From Physcomitrium patens (Eukaryota > Streptophyta > Bryopsida > Funariales > Funariaceae): a DNA stretch of 64,000 bases. Position numbers and translations under genes: made by a program. Within the stretch, counting starts at the first letter, position 1. The number at the start of each line of letters is the position of its first letter. The notes below the pieces were generated by a model, which worked only from the letters and a program-made list of their open reading frames with translations, was not told where the DNA came from and made no database searches. Positions 1 to 64,000 of this stretch are shown piece by piece. The stretch spans positions 11,999,463-12,063,462 of the forward strand of contig NC_037260.1 in assembly GCF_000002425.4 (NCBI RefSeq), written 5' to 3'.

Positions 1-1588
1 ATCTTGTATACTTCATGTCAACACATATTTTGAAATATTGCTAAAACCGTTTAAACATGTCTTTATCAAAATTTGATTTTAAGTTCAATTATTGATTCAA
101 AAAACAACAAAATTTCTTAAACATCCTTATTTGATGTTCTTATCTTATATGGAAAGAATGAAATATATCTTTTAATGAAGAAAGAATAATTTTTTTGAAG
201 CCAGAGCATTTTGAATAATAAAAACCAAGATTGAGTATTGATTCAATCTTTCTAAAGCAAGATCAATTGAGGTTGTCATCTAATCTTCTTATATATAATA
301 TTAAAAATCATTCATCCAAGTCTCATGATACTTCTAAGTTTGGATATAAGAATAATCTATTCTATTTGAAAGATAATTATATATTTTAGAAGGCAAAGCA
401 TAATTACATATTTTTTAAGTTTTTTATGTCTTTCTAATAGTCAGAAATTTTGAATATAATAAAACTTTAGAACTAATATCAAGAGATTTTTAGTAGCTTC
501 AAATGTAGAAGGTAGTTATAGACTTTATATAATCATGTGATATTTTTTCAAGATCTAAAACTCTTCTTCATTGACCTTATGGACTTCTTCAGCCATAACC
601 TATTTCAAAACAACCATGGTCTTCTATTTCTATAAATTTTATCATAGATCTTTTAATCTTAGGTTTGTATAATTTTTTATTTTTAAATATACATCATTTT
701 ACTAAAATGACATATTTTGTATCATATAAAAGATCTACAATAAGTAAAAAAAATGACTAATCTTTTTCTTGATAACATCTATTGCTAGAACATTATTTGA
801 AGTGTACCATCAATTATCATCAAGATGATTGGATAATTCTTTTGTCATTAGCAAAGTTTACATATAATAATTTGATATATTTTTCTACTCAATAAATATT
901 TTTTTTATAAATTATATTTATCATCCATAATTTAATACTTTTGACTTTTTAAAAGTTGATAATTCTACTAAAAAAGGTTTGGCAAATTATTTGTCAGAGT
1001 TACATATAACAATAAAGACATAATTAAAAGAAGCTCAAGAACAATAAAAGTTCAATATAAATGCCTATTGGAAAGAACAACTAAAATTTAATGTGGGTGA
1101 CAAAATATGATTACTTTGTTGTAATATCAAAATTACTTGTTCTTGTAACAAATTGGACTACTATAGGCTTAGACCATTTCTTATTTGTAAATAAGTCAAT
1201 CTTTTTATTTATCAATTACATCTATTGAAATTTATTAAGATCCATATCATATTCTATGTATCTCTTCTTGAACCAAATAAAATAGTGAATATCTTAGAAA
1301 GAAGAAAAATGCCACCTTCTCTTATAGAAGTGGATAATAATTAAAAATTTGAGGTAGAAGAAGTCTTAAATTCAAGGTGGCACCAAAGTTGATTAAAATA
1401 TCTTATTTATTGGCATATATATAATAATAATGAATGCATATAGAAGCCAACAAAAAATCTTGCAAATGCCAGAAAGAAAGTTGAGGCTTTTTATTAAAAA
1501 TATCTATTAAAACCAAAATAAAGAACAATAAGATCCATAAAAGATAATAACTGCTCCTCATAGAACTAATTTGTAGAAGAAGAAGTAA
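1..1588 (+). pseudogene. pol: C0: decayed chromovirus pol 3' part (RNase H end, integrase, chromodomain)
   Basis: This stretch aligns by eye, on the plus strand, with the pol of C1 and C2 (minus strand). The RNase H end lies near 1-130, the integrase zinc-finger segment (GYNKTLELISRDF-like) near 450-510, the integrase core tail (a CTINYQQDDW-like stretch) near 795-900, and the integrase C-terminal domain near 1080-1250. The chromodomain (YLIYW...W.P..NLANA) is near 1400-1480. No frame stays open beyond a few dozen codons, so it is a fossil. Only about 100 nt separate the chromodomain from the LTR, so the small ORF found there in C1, C2 and A1 is deleted here; a remnant of the polypurine tract region precedes the LTR. 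The 5' part lies outside the window. Confidence 0.8.
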
Positions 1589-1790
1589 TGTCATGGATAT
1601 GCATATTTATTTCAATAATTATCTATATAATTAAATAGAAGTAAGTAAAAATAAATTAATTTCATAATATCTTTTAGTAAAGCTTCTTAAAACCTTTATA
1701 GATGTAGTTTTGACTTTACACATGTTTGTAGTTGATTTTTAGATTAAAAACTTTGTCAATAAGTTAATTATGTGTAACACATTATTGTAT
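1589..1790 (+). repeat. C0 3' LTR, fragment 1 of 3
   Basis: It begins TGTCATGGATATG, matching the reversed C1 LTR start (TGTCATGGACATAC), and follows it at roughly 70% identity to about the ACACATGTTGTTAGC position. There E1 interrupts it. The match resumes at 54848-54886, and after C2 at 61287-61593. The three pieces add up to about 545 bp, against 561 bp for intact C LTRs. Confidence 0.75.
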
Positions 1791-2938
1791 TGTTATTTGG
1801 CTACCATGTAAAAATATTGTGTTTATATGTTTGATATATAATTTACTAAATAACATGACAAGAGCCATCTAAGTAGATTTTAATTAATTTTAATATGTAG
1901 TTAGATTATTACTTTAAAAGGAATTTGTTCAAAAGAAATACTATTAGAATTTATATAACTTTAATTTCTTTTGATAGTGGTTTTTAAGATTAATTTTGGT
2001 TGATAATAACTTTTACATATTTAAAGTCATCTTTGTTAGACATTGATGAGCCTTGAAATCTTATTTTGATTTTTTTATTTGAAGTTTAGAATATATATTA
2101 TGTAAATCTTATTAATAAAAAGGTTGGAGAGGGATGTTGATAGAAAAAAAGAAGTTAAGATATCCATATAAATAAATGGAGATGGATGATAAAAAACTCC
2201 ATTCTTTTTGACCAAAAATCATGTCCAATGGACTTCAAGGACGCTATCTCAGGCCTTTTTAGGAATTGTGTTATTCTTTCGAAGCCATTCAAACTTTGGA
2301 GGCTAAGATTAGTAATTTTAGAATTTTGACTATGATTTTGGTAAAAAATTTAAGTGATTTGGAGTTTTTATGAAGGAGATATAGGTGCTAAAAGTTAAGG
2401 TGTTGATTTTGTACCTATTGTCACTCTTCTAGATATAACACATGTGTTCAAAAAGTAATGAAGGATCGGTGATTAGGATTGAAAAGAATATTTTTTTATC
2501 TACACTTTTTGTATACTATTTGATAAATTTTAAGTCAGAATGAAGGAATTGTAAGAAGTTAAAGTCAGTGCTTACAATCTAAGGGCAATATGTAATCCAA
2601 TTTACTAGTGGTTGTGTTTTGAGCTATATCTTGAGAAATTTGACAAAATTTTGGCTAAAATTTTACAAGGATGTATATAATCATGTTGGTATACTTTATG
2701 CATAAATTTTGTGGCATTTAAATTTTGTATTTTTAAAATATGAAGAAAATAGTGCTTAAGTGCTTATAAATTAGGATTTAAAGCACTTGCTAGGATTTCT
2801 AAGATGCCAAAAGATTGGTAGTGAATTTATAGTTTAAATTTTTTGTAGTAAATTTTAAAGTTAATAGCTAAATCATATAAATATTTGACAAAAATTGAAC
2901 AATTCAATCAAGAGATATAAGATTTTAAAGTTGAAGAG
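1791..2938 (+). mobile_element. E1: LTR-like non-coding repeat, left part (continues 54586-54847)
   Basis: This region aligns with E2 (5192-6466) over nearly its full length. Shared blocks include the AATGGACTT stretch near 2225, the AAGTTAAGGTGT stretch near 2395 and the GTGGCATTT stretch near 2710, at perhaps 65% identity. It is AT-rich with no usable reading frame. B0 inserted at 2938/2939, and the E1 match continues at 54586. The likely target duplication in C0 is TGTAT (1786-1790) against TGTTA (54848-54852). It may be an old solo LTR; the family is not identified. Confidence 0.6.
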
Positions 2939-3585
2939 TGTTATTCTTGTTGCATTCAAGCTTTGATATACCAAAGCAATTGAACTAATAGAGGTAGGTT
3001 CAAATATGAAAAAAGACTGGTTATATGAATTGAGCGTGTTAGTGTCATAATTGACTATACTCTGACTATCTAAAATCAATTATCAAACTACAAAATACCA
3101 AGGCTTACTACTTTCATCTTGATTCAACACATAATCTACTCTACGACTATCAATTCAATAATACTTCTCTCAATCATAATTCTTCATAAGCAAATAATAA
3201 AAGCAAAGAAAACAAAGAGGTAGCACCAAGCTTACCTCGGCTTACGACTCTCATAGTCAAGCTCTCGGCTTCCAACTCTCACAATCTGGCTCTTGGCTTA
3301 TGACTCTCACAGTCTAGCTCTCGGCTTACAACTCTCATAGTCTGGCTCTTGGCTTATGACTTTCACAATCTAGCTCTGATCTCTCTTTTTTCAACCTCTT
3401 TATTCTACCAAAAAGATGATCCGTCGGCTAGCGGATTCCAAAGGTTATGATCCTTTGAATTCTTAACCATTTATTCCACTAATAACCTACTGTTACCAAC
3501 TAAACTATCTAGCCATCAGTCTAATTCTCAAGGTTATCAATAACCAACCAGTAACTTACCACAAAGTTTATTTACCTATTCTACA
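2939..3585 (-). repeat. B0 3' LTR (647 bp)
   Basis: The partner of the B0 5' LTR at 39220-39649 plus 54364-54585. It starts TGTTATTCTTG and ends CTATTCTACA. The flanks are AAGAG on the left and GAGAG at 54586, a 5-bp target duplication with one mismatch. Just inside, the minus strand reads AGGAGTGGAGCTA, a polypurine tract as expected beside the 3' LTR of a minus-strand element. Confidence 0.88.
3239..3378. repeat. Five 28-bp tandem repeats inside the B0 LTR
   Basis: Five adjacent 28-bp units, each of the form CGGCTTACGACTCTCA followed by a TAGTC..GCTCT tail. The same five units occur in the 5' LTR from about 39522, where C1 split the fifth. The B1 LTR shares the sequence just before this array but lacks the array, so it arose within the B0 lineage. 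Confidence 0.9.
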
Positions 3586-3589
3586 TAGC

Positions 3590-4044
3590 TCCACTCCTAA
3601 TTGTGCAGCATCCTCTCAAATATTATTTAGCCTCAACTTATAAAGACATAGCAGCATTGGCTTCTTCAGTCAATGGCGTTGGCTTACCATCCTTTGAATT
3701 GGTGATCTTCTCCTCTTTATATCTTCATCATCTGCCTCAGTATTTGAAGGTTCTCTATCCAAATGCGTCATCAGATCTTCATTCAACAAACCCAATTCTC
3801 CTACCTAAGACTCATATTGGACAATTTGGTTGTCACACTCCTCCAACATCTTCTGCCATTTTTCTGTCGGTTTCAAAGGTATCTGTGAAGGTGTTGTCGC
3901 TGAAATTGGCGTATTGGTCTACACTAAATTATTGGCCTCCTTTGCTAATGCAGCTAGTTTAGTCTGCAACATCGCAACCTCTACCTGTAGCTGTTCTTGC
4001 CGTTCCTTCCAATCGGTCTCCAACCTTACTTTCTTAGACACCAT
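3590..4044 (-). pseudogene. B0 extra 3' ORF remnant (coiled coil)
   Basis: Read on the minus strand from an ATG at 4044, this frame gives a lysine- and glutamate-rich helical segment (MVSKKVRLETDWKERQEQLQ) with heptad-like spacing. It then has stops and ends in an acidic stretch (EADDEDIKR). The late part (VGELGLLNEDL) matches the B1 counterpart (VRELRALNKDL), so both B elements carried this ORF between integrase and the 3' LTR. The N-terminal globular half seen in B1 is missing. The function is unknown; by position it corresponds to the env-like ORF of Athila, but I see no signal peptide or membrane segment. Confidence 0.65.
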
Positions 4045-4171
4045 ATTTGCGATCTTCTCCTTAACCACAAAAGAAAACATGATGCTTATCAAGAACCCCC
4101 TTTTTACTTATTACTATCGTCCAAACAATTAGGTCGACTCTCCCTTTTATAACAGAAAATCCATCCCTGGT

Positions 4172-5191
4172 TTATATATAGTAAAGTTTAAGCCCATTGC
4201 CATTGATTTGTGTCGTAAATTTAGTACCCATAAAATCTTCCAATTGTACTGAACCATTTGGAAATCCGTCAATAACTCGATATGGCCCATGCCATCGAAC
4301 TTGAAATTTTCTTAAAAAATTTCTAAATTGACTATCATAAAGAAGAATCAAATCATTTGGCATAAAAGCCTTTGGTCTAAGCTTACTATCATAATAAGTC
4401 TTCCTTCATTTTTGTGTAGTTTCCATTATCATTAATGTATTGGCTCTAGTTTCATCTAATTTTTTCAATTCTTCCAAATGGTGCCGTAATGAATCCTGAT
4501 CTCCCAATCTAGTATCTATAGCAATTCTTAAATTTTGGACTTCCAATTCAATAGGTAATATTACTTCCTTGCCATAAATCAATTGGAAAGGGGTAGCATT
4601 GGTAGTAACTTTATACGCAGTACGGTATGCCTATAAAGCTGCAAACAACTTAGTGTCCCAATCTGTTCCCGCTCCTAAAACTGTTTTTGTTAAGATTTTA
4701 CATAAAATTCCATTAGTCTTTTCCATTTGTCCATTAACTCTAGGGTGATATGGTGTAGTCTTCTGATGTTTTATCTCGTATTAAGCCATGAGTGTTTCGA
4801 TTGTACTATTTATAAAATGAGTTCCTCGATCACTAACCAATTCTCCTGGACAACCAAACCATGTAATAATATTTTCATACAAAAAGCTTGTTATTGTACT
4901 TGCACTATCGATTTTTGTAGCTACTACTTCAATCCATTTTATTACGTAATCCATTGCTACTAGTATATATCATTTTTGTCCATTTCTCGAGGCTGATGCA
5001 ATTGGTCCCACAAAATTAATTTTCCATTTTTCAAAAGGTACTTGAGTCAGAATTGGTATCAATGGCATTGTTGAAGTTCCAATAGGTTGACTCGTTCTCT
5101 GACATGGGTAACAATGATGGAAAAATTGGTGGGCATCTGCAAACATTATTGGCCACCAATAACCACCTTGTAAAGTTTTACGATGTCGTAC
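4172..5191 (-). pseudogene. pol: B0 integrase core and C-terminal domain
   Basis: Minus-strand integrase that is readable but broken by stops. Visible parts are the first catalytic region (KINFVGPIA, where the expected Asp of DFVGP has become Asn), the second Asp in ELVSDRGTHF, the region of the catalytic Glu (GQMEKTNG), and the C-terminal domain (MPNDLILLYDSQFRNF, WHGPYRV). B1 carries the same blocks in better shape. The first part of integrase is separated by the E2 insertion. Most stops fit CAG/CGA/TGG-to-stop transitions. There is no chromodomain, as expected for an OTA-type element. Confidence 0.85.
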
Positions 5192-5339
5192 TGTAAATGC
5201 TTACAGTATGTAAAAATTAGTTAGAACACATTAAATGTTAATAAATCTAAATATATGTTAGAGTGGCTAGTAGATTAAATTAAAAAGAGTTGGTATAAGA
5301 AACTTTACTTTGTTTCTTTATTTCTTTTGATTTTGACAT

Positions 5340-5378
<39 letters not shown>

Positions 5379-6466
5379 GACCTAAATATTTAGTATGAAG
5401 CCTTGGGAGAAGGTAGAAGCCTAAAGATGAAGATTTAAACTAATAGGAGGTTAATTGGGAGGGATGAAACCAAGGCATGATTGGATGAAGGTAGAAATAA
5501 GGATCTTCATCCCCATTGGTCGAAATCCATGCCCAATGGACTTTTAGGAGGCTGCTCGCGACCTTGATAAGGGTTTCTGCGACTTCAAAGAGGCCATTAG
5601 GAAATCAGAGGCAAGGGTTGTAAAGTTTAGGATTTTGGCTACAATTTTTGTGCAAATTTTATAGAGTTTGGAGTTAGGGTGAATAAGTTATAGCCGTTTG
5701 AAGTTAAGGTGTCAATTTGAGACCTACTGTTACTCTTTTGCGTTTAAGAGGAGTCTTACGGAAGCTTTTGGAGATCGGAAGGTGCGGCTGGAAGGGCAAC
5801 TTCAAGACATACATCTTTTGCGAAGGAAATTTTGCATTTAAAGTTTATGTGAAAGAGTTATAGGGAGTTAAAGACAGTGCATTCAATTCAAAGGCAGTAA
5901 GTGAGCGGTTTTGTTCAAAGTAGTGTCAGGAGCCATAACTTGAGTTTACGAACGAAATTTTGGCTCAAACTTTGGGAGAATGTAAAAAATTTGTGTTAAA
6001 AAGCTATCTATATAAGTTTCGTGGCATTTGGACTTATGGTTTGTGAGATATAAAGAAAATTGCGCGCAGGTATATAAAGATTAGGGTTTGAAGCGACTGT
6101 TAAGGTTTTGAAGATATCTCAAGATCCGCAACGAATTTGCAGTTGAAATTTATTGTACAAATTAATAACAATAAATCAGTACTTCATGTAAATTTTGATC
6201 TTATTTGGACGGTTGGATCAAGAGTTATGAGGTGTTGAGGTTCGGGAGAATTTCCACACAAGGATATACAAGGTTTTAGAGTACTTCTACCATATTTTGG
6301 GTGTTGTTGGTTATTTAAGACTTAAGTATTTGATATAATTGTCCCAAAAGAAGAACTTATATATATAAAATTAGGTTTTCCTTATTTTAAGCTTGATTGA
6401 GCAATTAAAGATAGCGAGAAGTCCAGCGCTTTCTTGAGGCAAAACCTCTCTACCCCGACAACAAGC
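5192..6466 (+). mobile_element. E2: LTR-like non-coding repeat inserted in B0 integrase
   Basis: A foreign block of about 1.28 kb interrupts the integrase zinc-finger coding of B0. It opens with a near palindrome (TACTGTAA, ATGC, TTACAGTA), contains an AT dinucleotide run near 5345-5375, and has a TATATATA box near 6359 followed by about 100 nt, like U3 followed by R-U5. Comparison with intact B1 suggests a 5-bp duplication CGTAC (5187-5191) / CATGC (6467-6471), each a G-to-A derivative of CGTGC. No ORF is present. The right edge is uncertain by a few bases. Confidence 0.65.
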
Positions 6467-7300
6467 CATGCTGTCCCTCGCAAAATGTCCACCACAACTG
6501 TCCAAGTGGCAACCTTTCGATATAGTACTCACTTCAGTCTAATAAATACAGCGTCACAAAACTCCATCCTTGCCTTGTTTATATAAAGCTTCATCAATCA
6601 TCATATGAGGTGCACATTTTAATATTAAGCCTTGTTTAAGCTTTTTATTAAAATTGGGTGGAAAGATTTGAAATGTCAAGTATTGAATTATTTCACTATA
6701 CTTCGGAGTAATTACATCTACCACAAATAGTTCCGTATTGGGTAGTACATGGTTGATGGGTTCATTACCCAATATATTGGATAACCGAGATAAATGGTCC
6801 GCATTGGAATGTGATTTTTCTAGTCTTATCTGAATAGTAAAGTCAAATTCTTGCAAGAGTAAAATCCATCGTGCAATACGACCACTCAATTGAGGCTTAT
6901 TAATCATATATTTTAAAGCATCATAGTCGATATGGAAAACAAATTTATAACCAAGAAGATAATGTCAAAACTTTTGTATAGAATAAATCATCTCCAATGT
7001 TTTTTTTTTGATTGTTGTATAATTTCTTTCAGCTGCTACCAATTGACGACTTGCATAATAAATAGGGTGATCAAAACCCCGGACATCTTTCTGGCTTAGC
7101 ACAGAATCAATCGTGACATTAGATGCATCGACATAAACTTAGAATGGTTTTGTCCAACAAGGTGCCACCAATATTGGTGCTGAAACCAATTTTTGTTTCA
7201 AATGTAATTGTACATTCTTTTGTTCAAAATGGACTGGTCCCATCGGTTGGTGGTTTCTTCAAGAGATTTTTCAAAGAAAGGCATATAACTGCAAATAGAT
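6467..7300 (-). pseudogene. pol: B0 RNase H and integrase zinc-finger segment
   Basis: The minus strand encodes an RNase H tail and the spacer to integrase. The best block is 6554-6907 (INKPQLSGRIARWILLLQEF, then SHSNADHLSRLSNILGNE), almost the same as B1 at 24381 and below. Upstream, near 7160-6910, are DASNVTIDSVLSQKD-like and ASRQLVAAERNY-like RNase H strands with stops. The HHCC finger begins at GCHLDSCGGHFARD near 6500 and is cut by E2. It would degrade the RNA template and start DNA integration in an active element; here it is dead. Confidence 0.8.
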
Positions 7301-8341
7301 AGATAAATCACTGATAATAACTGACATGGCTAACAAATGCTTGAACACCCGTAACAGTGTCTGGTTGCTTTAATTCTACTATAATCTTTATTTTATCTGG
7401 ATCTATAGCAATGTCTACCATCAAAACTATATGACCCAACAGTTTACCAAAATACACACCAAATTGATATTTTTTTAAATTTAAAGAAATTCCATATTTG
7501 GCACATTGATTCAAACATTGACCTAGACATTTTAAATGTTTGGCTCTCGTACTAAATGTATAAAAATCATCTAGAAATATTTCCATTGAAATTTGTAAAT
7601 AATCTTGGAATGCTTGGCTCATTATCCTTTGAAATATAGCTGGTACATTACAAAGCTCAAACGGCATAACCTTCTAGGCAAAGGTCCCCCAATCTGTAGT
7701 AAAAGTAGTTTTTAACTGGTCTTTTTTTGCAATCTTAACTTGATTATAACCGGAGAATCCATCAAGAAATGAATAACATTCATGTCCAGCGACGACACCT
7801 AATATAATATCAGTGAATGGTAAAGGAAAATAATCCTCCTTGGTAGCCACATTTAATTTTTCAAAATCTTGACAGATACAAACTTTTCCATTCTTTTTTA
7901 GTACCATAACAATTGATGAAATCCATTCACTGAAAAGAATTGGATAAATAAATCCAACCTCCAAGAATTTATCCAGTTCTTCTTTTACCATAAGTGAGTA
8001 TTTTGGATTAAGTCGATGTTTTCTTTGGTGTACTAGTGTAGCATTTTCCTCCAATATAATTCGATGCTCACAAACTTCAGCTGGAATTCCTTTCAAATTT
8101 GCATACAACCATGCAAAAGTAATTTTATGCATTAAAAAGTAATCCATCCAAATTTCTTTCTCGTTGCCTTTTATACCATCATAAATCTGACTGATTTGGA
8201 GTGCCTCTCCTATACCTAAATTAATTAGTTGACATCGTGGAATTTCAAGTGACTCTGGAATAATGTTTTGCTCAATTCCAAAATCTTTCATAAAAGCCAA
8301 CACATTAAAACTTTCCAACTCCAGTTCCATAGCACTAACAT
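7301..8341 (-). pseudogene. pol: B0 reverse transcriptase
   Basis: Ty3/gypsy RT on the minus strand, in two frame-compatible blocks (8341-7674 and 7667-7308) separated by a stop. Visible are the EELDKFLEVGFIYP entry, the KKNGKVCICQDFEKLN strand, SFLDGFSGYNQVKIA, MPFELCNVPAIFQRIM and the catalytic box IFLDDF (FLDD rather than YLDD, typical of OTA elements). The upstream edge at 8341 is the D1 insertion point; the protein continues at 36007. The element ends in degraded connection sequence near 7308. Confidence 0.88.
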
Positions 8342-9644
8342 TGTCGTGTTGTAACACGAGTATACCGTGAAAATATAAAGAAAGTGGACTTTTATTAATG
8401 TTCAGTTACCTCGAATATTGGGAGCAACGACCAACTCCAATGCAAATATTGAGTGGCCATGTTCAGTCACCCCGTTACAGTCAGCTGAGGCATACTGAAA
8501 TGCTCCGTTTGATTCCAATAACGGGAGTCAACAAGAAGGGAAAGAACCAATTCACACGACAGGTGAGCTTGGTTCGAAGAGCCAATTGGATCCAATTTCA
8601 AGAATAAAATCCGGGTCCTCTTACCTAATATAAGACTTGAATTGGTCGGGCAACCCAATGCAGTCTAATTACGGGAATATCCAGGTCTTACTACGGGCCT
8701 CAGCCAATCTGACGCGAAGGACCAATTTGATCCAATTACGGGAACATCCGAGTCTTACTACTGGACTCTTAGCCAATATGAGACCTGAATTGGTCGGGCG
8801 ACTCAATGTGGTCCCGATTACGGGGTTTCGATTGTGTTTCAGGCTGTCCTGTTCTCTGTGCCGTTTCAAGGAACGTTGTTTTCGATAAAAAGATCTCTTA
8901 AATGTAAAAACGTAGGAAAAAGCTTTGACGGCGAGAGCCAATTTTGGATCCAAGCTCTGACAGTGGAAGCCAATTTTGGATCCAAGCTCTGATGGTGGAA
9001 GCCAATTCCGGATCCAAGACGGAGGATTGAAGAAATTCAGAATTAAGGTTAAGAAATGAGAGGGGAGAGAATAAGTTTTGGATGGGGGTTTTTTGAAGGA
9101 TCAGAGAGCTAGCTTCATGCTTCGGGCGGGGAAAAAAGACAGAGAATTGGGTTTTTTTTTCTTCATAGGATTTTGGGAAGACTGAGGCAATCGTTGCTGA
9201 AGTCAGTGTTGTAATGGTGAATCGGGATTTTTAATGAAGTGGATTTGATTACTCTTGACTATTTTGTAAAATCAAGTTACGTCTGTGATTGAAGAATTAA
9301 AAGGGTGTCTATAGGATTGAGTATGCAGAGTGAATGAAATTTGTTGGGTTAATCTAACGAGACAGTTAGTCGATACAAGATCGTGAGTATAAAGCGGTAT
9401 CGAAGATTAATAGTTTGGGTTGTTTGGGGTTCTCTGTAACATCTAGAGACCTACCGGGTAGGATAAAAAGGACTTCGGCGAGCAGTCGAAGGGCATCCGT
9501 ATAGATTTACGATGTATTCTTGTAGTTGTTTATATTCCAACAGTCAAAAACCAATAGACTGTTTGAATATTAGTGAATCTCCATACTACCTTCTACAGCC
9601 AGATGCCCGACGCGTTCTCGAGCAGGAAAGCACGTAATACGACA
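8342..9644 (+). repeat. D1 5' LTR (1303 bp)
   Basis: Starts TGTCGTGTTGTAACACGAG and ends AATACGACA, giving a 6-bp terminal inverted repeat (TGTCGT/ACGACA). The partner 3' LTR is 34733-36002. The flanks are ACAT (8338-8341) and ATGT (36003-36006), which I read as a 4-bp ACGT duplication decayed differently on each side. A repeat of about 33 bp (AGCCAATTTTGGATCCAAGC) occurs three times near 8935-9020, but only twice in the 3' LTR. Confidence 0.9.
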
Positions 9645-9648
9645 AAAG

Positions 9649-9665
9649 TGGTGAACCCGACGTGA
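9649..9665 (+). other. D1 primer-binding site
   Basis: TGGTGAACCCGACGTGA lies 4 nt after the 5' LTR. The leading TGG complements a tRNA CCA end, as expected for tRNA priming. D2 has the same site at 41096. I cannot name the tRNA with confidence. Confidence 0.7.
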
Positions 9666-9714
9666 AAGCTTGAGGTGGAAGGTATTGGATTTCGTTTGGT
9701 TTTATTTTTATCTT

Positions 9715-11415
9715 ATGGAAAACGTAAATAAAAATTTTGAAGGATCTTTGGGAGGAGTTTCTGGTGGGGATTCTTCTAAAGGACAAGGTATGCACATGGA
9801 TCCATCTATTGCTAGTATGTTTCAAGCCTTCTCATTATCAATGCAGCAACAACAAAGCAATGATCGAAAGGAAGCTTTGGCAACCAAAGCATTGCAAGCA
9901 GTGGTCAATAAAATTGATCAATTTGATGGCAGAAATATTTCAAGGTATTTAAGATGTTGTGTTCGTGAAATGGAATTAAATTGGGTTTCTGAGAAGAAAA
10001 TGGTTGAATTATTTGGACTTGCCACGATACCGGAGAAAAGAGACCATATTACATCGATTACGGATCGTTATGGGAATTCATGGGAGGTTTTTTCACATGC
10101 ATTGAAAGACAAATATTTCTTGGAAGATGCTGATCACGTTACTAAGAAGCTGTTTCTGGAATGGATTGAACGGCCTAATAAGAATTTACAAGCAACGAAG
10201 CTACTAAGGGAATTTGAGAGGCAGTACTCTCAATTGTCAAAGGTAGAAAAATTGACATTGGAGCTGAACAAAGTTGATCTATTTCTTCAAGCTCCTGATG
10301 GAGAATTGCAAGGGAAATTAGAACTCCTTCTTGAAGACAAAGAAGAAGATGAAGGATTGACAACAAAGTGGAAGAACGTTGAAGATGCGGTGGGGTTGCT
10401 TACAAAAAGAGAAAAGAGGAAAGATAGGAGCAATATTCCAAAAACAGTACAAGCATCCAAAGCTCCAGTACGTACAACACCACCAACAATGCCTACAGTT
10501 CAACCTTCGACATCCTTATCAAAGAAAGCAGATATGGAGATGGAAGAAATTATATAAGGAATGCGAGATCTTCAAATCAAATTAGCAAGACTTAAAGAGA
10601 ATACTTCTACAAACAATTCGAAGAGTGTTTCAAAACAAGGATATGTACAAAGATGCATTTGGTGTGATGACGCTTCACACACTAGAAAAGATTGCAATGA
10701 ATTTAATAATATGATATAGCAAGGAATTATTTGCTGAAAAGATGGGAAGATAGCATTAAAAGATAGGGAGGATCTTCTTCAAACCAATTTTGGCAAAGGA
10801 GGAATGAGAGCATTGGTTCAAGATTACTTAAAAGAGCATGAAATAGCAGCACGAGAAAGTGCAAGTTATGGTGCTAGAATAGATGATGACCTTGGTGGAA
10901 GAACGAAAACTAGTGAGTTTTGGACTTCTGCCGTTTCTACAATGCAAGAGGGGAAATTACCTCGAGAAGCGTTATTGAGGACTACAGCTACAATATGAGG
11001 TGCAACAGGTTGGGAGGATCCTGTTGAGTCTCTTTTAGTTGATGCATATATTGCTAAGAGCAAATATAAAGCTTTGATGGAAGAAAAGAGACTAGGAAAT
11101 TTTGATGATACGAGAGAAGGAAATTCTTCTAAGAGGCAAACTCGAGGAGATAAGGCTCGGGAGGCAGCTTCACAAGAATTGCCTGTAAAAGATACCTCAG
11201 CATCATTGGGAGAAAAAACAAAGGAGACAAAAGATAAGGGCAAATCAATTGCTTATAAGCTACTTTCTGACATTGAAGCGGCAACAAATTTGAAAGGGGT
11301 ATTGGAAGAACGTATATTAAACGCTAAGGTGGAATTCACATTGAAAGAAGTCTTGGAAATTACAAAAAAGGAGTTTCATGATGTTATCATTGACAACATT
11401 AAGCGAAAGAGGTAA
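9715..11415 (+). pseudogene. gag: D1 gag
   Basis: The frame runs from the ATG at 9715 (MENVNKNFEGSLGG) to a TAA at 11413, interrupted at 10555 (TAA), 10717 (TAG), 10735 (TGA) and 10996 (TGA). All four fit CAA/CAG/CGA-to-stop changes. The first 280 residues include a capsid-like helical region (ISRYLRCCVREMELNW, HALKDKYFLE). A CCHC zinc knuckle (CIWCDDASHTRKDC) follows the first stop. The rest is lysine/glutamate-rich and ends in LKEVLEITKKEFHDVII. D2 has the same stops. In life it would form the particle and bind RNA. The unlinked upstream ATG at 9670 lies close to the primer site and is less likely to be used. Confidence 0.8.
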
Positions 11416-11418
11416 TTA

Positions 11419-12087
11419 ATGGGCGAAACTGGAATGAGTCATGCTATTGATACAAGAATATATAAAGATGAAGAAGAGGTTGATATTGGTTACAAGCAAC
11501 CAACAAATGAAAAGAATGGGTATAATCAACGAGTACATTTTGAAGATTATAGTGATAAGGAAATGGAAACCTTGAGCCATTATACTCGAAAGCATTGGGC
11601 AAGGGCAACTATTGAGGTATTGGTGAAAGTAGGAGATATAGATGAATCAATTGTTGCTTTAGTCGACCATGGTTCTGAAATAAATCTCATGTCTAAAGAT
11701 CTTTATAAGAAGCAAAAATGGCCAATTGATATGGAACATGGATGGGCAATACGAGCAGCTAATAGCACATGGGGCGAATTATATGGAGCTTGTCCAGATG
11801 TCAAAATTTGGATTGGGAATGTTGCGACGGAGCAACGTTTCTTTGTTCAAGATACAACGTCTTATCCGTTGATTTTAGGACAACCTTATATTACGACAAC
11901 ACGGATGGAAACAAAAGTACTTGACAATGGTTCTGCTTATGCAAGGGTACGTAGCGAGGATGAGAGAAAAGCTGTACAATTTCTAATAGTACCTCCTAAT
12001 CATGAACAGAATCGAGATAGGTTGAGGGAAAAACCATTGCCAAAGATTGTTGAAGGATTTAAGGATTTTAGGGAAGTACCACTGTAA
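11419..12087 (+). pseudogene. pol: D1 aspartic protease region
   Basis: A 222-codon open segment in the gag frame, starting 4 nt after the gag stop. The retropepsin-like fold is recognisable from VALVDHGSEINLMSKDLY, with the active-site triplet Asp-His-Gly instead of Asp-Ser/Thr-Gly, followed by YPLILGQPYI, the usual second signature. The segment ends with FLIVPPNHEQNRD-like sequence leading to RT. D2 (42866-43534) is nearly identical. It is intact as a frame, but the His at the second active-site position is unusual and may be either the family norm or damage. Confidence 0.75.
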
Positions 12088-12119
12088 AGCGAGATTATGG
12101 AGGTACAAAAGAGGAGGTA

Positions 12120-13680
12120 CTCTCGCGAGATGAAGGTACCTTTGATGCGAGTTTTATTGATATATTGGAGAATGGAAATATTATGTATAAAAAAGTTGAT
12201 GATTTTAAAAGAAAAGAAAGAAAAAGATTATATAATATTGAAAGAGAATTACGCAAGTTAGATACATTGTAAGTTAATGAGAGGATTTTAGGTGTTTATG
12301 AAGAAAATGGACTGGAAGATACATTGGAATTGATTACATCTATTGGGTTAGGGGATAATGATAAGATTGTTGAGATTCATTCAAGAGAGGTTTATACCAT
12401 ACTTGAATCTTTTCAAGCACCAGAAGTCACTATAGAGACAAGATATAAAATGGCAGATAAGAAAGTAAAGCCTGTTGCTGGACCATTACCAAAAGATTCT
12501 AAAGAACAAATGGAAGAAGCATCAAAAGAAGCAAGTTTAAGAGATCCAATGAGTATTGGACATTAGTTTACTAAAGAAACTTTTGAAGAATTGAAGATTG
12601 GTATTTTGGTTCTTTATTGCTGGAGGAAATTACTTGCTTCAAAAAGATGTTGGCTAAACAAGGTAGATCGTTTGCCTTTGAATCTCATGAAATTGAGTGT
12701 GTGGATCCGAATATTATAACACCTATGGTTATCTTCACTGTACCGCATGTACCTTGGAATCTAAGACCGATTCCAATACTGAGGGTACATTTACCTAAAT
12801 TGGTGGAACTATTAAAAGAAAAGATAAAGATGAAAATATTGAAACCCTCATTTGCACCGTATTCTAGTCGATGGTTTACAGTACCTAAGAAGAATGGGTC
12901 ACTACGGTTTATTCAAGATATGCAACCGGTGAATGCAGTAACTGTCAGAAATGCAGGAATTGGACCTATTGTGGATGAATTTACTGAGGCGTTTGCTGGA
13001 AAGGCGATCTATTCAATGGATGACTTGTATTCAAGTTATGATCAATTTCAACTTACCGAAGGAAGTAGAGATATGACAACAATGAGGACACCACTTGGAT
13101 TGGTTAGAATGTGCACTCTTCCTCAAGGCGCGACCAACTCAGTTGTGCATATGATGAATGGGATGAATAAGGTATTGAGAGATTTTATTCCAGAAAAGAC
13201 TATGCCTTTTCTGGATGATGTTCCTATAAAAGGGTGCAGAGAAGGAGACAAGGATGAAACTTTAGATACGAGGGAGTGTCGCAAATATGTTGTTAATCAT
13301 ATACAAGATTGTGAAAAGATTTTAACTCGGCTTGGAGAAGTTCATCTTACATTATCGGGTATGAAGTCCGTATTTGGAGTACGAGAGGTTGTGATTGTTG
13401 GACATTTATGTGGATCTTATGGAAGAAAATCAGATCTGATTAAAGTTGATGCAATTGGAAGGATGAAAGAGGATTGTGATTCTTTAACAGAGGTTTGCAG
13501 GTTTTTAGGTGCATGTGTATTTTATCGAATCTAGATCCCTCATTATGCTCACATAGCAGATCCTTTATATGAACTGTTATGCAAGGGTTACCGATTTAAA
13601 TAGGAAGAAAGGCATATTCAGGCAATGCAAAGATTGAAGAAATCATTGATATCACCTCTAATATTGAGGGAGGTTGATTA
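12120..13680 (+). pseudogene. pol: D1 linker and reverse transcriptase
   Basis: The linker (ELITSIGLGDNDKIVEIHSR, 12324-12566) is in a different frame from the RT (12617-13534), so a frameshift lies near 12600; D2 shares it. RT blocks are VPWNLRPIPIL, FTVPKKNGSLRFIQDMQPVN, AIYSMDDLYSSYDQFQL, LPQGATNSVVHMM and the catalytic TMPFLDDVPIKG. The thumb/connection follows (VCRFLGACVFYRI, then a stop). B1 cuts the protein at 13685 and it resumes at 31458. Its style (INDMQPVN-like strand, LPQGATNS) differs from ordinary plant chromoviruses and OTA elements. Confidence 0.8.
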
Positions 13681-13685
13681 TAAGT

Positions 13686-14461
13686 TGTGATTGATTGTTT
13701 TACTTATTCCGAAAGGAACCTCCCTGAATAAACCTGTATAGGGGAATTCGAACATGGGGAGTAACTAGTTGCTTGAGCGTTCACGTTAGGGTCACACAAT
13801 TAATTACCTCTAATGTTTCGTCACTATTTCCATTGTCTAAGCACATAGGAAAACGATAATCTCTCCTTTCACCTTATCACTCTCTTCATTGCAATAATTC
13901 AGTCATACCAATAACTGTTATTTCCACCAATATATCTTCACTCTTATAATCTCCAAATGTAATACTGCAACATCACAGCTTCAGCACACAATTACCCTCA
14001 TTCTATTTACTGGAATTCTTCACACAAAACTACCATTCACATTACAGTGTTTCACACAACTACAGATTCACTCTTTCTGTTGAACTACATTCAGATTTCA
14101 GCATTCAATCTCTCTTCTTCTCATTCAATAACATATAATTCCATTCACACTTTCATTCCATGATTCACTTCACAATATTCAGAAACTCTCAATACTCTTA
14201 TTTCAAAGAACATAACAACAAAAGAAAAGAGGTAGCACCAAGCTTACCCCGGCTCACACTATCACAGTAATGGTAGTTTCTTCCTCTCTCTCATCCTCTT
14301 TATCCTACCACGAGATACCAACTGCTACATCTCTAATGAAAACTGCTTTTCCTAACTATTCATCTATTTTAACTACTGAATTACCTTTCCAACAGTCATC
14401 TATCCATGTTTACACTATAAACTAAGTATCTACAAATTAGCAAATAACTACTTATTCTACA
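13686..14461 (-). repeat. B1 3' LTR (776 bp)
   Basis: Same length as the 5' LTR at 30677-31452 and highly similar to it. It starts TGTGATTGATTG and ends TTATTCTACA. A perfect 5-bp duplication TAAGT flanks B1 (13681-13685 and 31453-31457), and joining the flanks restores D1 pol as read in D2 at 45125-45145. A polypurine tract (AGGAGTGGGGCTA on the minus strand) lies just inside at 14462-14474. Confidence 0.95.
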
Positions 14462-14555
14462 TAGCCCCACTCCTAACTGTGCAGCATCCTCACAAACACC
14501 CAGTTCGAAATTGAACTGGTGACTCCTTAGCATTTTCCATATTCATTGCTACTGA

Positions 14556-16196
14556 TTACAATTCTAAAGTCACTTCTTCGTCTTCCCCGTCTGATACATT
14601 TATTGGAACTATGTTCAATCTGGCCGTTAAATCTTTATTAAGTGCTCTCAATTCACGGACTTGACTTTCCAATTGCAGAATTCAGATGTCGTTCGCCTCT
14701 AATTGGTATTGTTGTTGCTTCACCTTTTGTTCCAATTCGCCAATTGAACCTTCAATTGACCTTTGTGGCCGTCGAATGCTGACCAATTCTTCCTCCAATT
14801 TCTTTGCAACCTCCTTCAGAGTGTTGATCTCCCCTTGCATTTCCTCTATTTTCACTCTGAATTGGTCACTTATCATCTTCTTTTCCTGTTCCAAAGTCGC
14901 CTTCTTCGTCTGGTTCAATTCCAATTGTTGCTTCATTTTCTCAACTTCCAGTTTCGCTTGATTGAGAGAATTGGAGAATTCTTATTTCTGATGCGCCATT
15001 CTTTGGTGAAGGCGCTCTCTATCCTTTTCTCACGCTTGCTGTTTTATTCCAAAGGCATGCTCCAGTCTCCAATTGGCTTCTTTGGTGGCCCTATTCACCC
15101 GATCTTGTTCCAACAGTTTTTGACGTTGTTTTGCCTTTTCCCTCTTACACACCACCAATTGCTGCTTAAAATTCGTGTGATCAACCAATTCATTTGCCGT
15201 CTGCTGCAATTGGGATAATTGTACCAAAAATCACTCTTTCACACTGTTCTCCTCTGGTGTTCGATGTTCAATGTCGACTGGCCTATTGTCTCGCTGAGCC
15301 ATTGAACCCCTCTCTCGAACACTGATTGGTTCTCCCGCCTGCTAGCTTGTTTCTCCTGGTCCCCATGGAAGTGCCAATAAATTGCTCCTCGGTTTTGGTA
15401 GTACTGGAGCTGCTATCGTCTTCCCTTTCTCCGACAACGGTTGACTCAACTCATAAACAATTGCAGACTGTATATAGTTGGAACACAAAAGCGTTGCAAT
15501 TCTACCCAACCTGTGCTTGTAACTCAACTCTGCATGAATTCTGGTGGCCACGTACGCTGCCCAATTGAACACCATACCCTCGAAAGAGCCTATTATCGCA
15601 TATAATAATCGTTTAGCCCTATATGTCATATGTCTATTTAATTCCAATCTCTTCTGAATGAAGCGTATCCACTCCATCAATTTTGGTGTAAGTGCATCCG
15701 CCGTCTGCCATCCTTGATTCCTTTCTAGTGACGTCATACCTCCTTTAAAATAACTCCCCGGATTGAAGTCTGAAAATTCTTCTGCGCCAACTGCTAACTC
15801 TCCTATTGGTAACTGTAATGCCTTATGCAAGGTATTCTCAACAATTCTCAAAGTCCTCTCTTTTACAACACTCGAACCATCCTCAGGATCATAGTTCGTC
15901 AAGAATTCTTCCAATAGTTCTACATCGATTGATGGTAAATTGTCTGCCGCTTGCAGAAAAGGATAAAGCTGCGCACTTCTAAAGTCCTTCTGCCGCGTTG
16001 CATTCCAGCAAATTTCTAACCGCATGGGTTCCATATTTGTGAGTATACAAAGAAAAAGCTCATCCATATTATTCCTTGACCTCACCCTTCTACCCTCTTC
16101 TTCCTTCTCTGAGGCTCTCTTCACCTTCTTCCTCGACATTATAAAGCTCTGCGTATTCGCACAAATACTATGATATGCCGTGAACTCTCCACTCAC
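14556..16196 (-). pseudogene. B1 extra 3' ORF: helical domain plus long coiled coil
   Basis: One minus-strand frame of 546 codons runs from ATG 16196 (or the ATG at 16139, MSRKKVKRASEKEEEGRR) to TAA 14556, broken only by five in-frame stops (about 15342, 15230, 15010, 14980, 14682), all explicable as CAG/CGA/CAA-to-stop. Residues 1-45 are basic and charged. Residues 45-250 look like a helical globular domain (LLEEFLTNYDPEDG, TLHKALQLPIGELAVG, YRAKRLLYAIIGSFEG). From about residue 320 a coiled coil rich in Gln/Glu/Lys runs to the acidic end (VSDGEDEEVTLEL). It lies between integrase and the 3' LTR, where Athila keeps its env-like ORF, but no membrane segment is visible. The function is unknown. 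B0 keeps the C-terminal part. Confidence 0.75.
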
Positions 16197-16447
16197 GAAC
16201 TATGCTTAAACAATTCTAGATAAAATACTGAAGACAGCTACACAGAGTGCCCCTCTCCTAACTGTTTAACCAGTTATGAAACAAGAATCCCTAATCTTGA
16301 TTGCTGATGTTCTAATACACTAATCAACCGCCGTCATTTGCCTCCGATTAGACACTTATAATGGCAGACAAGTCATCATGAACGGCACGTCTGCCCCCTC
16401 CAATCTTGATAAACCTGCCCCCGGGTTTATGTATAATACAGGCGTAG

Positions 16448-17080
16448 TCAGTTTCCATTGATACGGGTTGTGAATTTGGTTCCCGTGAAATCTTCCAATT
16501 GGACGGAACCATTGGGAAAGGCTGCCAATATGCGATAGGGTCCATGCCACCGAATTTGAAATTTTTCTGGAAAATTGTGAAAACGGTTGTCGTATAGCAA
16601 GATAAGATCATTGGGCATAAATGATTTTGTGCGGAGTTTACTATCGTAATAACTCTTCCGGTGACGCTGAATAGCTTCCATGGTCATCAAAGCCGAAGCC
16701 CTAATCTCATCTAATTTTTCCAATTCTGTTAACCGATATTGGAGAGATTCTTTGTTATCCAACCGTTCTTCCAATGCAATTCTTAAACTGAGAACCTCCA
16801 ATTCTATTGGTAAGATGGCCTCCTGCCCGTATACTAATTGAAAAGGTGTGGAATTGGTCATTACTTTTTACGCAGTTTGATATGCCCACAATGCTGCAAA
16901 TAATTTAGTATCCCAGTCGGTTCCCGCTCTTGAAATAGTCTTTGTTAAAATTTTACAAAGGATACCGTTGGTCTTTTCGGTCTGTCCATTCGCACGTGGA
17001 TGATAAGGGGTAGTTTTTCGATGCTTGATCTCATACTTCGTTGTCAATGCTTCAATGGTTGCATTAATAAAATGGGTTCC
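16448..17080 (-). pseudogene. pol: B1 integrase, second part
   Basis: Continues the integrase after the A1 insertion: HFINATIEALTTKYEIKHRK, then PYHPRANGQTEKTNG with the catalytic Glu, a stop at about 16866, and MTNSTPFQLVYGQEAILPIE. The C-terminal domain (MPNDLILLYDNRFHNFPEKF, RWHGPYRI) follows. Joining 23622 to 17080 restores SDRGTHFINA with a GTTCC target duplication, so the protein was split by A1. No chromodomain follows; the next frame is the extra 3' ORF. Confidence 0.9.
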
Positions 17081-17205
17081 TGTCACGGACACAAAATACA
17101 GACTTGAAATCTAACAAGAAGTTCAAGAAGAAGTCGCAGAACTAGATTAAACAGATGAGTACGAGAACAACACCAGAAAGGTGAGTTAGAACTCGAAGAG
17201 ATGTG

Positions 17206-17248
17206 TTGTCGAGACTGAAGAACTCTTCAGCCTCGATCCCTATATATA
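17206..17248 (-). promoter_or_regulatory. A1 LTR core promoter: TATA box and predicted transcript start
   Basis: TATATATA occupies 17241-17248 on the minus strand. Thirty-two nt downstream the sequence AGTCTCGACAA (17216-17206) begins, at the position where RNA should start. It is the exact complement of the primer site at 22986-22996. In the 5' LTR copy the box is at 23159-23166 and the start sequence at 23134-23124, with one substitution (CCAGACT for CGAGACT on the plus strand). An inverted repeat spans the start site. Confidence 0.7.
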
Positions 17249-17254
17249 CTCCTA

Positions 17255-17690
17255 CTTAGGAAGCTTCTCGAGCTACTTCTATTAACTAGGAAGCTTTTAG
17301 AAGGTTCCAGAGGCTTCCTTTCTAGAAGGTTCTAAAAACTTCTTGAGCTACTTCTATTAACTAAGAAGCTTCTAGAAAGTTTCAGGGGATTCCTTTCTAG
17401 AAGCTTCTAGAAACTTCTCTTCTAGAAGGTTTCAGAGACTTCCTTTCTAGAAGCTTCTAGAAACTTCTCTCTAAAAGGTTCCAGAGGCTTCTCTTCTAGA
17501 AGGTTCCAGAGACTTCCTTTCTAAAAGCTTCTAGAAACTTCTCTTCTAGAAGGTTCCAGAGACTTCTTTTCTAGAAGCTTCTAGAAACTTCTCTCTAAAA
17601 GGTTCCAGAGGCTTCTCTTCTAGAAGGTTCCAGAGGCTTGTTTTCTAGAAGGTTCTAGAAACTTCTCTCTAGAAAGTTCTAAGGAATATG
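17255..17690 (-). promoter_or_regulatory. Heat-shock-element array in the A1 LTR U3
   Basis: U3 is built from tandem variants of TTCTAGAAGCTTCTAGAA and TTCTAGAAGGTTCCAGAG. The first is TTCnnGAAnnTTCnnGAA, the canonical heat-shock element. Perfect 18-bp copies are at 17395-17412, 17445-17462 and 17569-17586, with many one-mismatch copies between. The same array fills U3 of the 5' LTR (about 23175-23610) and a shorter one is in A2 (63120-63370). By family knowledge such arrays bind HSF factors and make promoters heat-inducible, as in the Copia element ONSEN; inducibility here is inference. Confidence 0.8.
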
Positions 17691-17699
17691 TCCCTAACA

Positions 17700-17715
17700 T
17701 CATCCCCTCCTTTAG
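17700..17715 (-). other. A1 polypurine tract
   Basis: The minus strand reads CTAAAGGAGGGGATGA immediately before the 3' LTR start TGTTAGGG. This is the expected plus-strand DNA primer site. Confidence 0.8.
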
Positions 17716-17746
17716 CTTCGAGGTCTTTGAGAAGCAATGTTGTTGA

Positions 17747-18100
17747 TCAGTACCAATGCAAGAAAATGAAGATATGTCGCATAACTTCTGCTATGAACTC
17801 CAACTGTTGTTCACGAGGCAAGTGGTTCATCGACCCTTGAAGCCAACGGTAGTGGCCCATGCCTTCGACTTCTGACCAAGCATGAACTTCCATGTCCTCA
17901 TTGTGAAATTCTCCTGCAAACACGCCTTCTGGTTGACCATAGTAAGCAGGCTTGATCTCAAATACGATCACCAGTGATCGGTTACTCGGTATCCTCCGTC
18001 GTCGTCGTGGTACATGTAGTTCTTCATCTCGGGGTCGCCTTCGTGAGCTACTCGGTTGCGATACTCTGATTGGCATAGTATCTATCTCTTGGCTATCCAT
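17747..18100 (-). CDS. A1 small 3' ORF of unknown function (HYRWL ORF)
   Basis: Open frame of 117 codons from ATG 18100, starting 116 nt after the pol stop and ending 47 nt before the 3' LTR. The N-terminus is basic (SQPSSSRRRPRDEELHVPRR), followed by SLVIVFEIKPAYYGQPEGVF and a conserved core MGHYRWLQGSMNHLPREQ. The end is hydrophobic (IFIFLHW). C1 and C2 encode homologues in the same place (140 codons, HYRWLRGPINHLRREQ). Pol of A and C has diverged well beyond what neutral copies would tolerate, so retention of this ORF argues that it is a real protein. I recognise no domain; a nuclear or RNA-binding role is only suggested by the basic N-terminus. Confidence 0.75.
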   Translation of the reverse strand: MDSQEIDTMPIRVSQPSSSRRRPRDEELHVPRRRRRIPSNRSLVIVFEIKPAYYGQPEGVFAGEFHNEDMEVHAWSEVEGMGHYRWLQGSMNHLPREQQLEFIAEVMRHIFIFLHWY

Positions 18101-18216
18101 ATCAAAAGACCAAACTACGATCTATTTTGGAAAAAATAACTACATCAACTATGAATTTTGCTGGTGCTCTCTTCTTTTCTTATATTGTTGGGAGAACAAG
18201 CTTCAGAAAGAAGCTA

Positions 18217-21200
18217 TCATCGAATTGATTTAGATTTATCGGGATGTCGTTGATGAAACTCCTGTACTTTTTGTGGCGCATTCGTAAGATTTTCAGCTGG
18301 CTCCCACGTTCGCTCATTAATGTCATAACCACACCAATGAACAAGATATTCTAACTTTCCCCACCTTCGCTGTGAATCCAATACCTTTTCAACCTCGTAT
18401 TCTTCGTGGTTCTTGATTTCAATACTAGGTGGCGGACATTGCACTCTTCCAGAAAAAGATGACTCTCGATAAGGTTCCAACAGAGAAACATGAAAGACTG
18501 GATGTACCTTCATAGAAGCCGGTAACTCCAGCCGGTATGCTACTGGATTAATTTGCTTCTGGATGATAAATGGTCCCAATCTTCGATAGTCCAACTTATC
18601 ACATGGTCGCTTGGTCTTGATATTTCGTCGAAGAAGCCAGGCTTTGTCTCCAACTTTGAAAGTAGGTGCTGGATTCCGAAATCTATCTGCAGACGTCTTA
18701 TAGGATTCTTTAGCGGATTGTAATTGAAGCTTCAACATAGTTTGAAGCTCTGATAGTTGCTTCGCAAATCCTTCAGCTGTTGGATTGTTATTTGTTGACA
18801 GACTCAATAAATCAAGCTTTGGATGATATCCATAGTTAGAAAAGAATGGTGTTTGTTGAGTCGACGCATGGAGGGTGTTGTTATATGCAAACTCGGCTAG
18901 CGGTAGATATGCAGTCCAATCGTCTTGTTGATAGTTGATGCTGCATCGTAAGTACTGCTCCAAGACTTGGTTCACCCGTTCCATTTGGCCATCAGTTTGA
19001 GGATGAAAAGCTGAAGAAAGCTTGATATCCACCTTCAATATTCCAAAGAGAGATCTCCAAAACTTTGACACGAACTGGGTACCTCAATCTGATATGATAT
19101 CATCTGGTAGTCCATGATATCGATACACATTATCGAGAAAGAGTCTTGCTGTGACTTCACTGGACGATGTCTTCTTACAAGGAACAAAGTGTGCCATCTT
19201 CTTAAGCCGATCTGCCACGACAAAGATGCTGTCAAATGAGTTTGATGATGGCAAGTCCGTGATGAAGTCCATAGAAATTGAAGACCATGGTCGACGTGGA
19301 ATTGGCAATGGCTGTAGAAGTCCATAAGGGCGATGCTGAGGATTCTTAAATCTTGAACAGATGTCACAAGAGAGGACAAAATCTTTCACATCCTTCCACA
19401 TTTGGGGCCACCAAAAATCTCGGGAAATAAGCTCCGAGGTCTTGTTGAATCCAAAATGTCCCGCAGCTGGAAAATCATGGCGAGATTGAAGAACTCGGAG
19501 TCGTGCTAGTCCTTTTGAAATGTACAATCGCTCTTCAAAGTATAAAAGATCTCCCTCCACCTTGAACTTGTCGTCATTGGTACGTTGCTTGATATCAATG
19601 GCTACTGAATCTTTAATGGTCATAGCACGTACCTGGTTTAGGAAGTCAGCATCAAATGATACAATAGTAGCACAAAGTTGAAATCTCTCTGGCTTCAATA
19701 ACGTTGTACATTGTTGATCAAACGCTGCTTCTCCAGCCTTTGGTGCAAGATACGATCTCCTTGATAAAGCATCAGATAGTCCTTGCTGCCTTCCAGGTCG
19801 ATAAGTGATAACAAAATCGAATCTAGATAGCGACATATTCCACCGAGCTTGACGCCAATTTAAAACTCGAGCCGTCATGAAATACTCCAAATTCTTGTGA
19901 TCCGTATATATGGTTACTGGATGTACAGCTCCTTCAAGAAAGTGATGCCATTCTTCGAAAGAATCCACTATAGCAAGAAGTTCCTTATCGTGGATCTCAT
20001 AATTGATTTCAACAGCAGAGAACTTTTGAGAATAGAATGCAACTGGATGGAGCTTCTTATCTTCACTCATTTGTGAAAGCACAGCTCCCAAAGCAAAATC
20101 TGAAGCATCAATTTCTAAATAGAAGGCCTTTGTAAAGTCTGGATGTACCAAAATTGGAGCTGTAGTAAATGCTGTCTTCAAATCTTGAAACGCCTTCTCC
20201 GTCAAAGGTCCCCATTCCAACTTAGCCTTGCATGTTAATCGAGTGAGAGGAGCAGCAACTTGAGAATAATTCTTGATGAAGATCCGATAGAAGTTAGCAA
20301 AACCAAGAAAGCATTGTACGTCTCTAACCGTCTTCGGAACCTCCCAAGACATGATTGCTTCTATTTTCTTGGGGTCCATCTTCAAACCTTCTGTAGTCGC
20401 AATGAACCCCAAAAATTCCATCTCCGTCTAGTGAAATAAACACTTTTCTAATTTGGCATATAGTCCTCGCTTGCGTAGTTTTTTCAAGACCAAACGAACA
20501 TGCTCTTCAAGCTCTTCCTCATTTTTAGAGAATATTAGAATATCGTCCAAGTAGATGACAACAAAATCGTCGAGATGTTCTCGAAAGATGTCATTCATCA
20601 TATGTTGGAAAACTGCTAGAGCATTGGTAAGACCAAAAGGCATGACATTATATTCAAAATGACCATACCTTGTACGGAATGCTGTCTTCTACTCATCTCC
20701 TTCCTTGATTCGTACGACATTATAAGCTCTCCTTAGATCAATTTTTGTAAAGATCTTCGTACGTCCAAGTTGTTCTAAGAGACTAGAAATCAAGGGTAAT
20801 GGGTAACGATTTTTCTTTGTTACCTTTTTGAGGCCTCGATAGTCCACACACATCCGTAATGATCCATCTTTCTTCTTCACAAATAAGATGGGTGCTCCAG
20901 CTGATGATTTTGAATGACGAATGAAGTTTTTGGCTAGATTTTCGTCGATGTACTTTCGTAACTCTACCAACTCCGTTTGCGATAGATTGTAGATTGGGCC
21001 AAAAGGTGGTTGTGCTCCTTCTTGCAAGTCTATGGTACAATCATATGGTCGGTGTTCCGGTAGTATGTCGGCATTCTTCTTTTGAAACACGTCTTCAAAA
21101 TCTTTATATTGCTCCGGTATACTTGCTGTTGAGATCTTCTCCTCGGTAGTTGGAGCCGCATAAATGACAAATGGAGTGCCTTCCTTAGATGATCTTATAA

Positions 21201-21687
21201 ACGCTCTTGCTCCAATGAATAAGGATTTTTTTTTTCGAGGTTTTTTACTAGGTTTTTTCTTGGGTGGTTTTGTGGGAAAAGTCATCTTCCGCAACCTCCA
21301 ATCTATCAATGGATTATGTTTTTCCAACCAAGAAAGACCAAGAATAATAGGATTTGATGGGGTTCTAATAATATTAAAAATAATATGACTACTATGGTCT
21401 TTAAACGTTACTTCTATAGGTTTTGATTCATGGGTGATGCTACCAAACAATAAAGGTCGTCCATCTATGACCTCAACATGAACAGGTTTTGATTTTTGTA
21501 CTAAAGGGATCTTATGACGCTTTGCAAATTCTTCGTCTAAAAAACAAGCAGATGCTCCTGAGTCTAGTAGTGCTAAGGTTCTCAGTTTTTGAGGGCCGAT
21601 AAACAGAGGGATTGTACAATAAAGTACAGGTTGGGCAGAAAGAAAGGAACCTGATTGTTGTTGGGATATTTCATTGTCTAGCCGCAC
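18217..21687 (-). pseudogene. pol: A1 pol: protease, RT, RNase H, integrase, chromodomain
   Basis: A single minus-strand frame of 1,157 codons with only three stops (just below 20689, about 20425, and 19081 in SD*GTQF). Domains in order: retropepsin LALLDSGASACFLDEEF (intact DSG); RT with [34 protein letters not shown] and [11 protein letters not shown] (YLDD); RNase H YLEIDASDFALGAVL, HDKELLAIVDSF, YTDHKNLEYF; integrase HHCC (HDFPAAGHFG...CDIC); core [14 protein letters not shown] and HPQTDGQMERVNQ (complete D,D,E). The C-terminal domain has VHPVFHVSLLEPY and ends in a chromodomain (EYEVEKVLDSQRRWGKLEYL, WCGYDINERTWEP). The gag frame differs from pol, implying a frameshift or separate start; the upstream end has no obvious ATG. 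It is the best-preserved pol here. Confidence 0.93.
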
Positions 21688-21699
21688 GGTTCCTACTGT

Positions 21700-22718
21700 G
21701 GCTGGGCATCCTTGTTTTCCTGAACAAATACTCCCTTAGTCTTGACTATGCCTCGATTTTACTTTTTGGGGCAGTTTCCGACTTTGTCGCCTTCTCCACC
21801 TCAATACAAGCATAAATTTTCCTCCATACGTTGCTTTTTTTCTTCTATAGTAAGAGATTTGATACGTACCGCATCAATTTACATGTCTTCCACCTCTAAA
21901 TACGAATTCACACCGCTTGCCGACATAGTTGGAGCATGACGAATTGTATGTTGTCTTGAGCGTTGGTCTTGGCGACGTTGGAATAGGCGATTATCGCACT
22001 TCACAGCTTGGCTAATGGCTTCATTGAGCGTTCGTGGATCAGGAAGAGTTAACAGAAAATCCTTCACATCATCTCTTAAATCCCAATAGAATTGACTCAT
22101 CAACGCTTCTTCATTCCAATTGATATTGCATACTAATTGCCTGAAATCCGAAGCATAGACTGATGTAGAACGCATCCCTTGTTGTAGCAACCGGATCTTT
22201 GTTGTAGTCCATCGAACCTTATCGTGTTCACCAAATGCTTCCGCAAATTCTTCCAAAAAGGTTTCGAAATTGTTTAATATGGATGATCGTTTCTCATACA
22301 AAAGAGCAAACCATGATAGAGCTTGTTTCGTAAGTAAGGTTCCAACAAGCCCAACACATGACTCCTCCGTTGGATATCGTTCAGGCTATAAAACTGTTAT
22401 CAACCTGATTTGATTGACAAATCCTCGAAACTTGGAACATGTTCCATCAAACTTATCTGGAAGGCTAACTCGAGGCTCCTTATGTTGTAGAACTAGTGGT
22501 TCTTGTCGAACCTGAGGTAAAGTTGTTTCTCCAAGTGCCGAAATTTGAGGCTGGTGTAGTTTAGATTGTGCTATCCTAGATACTCCATCATTATGAAGCC
22601 TTGCCACCACTCCTTCAATCTCTGCAGTTCTTTGTAATAACGTAGCGAGGGCATTCATAATAGCATCTAACTTAGACTCCGAACTTTCTGTCATACTAAT
22701 GTCTTGACCTCCGGCCAT
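21700..22718 (-). pseudogene. gag: A1 gag
   Basis: Starts at ATG 22718 (MAGGQDISMTESSESKL) or 22694. Blocks are PRVSLPDKFDGTCSKFRGFV, a capsid core (QALSWFALLYEKRSSILNNF, FEAFGEHDK-like), NEAISQAVKCDNRLFQRR, and a zinc knuckle near 21790 (CLY*GGEGDKVGNC). In the knuckle the second Cys codon has become TGA and the His is Asp. A further stop (TAG) is at 22386. It would form the particle shell and bind element RNA. The C2 homologue at 60508 shares the PEKFDGTRSKFQGF block. Confidence 0.85.
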
Positions 22719-22752
22719 TCTAAAAGAAGGACAAAAATGACCCTATAAGAGG

Positions 22753-22857
22753 CAATATTGGTTTATAGGAGGGTAATCCACAACCTATAAAATGCCTTAA
22801 GAATTTCAAGAAGAGGGATAATCTACTCTCTCCAAGAAGAATAAGACTCCAATATTG
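22753..22857 (-). ncRNA. A1 leader RNA cassette 2
   Basis: A 105-nt unit closed by perfect 9-bp arms CAATATTGG and CCAATATTG. Inside lie two hairpins, one with GTAGATTATCC and one (TTTATAGG paired with CCTATAAA) with TGTGGATTACC in the loop. It differs from cassette 1 in arm sequence but keeps pairing. Located between the 5' LTR and gag. Confidence 0.65.
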
Positions 22858-22868
22858 TAACAAAAGAA

Positions 22869-22973
22869 GTATTAGTTTAGAAGAGGGTAATCCGCAACCT
22901 CTAAAAAATGCTAGTATACCTTCAAGTAGAGGGGTAATCCACACTCTACTAAGAAAGAACTAGCTCTGATATC
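22869..22973 (-). ncRNA. A1 leader RNA cassette 1
   Basis: A 105-nt unit starting GATATCAGAGCT and ending CTAATAC (arms partly decayed). The first inner hairpin has arms GTAGAG/CTCTAC at 22926-22949 around TGTGGATTACCC; the second has TTTAGAGG and TCTAAA arms around TTGCGGATTACC. It sits 13 nt inside the primer site. Confidence 0.65.
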
Positions 22974-22985
22974 TCAAGTTAGTGT

Positions 22986-22996
22986 AGTCTCGACAA
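22986..22996 (-). other. A1 self-priming primer-binding site
   Basis: The minus strand reads TTGTCGAGACT, 2 nt inside the 5' LTR. It is an 11-nt perfect complement of AGTCTCGACAA at the predicted RNA 5' end in the 3' LTR (17216-17206). No TGG-initiated tRNA complement is present at this position. Confidence 0.75.
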
Positions 22997-22998
22997 AC

Positions 22999-23617
22999 TG
23001 TCACGGATACAAAATACAGACTTGAAATCTAACAAAAAGTTCAAGAAAAAGTGGCAGAACTAGATTAAACAAATGAGTACAAGAACAACACCAGAAAGGT
23101 GAGCTAGAACTCCAAGAGATGTGTTGTCCAGACTTAAGAACTCTTCAGCCTTGATCCCTATATATACTCCTACTTAGGAAGCTTCTCGAGCTACTTCTAT
23201 TAACTAAGAAGCTTTTAGAAGGTTCCAGAGGCTTCCTTTCTAGAAGGTTCTAAAAACTTCTCGAGCTACTTCTATTAACTAGGAAGCTTCTAGAAAGTTC
23301 CAGAAGATTCCTTTCTAGAAGCTTCTAGAAACTTTTCTTCTAGAAGGTTTCAGAGACTTCCTTTCTAGAAGCTTCTAGAAACTTCTCTCTAAAATGTTCC
23401 AGAGGCTTCTCTTCTAGAAGGTTCCAGAGACTTCCTTTCTAAAAGCTTCTAGAAACTTCTCTTCTAGAAGGTTCCAGAGACTTCTTTTCTAGAAGCTTCT
23501 AGAAACTTCTCTCTAAAAGGTTCCAGAGGCTTCTCTTCTAGAAGGTTCCAGAGGCTTGTTTTCTAGAAGGTTCTAGAAACTACTCTCTAGAAAGTTCTAA
23601 GAAATATGTCCCTAACA
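22999..23617 (-). repeat. A1 5' LTR (619 bp)
   Basis: Same length as the 3' LTR and perhaps 96% identical by eye. Contains the HSE array, TATATATA at 23159-23166, and ends on the plus strand in GTCCCTAACA followed by the GTTCC duplication. Confidence 0.97.
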
Positions 23618-23622
23618 GTTCC

Positions 23623-24666
23623 TCGATCACTAACCAATTCTTTCGAACAACCAAAACGAGTGATAATATTCTCATATAAAAATGTTGCTACACTAGTGGC
23701 ATTATCAGTTTTTGTTGCCGTAGCCTCCGCCCATTTGGTGACATAATCGGTGGCTACTAAAATATAACGTTTCTGTCTATTCCGAGAAGCAGGTGCAATT
23801 GGTCCGACGAAATCAATACTCCATTTTTTGAATGGTGTCTGCGCCAAAACTAATACCAATGGCATTGCAGAAGTTCCAGTAGGTCGACCAATTCGTTGAC
23901 AAGGGTCACAACGACGAACATATTTGTGAGCATCCGAAAACATGGTTGGCCACCAATAACCAGCCATTAAAGCTTTATGCGCGGTGCTATCACCTGCAAA
24001 ATGTCCTCCACAGCTATTCAAATGACATCCTTCCAATATGGTACACACTTCACTTGGAAATATGCAACGTCGTAAAATACCATCCCATCCTTGTTTGTAT
24101 AATGTGGCTCCAATCATGGTATACGGCGCACTTCTTATAATCAGACGCTTCTTTAATTTTTCATTATAAGAAATTAGAAAAGTCTGAAATGTGAGATATT
24201 GGATCAGGTCACCATATTCGGGTGTAATAACCTCCACAGCGAATAATTGTGCATCCGAGAGGGCGTCGTTTATCAGCTCATTACCCAGTATATTCGATAA
24301 ACAGGACAAGTGATTTGCATTGGCATGTGTCTTAGCAGGGCGAACATTAATTATAAAATTGAATTCTTGCAGAAGTAACATCTAGTGAGCAATTCGTCCA
24401 CTCAATTGGGGTTTATTTATCATATACTTAAGTGCATCATGATCAACGTGGAAGACAAACGGGTAGCCCAGTAGATAATGGCGGAATTTCTGTACAGAAT
24501 AAATCATGCCGAGGGCTTCTCGCTCGGTAGTATTATAATTACGTTCGGCCATAACCAATTGTCGACTCGCAAAATATATTGGATGATCACGGTTATTGTC
24601 ATCCTTCTGACTCAATATTGATCCAATCCCAACGTTGGATGCATCAACATAAACCTGAAATGGTTT
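23623..24666 (-). pseudogene. pol: B1 RNase H and integrase first part
   Basis: RNase H strands (HPIYFASRQLVMAERNY, EREALGMIYSVQKFRHYLLG, FHVDHDALKYM) end at a stop at 24382, after which the same frame continues (MLLLQEFNFIINVRPAKTHA, NANHLSCLSNILGNELIN). The integrase zinc finger is GCHLNSCGGHFAGD...CDPCQRIGRP (HHCC intact). The core starts KWSIDFVGPIAPASRNRQKR and reaches CSKELVSDRGT, where A1 is inserted. First and second catalytic Asp are present; the Glu is in the second part at about 16970. Confidence 0.9.
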
Positions 24667-24669
24667 CGT

Positions 24670-26085
24670 CTAGCATGGGGCAACCAGTATTGGGGCAGAC
24701 ACCAATTTTTGCTTTAAGGCCTCAAAGGCAACACTGCATTCTGCCGTCCAAACGGGACTAGATCCATCCAATAGTGGTTTCTTTAGCAAATTTGTCAATG
24801 GCTGACATAGTACCATAAAGGAGTGAATAAAACGCCGATAATAGCTGACATAGCCCACAAAGCCACGTACTTCTGACACCGTCTTTGGCTTTGGTAAAGC
24901 CAATATTCGAGTTACTTTATCTGGGTCCGTAGCAATACCACGGCTGGACACTATGTGGCCCAAGAGTCTTCCAGTGGAGACCCCAAATTGAGACTTCTCT
25001 GAATTCAACGATATACCGTACTTATCGCATTGGTCCAGACATCGTCCCAGGCAGTTCAAATGTTCGGCTGTCGTACTGAACGTGCAAAAATCATCTAAGA
25101 ATATTTCCATTGACACTCGTAAATAATCTTGAAAGGCCTGTGTCATCACTCTTTGAAATGTGGCTGGTGCATTGCATAATCCAAATGGCATCACTTTGTA
25201 TACAAATGTACCCCAATCTGTCGTAAAGGTCGTCTTGAGCTGGTCTTCCTTGGCAATTTTCACTTGATTGTAACCCGAAAAACCATCCAGAAATGAATAA
25301 CATTTGTGTCCTGCTACGGCATCCAATATACTGTCCGTAAAAGGTAGAGGAAAATAGTTCTTCTTGGTAGCAGCATTGAGTTTCCGAAAATCTTGATAGA
25401 TTTTAATCTTGCCATTTTTCTTAGGTACCATTACCATTGGTGAGACCCATTCGCTATACGGAACCGGATAAATGAAACCCACATGCAATAATTTGTCCAA
25501 TTCCTCCTTTACCATCAACGAATATTTTGAGTTGAGACGGTGTTGTCTTTGACGAACTGGTATAGCATCCGGAACCAATATAATACGATGTTCACACACC
25601 GTTTCTGGAATACCCTTTAGATCTGCATACGTCCAAGCAAAAGACGATTTATACCGGAGGAAGAATGCTTTCGACTGACTCAATTTGTTACCTTGAATAT
25701 CCTTGTATATCTTTATATTCTGGGGCGCGTCAGGGGTGCCTAAGTTCACAGTCTGGAAAACAGGTTCTTCCACAGCCGCCGATTTAAAATCGCCTGTTGG
25801 CCCGTCGTCGTGCGAAGGAGGCTGCAACTGCTGGTGACTCATGTCTGACCACATTGCACTCACATGATTGACATCATATCGGGTCATCCATTCGGTAATA
25901 ACATGATCCGAGTTAGAGGCATCCTCTTGATGCAGTAAATATTCGCCGGGGCCATCACATTGGTAGACTCCGCCCTTGGTTGTTGAAGGGGTTTGACGTG
26001 CCCCAAATTGTGGTGAAACTATAGCATCATCATCTTCTTCAATCGAGTGACTCTCGTTATCCGATGTAAATTTTGATTCGAGCAA
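24670..26085 (-). pseudogene. pol: B1 linker and reverse transcriptase (OTA type)
   Basis: A continuous 471-codon segment. The first 115 residues are an acidic linker to the protease (HSIEEDDDAIVSPQFG, HVITEWMTRYDVNHVSAMWS). RT has VKEELDKLLHVGFIYPVPYS, MVPKKNGKIKIYQDFRKLNA, SFLDGFSGYNQVKIAKEDQL, MPFGLCNAPATFQRVMTQAF and the catalytic box IFLDDF. It also has the thumb/connection GFVGYVSYYRRFIHSFMVLC and FEALKQKLVSAPILVAP. The style matches plant Athila/Tat relatives. The frame is unusually intact, so B1 is young compared with B0. Confidence 0.92.
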
Positions 26086-26103
26086 TGGGGTTTCTCCGTG
26101 ATA

Positions 26104-26538
26104 TTATACCGGGTATATTTGTAGAACAATCTGATCACTGCCTTTTCCAATTGTCAATGTGCCACGGCCCCAATCGTTCTTAGCCTTGGCTTGATACAAC
26201 CAAGGTCTGCCCAATAAAATGGGATACGATAACGTAGAACGCTGTAACCGAAATACAACATAATCAATTTTGTATGTCAATCCCCCGATTACAGTGGCAA
26301 TATCGCATAAGATTCCCATCGGCTTAACCCGACTATGATCTACCATTCGTAAGACTAATGTCATAGGGAGCAATTGCTTTAGATCCAAGTCTTCCATTGT
26401 ATCAGCGTTCATTAAATTCACACTGGAGCCACCATCGACTTGTACCCCTGGAATTAAAACTCCATCGATTGTTACATCGATTGTTGGTGCTCCCGGATTT
26501 GGGTTTAAGCTAACTTCATGTATTTCTTTAGTGCGCAA
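26104..26538 (-). pseudogene. pol: B1 protease
   Basis: Retropepsin segment with VQVDGGSSVNLMNADTMEDL (active-site Asp-Gly-Gly, seen in some plant OTA proteases), then LSYPILLGRPWLY as the second signature. It ends in the IGKGSDQIVLQIYPV-like strand before a stop and the RT linker. The solo D LTR at 26546 interrupts the coding upstream, separating protease from gag. Only the N-terminal edge is affected. Confidence 0.85.
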
Positions 26539-26545
26539 TCTCCGC

Positions 26546-27876
26546 TGTCGTGTTGTAACACGAGTATACAGTGAAAATAAAAAGAAAGGGGAATTTTATT
26601 AATATTCAGTTACCTCAAATATTGGGAGCATCGACCAACTCCAGTGCAAATACTGAGTGGTCAGGTTCAATGACTCCGTTACAGTCAGCCGGGGCATACT
26701 GAAATACTCGATTCGATTCCAATAACGGGAGTCAGCAGGAAGAGAAGGACCAATTCACACGACGGATTCGAAGAGCCAATTGGATCCAATTTTGAGAATC
26801 CAATCCGGGTCCTCTTATCCAATATGAGACCTGAATTGGCTGGTCAATCCAATTACAGGAAATCCAGGTCTTACTACGGGTCTTAGCCAATCCGACGCGA
26901 GGACCAATTTGACCCAATTACGGGAACATCTAGGTTACTACTGGACTCTTATCCAATATGAGACCTGAATTGGTCGGGCGACTCAATGTGGTCCCGATTA
27001 CGGGGTTCGATTCTGTTTCAGGCTGTCCTGTTCTCTGTGCCGTTTCAGGGAACGTTGTTTTCGGTAAATGGATTTCTTAAAGGTAAAAACGGAGGATAAA
27101 GCTCTGATGGTGAGAGCCAATTTCGGATCCAAGCTTGACGGTGGGAGCCAATTCTGGATCTAAGATGGAAGATTGAAGAAATTCAGAGGATAAGGTTAGG
27201 GGGGATATAGTTTTGAAAAGGGGGTTTTTTTTTTTTTCTCGGAGAATCGTGGGGGGAGCTAGTTTTCAACCTTTTCCAAGGTTACTAGTTCGGTTTTCAT
27301 TGGAGGTTTCTGAAGATCAAAGGAGGGATTAGAGAGAGAGGAGCTTCATGCTTCGGATCGGGGAAGGAAAGACATAGAATTTGGATTTTTCTTCTTCGTA
27401 GAGTTTTGGGAAGACTAAGGCAATCGCTGCTGAAGTCAGTATTGTATTGGTGAATCGGGATTTTTAATGAAGTGGGTTTGAATACTCTTGACTGTTTTGT
27501 GAAATCGAGCTACGTCTGCGATTGAAGGATTAAAAGGGTGTCTATAGGATTGAGTATGCAGAGTGAATGAAATTTATTGGGTTAATCTAACAAGACAGTC
27601 AGTGGATACAAGATCGTAAGTACAAAGCGGTATTGAAGATTAACAGTTTGGGTTGTTCGGGGTTCTTTGTAATGTCTAGAGACCTACCGACTGGGGCAAA
27701 AAGAACTTCGACAAACAATCGAAGAGCATCCGTATAGATTTACGGTACATTGTTGCAGTCGTTTATATCCCAGCAGTCAAAACTGATAGACTGCTTGACT
27801 ATCGGTGAATCTCCATACTACCTTCTACAGCCAGTCGCCCGGCACGTTCTCGAGCAGAAAAGCACGTAATACGACA
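26546..27876 (+). mobile_element. Solo LTR of family D in B1 (1331 bp)
   Basis: Starts TGTCGTGTTGTAACACGAG and ends AATACGACA with no internal region. A perfect 4-bp duplication CCGC flanks it (26542-26545, 27877-27880). It resembles the solo LTR at 33213 more than the D1/D2 LTRs, sharing the AAGGTTACTAGTTCGG block near 27280. The internal part was presumably lost by LTR-LTR recombination. Confidence 0.93.
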
Positions 27877-27880
27877 CCGC

Positions 27881-28371
27881 CATATTAACGCTGAATTCAA
27901 TGTTGATCGATATTCCGGTGCTATAGCCAAAAGTTGCTTCATTGTAATTGAAGGCTGGATAATATCCAAATCCTTCAAAATGTCGTAGGGTTGTATATTG
28001 AGAGTAACTACCAATGCTCTTTTGTATTTCATTGGTTTCGTTTTGACTGTGTTCAGCAGCAATTCCTTCCTCTTAGTCGACTCTTCGACCACTAAAGGTT
28101 CCTTCAATGGGTACGAGCTTATATTGGGTTGTGCGGATATTGGGACGTGGTCATTTGTGATTGGTCTTGATGTCCCCGAAAAATTGGCACGTGAACCTGA
28201 AGTGGGTTTCTCGTCTTGTTGAGGGCTCAATATTGGTATACATCCCAATACTAATATTGATTTGGTTCGCCTCTTGGACGGCGCTACTGTTGTTACTTCG
28301 ATTGGGCCATCCAGGTCCTGAATTAGATTCTTGCCTTTTTGTTGGCCCCTGGTAAGCACTGCGTTCACCAC
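27881..28371 (-). pseudogene. gag: B1 gag-protease spacer
   Basis: The frame VNAVLTRGQQKGKNLIQDLD to PEYRSTLNSALIW continues from the zinc-knuckle region towards protease. It contains a repeat-like Pro/Ser-rich stretch (PILSPQQDEKPTSGSR) and VTLNIQPYDILKDLDIIQPS. B0 has a homologue at 36917-37201 and 36690-36900. The last 26 codons of the open frame lie in the solo LTR and are not native. No enzymatic motif is seen. Confidence 0.65.
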
Positions 28372-29994
28372 CTCGACGCGATGTACTGGTGAGTCCCGTT
28401 GAACAGGACCTTTGTCCTCCGTCGGTCAGCTTGTTTGCATCTGCTAGTCCCGATTATTATAATTAAAAGCTGCATTGCACTGCTGATAAGTATGACCAGA
28501 CTGCTTACAATTTCCACATATTGGGGCATAATCATCACTTGCTCTTGGATTAGGACATTCACTCGCATAATGTCCGATTTTTCTGCACCGATAGCAACGA
28601 AGTGGTCTTCTGCCAGCTCCATCAGAGATATTGGATTTCTCTACTGGTATATAACGGCTCGGTCTATTCCATGTCGGTTGAGTGAAGGATCCTGGTTGAT
28701 CCATTGGTACTGTAGATTCTGGCATTGGCTTCTACATGGGTGAATATTGATGATATCCTTGCTGATTCACCTCTAAGCCATGGATATTGGATATACCTTC
28801 TTGGTGAAATTCAGAGTTTTGGAAATTGGAATAATTTCTGTTTTGTCTATTCGCTCGATTTCCATTCCAGCCGAACCTATTATTCATTTGAACTTAATTT
28901 ACATCCCACGAAGTTGGTTGACTCATGGTCTGTTGTCCGACTTGTTGTTGTTTTCTTAAGTTCCAACAATTGGCAGTGGTATGCTTACCCCTATAAAAGG
29001 TACATTGAACCATCATTTGGAGTGGTGAAGAACATTCGGTTACCAAATGACCTTGTCCCATACAATTGCTACACCAAACATTGGGTCGCATATTGGTCAG
29101 TTTATGCCTTTTTTCTTTATCCTTGGCCAGATTCACAGCCAATTCATCCATTTTCTTCGTTAATGTTAACAGCAATGACTCATTGGGATCCCTTGATACC
29201 AATTCATTGGTCAATTCCTTTGTAGGTATTGGTTTTTGATATGCGGAATAAGGCACATACGGTTGTGACGATGATGGTAGTACAGCCTGCAATGGAACGG
29301 CATTCACTATTCCCTATGGAATTGTACCATAATCACTCCTTCTCGGATAACTTTTCGATGCGTCATTCCAATTTGTCATTTGATAACCGCCTTACGATGG
29401 AATCATTGTGGCGCCAACGGTTAAGTGCTGGTCGTAATGACATTCCTCCCATACTTTTGCTCGCTCAAGAGATGCTGCAATGGTAGCTGATTGGGCCTCC
29501 TTTACAAACATCTTCAATTTTGGTGGGTGTAATCCATTAACCAATATGGACAACACAAACGATTCCGACATTTGGTTATTTGGCCATTTTCGAAGTATAT
29601 CTGCTTTACGACCATAATATAACTGTACCGCTTCCTCTGGTACCATTCTGCTGTTCATTAATCTTTCTCGAAGACGTTCTTCAAAACCAATTGGTCAAAA
29701 ATGGGCTAAAAATGCCGTTTTCAATGCCTCCCAATTGATAAATTGATGTACAGGTTAACGGTTATACCACTCGAATGCTGTGTCTTTTAGTGTCGTTGGC
29801 AACCATCTCAGCCAAATGTCTTCTATCCTTCCATTATTGGCTATACACGCCGTCAAGAATTGAAACAAATGTTGATGTAGGTCCGCACCTGACAAACCTT
29901 GAAAAGTAGGTAATGGTACAACGCTAGTCGTACGATCGCCCAAGGTACCCATTTGAACTGCAATCGAAACGGCTGGTCCTCCTGCCGCCATCAA
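28372..29994 (-). pseudogene. gag: B1 gag with multiple zinc knuckles
   Basis: Starts near 29994 (MMAAGGPAVSIAVQMGTLGD). The capsid-like domain has VVPLPTFQGLSGADLHQHLF, IWLRWLPTTLKDTAFEWYNR and SFVLSILVNGLHPPKLKMFV. The C-terminal part has CSNCMGQGHLVTEC, a weaker CTFYRGKHTTANC, then CYRCRKIGHYASEC and CGNCKQSGHTYQQC, giving three clear CX2CX4HX4C knuckles plus one degenerate. Stops break it near 29755, 29390, 28894 and 28440. It would package RNA into particles. B0 has the same plan in worse condition. Confidence 0.85.
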
Positions 29995-30655
29995 ATTTTC
30001 TGTTCCTCTGAAATTTGTTTTAAAATAATCTCTGCTTTTCCTTACTCTAATTATCGAGCTCTCAGCGGTCCTTGCTTTATTGTTATTCTCCGCAAATAGT
30101 TTTATTGGTTGATTTGCAGGTGAAAAAGTTGGATTTTAAAATACGATATAGTTGCCTTTATTGGCGACCAATTCATGCCAATCTGCAGAGCCCCTATTGC
30201 TCGTTTCAGCGGTACCCCCTACTGGAAAATTACCTAATGGAGTACCAAATACTTCTATGCCTCCTTCTCTTTCAGTTAATGGCCTCAAGATTTCTACTGA
30301 AATGTTAACAAAATTTCCCGCGAGTACTCTTGGCAGTTTTTCTAACGGTACATAAGACTGCAGAATTAACAGTCTCTCCGGTTCTTGATATGTTCGGATG
30401 CGCCAACAAGCTTGCAACCATGGTTTAATCCAATTCTGTCGATGCTTTCTTTTAAGATTACATTCTTACTCCTCTCTACGCAAGTTCCTTCCTTGCACTC
30501 TTCCCTGTCTTTCTCTCAACTGATTTATTTTCCTCGATGCAATGCTCCCGTTCTTATTAACCATAATCTTTCTTCAAACACTACTGAAATCATCTTCCAT
30601 TGACTATTTTCTCACACATTTGTAATTAATTCATAACGCTCAAAGCTATTATTAC
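29995..30655 (-). other. B1 leader between primer site and gag
   Basis: A 660-nt untranslated leader. An open minus-strand frame of 93 codons (30417-30136, VLAGNFVNISVEILRPLTER) lies here. B0 has a much shorter leader without it, so I do not call a gene. Confidence 0.5.
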
Positions 30656-30673
30656 TCCCCGGTAGCGGCACCA
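30656..30673 (-). other. B1 primer-binding site, tRNA-Asp type
   Basis: The minus strand reads TGGTGCCGCTACCGGGGA, 3 nt inside the 5' LTR. The plant tRNA-Asp site used by Athila/Tat elements is, from memory, TGGCGCCGTTGCCGGGGA; 15 of 18 positions agree. Confidence 0.75.
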
Positions 30674-30676
30674 AAA

Positions 30677-31452
30677 TGTGGTTGATCGTTTTACTTATTC
30701 CGAAAGGAACCTCCCTGAATAAACCTGTATAGGGGAATTCGAACACGGGGAGTGACTAGTTACTTGAGCGTTCACGTTAGGGTCACACAATTAATTATCT
30801 CCAATGTATCGTCTCTATTTCCATTGTCTAAGCACACAAGGAAACTATAATCTCTCCTTTCACCTTATCAATCTCTTCTTTACAACAATTCAGTCATACC
30901 AATAACTGTTATTTCCACCAATATATCTTCACTCTTATAATCTCCAAATGTAATACTGCAACATCACAGCTTCAGCACACAATTACCCTCATTCCATTTA
31001 CTGGAATTCTTCACACAGAACTACCATTCACATTACAGTGTTTCACACAACCACAGATTCACTCTTTCTGTTGAACTACATTCAGATTTCAGCATTCAAT
31101 CTCTCTTCTTCTCATTCAATAACATATAATTCCATTCACACTTTCATTCCATGATTCACTTCACAATATTCAGAAACTCTCAATACTCTTATTTCAAAGA
31201 ACATAACAACAAAAGAAAAGAGGTAGCACCAAGCTTACCCCGGCTCACACTATTACAGTAATGGCAGTTTCTTCCTCTCTCTCATCCTCCTTATCCTACC
31301 ACGAGATACCAACTGCTACATCTCTAATGAAAACTACTTTTCCTAACTATTCATCCATTTTAACTACTGAATTATCTTTCCAACAGTCATCTATCCATGT
31401 TTACACTATAAACTAAGTATCTATAAATCAGCACATAACTACTTATTCTACA
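30677..31452 (-). repeat. B1 5' LTR (776 bp)
   Basis: Identical in length to the 3' LTR at 13686-14461, with only scattered substitutions. Ends TTATTCTACA and is followed by the TAAGT duplication at 31453-31457, after which D1 pol resumes (CNRPVILTVDASP). Confidence 0.95.
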
Positions 31453-31457
31453 TAAGT

Positions 31458-32150
31458 GCAATAGACCAGTGATTCTTACTGTGGACGCTAGTCCAATTGC
31501 CATTGGATGGACTGTGGATCAAGATGATTCCAGTGGGAATAGATTTGCAGTTCGATTTGGAACTAAAGTTTTAAGTATTCGTCAGCGTGCATATTCGCAA
31601 GTCAAAAGAGAACTTTGGGGAGTTGTTTCGGCTATAAAAGCTGAAAAGAACTATTTGATTGGGGCAGTAGTAGTAATTGAAATAGATTGCTTGCCATTGC
31701 TTGGAATGATTATTAACTGTTCAACGCCAGATATTGCAATGTTGAGATAGATTGCTTATATTAAGTCACTAAATCTAGAATTTAAGCATGTTACTGGGAA
31801 GAAAAATTTAGTAGCAGACATGCTATCTTGAGCAAGATACGAGAGGGAGGACAAAATGGTTGATGACATTGATGACGTCGGATTGAAATTCTATTCAATA
31901 TCAAATCTCAACAGAGAAGACAAGCTATTTCTTGAAGAATCTTATGAAGGACAATTATTGGATATTAGTCATTACTTGAATACCTTGACTAAGCAGGAGA
32001 ATTGGTCTACAGAAAAATTCAAACAAATAAGAAAAAAAGCATATGGATTTTTGCTTCGAGATGGATTCTTATAGAATTGACCGAAGAAATGAATTGGGAT
32101 GCCACAACGAGTGATAGGTAAACGGAAGAAAAACTAAAATTATTAAAAGA
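31458..32150 (+). pseudogene. pol: D1 RNase H and pre-integrase linker
   Basis: Resumes D1 pol after B1: VILTVDASPIAIGWTVDQDD (first Asp), YSQVKRELWGVVSAIKAEKN (Glu), IEIDCLPLLGMI (Asp), a stop, then HVTGKKNLVADMLS (final Asp), the four RNase H residues. The linker follows (VDDIDDVGLKFYSISNLNRE, 31856-32074) and then a stop-rich stretch to 32150. D2 has the same content at 45140-45840, where the Glu of IEID is a stop. Confidence 0.85.
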
Positions 32151-33212
32151 GTTTCATGATAGTTTATGGGCAGGGCATAGAGGAATCTGGGCTACTTTTG
32201 CTAAACTCAAGGAACGATATTGGTGGAAAAATATGTATCGAGATGTGCTCTCATTTGTAGAGTCATGTGAAATCTATCAATCGTATTCTAATATCCGACA
32301 TCGAGATGGTCTTCATCCTACGTATCCTCTGGCTATTCATTTTAAATGGATTGTTGATTTGGTTATTATGCCAGTTGGGTTATGGCAAATGAGATATTTG
32401 ATTTTAGCTCGTGAAGATTTATCAAATCAAGTAGAAGGAAGAGCATTGAGGACAAAATCTACAGAGGAGATTTGTAGGTTTTTGCTTGAAGATGTCATTT
32501 GCCGCTACGGATGCGTAGGAAAAATCACTGCAAATCATGGAGAATTAAATGCACAAGAAGCTCGTAAGTTCTTTGAAAGATGTGGAGTTAAACTATCACT
32601 GACTACTACTTATAATCTGGAAGGGAATGCAAAAAGCAAACGCGGTCACCCATCGATTGTGAAAGCATTAGTTAAAGCTTGTAATGGGAAAGTTAAAGAG
32701 TGGCCACGGCTTTTGTCATTTGCATTATGGGCTGATCTAACAACACATAGTTCGGTGACAGGATATATGCCAGTAGAACTTATGATAGGTCGAAAACCAA
32801 TTATGCCGATTGAAAAAAAGGTACTTACTTGGAGTATGCTACCATGGGAAGATGGATTGACAAGAGAAGAACTTCTGGCTATTAGGATTCGACAATTGGA
32901 ACAAAGATCTGAAGATGTGCAAATAACATTGGAAAGGTTAAAAAGAGCAAGGTTACTAAACAAGGCACGATTCGATAAGCAACTTCGATTGAGACCTATA
33001 GCAATCGAAGAAGGTGACTGGATACTTGTTTATGACAATAGTCTAGATAATCAATATAGTACTTTGCGGAAATTTTCAAAACGTAGGTTTGGACCATATG
33101 TAGTAACAACTGTTCATGATAATGCGACTTACTCATTACGGGAGTTAAATGGTACAAAATTGAAAATACCAATTGCAGGGAAGCGAGTAAAAATATTTAA
33201 ACGAAGACACGT
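32151..33212 (+). pseudogene. pol: D1 integrase
   Basis: The HHCC finger region begins FHDSLWAGHRGIW and ends SCEIYQSYSN, where the second Cys of CxxC has become Tyr. The core runs from FKWIVDLVIM (first Asp) to ANHGELNAQEARKF and NAKSKRGHPSIVKAL. The expected second Asp is Asn (AAT, 32533-32535) and the expected Glu is Lys (AAA, 32638-32640). The C-terminal part has EEGDWILVYDNSLDNQYSTL, FSKRRFGPYVV and IPIAGKRVKIFKRRH. The long open frame (32233-33212) is catalytically dead if these assignments hold. A solo LTR cuts the last 40 codons. Confidence 0.82.
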
Positions 33213-34545
33213 TGTCGTGTTGTAACACGAATATACCATGAAAATATAAAGAAAGGGGACTTTTATTAATGTTCAGTTACCTCGAATATTAGGAGCAACG
33301 ACCAACTCCAGTGCAAATATTGAGTGGCCAAGTTCAGTCACCCCATTACAGTTAGTCGGGTCATACTAAAATGCTCCGTTCGATTCCAATAACGGGAATC
33401 AACAGGAAGAGAAAGCACCAATTCACATGACGAGTGAGCTTGATTCGAAGAGCCAATTGGATCCAATTTCAAGAATCCAATTCGGGTCCTCTTACCTAAT
33501 ATGAGACGTACATTGGTCGGGCAACCCAATGCAGTCTAATTACGGGAAAATCCAGGTCTTACTATGGGCCTCAGCAAGTCTGACGCGAAGGACCAATTTG
33601 ACCCAATTACGCGAACATCCAAGTTACTACGGGCATCTTACCCAATATGAGACCTGAATTGGTCGGGCGACTCAATGTAGACCCGAGTACGGGGTTTTGA
33701 TTCTGTTTCAGGCTGTTCTATTCTCTGTGCCATTTCAGGGAACGTTGTTTTCAGTAAATGGATTTTTTAAAGGTAAAAACGGAGGAAAAAGCTTTGATGG
33801 CGAGAGCCAATTTCGGATCTAAGCTCTGACGGCGGGAGCAAATTTTGGATCCAAGACGAAAGATTGAAGAAATTCAGAGGATAAGGTTTAGGGGGGTTTT
33901 TTTTTTTTTCAGATCGAGGTTTTTTGGATTGAGGAGCTAGCTTCAAGCTTTTTTCAAGGTTACTAGTTCGGTTTGATTGGAGATTTTTGAAGATCAGGGA
34001 TTGGAGAGGAGCTTCATGCTTCGGATCGGGGAAGAAAAGACGGAGAATTGGATTTTTCTTCTTCATAGAGTTTTGTGAAGACTGAGGTAATCGTTGCTGA
34101 AGTCAATGTTGTAATGGTGAATCAGGATTTTTTAATGAAGTGGGTTTGATTACTCTTGACTGTTTTGTGAAATCGAGTTACATCTATGATTGAAGGATTA
34201 AAAGGGTGTCTATAGGATTGAGTATGCGGAGTGAATGAAATTTATTGGGTTAATTTAACAAGACAGTCAGTGGATACAAGATCGTAAGTACAAAGCGGTA
34301 TCAGAGATTAGCTTATTGGGTTGTTCGGGATTCTCTGTAACGTCTAGAGACCTACCGACTGGGGCAAAAAGGACTTCGATAAGCAGTCGAAGGGCATCCG
34401 TATAGATTTACGGTGTATTCTTGCAGTCGTTTATATTCCAGCAGTCAAAAACTGATAGACTGCTTGACTATTGGCGAATCTCCATACTACCTTCTACAGC
34501 CAGACGCCCGACGCGTTCTCGAGCAGGAAAGCACGTAATATGACA
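33213..34545 (+). mobile_element. Solo LTR of family D in the D1 3' end (1333 bp)
   Basis: Starts TGTCGTGTTGTAACACGAA and ends AATATGACA. The flanks ACGT (33209-33212) and ATGT (34546-34549) form a 4-bp duplication with one C-to-T change. Joining the flanks restores the pol reading RRHVEMNMEDL, as expected from D2. It belongs to the same LTR subtype as 26546-27876. Confidence 0.92.
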
Positions 34546-34670
34546 ATGTGGAGATGAATATGGAAGACCTTAATGAAGGTATAGAGATTCCGGAGCAAGA
34601 AGATGAAAGTAATTTGGATAATGAAGGTGACAAAGACGAACTGGACAAAGACGTAGAGGATATATTCTAA
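34546..34670 (+). pseudogene. pol: D1 pol C-terminal acidic tail
   Basis: Continues the integrase frame after the solo LTR, with VEMNMEDLNEGIEIPEQEDE then a strongly acidic end (DELDKDVEDIF) and TAA at 34668. D2 has a frameshifted equivalent at 46880-47007. It is not a chromodomain; what the tail does is unknown. Confidence 0.75.
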
Positions 34671-34718
34671 ATCAAACAGCAATTGGATAAATTGGTGCAT
34701 ACCGGAGGATACACAGGT

Positions 34719-34732
34719 TCAGAGGGGATTGA
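34719..34732 (+). other. D1 polypurine tract
   Basis: CAGAGGGGATTGA lies directly before the 3' LTR. D2 has lost this piece together with the first bases of its 3' LTR. Confidence 0.7.
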
Positions 34733-36002
34733 TATTGTGTTGTAACACGAGTATACCGTGAAAATATAAAGAAAGGGGACTTTTATTAATATTTAGTTAC
34801 TTCAAATATTGGAAGCAACGACCAACTCCAGTACAAATACTGAGTGGCCAGGTTTAGTCATCCCGTTACAGTCAGCCGGGGCATACTGAAATGCTCCATT
34901 CGATTCCAATAATGGGAGTCAGCAAGAAGAGAAAGGACCAATTCACACGACAGGTGAGCCTGGTTCGAAGAACCAATTGGATCCAATTTCAAGAATCCAA
35001 TCCGGGTCCTCTTACCCAATATGAGACTTGAATTGGTCGGGCAATCCAATGCAATCTAATTACGAAAATATCCAGGTCTTATTACGGGCCTCAGCCAATT
35101 TGACACGAAGGACCAATTTGATCCAATTACGGGAACATCCGGATCTTAGTACTGGACTCTTAGCCAATATGAGACCTGAATTGGTCGGGCGACTCAATGT
35201 GGTCCTGATTACGGGGTTTCGATTCTGTTTCAGGCTGTCCTGTTCTCTGTGCCGTTTCAGGGAACGTTGTTTTCGGTAAAAGGATCTCTTAAATGTAAAA
35301 ACGGAGGAAAAAGCTTTGACGGCGAGAGCCAATTTTGGATCCAAGCTCTGACGGTAGAAGCCAATTCCTGATCCAAGACAGAAGATTGAAGAAATTCACA
35401 ATTAAGGTTAAGAAATGAGAGGGGAGAGAATAAGTTTTGGATGGGGGTTTTTTGAAGGATCAGAGAGCTAGCTTCATGCTTCAGGCGGGGAAAAAAGACA
35501 GAGAATTGGGTTTTTTTTTCTTCATAGGGTTTTGGGAAGACTGAGGCAATCATTGCTGAAGTCAGTGTTGTAATGGTGAATCGGGATTTTTAATGAAGTG
35601 GATTTGATTACTCTTGACTGTTTTGTGAAATCGAGTTACGTCTGTGATGAAGAATTAAAAGGGTGTCTATAGGATTGAGTATGCAGAGTGAATGAAATTT
35701 ATTGTGTTAATCTAACGAGACAGTCAATGGATACAAGATCGTGAGTATAAAGCGGTATCGAAGATTAGCAGTTTGGATTGTTCGGGGTTCTCTGTAACAT
35801 CTAGAGATCTACTGGCTGGGACAAAAAGGACTTTGACGAGCAGTTGAAGGGCATCCATATAGATTTACGGTGTATTCTTGCAGTTGTTTATATTCCAACA
35901 GTCAAAAACCGATAGACTATTTGAATATTAGCGAATCTTCATACTACGTTCTACAGTCAGACGCTCGGCATGTTCTCGAGCAGGAAAGCACGTAATACGA
36001 CA
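34733..36002 (+). repeat. D1 3' LTR (1270 bp)
   Basis: Starts TATTGTGTTGTAACACGAG (TGTCG decayed to TATTG) and ends AATACGACA. It is closest to the 5' LTR at 8342-9644, sharing the GCGGGGAAAAAAGACAGAG block. It is followed by ATGT, the decayed ACGT duplication, and B0 protease sequence. Confidence 0.9.
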
Positions 36003-36006
36003 ATGT

Positions 36007-36690
36007 GATTAACATCCCATCTATTCATCCAATATGCAATCATATGATCAAAATTGTCAATAACATCTGGAAGAACTAAGTACTCTCCTGGTCCCCTGCA
36101 TTGGTAGTTTATTCTAGTGTGCTCGACAACTTGCCTTATATGAGCATAAATTGAGTCATGTGCACCAATTTCTTCTTATGTAGACTCATCTTCATAATCC
36201 GACATGAATTTTGAATTGGCAACTCGAGTTTCTCCATGACATTGGACAAAGTACATTTGAAGCACAATTTTATCATTACCTTTTCCAATTATCAATGTAC
36301 CATGGCCTCAATTATTTTGAGCTTTAGCTTAATATAACCATGGTCGCTCCAATAAAATTGGATATGACAATATAGAGCTTCACAATCGAAAAATAATATA
36401 ATCAATTTTGTAGGTAATCTCCGTAATTATTGTATCAATACTTCGTAAAATACTCATAGGTTTAACTTAACTAGAGTCGGCCATTCTCAAAACTATTGTA
36501 GTAGGCAATAGATGATCCAAACCCAACTCCTCCATTGTAGGAGTATTCATAAGATTTACACTAGATCCTATGTCTACTTACACTCTCGATAATAATATTC
36601 CATCAATTGAGACATCAATCTTTGGTGCACTCGAATCGGGATTCAAACTTATTTCTCAAACTTCTTTATTTCGAGATCTACGATGAATTA
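36007..36690 (-). pseudogene. pol: B0 protease and RT linker
   Basis: On the minus strand, near 36650-36230, the frame reads PKIDVSIDGILL, VDIGSSVNLMNTPTMEELGL (active-site Asp-Ile-Gly), ILSYPILLERPWLY and IGKGNDKIVLQMYFV. All of these align with the B1 protease. The linker to RT continues to 36007 (AYWMNRWDVNH), where D1 is inserted. Several TGG/CAA-to-stop changes are present. Non-functional. Confidence 0.82.
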
Positions 36691-38900
36691 ATGAGGGATT
36701 CATGATAGTTTGGTACTCAAGTGCTACTGCTAATAGTTGCTTCATAGAGATCGTGGGCTGTATGGTACCCAAATTTTTTAGAATATCATATGATTCTGTA
36801 TTAGTGGTAATTTCCAATGTCCATTTTTTCTTTCCAGTCTTAGATACTGACGCAGATAAATTGGTTTTTTCTATATTAAAAATTGGTATAGCTATTGGAA
36901 CTGAATTTGACGGAGCCTATAAAATCGATTCTTTCAACGGATAAGATTGTTGTCTCAATTGGGCTAATATTGATTCTTTAGAATTCATGCCTTTTAGAGG
37001 ATCTTTCAACGGAAAGGACATTATTTGAAACTGTGTAAAGAACAAAATAGCTCGACATAGAACTGAAGCCTCTGTAATCGATACCTCATTAAGGTGCACA
37101 ATCGATTCATGTCTTATACTGAGTAAGGAATCCATGACAGGACCTAGATTGGATATCCCTGTAATTAGGTCCAATTGGCTCTTTGCTTTAGGATCACCCA
37201 AATGTTGAATTGGTCCTTTCTCTTTTTGTTGACTTCTTGTATAGACAGCTTGGACTACTTCTACCCAATGAACTGGTGAATCTTAAGGACCTTGATTTAT
37301 CTCTTTCATTGTTCCTTGGCTTTGGATCTGTTGGTCTCGATTATTGAAATTGAACGGAGCATTATATTGCTGATAAGTATATCCCGACTGCTTGCAATTT
37401 ACACATACTGATACATAATCGTCACTGGCTCTGGAATTGGAATATTCACTGGTATAATAATCAATCTCTCTACAATGGAAACAATGAAGTGGTCTTCTTA
37501 TACCTCCATCTGGCATATTGGATGTCTCTACTGGTATATACTTACTAGGCTTGTTCCATGTAAGGTTAGAAAATGATCCTGGTTATGCCATTGGTACGGA
37601 GGATACTTAGTTCGATGACACTGGTGGAGTATATTGCTGATACCTCTGCTCCTCCTTCCCGTAGTTCTGGGGGTTTGATGCAGATCCTTGATTGGAACTT
37701 TGAAAGTTATGGAATGTTCAATTTTGTTGATTAGGTCAATTTCCATTCCATCCATATGAATTTTTAGTTTGAACTTGATTGACTTCCTACTGAGTCGGTG
37801 GAATCATAGTTTGATTACTGAATTATTGTTGCCTTTGTAAATACCAACAGTTTTGGATAGGGTGCTTTCCTCCACAAAATGTACATTGAATACCCGTTTG
37901 TCTGGGTGATGGACATTCCGTATCAAAATGACCTTATCCCTTACAATTATTATACTATACATTAGGTCTCATATTACAAGGCTTATGTCGTTTCTCCTTA
38001 TCTTTAGCCAAATTCACAGCCAATTCTTTCATCTTCTTTGTTAGATTTAATAATAAGCTTCATTTGGATCTTTAATAGTCGCATTTGTAAACAACTCTGA
38101 TTGTTGATAGGTTAGCAATATAAAATAAGATATCATTATTATTGGTGCTATTGCTTGGAGTAGTGTAGCATTAATTGATTGTTGTAACATAACATTCTTT
38201 ACATTGGAGGCAGCCATTTGTGGAAAATTATCCATCGACACATTTCTTGGTTGTATTTGTTGGCTTTCTGAACTTGGAATCATCGCGGCCTCCGTTATCA
38301 ATAATTGGTCATAATGACATTCTTTCCACACCTTTGTTCGTGCCAATGATGCCTCTATCGTAGCTAGTCGAGCCTCTTTTACAAATATTTTCAATTCTGG
38401 TAGATGCAAACCATTGATTAATATCAACAATATAAACGCATCTGGCATTTGATTATTTGACTATTTACGAAGTATGTCCGCGATCCGGCCATAATAAGAC
38501 TCTATGAATTCTTCCGCAAACATCCTACTATTCATAAAACTTTCTTGAAGCTAATCTTCAAATCCAATTGGTCTAAAATGGGTTAGGAATGCGTTCCTTA
38601 AGGCCTTCCAATCGGAAAATCTACCCACTGGTTACTGAATATATCATTCAAAAGTTGTATCTTTTAAAGTTGTTGGCAGCCATCTCAACCAAATGTCTTC
38701 AGTTCTACCATTATTAGCCATGTAGGCTGTCAAAAATTGAAATATATGGTGATCGGGATCAAAACCCGACCAACCACTAAAAGTAGGTAATGGTGCTTTA
38801 CTTTTAATTCGGTCTCCTACTACTCCTATTTATACTGCAATTGGTACTTCTGGCACTTCTGCGGCCATTGGTGTTATTACTGGTCTCCTTACTATTTGAA
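36691..38900 (-). pseudogene. gag: B0 gag
   Basis: A decayed gag parallel to B1: capsid part PLPTFSGWSGFDPDHHIFQF-like near 38800, IWLRWLPTTLKDTTFEWY near 38690, FILLILINGLHLPELKIFVK at 38440. The knuckles have lost metal ligands through G-to-A changes (CFHCREIDYYTSEY; CVNCKQSGYTYQQY). The spacer (36917-37201) has SLLSIRHESIVHLNEVSITE. Stops are frequent. The gag start is near the minus-strand MAAEVPEVPIAV at about 38870. Confidence 0.8.
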
Positions 38901-39198
38901 TCTGAATTTTTTTTCCTTTGATTTTTCTTAAACTTGCAGTTCTTTTTTGTTGTTCCCGTAGGCTATTTCTTATGGGTAATCACTTTTATCTTTCTTTTGC
39001 TTGTTGATTAATTCTTTGATAATCTTCTTTTTTGTGATTATCACTCATAATCTTTCATTCTTCTTTACAAAATCAATACTGCCTTGAATTATAACTCATA
39101 TATTTGTAATCCTAAAACTAGTTCTTCTCACGTTCTCATTCAACATATAATTCCATCTCACATACAATCAATTTCTAATATTTCATATTATTATCATT
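38901..39198 (-). other. B0 leader
   Basis: About 300 nt of AT-rich leader between gag and the primer site. No ORF or repeat recognised. Confidence 0.5.
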
Positions 39199-39216
39199 TC
39201 TTTGGCAGCGATGCCA
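39199..39216 (-). other. B0 primer-binding site (decayed tRNA-Asp type)
   Basis: The minus strand reads TGGCATCGCTGCCAAAGA, 3 nt inside the LTR. Differences from the B1 and consensus sites are almost all C-to-T or G-to-A. Confidence 0.6.
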
Positions 39217-39219
39217 AAA

Positions 39220-39649
39220 TGTTGTTCTTGTTGCGTTCAAGCTTCGATATACCAAAGCAATTGAACTAATAGAGATGGGTTTGAATACGGGGAAAGACGG
39301 GTTATATGAATTGGGCATGTTAGTGTCACAATTGACTGTACTTTGACTATCTAAAATCAATTATCAAACTACAAAACACCAAGGCTTACTACTTCCATCA
39401 TGATTCAACACATAATCTATTCTACGACTATCAATTCAATAATACTTATCTCAATCATAATTCTTCATAAGCAAATAATAAAAGCAAAGAAAACAAAGAG
39501 GTAGCACCAAGCTTACCCCGGCTTACGACTCTCACAGTCTGGCTCTTGGCTTCCGGCTCTCACAGTCTGGCTCTTGGCTTATGACTCTCACAATCTAGTT
39601 CTCGGCTTACGACTATCACAATCTAGCTCTTGGCTTACGACTCTCACAG
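39220..39649 (-). repeat. B0 5' LTR, part 1 (continues 54364-54585)
   Basis: Starts TGTTGTTCTTG, the partner of 2939-3585. It is cut by C1 inside the fifth 28-bp tandem unit. The flanks of C1 are CACAG (39645-39649) and CATAG (54364-54368). Confidence 0.92.
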
Positions 39650-39887
39650 TGTCAAGGACAAGAACTCGATGAAAAAATAATTCAGACAAGTGAGCCTTCA
39701 TTCAAAGAAAAATAACAAAGTATAAATAAATAAGTATGTATATTGAAATAGAAACTAGAATGGCTATTGCCAAAAGATAAGAAAACTAGAGACCCTTGAA
39801 ACTAGACTTGAAGCAAGAAAGGAGTTGACAAGAGTGAAGAAGGCTTCACTCTTGTCTCTATATATACTATCTAACTAGGGGCTACGT
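39650..39887 (-). repeat. C1 3' LTR, part 1 (continues 48225-48547)
   Basis: Starts TGTCAAGGACAAGAACTCG on the plus strand and contains TATATATA near 39870. D2 interrupts it at ACGT (39884-39887). The two parts total 561 bp, equal to the C1 5' LTR at 53803-54363. Confidence 0.95.
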
Positions 39888-41091
39888 TGTCGTGTTGTAA
39901 CACAAGTATACCGTGAAAATATAAAGAAAAGGGACTTTTATTAATATTTAGTTACCTCGAATATTGGGAGCAACGACCAATTCCAGTGCAAATACTGGGA
40001 GGCCAAGGTTAGTCACCCCGTTACAATCAGCCGGGGCATATTGAAATGCTCCGTTCGATTCCAATAACGGGAGTCAACAAAAAAAGGAAAGGACCAATTC
40101 AACGACGGGTGACCCTAGTTTGAAGAGCCAATTGGATCCAATTTCAAGACATTCAATCCAGGTCTTACTACGGGCCTCTCAGCCAATCTGACACGAAGGA
40201 CCAATTTGACCCGGTTACGGGAACATCCACGTCTTACTACGGCCCTCTTAGCCAATATGAGACCTGAATTGGTCGGGCGACTCAATGTGGTCCCGATTAT
40301 GGGGTTTCGATTATGTTTCGGGCTGTCCTGTTCTCTGTGCCGTTTCAGGGAACATTGTCTTTGGTAAAAAGATCTCTTAAAGGTAAAAATGGAGGAGAAA
40401 GCTCTGATGGCGAGAGCCAATTTTGGATCCAAGCTCTGACGACGGGAGCCAATTTTGGATCCAAGACGGAAGATTGAAGAAATTCACAATTAAGGTTAAG
40501 AAATGGGAGGGGGAGAAAATAAATTTTTGGAGTTTTTTAGAAGAATCAGAGAGCGAGCTTCATGCTTCAGGAGGGAAAAAAAGACAAAGAATTGGATTTT
40601 TTTTTTCATAGGGTTTTGGAAAGACTAAGGCAATCGTTGCTGAATAGTCAAAGTGTTGTAATGATGAATCGGGATTTTTAATGAAGTGGGTTTGATTGCT
40701 CTTGACTATTTTGTGAAATCGATTTACGTCTGTGATTGAAGAATTAAAAGGGTGTCTATAGGATTGAGTATGCAGAGTGAATGAAATTTGTTGGGTTAAT
40801 CTAACGAGACAGTTAGTCGATACAAGATCGTGAGTATAAAGCGGTATCGAAGATTAATAGTTTGGGTTGTTTGGGGTTCTCTGTAACATCTAGAGACCTA
40901 CCGGGTAGGATAAAAAGGACTTCGGCGAGCAGTCGAAGGGCATCCGTATAGATTTACGATGTATTCTTGTAGTTGTTTATATTCCAACAGTCAAAAACCA
41001 ATAGACTGTTTGAATATTAGTGAATCTCCATACTACCTTCTACAGCCAGATGCCCGACGCGTTCTCGAGCAGGAAAGCACATAATACGACA
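39888..41091 (+). repeat. D2 5' LTR (1204 bp)
   Basis: Starts TGTCGTGTTGTAACACAAG and ends AATACGACA. A perfect 4-bp duplication ACGT flanks D2 (39884-39887, 48221-48224). Its first part matches the D2 3' LTR, while the last 370 bp or so match the D1 5' LTR almost base for base, so it is a mosaic. Confidence 0.93.
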
Positions 41092-41095
41092 AAAG

Positions 41096-41112
41096 TGGTG
41101 AACCCGACGTGA
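41096..41112 (+). other. D2 primer-binding site
   Basis: TGGTGAACCCGACGTGA, identical to D1, 4 nt after the LTR. Confidence 0.7.
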
Positions 41113-41161
41113 AAGCTTGAGGTGGAAGGTATTGGATTTCGTTTGGTTTTATTTTTATCTT

Positions 41162-42862
41162 ATGGAAAACGTAAATAAAAATTTTGAAGGATCTTTGGGA
41201 GGAGTTTCTGGTGGGGATTCTTCTAAAGGACAAGGTATGCACATGGATCCATCTATTGCTAGTATGTTTCAAGCCTTCTCATTATCAATGCAGCAACAAC
41301 AAAGCAATGATCGAAAGGAAGCTTTGGCAACCAAAGCATTGCAAGCAGTGGTCAATAAAATTGATCAATTTGATGGCAGAAATATTTCAAGGTATTTAAG
41401 ATGTTGTGTTCGTGAAATGGAATTAAATTGGGTTTCTGAGAAGAAAATGGTTGAATTATTTGGACTTGCCACGATACCGGAGAAAAGAGACCATATTACA
41501 TCGATTACGGATCGTTATGGGAATTCATGGGAGGTTTTTTCACATGCATTGAAAGACAAATATTTCTTGGAAGATGCTGATCACGTTACTAAGAAGCTGT
41601 TTCTGGAATGGATTGAACGGCCTAATAAGAATTTACAAGCAACGAAGCTACTAAGGGAATTTGAGAGGCAGTACTCTCAATTGTCAAAGGTAGAAAAATT
41701 GACATTGGAGCTGAACAAAGTTGATCTATTTCTTCAAGCTCCTGATGGAGAATTGCAAGGGAAATTAGAACTCCTTCTTGAAGACAAAGAAGAAGATGAA
41801 GGATTGACAACAAAGTGGAAGAACGTTGAAGATGCGGTGGGGTTGCTTACAAAAAGAGAAAAGAGGAAAGATAGGAGCAATATTCCAAAAACAGTACAAG
41901 CATCCAAAGCTCCAGTACGTACAACACCACCAACAATGCCTACAGTTCAACCTTCGACATCCTTATCAAAGAAAGCAGATATGGAGATGGAAGAAATTAT
42001 ATAAGGAATGCGAGATCTTCAAATCAAATTAGCAAGACTTAAAGAGAATACTTCTACAAACAATTCGAAGAGTGTTTCAAAACAAGGATATGTACAAAGA
42101 TGCATTTGGTGTGATGACGCTTCACACACTAGAAAAGATTGCAATGAATTTAATAATATGATATAGCAAGGAATTATTTGCTGAAAAGATGGAAAGATAG
42201 CATTAAAAGATAGGGAGGATCTTCTTCAAACCAATTTTGGCAAGGGAGGAATGAGAGCATTGGTTCAAGATTACTTAAAAGAGCATGAAATAGCAGCACG
42301 AGAAAGTGCAAGTTATGGTGCTAGAATAGATGATGACTTTGGTGGAAGAACGAAAACTAGTGAGTTTTGGACTTCTGCCGTTTCTACAATGCAAGAGGGG
42401 AAATTACCTCGAGAAGCGTTATTGAGGACTACAGCTACAATATGAGGTGCAACAGGTTGGGAGGATCCTGTTGAGTCTCTTTTAGTTGATGCATATATTG
42501 CTAAGAGCAAATATAAAGCTTTGATGGAAGAAAAGAGACTAGGAAATTTTGATGATACGAGAGAAGGAAATTCTTCTAAGAGGCAAACTCGAGGAGATAA
42601 GGCTCGGGAGGCAGCTTCACAAGAATTGCCTGTAAAAGATACCTCAGCATCATTGGGAGAAAAAACAAAGGAGACAAAAGATAAGGGCAAATCAATTGCT
42701 TATAAGCTACTTTCTGACATTGAAGCGGCAACAAATTTAAAAGGGGTATTGGAAGAACGTATATTAAACGCTAAGGTGGAATTCACATTGAAAGAAGTCT
42801 TGGAAATTACAAAGAAGGAGTTTCATGATGTTATCATTGACAACATTAAGCCAAAGAGGTAA
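41162..42862 (+). pseudogene. gag: D2 gag
   Basis: ATG at 41162 (MENVNKNFEGSLGG). It is near-identical to D1 gag and carries the same four internal stops (TAA at 42002, then TAG, TGA, and TGA near 42443). It also has the same zinc knuckle (CIWCDDASHTRKDC). Only a handful of substitutions separate the two copies over 1.7 kb, for example DDFGG for DDLGG. The shared stops show that both sequences descend from, or were homogenised with, an already damaged gag. Confidence 0.85.
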
Positions 42863-42865
42863 TTA

Positions 42866-43534
42866 ATGGGCGAAACTGGAATGAGTCATGCTATTGATAC
42901 AAGAATATATAAAGATGAAGAAGAGGTTGATATTGGTTACAAGCAACCAACAAATGAAAAGAATGGGTATAATCAACGAGTACATTTTGAAGATTATAGT
43001 GATAAGGAAATGGAAACCTTGAGCCATTATACTCGAAAGCATTGGGCAAGGGCAACTATTGAGGTATTGGTGAAAGTAGGAGATATAGATGAATCAATTG
43101 TTGCTTTAGTCGACCATGGTTCTGAAATAAATCTCATGTCTAAAGATCTTTATAAGAAGCAAAAATGGCCAATTGATATGGAACATGGATGGGCAATACG
43201 AGCAGCTAATAGCACATGGGGCGAATTATATGGAGCTTGTCCAGATGTCAAAATTTGGATTGGGAATGTTGCGACGGAGCAACGTTTCTTTGTTCAAGAT
43301 ACAACGTCTTATCCGTTGATTTTAGGACAACCTTATATTACGACAACACGGATGGAAACAAAAGTACTTGACGATGGTTCTGCTTATGCAAGGGTACGTA
43401 GCGAGGATGAGAGGAAAGCTATACAATTTCTAATAGTACCTCCTAATCATGAACAGAATCGAGATAGGTTGAGGGAGAAACCATTGCCAAAGATTGTTGA
43501 AGGATTTAAGGATTTTGGGGAAGTACCATTGTAA
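42866..43534 (+). pseudogene. pol: D2 protease region
   Basis: A 222-codon frame with VALVDHGSEINLMSKDLY and YPLILGQPYI, as in D1. Differences from D1 are few (NGSAY/DGSAY, RKAVQ/RKAIQ, DFREV/DFGEV). The Asp-His-Gly triplet is the same in both copies, which favours its being the ancestral state of this lineage but does not prove it. Confidence 0.75.
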
Positions 43535-43569
43535 AGCGAGATTATGGAGGTACAAAAGAGGAGGTACTT

Positions 43570-44981
43570 TCGCGAGATGAAGGTGCCTTTGATGCGAGTT
43601 TTATTGATATATTGGAGAATGGAAATATTATGTATAAAAAAGTTGATGATTTTAAAAGAAAAGAAAGAAAAAGATTATATAATATTGAAAGAGAATTATG
43701 CAAGTTAGATACATTGCAAGATAATGAGAGGATTTTAGGTGTTTATGAAGAAAATGGACTGGAAGATTCATTGGAATTGATTACATCTATTGGGTTAGGG
43801 GATAATGATAAGATTGTTGAGATTCATTCAAGAGAGGTTTATACCATACTTGAATCTTTTCAAGCACCAGAAGTCACTATAGAGACAAGATATAAAATGG
43901 CAGATAAGAAGGTAAAGCCTGTTGCTGGACCATTACCAAAAGATTCTAAAGAACAAATGGAAGAAGCATCAAAAGAAGCAAGTTTAAGAGATCCAATGAG
44001 TATTGGACATCAGTTTACTAAAGAAACTTTTGAAGAATTGAAGATTGGTATTTTGGTTCTTTATTGCTGGAGGAAATTACTTGCTTCAAAAAGATGTTGG
44101 CTAAACAAGGTAGATCGTTTGCCTTTGAATCTCATGAAATTGGGTGTGTGGATCCGAATATTATAACACCTATGGTTATCTTCACTGTACCGCATGTACC
44201 TTGGAATCTAAGACCGATTCCAATACTGAGGGTACATTTACCTAAATTGGTGGAACTATTAAAAGAAAAGATAAAGATGAAAATATTGAAACCTTCATTT
44301 GCACCGTATTCTAGTCGATGGTTTACAGTACCTAAGAAGAATGGGTCACTACGGTTTATTCAAGATATGCAACCGATGAATGCAGTAACTGTCAGAAATG
44401 CAGGAATTGGACCTATTGTGGATGAATTTGCTGAGGCGTTTGCTGGAAGGGCGATCTATTCAATGGATGACTTGTATTCAGGTTATGATCAATTTCAACT
44501 TACCGAAGGAAGTAGAGATATGACAACAATGAGGACACCACTTGGATTGGTTAGAATGTGCACTCTTCCTCAAGGCGCGACCAACTCAGTTGTGCATATG
44601 ATGAATGGGATGAATAAGGTATTGAGAGATTTTATTCCAGAAAAGACTATGCCTTTTCTGGATGATGTTCCTATAAAAGGGTGCAGAGAAGGAGACAAGG
44701 ATGAAACTTTAGATACGAGGGAGTGTCGCAAATATGTTGTTAATCATATACAAGATTGTGAAAAGATTTTAACTCGGCTTGGAGAAGTTCATCTTACATT
44801 ATCGGGTATGAAGTCCGTATTTGGAGTACGAGAGGTTGTGATTGTTGGACATTTATGTGGATCTTATGGAAGAAAATCAGATCTGATTAAAGTTGATGCA
44901 ATTGGAAGGATGAAAGAGGATTGTGATTCTTTAACAGAGGTTTGCAGGTTTTTAGGTGCATGTGTATTTTATCGAATCTAG
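43570..44981 (+). pseudogene. pol: D2 linker and reverse transcriptase
   Basis: The linker is open for 184 codons (43612-44166: MENGNIMYKKVDDFKRKERK, then the ITSIGLGDNDKIVEIHSREV block). RT (44064-44981) is in another frame, so the gag-side frame and RT overlap by about 100 nt around a frameshift that D1 shares. RT motifs are SLRFIQDMQPMN, SMDDLYSGYDQFQL, LPQGATNSVV and TMPFLDDVPIKG. D1 has stops in the linker that D2 lacks (CAA, CAG retained here), so D2 is the better reference for the family. Confidence 0.85.
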
Positions 44982-45880
44982 ATCCCTCATTATGCTCACA
45001 TAGCGGATCCATTATATGAATTGTTACGCAAGGGTTACCAATTTAAATGGAAAGAAAGGCATATTCAGGCAATGCAAAGATTGAAGAAATTATTGATGTC
45101 ACCTCCAATATTGAGGAAGGTTGATTATAAGTGCAATAGACCAGTGATTCTTACTGTGGACGCTAGTCTAATTACCATTGGATGGACTGTGGATCAAGAT
45201 GACTCTAGTGGGAATAGATTTGCAGTTCGATTTGGGGCTAAAGTTTTAAGTATTCGTCAGCGTGCATATTCGCAAGTCAAAAGAGAACTTTGGGGAGTTG
45301 TTTCGGCTATAAAAGCTGAAAAGGACTATTTGATTGGGGCAGTAGTAGTAATTTAAACAGATTGCTTGCCATTGCTTGGAATGATTATTAACTGTTCAAT
45401 GCTAGATATTGCAATGTTGAGATGGATTGCTTATATTAAGTTACTAAATCTAGAATTTAAGCATGTTACTGGGAAGAAAAATTTAGTAGCAGACATGCTA
45501 TCTTGAGCAAGATACGAGAGGGAGGACAAAATGGTTGATGACATTGATGACGTCGGATTGAAATTCTATTCAATATCAAATCTCAACAGAGAAGACAAGC
45601 TATTTCTTGAAGAATCTTATGAAGGACAATTATTGGATATTAGTCATTACTTGAATACCTTGACTAAGCAGGAGAATTGGTCTACAGAAAAATTCAAACA
45701 AATAAGAAAAAAAGCATATGGATTTTTGCTTCGAGATGGATTCTTATAGAATTGACCGAAGAAATGAATTGGGATGCCACAACGAGTGATAGGTAAACGG
45801 AAGAAAAACTAAAATTATTAAAAGAGTTTCATGATAGTTTATGGGCAGGGCATAGAGGAATCTGGGCTACTTTTGCTAAA
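44982..45880 (+). pseudogene. pol: D2 RNase H and linker
   Basis: Connection FKWKERHIQAMQRLKKLLMS, then VILTVDASLITIGWTVDQDD and YSQVKRELWGVVSAIKAEKD. A TAA follows at 45354 where D1 has the Glu of IEID. HVTGKKNLVADMLS ends the domain. The linker 45531-45749 (VDDIDDVGLKFYSISNLNRE) is the same as D1. This uninterrupted copy shows what B1 split in D1. Confidence 0.85.
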
Positions 45881-47007
45881 CTCAAGGAACGATATTGGTG
45901 GAAAAATATGTATCGAGATGTGCTCTCATTTGTAGAGTCATGTGAAATCTATCAATCGTATTCTAATATCCGACATCGAGATGGTCTTCATCCTACGTAT
46001 CCTCTGGCTATTCATTTTAAATGGATTGTTGATTTGGTTATTATGCCAGTTGGGTTATGGCAAATGAGATATTTGATTTTAGCTCGTGAAGATTTATCAA
46101 ATCAAGTGGAAAGAAGAGCATTGAGGACAAAATCTACAGAGGAGATTTGTAGGTTTTTGCTTGAAGATGTCATTTGCCGCTACGGATGCGTAGGAAAAAT
46201 CACTGCAAATCATGGAGAATTAAATGCACAAGAAGCTCGTAAGTTCTTTGAAAGATGTGGAGTTAAACTATCACTGACTACTACTTATAATCTGGAAGGG
46301 AATGCAAAAAGCAAACGCGGTCACCCATCGATTGTGAAAGCATTAGTTAAAGCTTGTAATGGGAAAGTTAAAGAGTGGCCACGGCTTTTGTCATTTGCAT
46401 TATGGGCTGATCTAACAACACATAGTTCGGTGACAGGATATATGCCAGTAGAACTTATGACAGGTCGAAAACCAATTATGCCGATTGAAAAAAAGGTACT
46501 TACTTGGAGTATGCTACCATGGGAAGATGGATTGACAAGAGAAGAACTTCTGGCTATTAGGATTCGACAATTGGAATAAAGATCTAAAGATGTGCAAATA
46601 ACATTGGAAAGGTTAAAAAGAGTAAGGTTACTAAACAAGGCACGATTCGATAAGCAACTTCGATTGAGATCTATAGCAATCGAAGAAGGTGACTGGATAC
46701 TTGTTTATGACAATAGTCTAGATAATCAATATAGTACTTTGCGGAAATTTTCAAAACGTAGGTTTGGACCATATGTAGTAACAACTGTTCATGATAATGC
46801 GACTTACTCATTACGGGAGTTAGATGGTACAAAATTGAAAATACCAATTGCAGGGAAGCGAGTAAAAATATTTAAACAAAGACATGCGCAGATGAATATG
46901 AAGTTCTTAATGAAAGTATAGAGATTCCACAGCAAGGAGATGAAAGTGATTTAGATAATGAAGGTGACAAAGACGAACTGGACAAAGATGTAGAGGATAT
47001 ATTCTAA
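45881..47007 (+). pseudogene. pol: D2 integrase and acidic tail
   Basis: Same architecture as D1 integrase. The expected catalytic Asp is Asn (AAT, 46208-46210) and the expected Glu is Lys (AAA, 46313-46315), exactly as in D1. An extra stop (CAA to TAA) is at about 46577, and a frameshift follows IFKQRHAQMN near 46890. The acidic tail is still readable (GDKDELDKDVEDIF) to TAA at 47005. Confidence 0.82.
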
Positions 47008-47031
47008 ATCAAACAGCAATTCTAAATCAAC

Positions 47032-48220
47032 AGTATACCGTGAAAATATAAAGAAAGGGGACTTTTATTATTGTTTAGTTACCTCGAATATTGGGAGCAA
47101 CGACCAATTCCAGTGCAAATACTGGGAGCCCAGGGTCAGTCATCCTATTACAATCAATTGGAGCATACTGAAATGCTCTGTTTGATTCCAATAACGGGAG
47201 TCAACAAAAAAATGAAAGGACCAATTCAACGACGGGTGACCCTAGTTTGAAGAGCCAATTGGATCCAATTTCAAGACATCCAATCCAGGTCTTACTATGG
47301 GCCTCTCAGCCAATCTGACACGAAGGACCAATTTGACCCAGTTACGGGAACATCCAGTTCTTACTATGGCCCTCTTAACCAATATGAGACCTGAATTGAT
47401 CGGGCGACTCAATGTGGTCCCGATTACGGGGTTTCGATTCTGTTTCAAGCTATCTTGTTCTCTGTGCCATTTTAGGGAACGTTGTCTTCGATAAAAAGAT
47501 CTCTTAAAGATAAAAATGGAGGAGAAAGCTCTGACGGCGAGAGCCAATTTTGGATCCAAGCTCTGACGACGGGAGCCAATTTTGGATCCAAGACGGAAGA
47601 TTGAAAAAATTCACAATTAAGGTTAAGAAATGGGAGGGGGAGAAAATAAATTTTTGGGGTTTTTTAGAAGGATCAGAGAGCGAGCTTCATGCTTTGGGAG
47701 GGAAAAAAAGACAGAGAATTGGGTTTTTTTTTCTTCATAGGGTTTTGGAAAGACTAAGGCAATCGTTGCTGAATAGTCAAAGTGTTGTAATGGTGAATTG
47801 AGATTTTTAATGAAGTGGATTTGATTGCTCTTGACTGTTTTGTGAAATTGATTTACGTCTATGATTGAAGAATTAAAAGGGTGTCTATAGGATTGAGTAT
47901 GCGGAGTGAATGAAATTTGTTGGATTAATCTAACGAGACAGTTAGTGGATACAAGATCGTGAGTATAAAGCGGTATCGAAGATTAGGAGTTTGGATTGTT
48001 CGGGGTTCTCTGTAACATCTAAAGACCTACCGAGTGGGATAAAAAGGACTTCGGCGAGCAGTCGAAGGACAAACGTATAGATTTACGGTATATTCTTACA
48101 GTTGTTTATATTCCAATAGTCAAAAATCGATAGACTTCTTGAGTATTAGCGAATCTCCATACTACCTTCTACAGCCAAACGCCCGGTGCGTTCTCGAGCA
48201 AGAAAGCACGTAATATAATA
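47032..48220 (+). repeat. D2 3' LTR (about 1189 bp, start truncated)
   Basis: Begins at AGTATACCGTG, lacking the first 17 bases of the LTR and the polypurine tract. It ends AATATAATA (decayed ACGACA), followed by ACGT. Its last third differs clearly from the D2 5' LTR at the same positions (for example GGACAAACGTATAG for GGGCATCCGTATAG). Confidence 0.92.
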
Positions 48221-48224
48221 ACGT

Positions 48225-48547
48225 GGCGACATTCTTTAGGACCTCCAATATGTGTTGACTTTACAGGACACATGCCTTGATTGGCAAGACAAGTTTTTCT
48301 ACGTGTAGGCCACATAGTTAGCTTGATCTTCAAGCTAAGAACATGTGTGGCACATGGCCAACTTATTGACCACGTTTCTAATCCAAAAAGTCAAATAAAG
48401 ATACCCATGAAGTCAAAGCAGCATCTATGAAGCTTTTAAGAAGCTTTTATATTAAATACTATAGAATTAACTTACTTTTAACTACTTTTACTTACTTCCA
48501 CCTATTTGTATATGTAATTACTAGCTTACATGAGTATGTCCATGACA
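48225..48547 (-). repeat. C1 3' LTR, part 2
   Basis: Continues 39650-39887 after D2 and ends TATGTCCATGACA. The polypurine tract AGAAAGAGGGGAAA (minus strand) lies at 48548-48561. Confidence 0.95.
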
Positions 48548-48588
48548 TTTCCCCTCTTTCTAAGGACGAGTTCCACGAGGAGGGGTCA

Positions 48589-49011
48589 TCATATGTTGAA
48601 AAAATCTATAATGCGACGAATTATATTTGCCACATACTTTGATCTTTGTTCTCTTTGAAGATGATTGATAGGGCCTCTCAACCATCGGTAGTTTCCCATA
48701 GCAGGGCGGGAAGACCACTCAATTATTTGATCATTGTTGAGGCCTTTATAACTTCCTTCGAATAGAACATTTGAAACACTATCAAGAGTTGTTCCTACCT
48801 CTAACAAAATCACCAAACATCGGGAGTTCTTTCCCAAATTGTGATATCAAACACATTGTATCTTGCCATCTATTGGAGGAAGAACATGTAGTTCTTGAAG
48901 ATCTTCATCTCGATTGCGTCTTCTTGAAGGTTGTGACAATCGTAATGTCTCATTTCGCAGGTCAGCAAATGAAGGCTCTTGGGTCAAATCCATTGGTTGT
49001 TGGTTCTCCAT
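48589..49011 (-). pseudogene. C1 small 3' ORF (HYRWL ORF, one stop)
   Basis: Same length as the C2 copy (141 codons from ATG 49011 to the stop), with no indel and one nonsense change (TGG to TGA at the W of VWYHDLG, near 48853). It starts 94 nt after the pol stop at 49106, exactly the C2 spacing. Core: GNYRWLRGPINHLQREQ; N-terminal LSQPSRRRNRDEDLQE. Compared with the badly shifted pol next to it, this ORF is better preserved. Confidence 0.75.
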
Positions 49012-49105
49012 CTCATGAGTGTCACAACTACAAAGAAGCTATGAACAAGGATTGAAAGTAGAATGTTATCTTGCCTAGATGTTGTTTCTTTTATAAAGAA
49101 GGTTT

Positions 49106-50575
49106 TCATCTTGCTTTTGATGGATGTCGTCAATGAAAAGCCTCCACCGCCTTTATTGCATTTACATGATTCTTTATTGGCTCCCATGTGCATTCACTAA
49201 TATCATAACCGTGCTAATAGACAAGATATTCTAATTTATTTTGGTGCTGCCTTGAATCTAAGACTTCTTCTATTTCAAACTTTTCATTATTGTCCACTTC
49301 TATAGGAGGACGTGGAGCTTGTCATCTTCTTGATATGTCCACTGTCTTGTATGGTTCAAGAAGGGACACGTGGAATACTGGATGGATTTTTATTGACTCC
49401 GATAGATGTAAACATTATGCAACTGGATTGATTTGTGTAAAAATAAAAAATGGTCCAAGCCTTTGATAGTCCAACTTCTCACAAGGACGAGTGGTCTTCA
49501 TATTGCGAAAAAGTAGCCATACCTTATCACCTAAGAGGAATGGTAGTTATTCCTTTCGATAGACATCCACATTGACCTTTTGTTGTTCTTCAATCTCTTT
49601 TAACTAGGCCTTCATCCTTGCATGTAGCTCTGATAAATGAATCGCCAAATCTTTCGCAATAGGATTATCAACTTTTGAAAAATCATAAGTATCAAGTCGT
49701 GGATGATAACCATAATTAACAAAGAAAGGTATTTATTTTATATAAGAATGTACCGTGTTATTGTAAGCAAACTCTGCTAATGGCAAAAAAGTTGTCCAAT
49801 CATCTTGTTGGTAGTTAATAGTACATCTTAAATATTGCTCCAAAACTTGATAAACACGCTCCGTTTGTCCATCAGTTTGAGGATAGAATGCCGAAGATAG
49901 TTTTATATCCACTTTTAGAATCTTAAAAAGAGTCTGCCAAAATCTTGATATAAATTGAGTTCTCCTATCTGATATAATATCCTTGGATAATCCATGATAG
50001 CGATAGATATTGTCAAGAAAGAGCTTAACTATTTCTTCACCTATGATAGATTTTGTACATGGTACAAAATGTGCCATCTTGGTAAAACAATCTACTATCA
50101 CGAATATAGAGTCATAAGAACCTGAAATTGGAAGATCCGTGATGAAGTCCATAGAAACAGAAGACCATGGTTGTTCTGGAATGGGTAATGGCTGAAGAAG
50201 TCCAAAAGGTCGATGATGAGGAATATTTGATCTTGAGCAAACATCACATGATTATACACAATTTTTAACTGCCTTCTACATTTGAGGCGACCAAAAATCC
50301 CTAGATATCAACTCCAAAGTCTTATTATATTCAAAATGTCCTACTGCTAAGAAGTCATGATGAGCTTGAAATATACATAAATGTACTTCTCTTTTTGGAA
50401 CATATGGGTGTCCTTCAAAATAGAGTAGGTTGTTCTTGAATTCAAATTTAGATGGATCATGAGATTTAGAAGAATTGTTCTTGATATCATAAACAAGAGG
50501 GTCTGAAGACATACTTAACTGGACTTGCTTAAGAAAAGTTAAATCAACAGTCAATGTTGATTTTATTGCTCAAAG
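49106..50575 (-). pseudogene. pol: C1 integrase and chromodomain
   Basis: The HHCC region is near 50480-50270 (FQAHHDFLAVGHFEYNKTLE). The core at 50152-49733 has [31 protein letters not shown] (second Asp present; Gly of DRGT changed to Arg) and YPQTDGQTERVYQVLEQYLR (Glu present). The C-terminal domain has stops near 49600. The chromodomain is near 49270-49120 (KLEYLVY*HGYDISECTWEP). Many stops. C2 and A1 have the same order. Confidence 0.85.
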
Positions 50576-51990
50576 ATGAAATTGCTCGGGCTTCAAGAGA
50601 ACCGTTCTTTATTACTCAAAAGTTGCATCTCCTTCTTTTGGTATAAGATAAGAACGTCTAGATTAGGCATGAGACAAACCTTGTTGTTTTCTCAGTCGAT
50701 AAGTAATGATGAACTTGAATCTTGATAAAGACATGCTCCAACGAGCTTGACAACAATTTAATATGTGTGCTGACATAAAATACTTGAGGTTCTTGTGATT
50801 CATATACATGATGACTAGACTAAAAGCACCTTCTAGATAATGATGCCATTCTTGAAAAGAATCGACAATTGCAAGAAGTTTTTTGTCATCGATCTCATAA
50901 TTGATTTCTGTTGCTAAGAATTTTCTTGAATGAAAGGCTACTGGATGAAGTTTGTCATCTGTTCCTATTTGTAATAAAACTGCACTTAGAGCAAAGTCTA
51001 ATGCATCTGTTTCCATAAAGAATGTTTTGGAAAAATCAACACGATACAAGATTGGTGCAGAAATAAATGCTATCTTTAAAGATTCAAAAGCAACTTTCGC
51101 TTCTTGATTCCATTGGAGTTTGTCTTTATAAGTCAAACGTATAAGTAGAGCTGCAACTCGAGAGAAGTCCTTGATGAAGATTCGATAGTAGTTGGCAAAT
51201 CCCAAAAAGCATTAGACATCTCTTACCATTTTTGGGATCTTCCAATCTATAATAGTTTGAATTTTCTTAGGATCCATCATAAGTCCATCATTTGAAATGA
51301 TGTAACCTAAGAAATCGACTTGAGTAGTGTGGAATACACACTTTTCTATCTTGGCGTAGAGTCCTGCATCTCTTAATTTTTATAACACATGACGAGTATG
51401 AAGTTCATGTTCTTCTGGATTCTTAGAATAGATCAAGATGTCGTCTAGATAACAGACTAAAAAATCGTCAAAAAACTCTCAAAAAACATCATTCATTAGA
51501 TGTTGAAAAGCTCCTGGTGCATTTGTAAGTCCAAAAGGCATGATGTTGTATTCAAAATGTCCATACCTAGTTCGAAACGCAGTCTTCCTTTCATCTCCTT
51601 CTTTGATGCGTACTAGATTGTATGCTCCCCGAAGATCTATTTTTGTATAGATCTTAGCTTGATTCAGTTGATCAAGAAGTCTAGATATTAAAGGTAGTGG
51701 ATACTTATTTTTGATGGTAATCTTGTTGAGTCCTCGATAATCAACACACATCCGTAATGATCCATCTTTTTTCTTCACAAATAGAATTGGAGCTCCTGCT
51801 GGAGATTTAGAATGGCGTATGAAATTCTTGATTAGATTTTCTTGAATATACTCCTTGAGTTCAGTCAACTCATTTTGTGATAAACTGTAGATTGGTCTGA
51901 ATGGCAGTTGTGCTCCTTCTTGAAGGTCAATTGAGCAATCATAGGGATGATATTCCGGGAGTATATTCGTATTCTTTTTTTTGAATACAT
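50576..51990 (-). pseudogene. pol: C1 reverse transcriptase and RNase H
   Basis: [42 protein letters not shown], stop at 51479 (TGA for the Arg of FREFFDDF), VCYLDDILIYSKN with an intact YLDD box. RNase H: FFMETDALDFALSAVL, DDKKLLAIVDSFQ (the catalytic Glu changed to Lys), YMNHKNLKYF (Asp changed to Asn). Two stops at 50609-50614 (TAA TAA) and one at 50570 are shared base for base with C2. Confidence 0.85.
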
Positions 51991-52570
51991 CTTAAAATTC
52001 TTGATATTGGCTTGGAATGCCACTTGAAATCAAGTGTGGCATAAATTATATATGGTGATTCTTTCATAACAGCATGCAAGAAAGCTTTTGCACCTATAAA
52101 TATGGGTTTAATTGAACTGGACTTATAACTCTCTACTTGCTTAACTACATTGTTACTTATACTTTAAGAGAAAGTAAGAGTTCGGAAAATCTAATTTATT
52201 TGAGGGTTATATTTTTTTAACCACGATAAACCTAAAATGACAAGATTAGAGGGAGATCTAATGATATTAAATACTACAAAGATATTATGACCATTGATTA
52301 TTACTTCTATAGAAAGGGTTTTGTGAGTAATATCTCCAGAAGACAATGAACGCCCATCTATGACTTCTACATGAATAGGTTTAGTTTTCTTTACTAAAAA
52401 TATGCTATGTCTTTTAATAAATTCTTCATCTAAGAAACATGCTCAGGCTCTTGAATCTAACAAGGCAGAGTCTTTGTAATATTTAGGTCCTAAAATAATA
52501 TTTAATGTAAAACAAGGAGAGGGCTCTGAGGAGAGAATAGGATCTTTACTAGATGTTGTGCAAGGTTCCA
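51991..52570 (-). pseudogene. pol: C1 protease
   Basis: The minus strand reads SALLDSRA*ACFLDEEF near 52470; the active-site Gly is Arg (AGA), as in C2, and a stop follows. Later blocks are [19 protein letters not shown] (52270) and the [20 protein letters not shown] segment (52060). A frameshift near 52030 separates it from RT. A1 shows the intact form LALLDSGASACFLD. Confidence 0.8.
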
Positions 52571-53590
52571 ACCGCACGGTCCTTATTGTAGTTGGACAAA
52601 CTCATTTTTCGACATATTGTCTTCTTTCACAACCATACTCCTCATTTTGTGATTGCGTTGTTTCTTTGGACAATGTTGAACACTGTGCTTTGATTCTCCA
52701 CAATAAAAACATAATCCTTCTTGACAATGACGAGTTTTTTTTTGCTCAATAAGAGATTTGAAACGTATTGCATCAATTTGCATATTCTCTAGTTTCGAAT
52801 GTATGTGTTGAAGAAGTGTTGGTATTGCCATTGAATTATAGTAACGTTGAGGTCCACTTGTATGATTCTCAGATCGAAATTCAAAAAGGTGATTGTCGTA
52901 CTTTACAACAAAGTCAATTGCTTGACTCAATGTTTGAGGATCAAGTAAGTTGAGTATTAATTTTTTTACCACATATTGTAATCCGTAGAGAAATTGGTTA
53001 ATAAGTGCAGCATCATCGTACTTAATATCAGTTACAAGTTGTCAAAATTGTGAAGTATACAATATTACTGATTGATTGCTTTTTCATAAAATACGGATCT
53101 TATTGGTTGCAATACGAATTGCATCATGTTCTCTATATATGAATCAAAACTCTACCAGAAAAGCCTCTAGATTATCCAATATTAGATCTCGTCATTCAAG
53201 AAAAGATAAAAACCATGATAGTGCTAAACTTGAAAGAAGCATACGAATGAATCTAACTTACGATCCTGGAGTTGGATAGCTTTGGGATTGAAGTTTAATC
53301 ACAAGTTGCACTTGATTGATAAATCCTTGAAACTTAGATCTGGTACCATCAAACTTTTTGGATAGGACAATTTTTAGTTCTCTAATACTAGAAGGACGTT
53401 CTACTATAGGAGAAAAGACATGGTTTGGTGCAGATGTTGAAGCAGTTCCAACCATTTCTATATCTTCACTTCCTGCTAATCATGTTGCTCCTTGTGGTGG
53501 TAAATTGAATTGATACATCGCAAGCATTAACTCCCTCAATTACTCTTGCATTTGTGCCATTGCACTCTTCATTTCAGTAAGTTTTGTCAT
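52571..53590 (-). pseudogene. gag: C1 gag
   Basis: ATG 53590 (MTKLTEMKSAMAQMQ, then a stop). Blocks: SKKFDGTRSKFQGFINQVQL at 53380, a broken capsid core, LLDPQTLSQAIDFVVKYDNH at 52950, and an intact zinc knuckle CFYCGESKHSVQHC near 52700. At least five stops or frameshifts. It aligns with C2 gag throughout. Confidence 0.82.
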
Positions 53591-53673
53591 GAAAATACTT
53601 AGAAAAGAGCAGATGTCTAATATCACTCAAGACAAATAGAAGAGAGGACTTGAGAACAAAAAAAATACTAAGG

Positions 53674-53781
53674 ACAATATCAATTTAAAAGAAGGTAATC
53701 CATAACTTCTAATATGCTTATATCTTATCAAGAAAAAGGGGTACTCCACTCTTAATCAAGATTAGACAAAGCTCTGATATT
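53674..53781 (-). ncRNA. C1 leader RNA cassette
   Basis: One unit of 108 nt bounded by AATATCAGAGCT at the LTR side and TTGATATT at the gag side (one arm base decayed). Inner motifs are GTGGAGTACCCC and TATGGATTACC. Same position as in C2. Confidence 0.6.
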
Positions 53782-53789
53782 GTAGGTGT

Positions 53790-53800
53790 ACTCTTGTCAA
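53790..53800 (-). other. C1 self-priming primer-binding site
   Basis: The minus strand reads TTGACAAGAGT, 2 nt inside the 5' LTR, an 11-nt perfect complement of ACTCTTGTCAA at the predicted RNA start (53988-53978). Confidence 0.75.
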
Positions 53801-53802
53801 TC

Positions 53803-54363
53803 TGTCAAGGACAAGAACTCGATGAAAAAACAATTCAGATAAGTGAGCCTTCACTCAAAGAAAAATAATAAAGTATAAATAAACAAGTATGTATATTGAA
53901 AGAGAAACTGGAATGGCTATTGCCAAAAGACAAGAAAACTAGAGACCCTTGAAACTAGACTTGAAGCAAGAAAAGAGTTGACAAGAGTGAAGAAGGCTTC
54001 ACTCTTGTCTCTATATATACTATCTAACTAGGGGCTACGTGGCATCATTCTATAGGACCTCCAATATATGTTGACTTTGTAGGACACATGCCTTAACTTA
54101 CAAGGCAAGTTTTTTCACGTGTGAGCCACATAGTTAGCTTGATCTTCAAGCTAACAACATGTGTGGCACATGGCCAATTTTTTGACCACGTTTCTAATCC
54201 AAAAAGTCAATTAAAGATACCTATGAAGTCAAAGCAGCATCTATGAAGCTTCTAGGAAGCTTTCATATTAAATACTATAGAATTAACTTATTTTTACCTA
54301 CTTTTACTTACTTCTATCTATTTATATATGTAATTACTAGCTTACATGAGTATGTCCATGACA
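53803..54363 (-). repeat. C1 5' LTR (561 bp)
   Basis: Partner of 39650-39887 plus 48225-48547. TGTCAAGGACAAG to TATGTCCATGACA. The TATA box is at 54012-54019, and a perfect 13-bp inverted repeat (GACAAGAGTGAAG / CTTCACTCTTGTC) spans 53980-54009. Followed by CATAG, the C1 target duplication. Confidence 0.95.
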
Positions 54364-54585
54364 CATAGTCTGGCCCTGATCTCTCTTTCTTCAATCTCTT
54401 TATCCTATCAAAAAGATGATCCATCAGCCAGCGGATTCTAAAGGTTATGATCCTCTGAATTTTTAACCATTTATTCTACTAACAACCTATTTTTACCAAC
54501 TAAACTACCTAGCCATCAGTCTAATTTTCAACATTATCAATAACCAATCAGTACCTTATCACAAAGTTTATTTACCTATTCTACA
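54364..54585 (-). repeat. B0 5' LTR, part 2
   Basis: Resumes the fifth 28-bp unit (TAGTCTGGCCCTGATCTC) and ends CTATTCTACA, followed by GAGAG. Matches 3370-3585 closely. Confidence 0.93.
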
Positions 54586-54622
54586 GAGAGAAAAAATCCT
54601 TTTTAGGAGAAAAAAAATTAAA

Positions 54623-54662
<40 letters not shown>

Positions 54663-54847
54663 CAAAGATTTTATTATATTTTTGAGCTTTTATACAAAAT
54701 GAAAAGGTTTTGGGAGCCAAGACATTGTATATAAGTTAGAGGTAGAATAAATCACTTATTGGAGCTTATCTAATAAGTTAAAATTAAATCCTCTATAATT
54801 AGATATTCTATATATTTTTAGATTATAAATCATACTATATGATAATT
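54586..54847 (+). mobile_element. E1, right part, with an AT microsatellite
   Basis: The first bases (GAGAGAAAAAATCC) continue the E1 match that stopped at 2938 (E2: GGGAGAATTTCC). An (AT)n run occupies about 54626-54661. The remaining 180 nt match E2 poorly; the end is placed where C0 LTR sequence resumes. Confidence 0.5.
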
Positions 54848-54886
54848 TGTTAGTAGCTTGCAGAACAAGCTAACTATGTGATGCAC
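54848..54886 (+). repeat. C0 3' LTR, fragment 2
   Basis: TTAGTAGCTTGCAG and ACAAGCTAACTATGTG match the reversed C LTR (TTAGCTTGAAGATCAAGCTAACTATGTGG in two steps). Ends TGCAC (54882-54886), the C2 target duplication. Confidence 0.7.
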
Positions 54887-55449
54887 AGTCAAGGACAAGA
54901 ACTCGATGAAAAAACAATTCAGATAAGTGAGCCTTCACTCAAAGAAAAATAATAAAGTATCAATAAACAAGTATGTGTATTGAAAGAGAAACTGGAATGG
55001 CTATTGCCAAAAGATAAGAAAACTAGAGACCCTTGAAACTAGACTTGAAGCAAGAAAAGAGTTGACAAGAGTGAAGAAGGCTTCACTCTTATCTCTATAT
55101 ATACTATCTAACTAGAAGCTACATGGCGACATTCTATAGGACCTCCAATATGTGTTGACTTTGTAGGACACATGCCTTAACTTACAAGGCAAGTTTTTTT
55201 ACATAAGGGCCACGTAGTTAGCTTGATCTTCAAGCTAACAACATGTGTGGCACATGGCCAACTTGTTGACCACGTTTTTAATCCAAAAAGTCAATTAAAG
55301 ATACCTATGAAATCAAAGCAGCATCTATGAAGCTTCTAGGAAGCTTTCATATTAAATACTATAGAATTAACTTATTTTTACCTACTTTTACTTATTTCTA
55401 CCTATATATATATATATAATTACTAGCTTACATGAATATGGCCATGACA
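54887..55449 (-). repeat. C2 3' LTR (563 bp)
   Basis: Starts AGTCAAGGACAAG (first T mutated) and ends TATGGCCATGACA. A perfect TGCAC duplication flanks C2 (54882-54886, 61282-61286). The polypurine tract AGAAGGGGGGGTA (minus strand) lies at 55451-55463. Confidence 0.95.
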
Positions 55450-55490
55450 TTACCCCCCCTTCTAGAGACGAGTTCTACGAAGAGCGGTCA

Positions 55491-55913
55491 TCATATGTTG
55501 AGGAAATCTATGATGCGATAAATTGTATTCGCTACATACTCTGATTTCTGTTCTCTTCGAAGATGATTGATAGGGCCTCTCAACCATCGGTAGTGTCTCA
55601 TACTAGGGCAGAAAGACCACCCAGTTATTTGATCATTGTTGAGGCCTTCGTAACTTCCTTCGAATAGAATATTTGGAACACCATCAGGAGTTGTTCCTAC
55701 CTCTAGCAAAATCACCAAACATCGGGAGTCCCTTCCCAAATCGTGATACCAAACGCGTTGTATCTCACTATCTATTCGAGGAAGAACATGTCGTTCTTGA
55801 AGATCTTCATCTCGATTGCATCGTCTTGAAGGTTGTGACAATCGTAATATCTCGTCCGGCAAGTCAGCAAATGAAGGCTCTTGAGTTGAATCTGCTGGTT
55901 GTTGGTTCTCCAT
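55491..55913 (-). CDS. C2 small 3' ORF of unknown function (HYRWL ORF)
   Basis: Open frame of 140 codons from ATG 55913, 94 nt after the pol stop at 56008. Acidic start (MENQQPADSTQEPSFADLPD), then LRLSQPSRRCNRDEDLQERH as in A1 (SQPSSSRRRPRDEEL), VWYHDLGRDSRCLVILLEVG, FEGSYEGLNNDQITGW, the core MRHYRWLRGPINHLRREQ and a hydrophobic end (IYRIIDFLNI). It is fully open although gag and pol of C2 carry many stops. No known domain recognised. How it would be translated (reinitiation, splicing, subgenomic RNA) is not visible. Orthologous to 17747-18100 and 48589-49011. Confidence 0.78.
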   Translation of the reverse strand: MENQQPADSTQEPSFADLPDEILRLSQPSRRCNRDEDLQERHVLPRIDSEIQRVWYHDLGRDSRCLVILLEVGTTPDGVPNILFEGSYEGLNNDQITGWSFCPSMRHYRWLRGPINHLRREQKSEYVANTIYRIIDFLNI

Positions 55914-56007
55914 CTCCTGAGCGCCACTACTACAATGAAGCTACGAACAAGAATTGAAAGTAGAGTGTTATCTTGCCTACATGTTGTTTCTTTTATAAAG
56001 AAGGTTT

Positions 56008-57470
56008 TCATCTTGATTTTGATGGATGTCGTCGATGAAAAGCCTCCACCACCTTTGCTGCATTTGCAAGATCTTTATTGACTCCCATGTGTATTCACTA
56101 ATATCATATCCGCGCCAATGGACAAGATATTCAAATTTATTTCGACGCCGCCTTGAATCTAAGACTTCTTCTACATCAAACTCTTCATTATTGTCTACTT
56201 CTATAGGAGGAGGTGGAGCTTGTCATCTTCTTGGTATGTCCATTGTCTTATATGCTTCAAGAAGAGACACGTGGAATACTGGGTGGATTTTCATTGACTC
56301 TGGTAGATCTAAACGATATACAACTGGATTGATTTGTGCAGAAATAGAAAATAGTCCCAGCCTTCGATAGTCCAACTTGTCACAAGGACGAGTGGTCTTC
56401 ATATTGTGACGAAGTAGCCATACCTTATCACCCAAGATGAATGATGGTTGTTCCTTTCGATAGACATCCGCATTGGCCTTTTGTTGTTCTTCAACCTCTT
56501 TTAACTAGGCCTTCATCGTTGCATGTAGCTCTGATAAATGAATTGCCAAATCTATTGCAGCAAGATTATCAACTTTTGAAAAGTCAAAAGTATCAAGTCG
56601 TGGATGATAACCATAATTAGCAAAGAAAGGTGTTTGTTTTGTAGAAGAGTGTACCGTGTTATTGTAAGCAAACTCTGCCAATGGCAAAAGAGTTGTCCAA
56701 TGATCTTGTTGGTAATTAATGGTACATCTTAAATATTGCTCCAAAACTTGATTAACACGCTCTGTTTGTCCATCAGTTTGAGGATAGAATGCCGAAGATA
56801 GTTTTATATCCACTTTTAGAATCTTGAAAAGAGTCCGCCAAAATCTTGATACAAATTGAGTTCTCCTATCTGATAAATTATCCTCGGATAATCCATGATA
56901 GCGATAGATATTGTCAAGAAAGAGCTTAGCTATTTCTTCACCTGTGATAGATTATGTATATGGTACAAAATGTGCCATCTTGGTAAAACGATCTACTATC
57001 ATGAATATAGAGTCATAAGAACCTGAAATTGGAAGATCCGTGATGAAGTCCATAGAAACAAAAGACCATGGTTATTCTGGAATGGGTAATGGCTGAAGAA
57101 GTCCAAAAGGTCGATGACGAGGAGTTTTTGATCTTAAGCAAACATCACATGATTGTACAAAATCTTCAACTCCCTTCGACATTTGAGGCCACCAAAAATC
57201 CCTTGATATCAGCTCCAAAGTCTTATTATATCCAAAATGTCCTACTGCTAGGAAGTCGTGACGAGCTTGAAGAACACGTAAATGTGCTTCTCCTTCTGGA
57301 ACATATAGGTGTCCTTCGAAATAGAATAGGTTGTTCTTGAATTCAAATTTAGATGGATCATGAGATTTAGAAGAATTGTTCTTGATATCATAAACAAGAG
57401 GGTCTGAAGACATACTTAACTGGACTTGCTTAAGAAAAGTTAAATCAACAGTCAATGTTGATTTTATTGC
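56008..57470 (-). pseudogene. pol: C2 integrase and chromodomain
   Basis: HHCC: LQARHDFLAVGHFGYNKTLE...SCDVCLRSK, intact, at 57300-57130. The core is broken around 57060-56830; the part with the Glu is at 56813-56505 (YPQTDGQTERVNQVLEQYLR). The C-terminal domain is at 56435-56223 (KIHPVFHVSLLEAYK). The chromodomain (EEVLDSRRRRNKFEYLVHWR, GYDISEYTWES) carries a 1-nt deletion near 56095 but otherwise reads to TGA at 56008 (EAFHRRHPSKSR). Confidence 0.87.
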
Positions 57471-58580
57471 TCAAAGATGAAATTGCTCGGGCTTCAAGAG
57501 AACCGTTCTTTATTACTCAAAAGTTGCATCTCCTTCTTTTGGTATAAGATAAGAACGTCTAGATAAGGCATCAGACAAACCTTGTTATTTTCCTGGCCGA
57601 TAAGTGATGATGAACTCGAATCTTGATAAAGACATGCTCCAACGAGCTTGGCGACAATTTAATACGTATGTTGACATAAAATATTTGAGGTTCTTATGAT
57701 CCGTAACCATGGTGACTGGACTAGAAGTGCCTTTTAGATAATGACGCCATTCTTGGAAAGAATCCATAATTGCAAGAAGTTCTTTGTCATGGATCTCATA
57801 ATTGATTTTTGCTGCTGAGAATTTTCTTGAATGAAAGGCTACTGGATGAAGTTTGTCATCTGTTTCCATTTGTGATAAAATCGCACCCAGAGCAAAGTCC
57901 GATGCATCTGTTTCCATAAAGAATGTTTTGGAAAAATCAACACGATACAAGATTGGTGCAGAAATAAATGCTATCTTTAAAGATTCAAAAGCAACTTTCG
58001 CTTCTTGATTCCATTGGAGTTTGTCTTTACAAGTCAAATGTGTAAGTGGAGCCGCAACTTGAGAGAAGTCTTTGATGAAGATCCGATAGTAGTTGGCAAA
58101 TCCCAAAAAACATTGGACATCTCTTACCGTTTTTGAGATCTTCCAATCTATAATAGTTTGAATTTTCTTAGGATCCATCATAAGTCCATCATTTGAAATG
58201 ATGTAACCTAAGAAATCAACTTGAGTAGTGTAGAATACACACTTTTCTATCTTGGCATAGACTCCTGCATCTCTTAATTTTTGTAACACATGATGAATAT
58301 GAAGTTCATGTTCTTCTGGATTCTTAGAATAGATGAAGATGTCGTCTAGATAACATACCACAAAGTCGTCAAAAAACTCTCAAAAATTATCATTCATTAG
58401 ATGTTGAAAAGCTCTTGGTGCATTTGTAAGTCCAAAAGGCATGACGTTGTATTCAAAATGTCCATACCTAGTTCGAAATGTAGTCTTCCATTCATCTCCT
58501 TCTTTGATGCGTACTAGATTGTATGCTCTCTGAAGATCTATTTTTGTATAGATCTTAGCTTGATTCAGCTGATCAAGAAG
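57471..58580 (-). pseudogene. pol: C2 RT second half and RNase H
   Basis: RT resumes [20 protein letters not shown] near 58460, has a TGA at 58380, then VVCYLDDIFIYSKNPEEHEL (58361), intact YLDD. RNase H: FFMETDASDFALGAIL, HDKELLAIMDSFQEW, VTDHKNLKYF (D, E and D present). Stops TAA TAA at 57510-57515 and TGA at 57471 match C1 exactly. Confidence 0.88.
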
Positions 58581-58589
58581 TCTAGATAT

Positions 58590-59495
58590 TTAATGTAGTG
58601 GATACTTGTTTTTGATGGTAATCTTGTTGAGTCCTCGATAATCAACACACATCCGTAATGATCCATCTTTTTTCTTCACAAATAGAATTGGAGCTCCTGC
58701 TGGAGATTTAGAATGGCATATGAAATTCTTGGCTAGATTTTCTTTAATATACTCCTTGAATTCATCCAACTCATTTTGTGATAAACTATAGATTGGTCCG
58801 AATGGCGGTTGTGCTCCTTCTTGAAAGTCAATTGAGCAATCATAGGAACGATGTTCCGAGAGTGTATCCGCATTGTTTTTTTCAAATACATCTTGAAATT
58901 CTTGATATTGGCTTGGAATGCTACTTGAAGTCTTTTCACCAGTAGAAACGGGTGTAGCATAAATAATGTATGGTGATTCTTTCATAGCAGCATGCAAGAA
59001 AGCTTTTGCACCTATAAATACGGATTTAATTGAACTAGATTTATGACTCTCTACTAGCTTAACTACATTGTTAGTTATACTTTTAGAGAAAGTAAGAGTT
59101 CGAGAAATCCAGTCTATTTGAGGGTTGTATTTTTCTAACCACGATAAACCTAAGATGACTGGATTAGAGGGAGATCTAATGATATTAAATACTACAAAAC
59201 TATTATGACCATTGATTATTACTTCTATAGGAAGGGTTTCGTGAGTAATATCTCCAGAAGACAATAGACGACCATCTATGACTTCTTCATGAACAGGTTT
59301 GGTTTTCTTTACTAAAGATATGCTATGTCTTTTAGTAAATTCTTCATCTAAAAAATACGCTGAGACTCTTGAATCTAACAAGGCAGAGACTTTGTAATCT
59401 TTAGGTCCTAAAATAAGATTTAATGTAAAACAAGGAAAAGGCTCTGAGGAGAGAATAGGACCTTTACTAGAAATTGTGCAAGGTTCCAGCCGCAC
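58590..59495 (-). pseudogene. pol: C2 protease and RT first half
   Basis: A 301-codon open segment: protease [17 protein letters not shown] with Arg in place of the active-site Gly (Asp-Ser-Arg), [37 protein letters not shown]-like linker, then RT entry [40 protein letters not shown]. It ends at a stop after NKYPLH. The first codons are GTG-led (GTGCGGCTGGAACC), so this is a continuation of a polyprotein rather than a start. Confidence 0.88.
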
Positions 59496-59503
59496 AGTCC
59501 CTA

Positions 59504-60508
59504 TTATAGCTGGACAAACTCGTTTTCTGACATATTATCTTCTTTCACAGCCATACTCCTCATTTTGTGATTGCGTCGTTTCTTTGGACAATGTTGAGCA
59601 GTGTGCTTTCGTTCTCCACAATATAAACTTAATCCTTCTTGACGACGACGAGTCTTTTCTTGCTCAGTAAGAGATTTGAAACGTACTGCATCAATTTGCA
59701 TATCCTCTACTTCCAAATGTATGTGTTGAAGAGGTGTTGGTATTGCCATTGAATTATAGTAATGTTGAGGTCCACTTATACGGTTCTCAGATCGAAATTC
59801 AAAAAGGCGATTGTCGCACTTCACGGCAAAGTCAATTGCTTGACTCAATGTTTGAGGATCAGGTAAGTTGAGCATTAATTTTTTTACCTCATATTGTAAT
59901 CCATAGAGAAATTGGCTAATAAGTGCAGCATCATCCCACTTGATATCAGTTGCAAGTTGTTGAAATTGTGAAGCATATAACGTTACTGATCGATTGCCTT
60001 GTTATAAAATACGGATCTTATTGGTTGCAACACGAATTGCATCATGTTCTCTATACATGGATCGAAACTCCGCCAAAAAAGCCTCTAGATTATCCAATAT
60101 TGGATCTCGTCGTTCAAGAAAAGATGAAAACCACGATAGTGCCAAACCTGAAAGAAGTGTACCAATGAATCTAACTTGTGATCCTGTGGTTGGATAGCTT
60201 TGGGGTTGAAGTTCAATCACAAGTTGCACTTGAATGATAAATCCTTGAAACTTGGATCTGGTACCATCAAACTTCTCGGGTAGGGTAATTCTTGGTTCTC
60301 TAACATTTGAAGGGCATTCCACCATAGGAGAAAGGACATGGTTTGGTGCAGATGTTGAAGCAGCTCCAACCATTTCTATATCTTTACTTCCTGCCAATCT
60401 TGTTGCTCCTTGTGGTGGTAAATTGAGTTGATGCATTGCAAGCATTAATTCCCTCAATTGCTCTTGCATTTGTGCCTTTGCACTCTTCATTTCAAGAAGT
60501 TCTGTCAT
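59504..60508 (-). pseudogene. gag: C2 gag
   Basis: ATG 60508 (MTELLEMKSAKAQMQEQLRE), which I prefer to the upstream ATG at 60544 because A1 and C1 start at the matching MTE/MTK. Blocks: GATRLAGSKDIEMVGAASTS, LPEKFDGTRSKFQGFIIQVQ, ALSWFSSFLERRDPILDNLE, stop near 60002, ALISQFLYGLQYEVKK, LNLPDPQTLSQAIDFAVKCD. The knuckle SLYCGERKHTAQHC has lost its first Cys. Only one stop in the first 500 nt. Confidence 0.87.
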
Positions 60509-60593
60509 GATAACACTTGGAAGAGAGAAGATGTCTAATATCACTCAAGACAAATAGAAGAGAGGACTTGCGGACAAAGAAAATACTAAGGAC

Positions 60594-60699
60594 AATATCA
60601 GTTTAGAAGAGGGTTATCCACAACTTCTAATACACTTATATCTTATCAAGAAAAAGGGGTAATCCACTCTTAATCAAGATTAGACAAAGCTCTGATATT
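60594..60699 (-). ncRNA. C2 leader RNA cassette
   Basis: A 106-nt unit closed by perfect 8-bp arms AATATCAG and CTGATATT. The second inner hairpin pairs TTAGAAG with CTTCTAA around TTGTGGATAACC; the first contains GTGGATTACCCC between AAGAG and CTTTTT. Nine nt inside the primer site. Confidence 0.65.
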
Positions 60700-60707
60700 G
60701 TAGGTGT

Positions 60708-60718
60708 ACTCTTGTCAA
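60708..60718 (-). other. C2 self-priming primer-binding site
   Basis: TTGACAAGAGT on the minus strand, 2 nt inside the LTR, perfect complement of ACTCTTGTCAA at 60906-60896, which lies 31 nt from TATATATA (60930-60937). Confidence 0.75.
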
Positions 60719-60720
60719 TC

Positions 60721-61281
60721 TGTCAAGGACAAGAACTCGATGAAAAAACAATTCAGATAAGTGAGCCTTCACTCAAAGAGAGGTAACAAAATATATATAA
60801 ACAAGTATATATATTGAAAGAGGAACTGGAATGGCTATTGCCAAAAGACAAGAAAACTAGAGACCCTTGAAACTAGACTAAAAGCAAGAAAGGAGTTGAC
60901 AAGAGTGAAGAAGGCTTCACTCTTGTCTCTATATATACTCTCTAACTAGGAACTACATGGCGATGTTCTATAGGACCTCCAATATATGTTGACTTTGTAG
61001 GACACATGCCTTGACTTACAAGGCAAGTTTTTCTACGTGTGGGCCACATAGTTAGTTTGATCTTCAAGCTAACAACATGTGTGGCACATGGCCAACTTGT
61101 TGACCACGTTTCTAATCCAAAAAGTCAATTAAAGACACCTATGAAGTCAAGGCAGCGTCTAGGAAGTTTCTAGGAAGCTTTTATATTAAATATTATAGAA
61201 TTAACTTACTTTTACCTACTTTTACTTACTTCTACTTATTTCTATATGTAATTATTAGCTTACATGATTATGGCCGTGACA
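60721..61281 (-). repeat. C2 5' LTR (561 bp)
   Basis: TGTCAAGGACAAG to TATGGCCGTGACA, followed by the TGCAC duplication. Same organisation as the C1 5' LTR. Confidence 0.95.
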
Positions 61282-61286
61282 TGCAC

Positions 61287-61593
61287 ATATAGAAAACTTG
61301 CCTTACAAATTAAGATATATGTCTTCTAAAGTGAACGTGTGTTAAAGGTTCTATAGAATATTGTCATGTAGTTCTTAATTAGATAGTACATATAGATGCA
61401 AGAGTGAAGCCTTCTTCATTCTTATAAATGTCTTTTTAAGCTTTAGTATTGTTTCAAGATTTTTTAGTCTTTTTGTCTTTAGCAATAGCCATTCTAATAT
61501 AATATATTATCATTTTTTAATAATTATGTAGTCTTTTAAAGTGAAATAAGAGTATATTGAAGATTTCTTTCTTTGAGATTTATATCATTGACA
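61287..61593 (+). repeat. C0 3' LTR, fragment 3
   Basis: Reversed C LTR order: AAAACTTGCCTTACAA, TTCTATAGAATATTGTC, TAGTACATATAGATGCAAG (decayed TATA and start), AGTGAAGCCTTCTTCA, TAGCAATAGCCATTC, ending ATTGACA at 61593. About 75% identity. Confidence 0.75.
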
Positions 61594-63098
61594 ATAAGTT
61601 GATGTTATTAGTATAATGAACTATATTGCACTTGGTGAAATGAGCTGGAGGATGTAAAACTTCCATCTCCATACTTTTCTTGCTGACAAATATTCTATAA
61701 AATGATGTAATATTATTTCTTGAGTTCCAACTAAGCATACTAGGCAATATTAATCAATGTGCCTATTCACCTTCTTTCTCCATGCATTCATCACAATAGC
61801 ACCAAGTCATGTTAAGCTTTTTTATGTTCATATATTTTATTCTATATATTAATCTATTTTCATATGTAATTGAAGATAAATCTTTTTCTATTATTTAGTC
61901 ATAGCATTTGAAATAATGTGTTCTTTATGTATTAATGAGTAATCTAATTATATAATATACTATATAAATGGAACTTAACTATGCCATTAAAATTTGCTAA
62001 GATCCTATATCAACCATTAAACTCTCTTATTGTGTAATAAAATGACATGTTTTTTCAAATCTCATTTAATAGTTTCAATCTTGCATGTTTGAGCAACCAA
62101 AAGATATGAATCATCATATTGTTGTCTTTCTCTTCCCACCAACTTCAATACAATCCTAATCATAAGTGAGTTCAATTAGACTATAAGTATTATCTTGTAC
62201 AATATAAGTGTTAATATGTGTAGGTATTTGAACTTTGGTTAGGTTGGTGTCAAGTCAAAAAAATAATATTATTTTTTATATTAATTTAGACTCCATAATA
62301 TTATTTTCAAATAATAATTCTATTCACTCTCTATTTTATACTCAAAAATCTAAAGCCAATAAGATATATTGCTATTGATGTACAAGCATAGTGGTTAAGA
62401 CTACTAAACCACCATTATCTACTTAGGTTAATCCAAAACATTGTTGTGCTACTAAGAAATCTAAAAACTAGTTATTTTTTCAAATGTTAATGTACATTAG
62501 TAATTCTTTCTTAAATAAGGCGGTTGTCTTGGCTTTTAAAAATCATAGGTCAATAATTGGTATTAAAGGGCAATGCTACATAGTACAATTGAATCACTTA
62601 TATCATACTAGAAGAATATATGTAAGATCTAGGAGATACATCTTCTACTTGGCTGTAATAACATTCCACACAATAGACCTTTTTTAGCTTTGATATTATA
62701 AAAGAGTAAAGAATTCTGAGATTGATTGCTATTGTCACCTATAATATATTAAAAATATATTATTATTCACAATTATTCTACAATCCATACTATTAATTGT
62801 TGTTATACACTTTTTATACAATTTTTTATTGAAAAAAATTATTAATATTTGTGGAGGTGAAGAAGAGGCCAAATGATGTGCTTAAAAGTTTCTTTACTTT
62901 AGCTTCATCAACCTAGTATATATTATGCTCATATGTCCATTAGAGATAAGTTGAATTATAGATTCTTTTATAATGGTTGCTAATTTTATTTCAATTTAAG
63001 ACAAGCATCAATTCCAAATAGAATGTTTTAAATACACATATAGTATTTTAGATTATTTTTTTCATCTAATAAAGTAAAAGAGGTGCCATTTGCATCTT
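61594..63098. other. AT-rich stretch with no recognisable feature
   Basis: About 1.5 kb with short, compositionally biased frames only, the longest of 67 codons at 62484-62687. No LTR end, RNA gene or pol motif seen. It may be older decayed repeat or intergenic DNA. Confidence 0.6.
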
Positions 63099-63573
63099 TG
63101 TTAGGGACATAGTCCTTAGACCTTTCTAGACACAAGTTTCTAGAACCTTCTAGAAAGAAGTCTCCAGAAACTTCCAGAAGATTCCTTGAATATTCTCTTA
63201 GAATATTCTTCAAAGATTTCCTAAAGATTCTTTGAAGATTCCCTAAAGATTTCCTTAGAAAGCTCTAGAACATTCTTAGAATATTCTAGTAGATTCTAGG
63301 AAGTTACTTGAGAAGCTTCCTAGCTCTTGGATAGTTGCTCGAGAAGCTTCATAGTTCTTGGGAAGCTTCTTGATGCACTTCTTTAGAACCATAGGCCAGT
63401 AGTATATATAGGAGTCGAGGCTGAAGAGTTCTTCAGTCTCGACAACGCATCTCTTGAAGCTCTAGCTCAATTTTCTTGGCGTTGCTCTTGTACTCATCTG
63501 ATAATCTAGTTCTTGTCATTTCTTCTTGAACTTCTTGTTTAGATTTCTTGTTTGTATTTTTTGGTCCGTGACA
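63099..63573 (+). repeat. A2 5' LTR (475 bp)
   Basis: Starts TGTTAGGGACATAG and ends GGTCCGTGACA, the A-family termini. It has HSE-like copies near 63120-63370 (for example TTCTAGAACCTTCTAGAA at about 63129), TATATATA at 63403-63410 and the predicted RNA start AGTCTCGACAA at 63435. It is shorter than A1 because the U3 array is smaller. The element body continues beyond the window. Confidence 0.9.
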
Positions 63574-63575
63574 GT

Positions 63576-63586
63576 TTGTCGAGACT
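63576..63586 (+). other. A2 self-priming primer-binding site
   Basis: TTGTCGAGACT, 2 nt after the LTR, perfect 11-nt complement of the predicted RNA 5' end at 63435-63445. Confidence 0.78.
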
Positions 63587-63597
63587 ACCTTTATCTT

Positions 63598-63701
63598 AAT
63601 ATCAGAGCTGAATCCTTCTTGTTTGAGAGCGGATTACCCCTCTTCTTGAAGGTATTTTAGCGCTTTAGGGGTTGCGGATTACCCTCCTCTAAACTGATAT
63701 T
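63598..63701 (+). ncRNA. A2 leader RNA cassette 1
   Basis: 104 nt, arms AATATCAG and CTGATATT. Inner motifs AGCGGATTACCCC and TTGCGGATTACCC, the latter within TTTAGGGG/CTCTAAA arms. Confidence 0.7.
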
Positions 63702-63712
63702 TTTTCAATCAC

Positions 63713-63816
63713 AATATCAGAGCTTAGTTCTTTGAGGCAGAGAGTGGACTACCCCTTTCCTTGGAGATACTTGAGCGTTCTAAGGGTTGCGGATTACCCT
63801 CTCTTGGACTGATATT
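63713..63816 (+). ncRNA. A2 leader RNA cassette 2
   Basis: 104 nt, arms AATATCAG and CTGATATT. Inner motifs AGTGGACTACCCC and TTGCGGATTACCC. Confidence 0.7.
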
Positions 63817-63864
63817 AATTCCTTCTTTTTGTTTAGCATAGCTAGTAGAAAAGACTGTTAACAT

Positions 63865-63971
63865 CGATTTCAGAGCTTTGCCTTCTTGATAGAGTGCGGA
63901 TTATCCCTCTTCTCGAAAGCATTGAGGCATTTTTAGAGGTTGCGGATTACCCTCTTCTAAAACTGAAATCG
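63865..63971 (+). ncRNA. A2 leader RNA cassette 3
   Basis: 107 nt, arms CGATTTCAG and CTGAAATCG; both arms changed relative to cassettes 1 and 2, so pairing is kept. Inner motifs TGCGGATTATCCC and TTGCGGATTACCC. Confidence 0.7.
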
Positions 63972-63974
63972 TTT

Positions 63975-64000
63975 AGTGTTTTTTTTTTTTTTTTTTTTTT
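63975..64000 (+). repeat. Poly-T run at the window end
   Basis: About 25 consecutive T in the A2 leader. It could be real or an assembly artefact; the window stops inside it. Confidence 0.8.

Follow-up and report, generated by a model that had tools for sequence, protein, structure and literature searches.

The window, by which we mean the whole stretch of 64,000 nucleotides of Physcomitrium patens DNA analysed here, lies within contig C8 of the genome that we scanned (470 Mb in 101 contigs). It contains seven structured units in four chromovirus copies (A1, A2, C1 and C2), all of them between the primer-binding site and gag. A2 lies on the forward strand and has unit 1 at 63598..63701 (a three-way junction RNA with two hairpin tips; R1 bits 115.4), unit 2 at 63713..63816 (its first tip has the loop ACUA) and unit 3 at 63865..63971 (closing arms CGATTTCAG/CTGAAATCG). 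The other copies lie on the reverse strand. A1 has unit 1 at 22869..22973, with a degraded closing stem in the window copy, and unit 2 at 22753..22857 (closing arms CAATATTGG/CCAATATTG), while C1 and C2 have a sole unit each, at 53674..53781 and 60594..60699. Each unit is identified by a profile match and by its fold.

A sequence-only reading had already placed seven units in four elements at these positions. Our profile agrees: built from the seven units, it matched exactly those seven in the window. The same reading had named absence of the units from other family members as one of the findings that would speak against it. The profile gave 165 full-length matches (88 loci and the window; L089 excluded), 6 of which are repeat views of window copies. 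The number of units per leader ranges from 1 to 3 and the number of tips from 2 to 6. No Rfam family matched the window at its gathering score. A long run of T (63979-64000) follows A2 unit 3, as it likewise does in locus L001.

In A1, the Chromo, Tf2-1-like SH3, RNase H and integrase zinc-binding domains pass the Pfam cut-offs and the reverse transcriptase falls just under. The Chromo domain comes after the integrase (E 8.4e-17; window positions 18217-19071). The gag start codon of A1 lies at 22716..22718 on the reverse strand, 34 nt past the last unit, and the related frame in L032 matches Retrotrans_gag. The LTRs of A1 are 96.6% identical over 620 nt and end in CCGTGACA. Both of them also hold a run of tandem repeats of about 25 nt (17295-17742 and 23287-23611).

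Priming of the elements

In A2, the putative RNA 5' end and self-primer (AGTCTCGACAA, 63435..63445, forward strand) lies 32 nt after the start of a TATATA box. Its complement, the primer-binding site TTGTCGAGACT, lies at 63576..63586 and the LTR ends at 63573. On the reverse strand, A1 has TTGTCGAGACT at 22986..22996 (LTR end 22999), and the perfect complement in its LTR is only 6 nt long. C2 has the site TTGACAAGAGT at 60708..60718 and the self-primer ACTCTTGTCAA in its LTR, and C1 has TTGACAAGAGT at 53790..53800. Overall, 89 of 96 sources (a figure in which window copies count twice) have a recognisable primer-binding site at the edge of the LTR. The perfect LTR complement measures 11-13 nt in 61 of the 89 and is shorter in 28, window A1 included. 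A TATATA box is close by in 71 of the 89, 29-36 nt before the complement. The self-primer is AGTCTCGACAA in A-, E- and F-type elements and ACTCTTGTCAA in C- and G-type elements (E, F and G are family names coined in the present analysis), and the site changes along with the primer. The arrangement is that of self-priming in the manner of Tf1, a kind already predicted for the majority of the Tcn1 clade (PMC6317226, in excerpt).

The dinucleotide that follows the 11-nt site is AC in 70 of the 89 sources and TC, AT, GA, GC, GT or CC in the others. This variability could arise if plus-strand synthesis loosely copies the capped 5' end of the primer. The first unit of F-type elements starts with what we take to be the 12-nt primer-site sequence of tRNA-iMet, and the match is exact in L070, L071, L077 and L087. 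Priming by tRNA-iMet was rejected for this family, because in the two elements whose 3' LTR was included (L070 and L087) the LTR ends 23 nt upstream, at GTGACA. The match may be a relic or a coincidence.

One could argue that the units are themselves part of the self-priming machinery, folding the leader so that the 5' end of the RNA reaches the primer-binding site. The many sources with a primer site and an 11-13 nt complement would fit this idea, as would the start of A2 unit 1, 24 nt after the LTR end. We nevertheless consider it quite improbable. Pairing needs the short complement alone, and in more than a quarter of the sources with a site even that complement is reduced. Furthermore, a mere spacer would need neither a variable number of units nor the nearly frozen loops described below.

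Fold and covariation

Each of the seven window units folds better than its shuffles (z from -2.1 to -3.5; 0 to 4 of 200 shuffles equal it). In six of the seven units the minimum-energy fold is a three-way junction of one type, in which a closing stem encloses a long hairpin on the 5' side and a short one on the 3' side, with conserved sequence tipping both hairpins. The exception is A1 unit 1, whose closing stem (GATATCAG versus CTAATAC) is degraded in the window copy and is missing from the minimum-energy fold. Some units also have an alternative fold of hairpin 1 with a five-base loop. It had been claimed that the closing arms vary between units and yet stay complementary. The arms quoted for this claim are correct for their units, as are the inner hairpin arms for theirs, and A1 unit 1 is where the closing stem has decayed.

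For the covariation analysis we aligned 48 of 102 distinct units (7 from the window, 35 from 20 loci and 6 others). RNAalifold predicts 33 pairs, in 21 of which both sides change. The predicted structure pairs in 95.7% of 1582 cells, compared with at most 61.2% when it is slid by 1-3 columns. Since a structure should not be tested on its own source, we also took the minimum-energy fold of a single unit and tested it on the other 47 units against simulations along the tree. With the fold of A2 unit 1, 92.5% of the cells are paired (tree null 74.4, sd 2.2), 14 double changes fall on the same branch (null 4.5, largest 13) and 22 pairs have kept double changes (null 12.6). In each case, 0 of 1000 simulations were as high. 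The same is true for all three measures when A1 unit 2 or C2 supplies the fold. Of the 14 double changes, six are GC to AT in one or two copies, possibly due to methylation decay, and the remaining eight by themselves would fall short of the largest simulated value (13, with every kind of double change included; mean 4.5).

When the pairs are tested one by one with our own R-scape-like script and the tree null, 2 of 33 reach E<0.05, and several unpaired column pairs outscore pairs of the structure. Single pairs have little statistical power here. The covariation test that the sequence-only reading had called for has a divided outcome: covariation is clear for the whole structure and weak pair by pair.

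The changes that break Watson-Crick pairs on one side are informative about the strand. About 55 of them lead to G·U and about 18 to A·C (p 1.7e-5), and on inner branches alone the numbers are 24 and 5 (p 5e-4); the test used the RNAalifold structure from the same alignment and leans towards G·U. The excess of G·U over A·C indicates that the sense RNA is the folded molecule. A structured RNA under selection is what had been proposed. Our results support this, for the sense RNA and for the leaders of several families, and both the transfer of a single fold to 47 other units and the sense-strand G·U bias bear it out.

Two further explanations have to be weighed against these data. First, the motif could be a repeated DNA binding site that acts as an enhancer downstream of the start site, in which case the RNA fold would be incidental. 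GGATTA-like sequences are bound by some DNA-binding proteins, and the units contain such sequences in repeated copies. However, a DNA cruciform would show no G·U bias, and the bias together with the compensatory changes in the stems indicates a sense RNA. An enhancer is hence very unlikely. Second, the units could be neutral tandem duplications without any function. The elements are repeats, after all, and many copies have decayed. Neutral duplications would have to account for the covariation, the G·U bias and the nearly frozen tips, as well as for the persistence of the units in five clusters and in family G. We find such an explanation barely conceivable.

The hairpin tips

Both hairpins of most units end in G-Y-GG-ANUA-CC-C, where the Y is bulged. 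In the 204 cells provided by the 102 distinct units, loop bases 1, 3 and 4 are A, U and A in 204, 203 and 204 cases, respectively, and the bulged base is a pyrimidine (C or U) in all 204. Loop base 2 varies and can be U, C or G.

In the window, the tip GCGGATTACCC occurs on the forward strand twice in A2 unit 1 (63629..63639 and 63674..63684) and as the second tip of A2 units 2 (63789..63799) and 3 (63942..63952), and on the reverse strand as the second tip of A1 unit 1 (22885..22895). The first tips of A2 units 2 and 3 are GTGGACTACCC (63744..63754) and GCGGATTATCC (63896..63906, one change in the window copy). All remaining tips lie on the reverse strand. GTGGATTACCC forms the first tip of A1 unit 1 (22932..22942), the second tip of A1 unit 2 (22771..22781) and the first tip of C2 (60657..60667), and GTGGAGTACCC is the first tip of C1 (53739..53749). 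Two tips are degraded, the first of A1 unit 2 (GTAGATTATCC, 22816..22826; absent from the motif matches in the window) and the second of C1 (ATGGATTACCT, 53693..53703). In the second tip of C2 (GTGGATAACCC, 60611..60621) the third loop base is changed in the window copy. The motif GNGGANYACCC is matched 10 times in the window, and all 10 matches lie inside units, whereas about 0.25 would be expected from base composition. GYGGATTACC, which had been described as constant, is exact in 8 of the 14 window tips, and the six others carry one or two changes.

The genome as a whole shows the same pattern of constraint. Where hairpin 1 is canonical, hairpin 2 is changed at loop bases 1, 2, 3 and 4 in 7, 713, 5 and 5 places, respectively (the patterns behind these four counts accept both C and T close to the 3' end, unlike the canonical pattern with 3404 matches described below). 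Among the listed matches of the 713, three have the loop ACUA, two AAUA and the rest AGUA. The 713 changes at base 2 are a few ancestral events amplified by copying, and multi-copy changes at this base are found in three lineages. In hairpin 1 of A2 unit 2, base 2 is C in 4 of 5 and G in 1 of 5. In hairpin 2 of the second units of E and F, it is G in 15 of the 30 units of the cluster. In family G, hairpin 2 has the loop ACUA. At loop bases 1, 3 and 4 we saw no multi-copy changes. Bases 1, 3 and 4 are nearly frozen and base 2 is free, which suggests that a partner recognises bases 1, 3 and 4.

Could this partner be another copy of the same RNA? Retroviral leaders dimerise via hairpins, and with this precedent the tips might be kissing loops for RNA dimerisation. 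Such loops should be able to pair with each other, but AUUA, AGUA and ACUA are not self-complementary, and loop base 2 changes in one hairpin while the other hairpin of the unit remains unchanged. For these two reasons we ruled out kissing-loop dimerisation on loop sequence and hold it to be extremely unlikely. Of the roles suggested earlier for the unit, namely packaging, dimerisation or translation control, dimerisation by way of the tips is thus unlikely.

Spread of the units and family G

Genome-wide, a search for two tips at a distance of 24-50 nt gives 3404 matches (1728 + 1676), whereas its reversed control gives none. With 3404 exact matches against 0, the hairpin pairs are not due to chance. 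The leaders of A2, A1 and C2, used as queries, each have at least 40 genome matches at 97% identity or more, and their true copy numbers are above 40. At a distance of 0.2, the 102 distinct units fall into five clusters: unit 1 of the A1, E and F types together with A2 unit 1 (n=36), unit 2 of A1, E and F (n=30), C-type units (n=27), A2 unit 2 (n=5) and A2 unit 3 (n=4). Among viral contigs, the pattern in its form starting with GTGG (as opposed to GCGG) had one match, which lacks the unit fold. Among prokaryote contigs six stretches matched, and the five inspected (L100 is the sixth) are unrelated tandem repeats.

Family G is small and divergent and was reached via its ACUA tip. One pattern places it at 12 positions in the genome, one of which looks E-like, and its tips come in the same order as in the other units. 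A covariance model built from aligned units finds, in addition to the 7 window units, 18 matches at E<=1e-6 that lie in 9 of the 12 G-type loci. Three weaker matches have E values of 0.017, 0.16 and 0.53, and the last two of them lie in LTR repeats of the window. Nine G units from 4 of the 12 loci were compared helix by helix. Eight of them lack helix 2, pairing in the closing helix is down to 68.5% of cells, and the remaining three helices are paired in 89-100%; the G alignment was fitted to the covariance model, and these figures lean towards the model. One G-type leader (L109) has three tandem units.

The cassette of about 105 nt with its closing stem is not what stays constant, as family G shows. 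This family keeps the two tips but has lost the lower stem and, to a large extent, the closing stem. Hence, it looks as if the pair of tips, and not the junction, is the functional core.

Proposed Gag binding and a possible role in translation

The Gag proteins of these elements match the Retrotrans_gag and Ty3_capsid families. Gag has one CCHC zinc knuckle, whose C, C, H and C are invariant in 13 aligned Gags, and the CLYC pattern of the knuckle is present in 42 of 68 loci scanned. The Pfam match to the knuckle stays under the cut-off in L002 (17.2 versus 20.8 bits), and L032 has none. Public data contain 267 protein relatives of Gag (at least 120 listed). In viral contigs a Gag peptide pattern matched 115 stretches, none of which encodes a relative. 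In the related element Ty3, packaging of the RNA depends critically on the knuckle (PMC4974528, in excerpt).

We propose that the paired hairpins are protein-binding sites, and most likely sites at which Gag would bind the genomic RNA for packaging. We give this reading a probability of about one in two. Our computations establish that the RNA folds, that the fold is conserved on the sense strand, that the loop is nearly frozen, that the tips come in pairs and that they lie between primer site and gag. Protein binding, Gag as the binder and packaging as the outcome are what we infer. In favour of a protein-binding site, the tip has a nearly frozen loop and stays the same while the stems around it change, it matches the MS2 operator core but for the bulge, and the units are found in the leader beside the primer site. 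The leader RNA would then present 2 to 6 tips in pairs, usually on a three-way junction, and the likeliest binder would be the element's own Gag, acting through its one CCHC zinc knuckle. Gag bound to paired tips would select the genomic RNA for packaging. When abundant, Gag might in addition halt scanning ribosomes ahead of gag. Against Gag speaks that, by the families it matches, it is not related to the MS2 coat protein, whose binding site the tips resemble (see below).

A host RNA-binding protein fits the sequence facts equally well, although nothing points to one. Alternatively, the tips could directly control the translation of gag. Either possibility would mean that the tips do not serve packaging. 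Evidence on translation comes from the start codons in the leaders. One selected leader each of the A2 (671 nt), E (417 nt), F (440 nt) and C (397 nt) types is free of ATGs up to its first start codon, and shuffles reach this in 1, 6, 18 and 15 of 1000 cases, respectively; in the F leader the first start codon opens just 86 codons and its identity as gag is tentative. ATG-free leaders of about 400-670 nt were seen in L006, L086, L077 and L078. In five copies, moreover, the first start codon follows the last tip by 57-165 nt. Several leaders without an upstream ATG fit scanning translation, and hence a translational role as well. However, upstream ATGs are present in L002, L015, L032, L072 and L094, the last of which is a G copy with two. 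In the A1 copy L010 the first ATG comes 416 nt into the leader, and in L015 and L032 there is an earlier one. Furthermore, in 12 of 14 copies (L041 and L047 gave no self-primer) 190-240 nt separate the putative 5' end of the RNA from the first tip, a long way for a block close to the cap. A host protein or translation control in place of packaging is therefore possible but rather unlikely.

Little is understood, to our knowledge, about the way in which plant LTR retrotransposons select the RNA that they package. The tip described here is well defined, repeated and base-specific, and the genome contains thousands of copies of it. The family that carries it is expressed in a moss that is simple to grow, and the tip provides a candidate binding site together with single-base controls for a packaging test. 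In Physcomitrium patens, 5092 complete RLG1 elements, a chromodomain gypsy family, have been counted, and RLG1 expression is reported from the protonema (PMC7466625, in excerpt). Users of MS2 tagging in this moss should bear in mind that native transcripts may carry MS2-like hairpins.

Comparison with known systems

It had been stated that the unit has no described counterpart. This does not apply to its tip, which is the core of the MS2 coat-protein operator apart from the bulge. In NC_001417.2 the operator surrounds the replicase start at 1761, and the bulge is the sole position at which its core GAGGAUUACCC and the tip differ. Folded with one program, the MS2 operator, hairpin 2 of the unit and two family G hairpins take on the same tip fold. 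Both have a tetraloop closed by two G-C pairs, then a single bulged base and then a G-C pair. The loop rule of the MS2 operator is A-N-Y-A, with a free second base. The tips have this ANYA tetraloop closed by GG/CC, and in nearly all cells it is A-N-U-A. Excerpts of a preprint on MS2 (PMC12803234) give the consensus as GAGGAU(C/U)ACCC, with loop base 2 kept constant in the library. According to the same excerpts, the coat protein accepts every bulge base but G, altering just one of the contacted bases weakens the binding signal markedly, and very short stems bind inefficiently.

There are also clear differences. The bulge is A in the MS2 operator and C or U in all 204 retroelement tips. The MS2 hairpin contains the replicase start codon, whereas the retroelement tips lie upstream of the start of the first long frame. 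Unlike the operator, the tips come in several copies and in pairs, in the leader of a eukaryotic retroelement. Finally, the Gag proteins match retrotransposon gag families and not the coat protein of a phage (MS2 is Emesvirus zinderi of the Fiersviridae). Because Gag matches Retrotrans_gag and Ty3_capsid, the resemblance is a likeness and not homology. The elements may have reached the MS2 recognition code independently, so that Gag, or a Gag dimer, would read the paired tips as a packaging operator and the MS2 coat protein itself would bind them. We offer this as a tentative idea that is on the unlikely side.

With the Tcn1-clade chromoviruses of mosses and clubmosses, which are relatives of Tf1/sushi, our elements share a chromodomain integrase and a self-priming site. 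For a Selaginella element in which no primer site was found, conservation of a T-rich stretch has been noted in the interval from the 5' LTR to gag (PMC2864245, in excerpt). The excerpted parts of PMC6317226 and PMC2864245 mention no structured repeat unit or hairpin motif, and as far as our searches of the open-licence PubMed Central literature and its excerpts go, LTR retrotransposons have not been described as carrying units or tips of this kind. Sireviruses also have repeated conserved non-coding motifs in plant LTR elements. These motifs differ in sequence and lie in the LTRs and near the polypurine tract, and leader hairpins are not mentioned in the excerpts of that paper (PMC2829016).

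Retroviral and Ty packaging signals are likewise RNA sites in or near the leader, and in Ty3 Gag has a zinc knuckle (PMC4974528, in excerpt). The moss elements have a conserved structured leader RNA near gag and a knuckle in Gag (with its Pfam match below the cut-off). A repeated unit with an MS2-type tip is not mentioned for these signals in the same excerpts. Leader RNA signals are known as a kind, and among them a tip that has probably converged on that of MS2 would be unusual.
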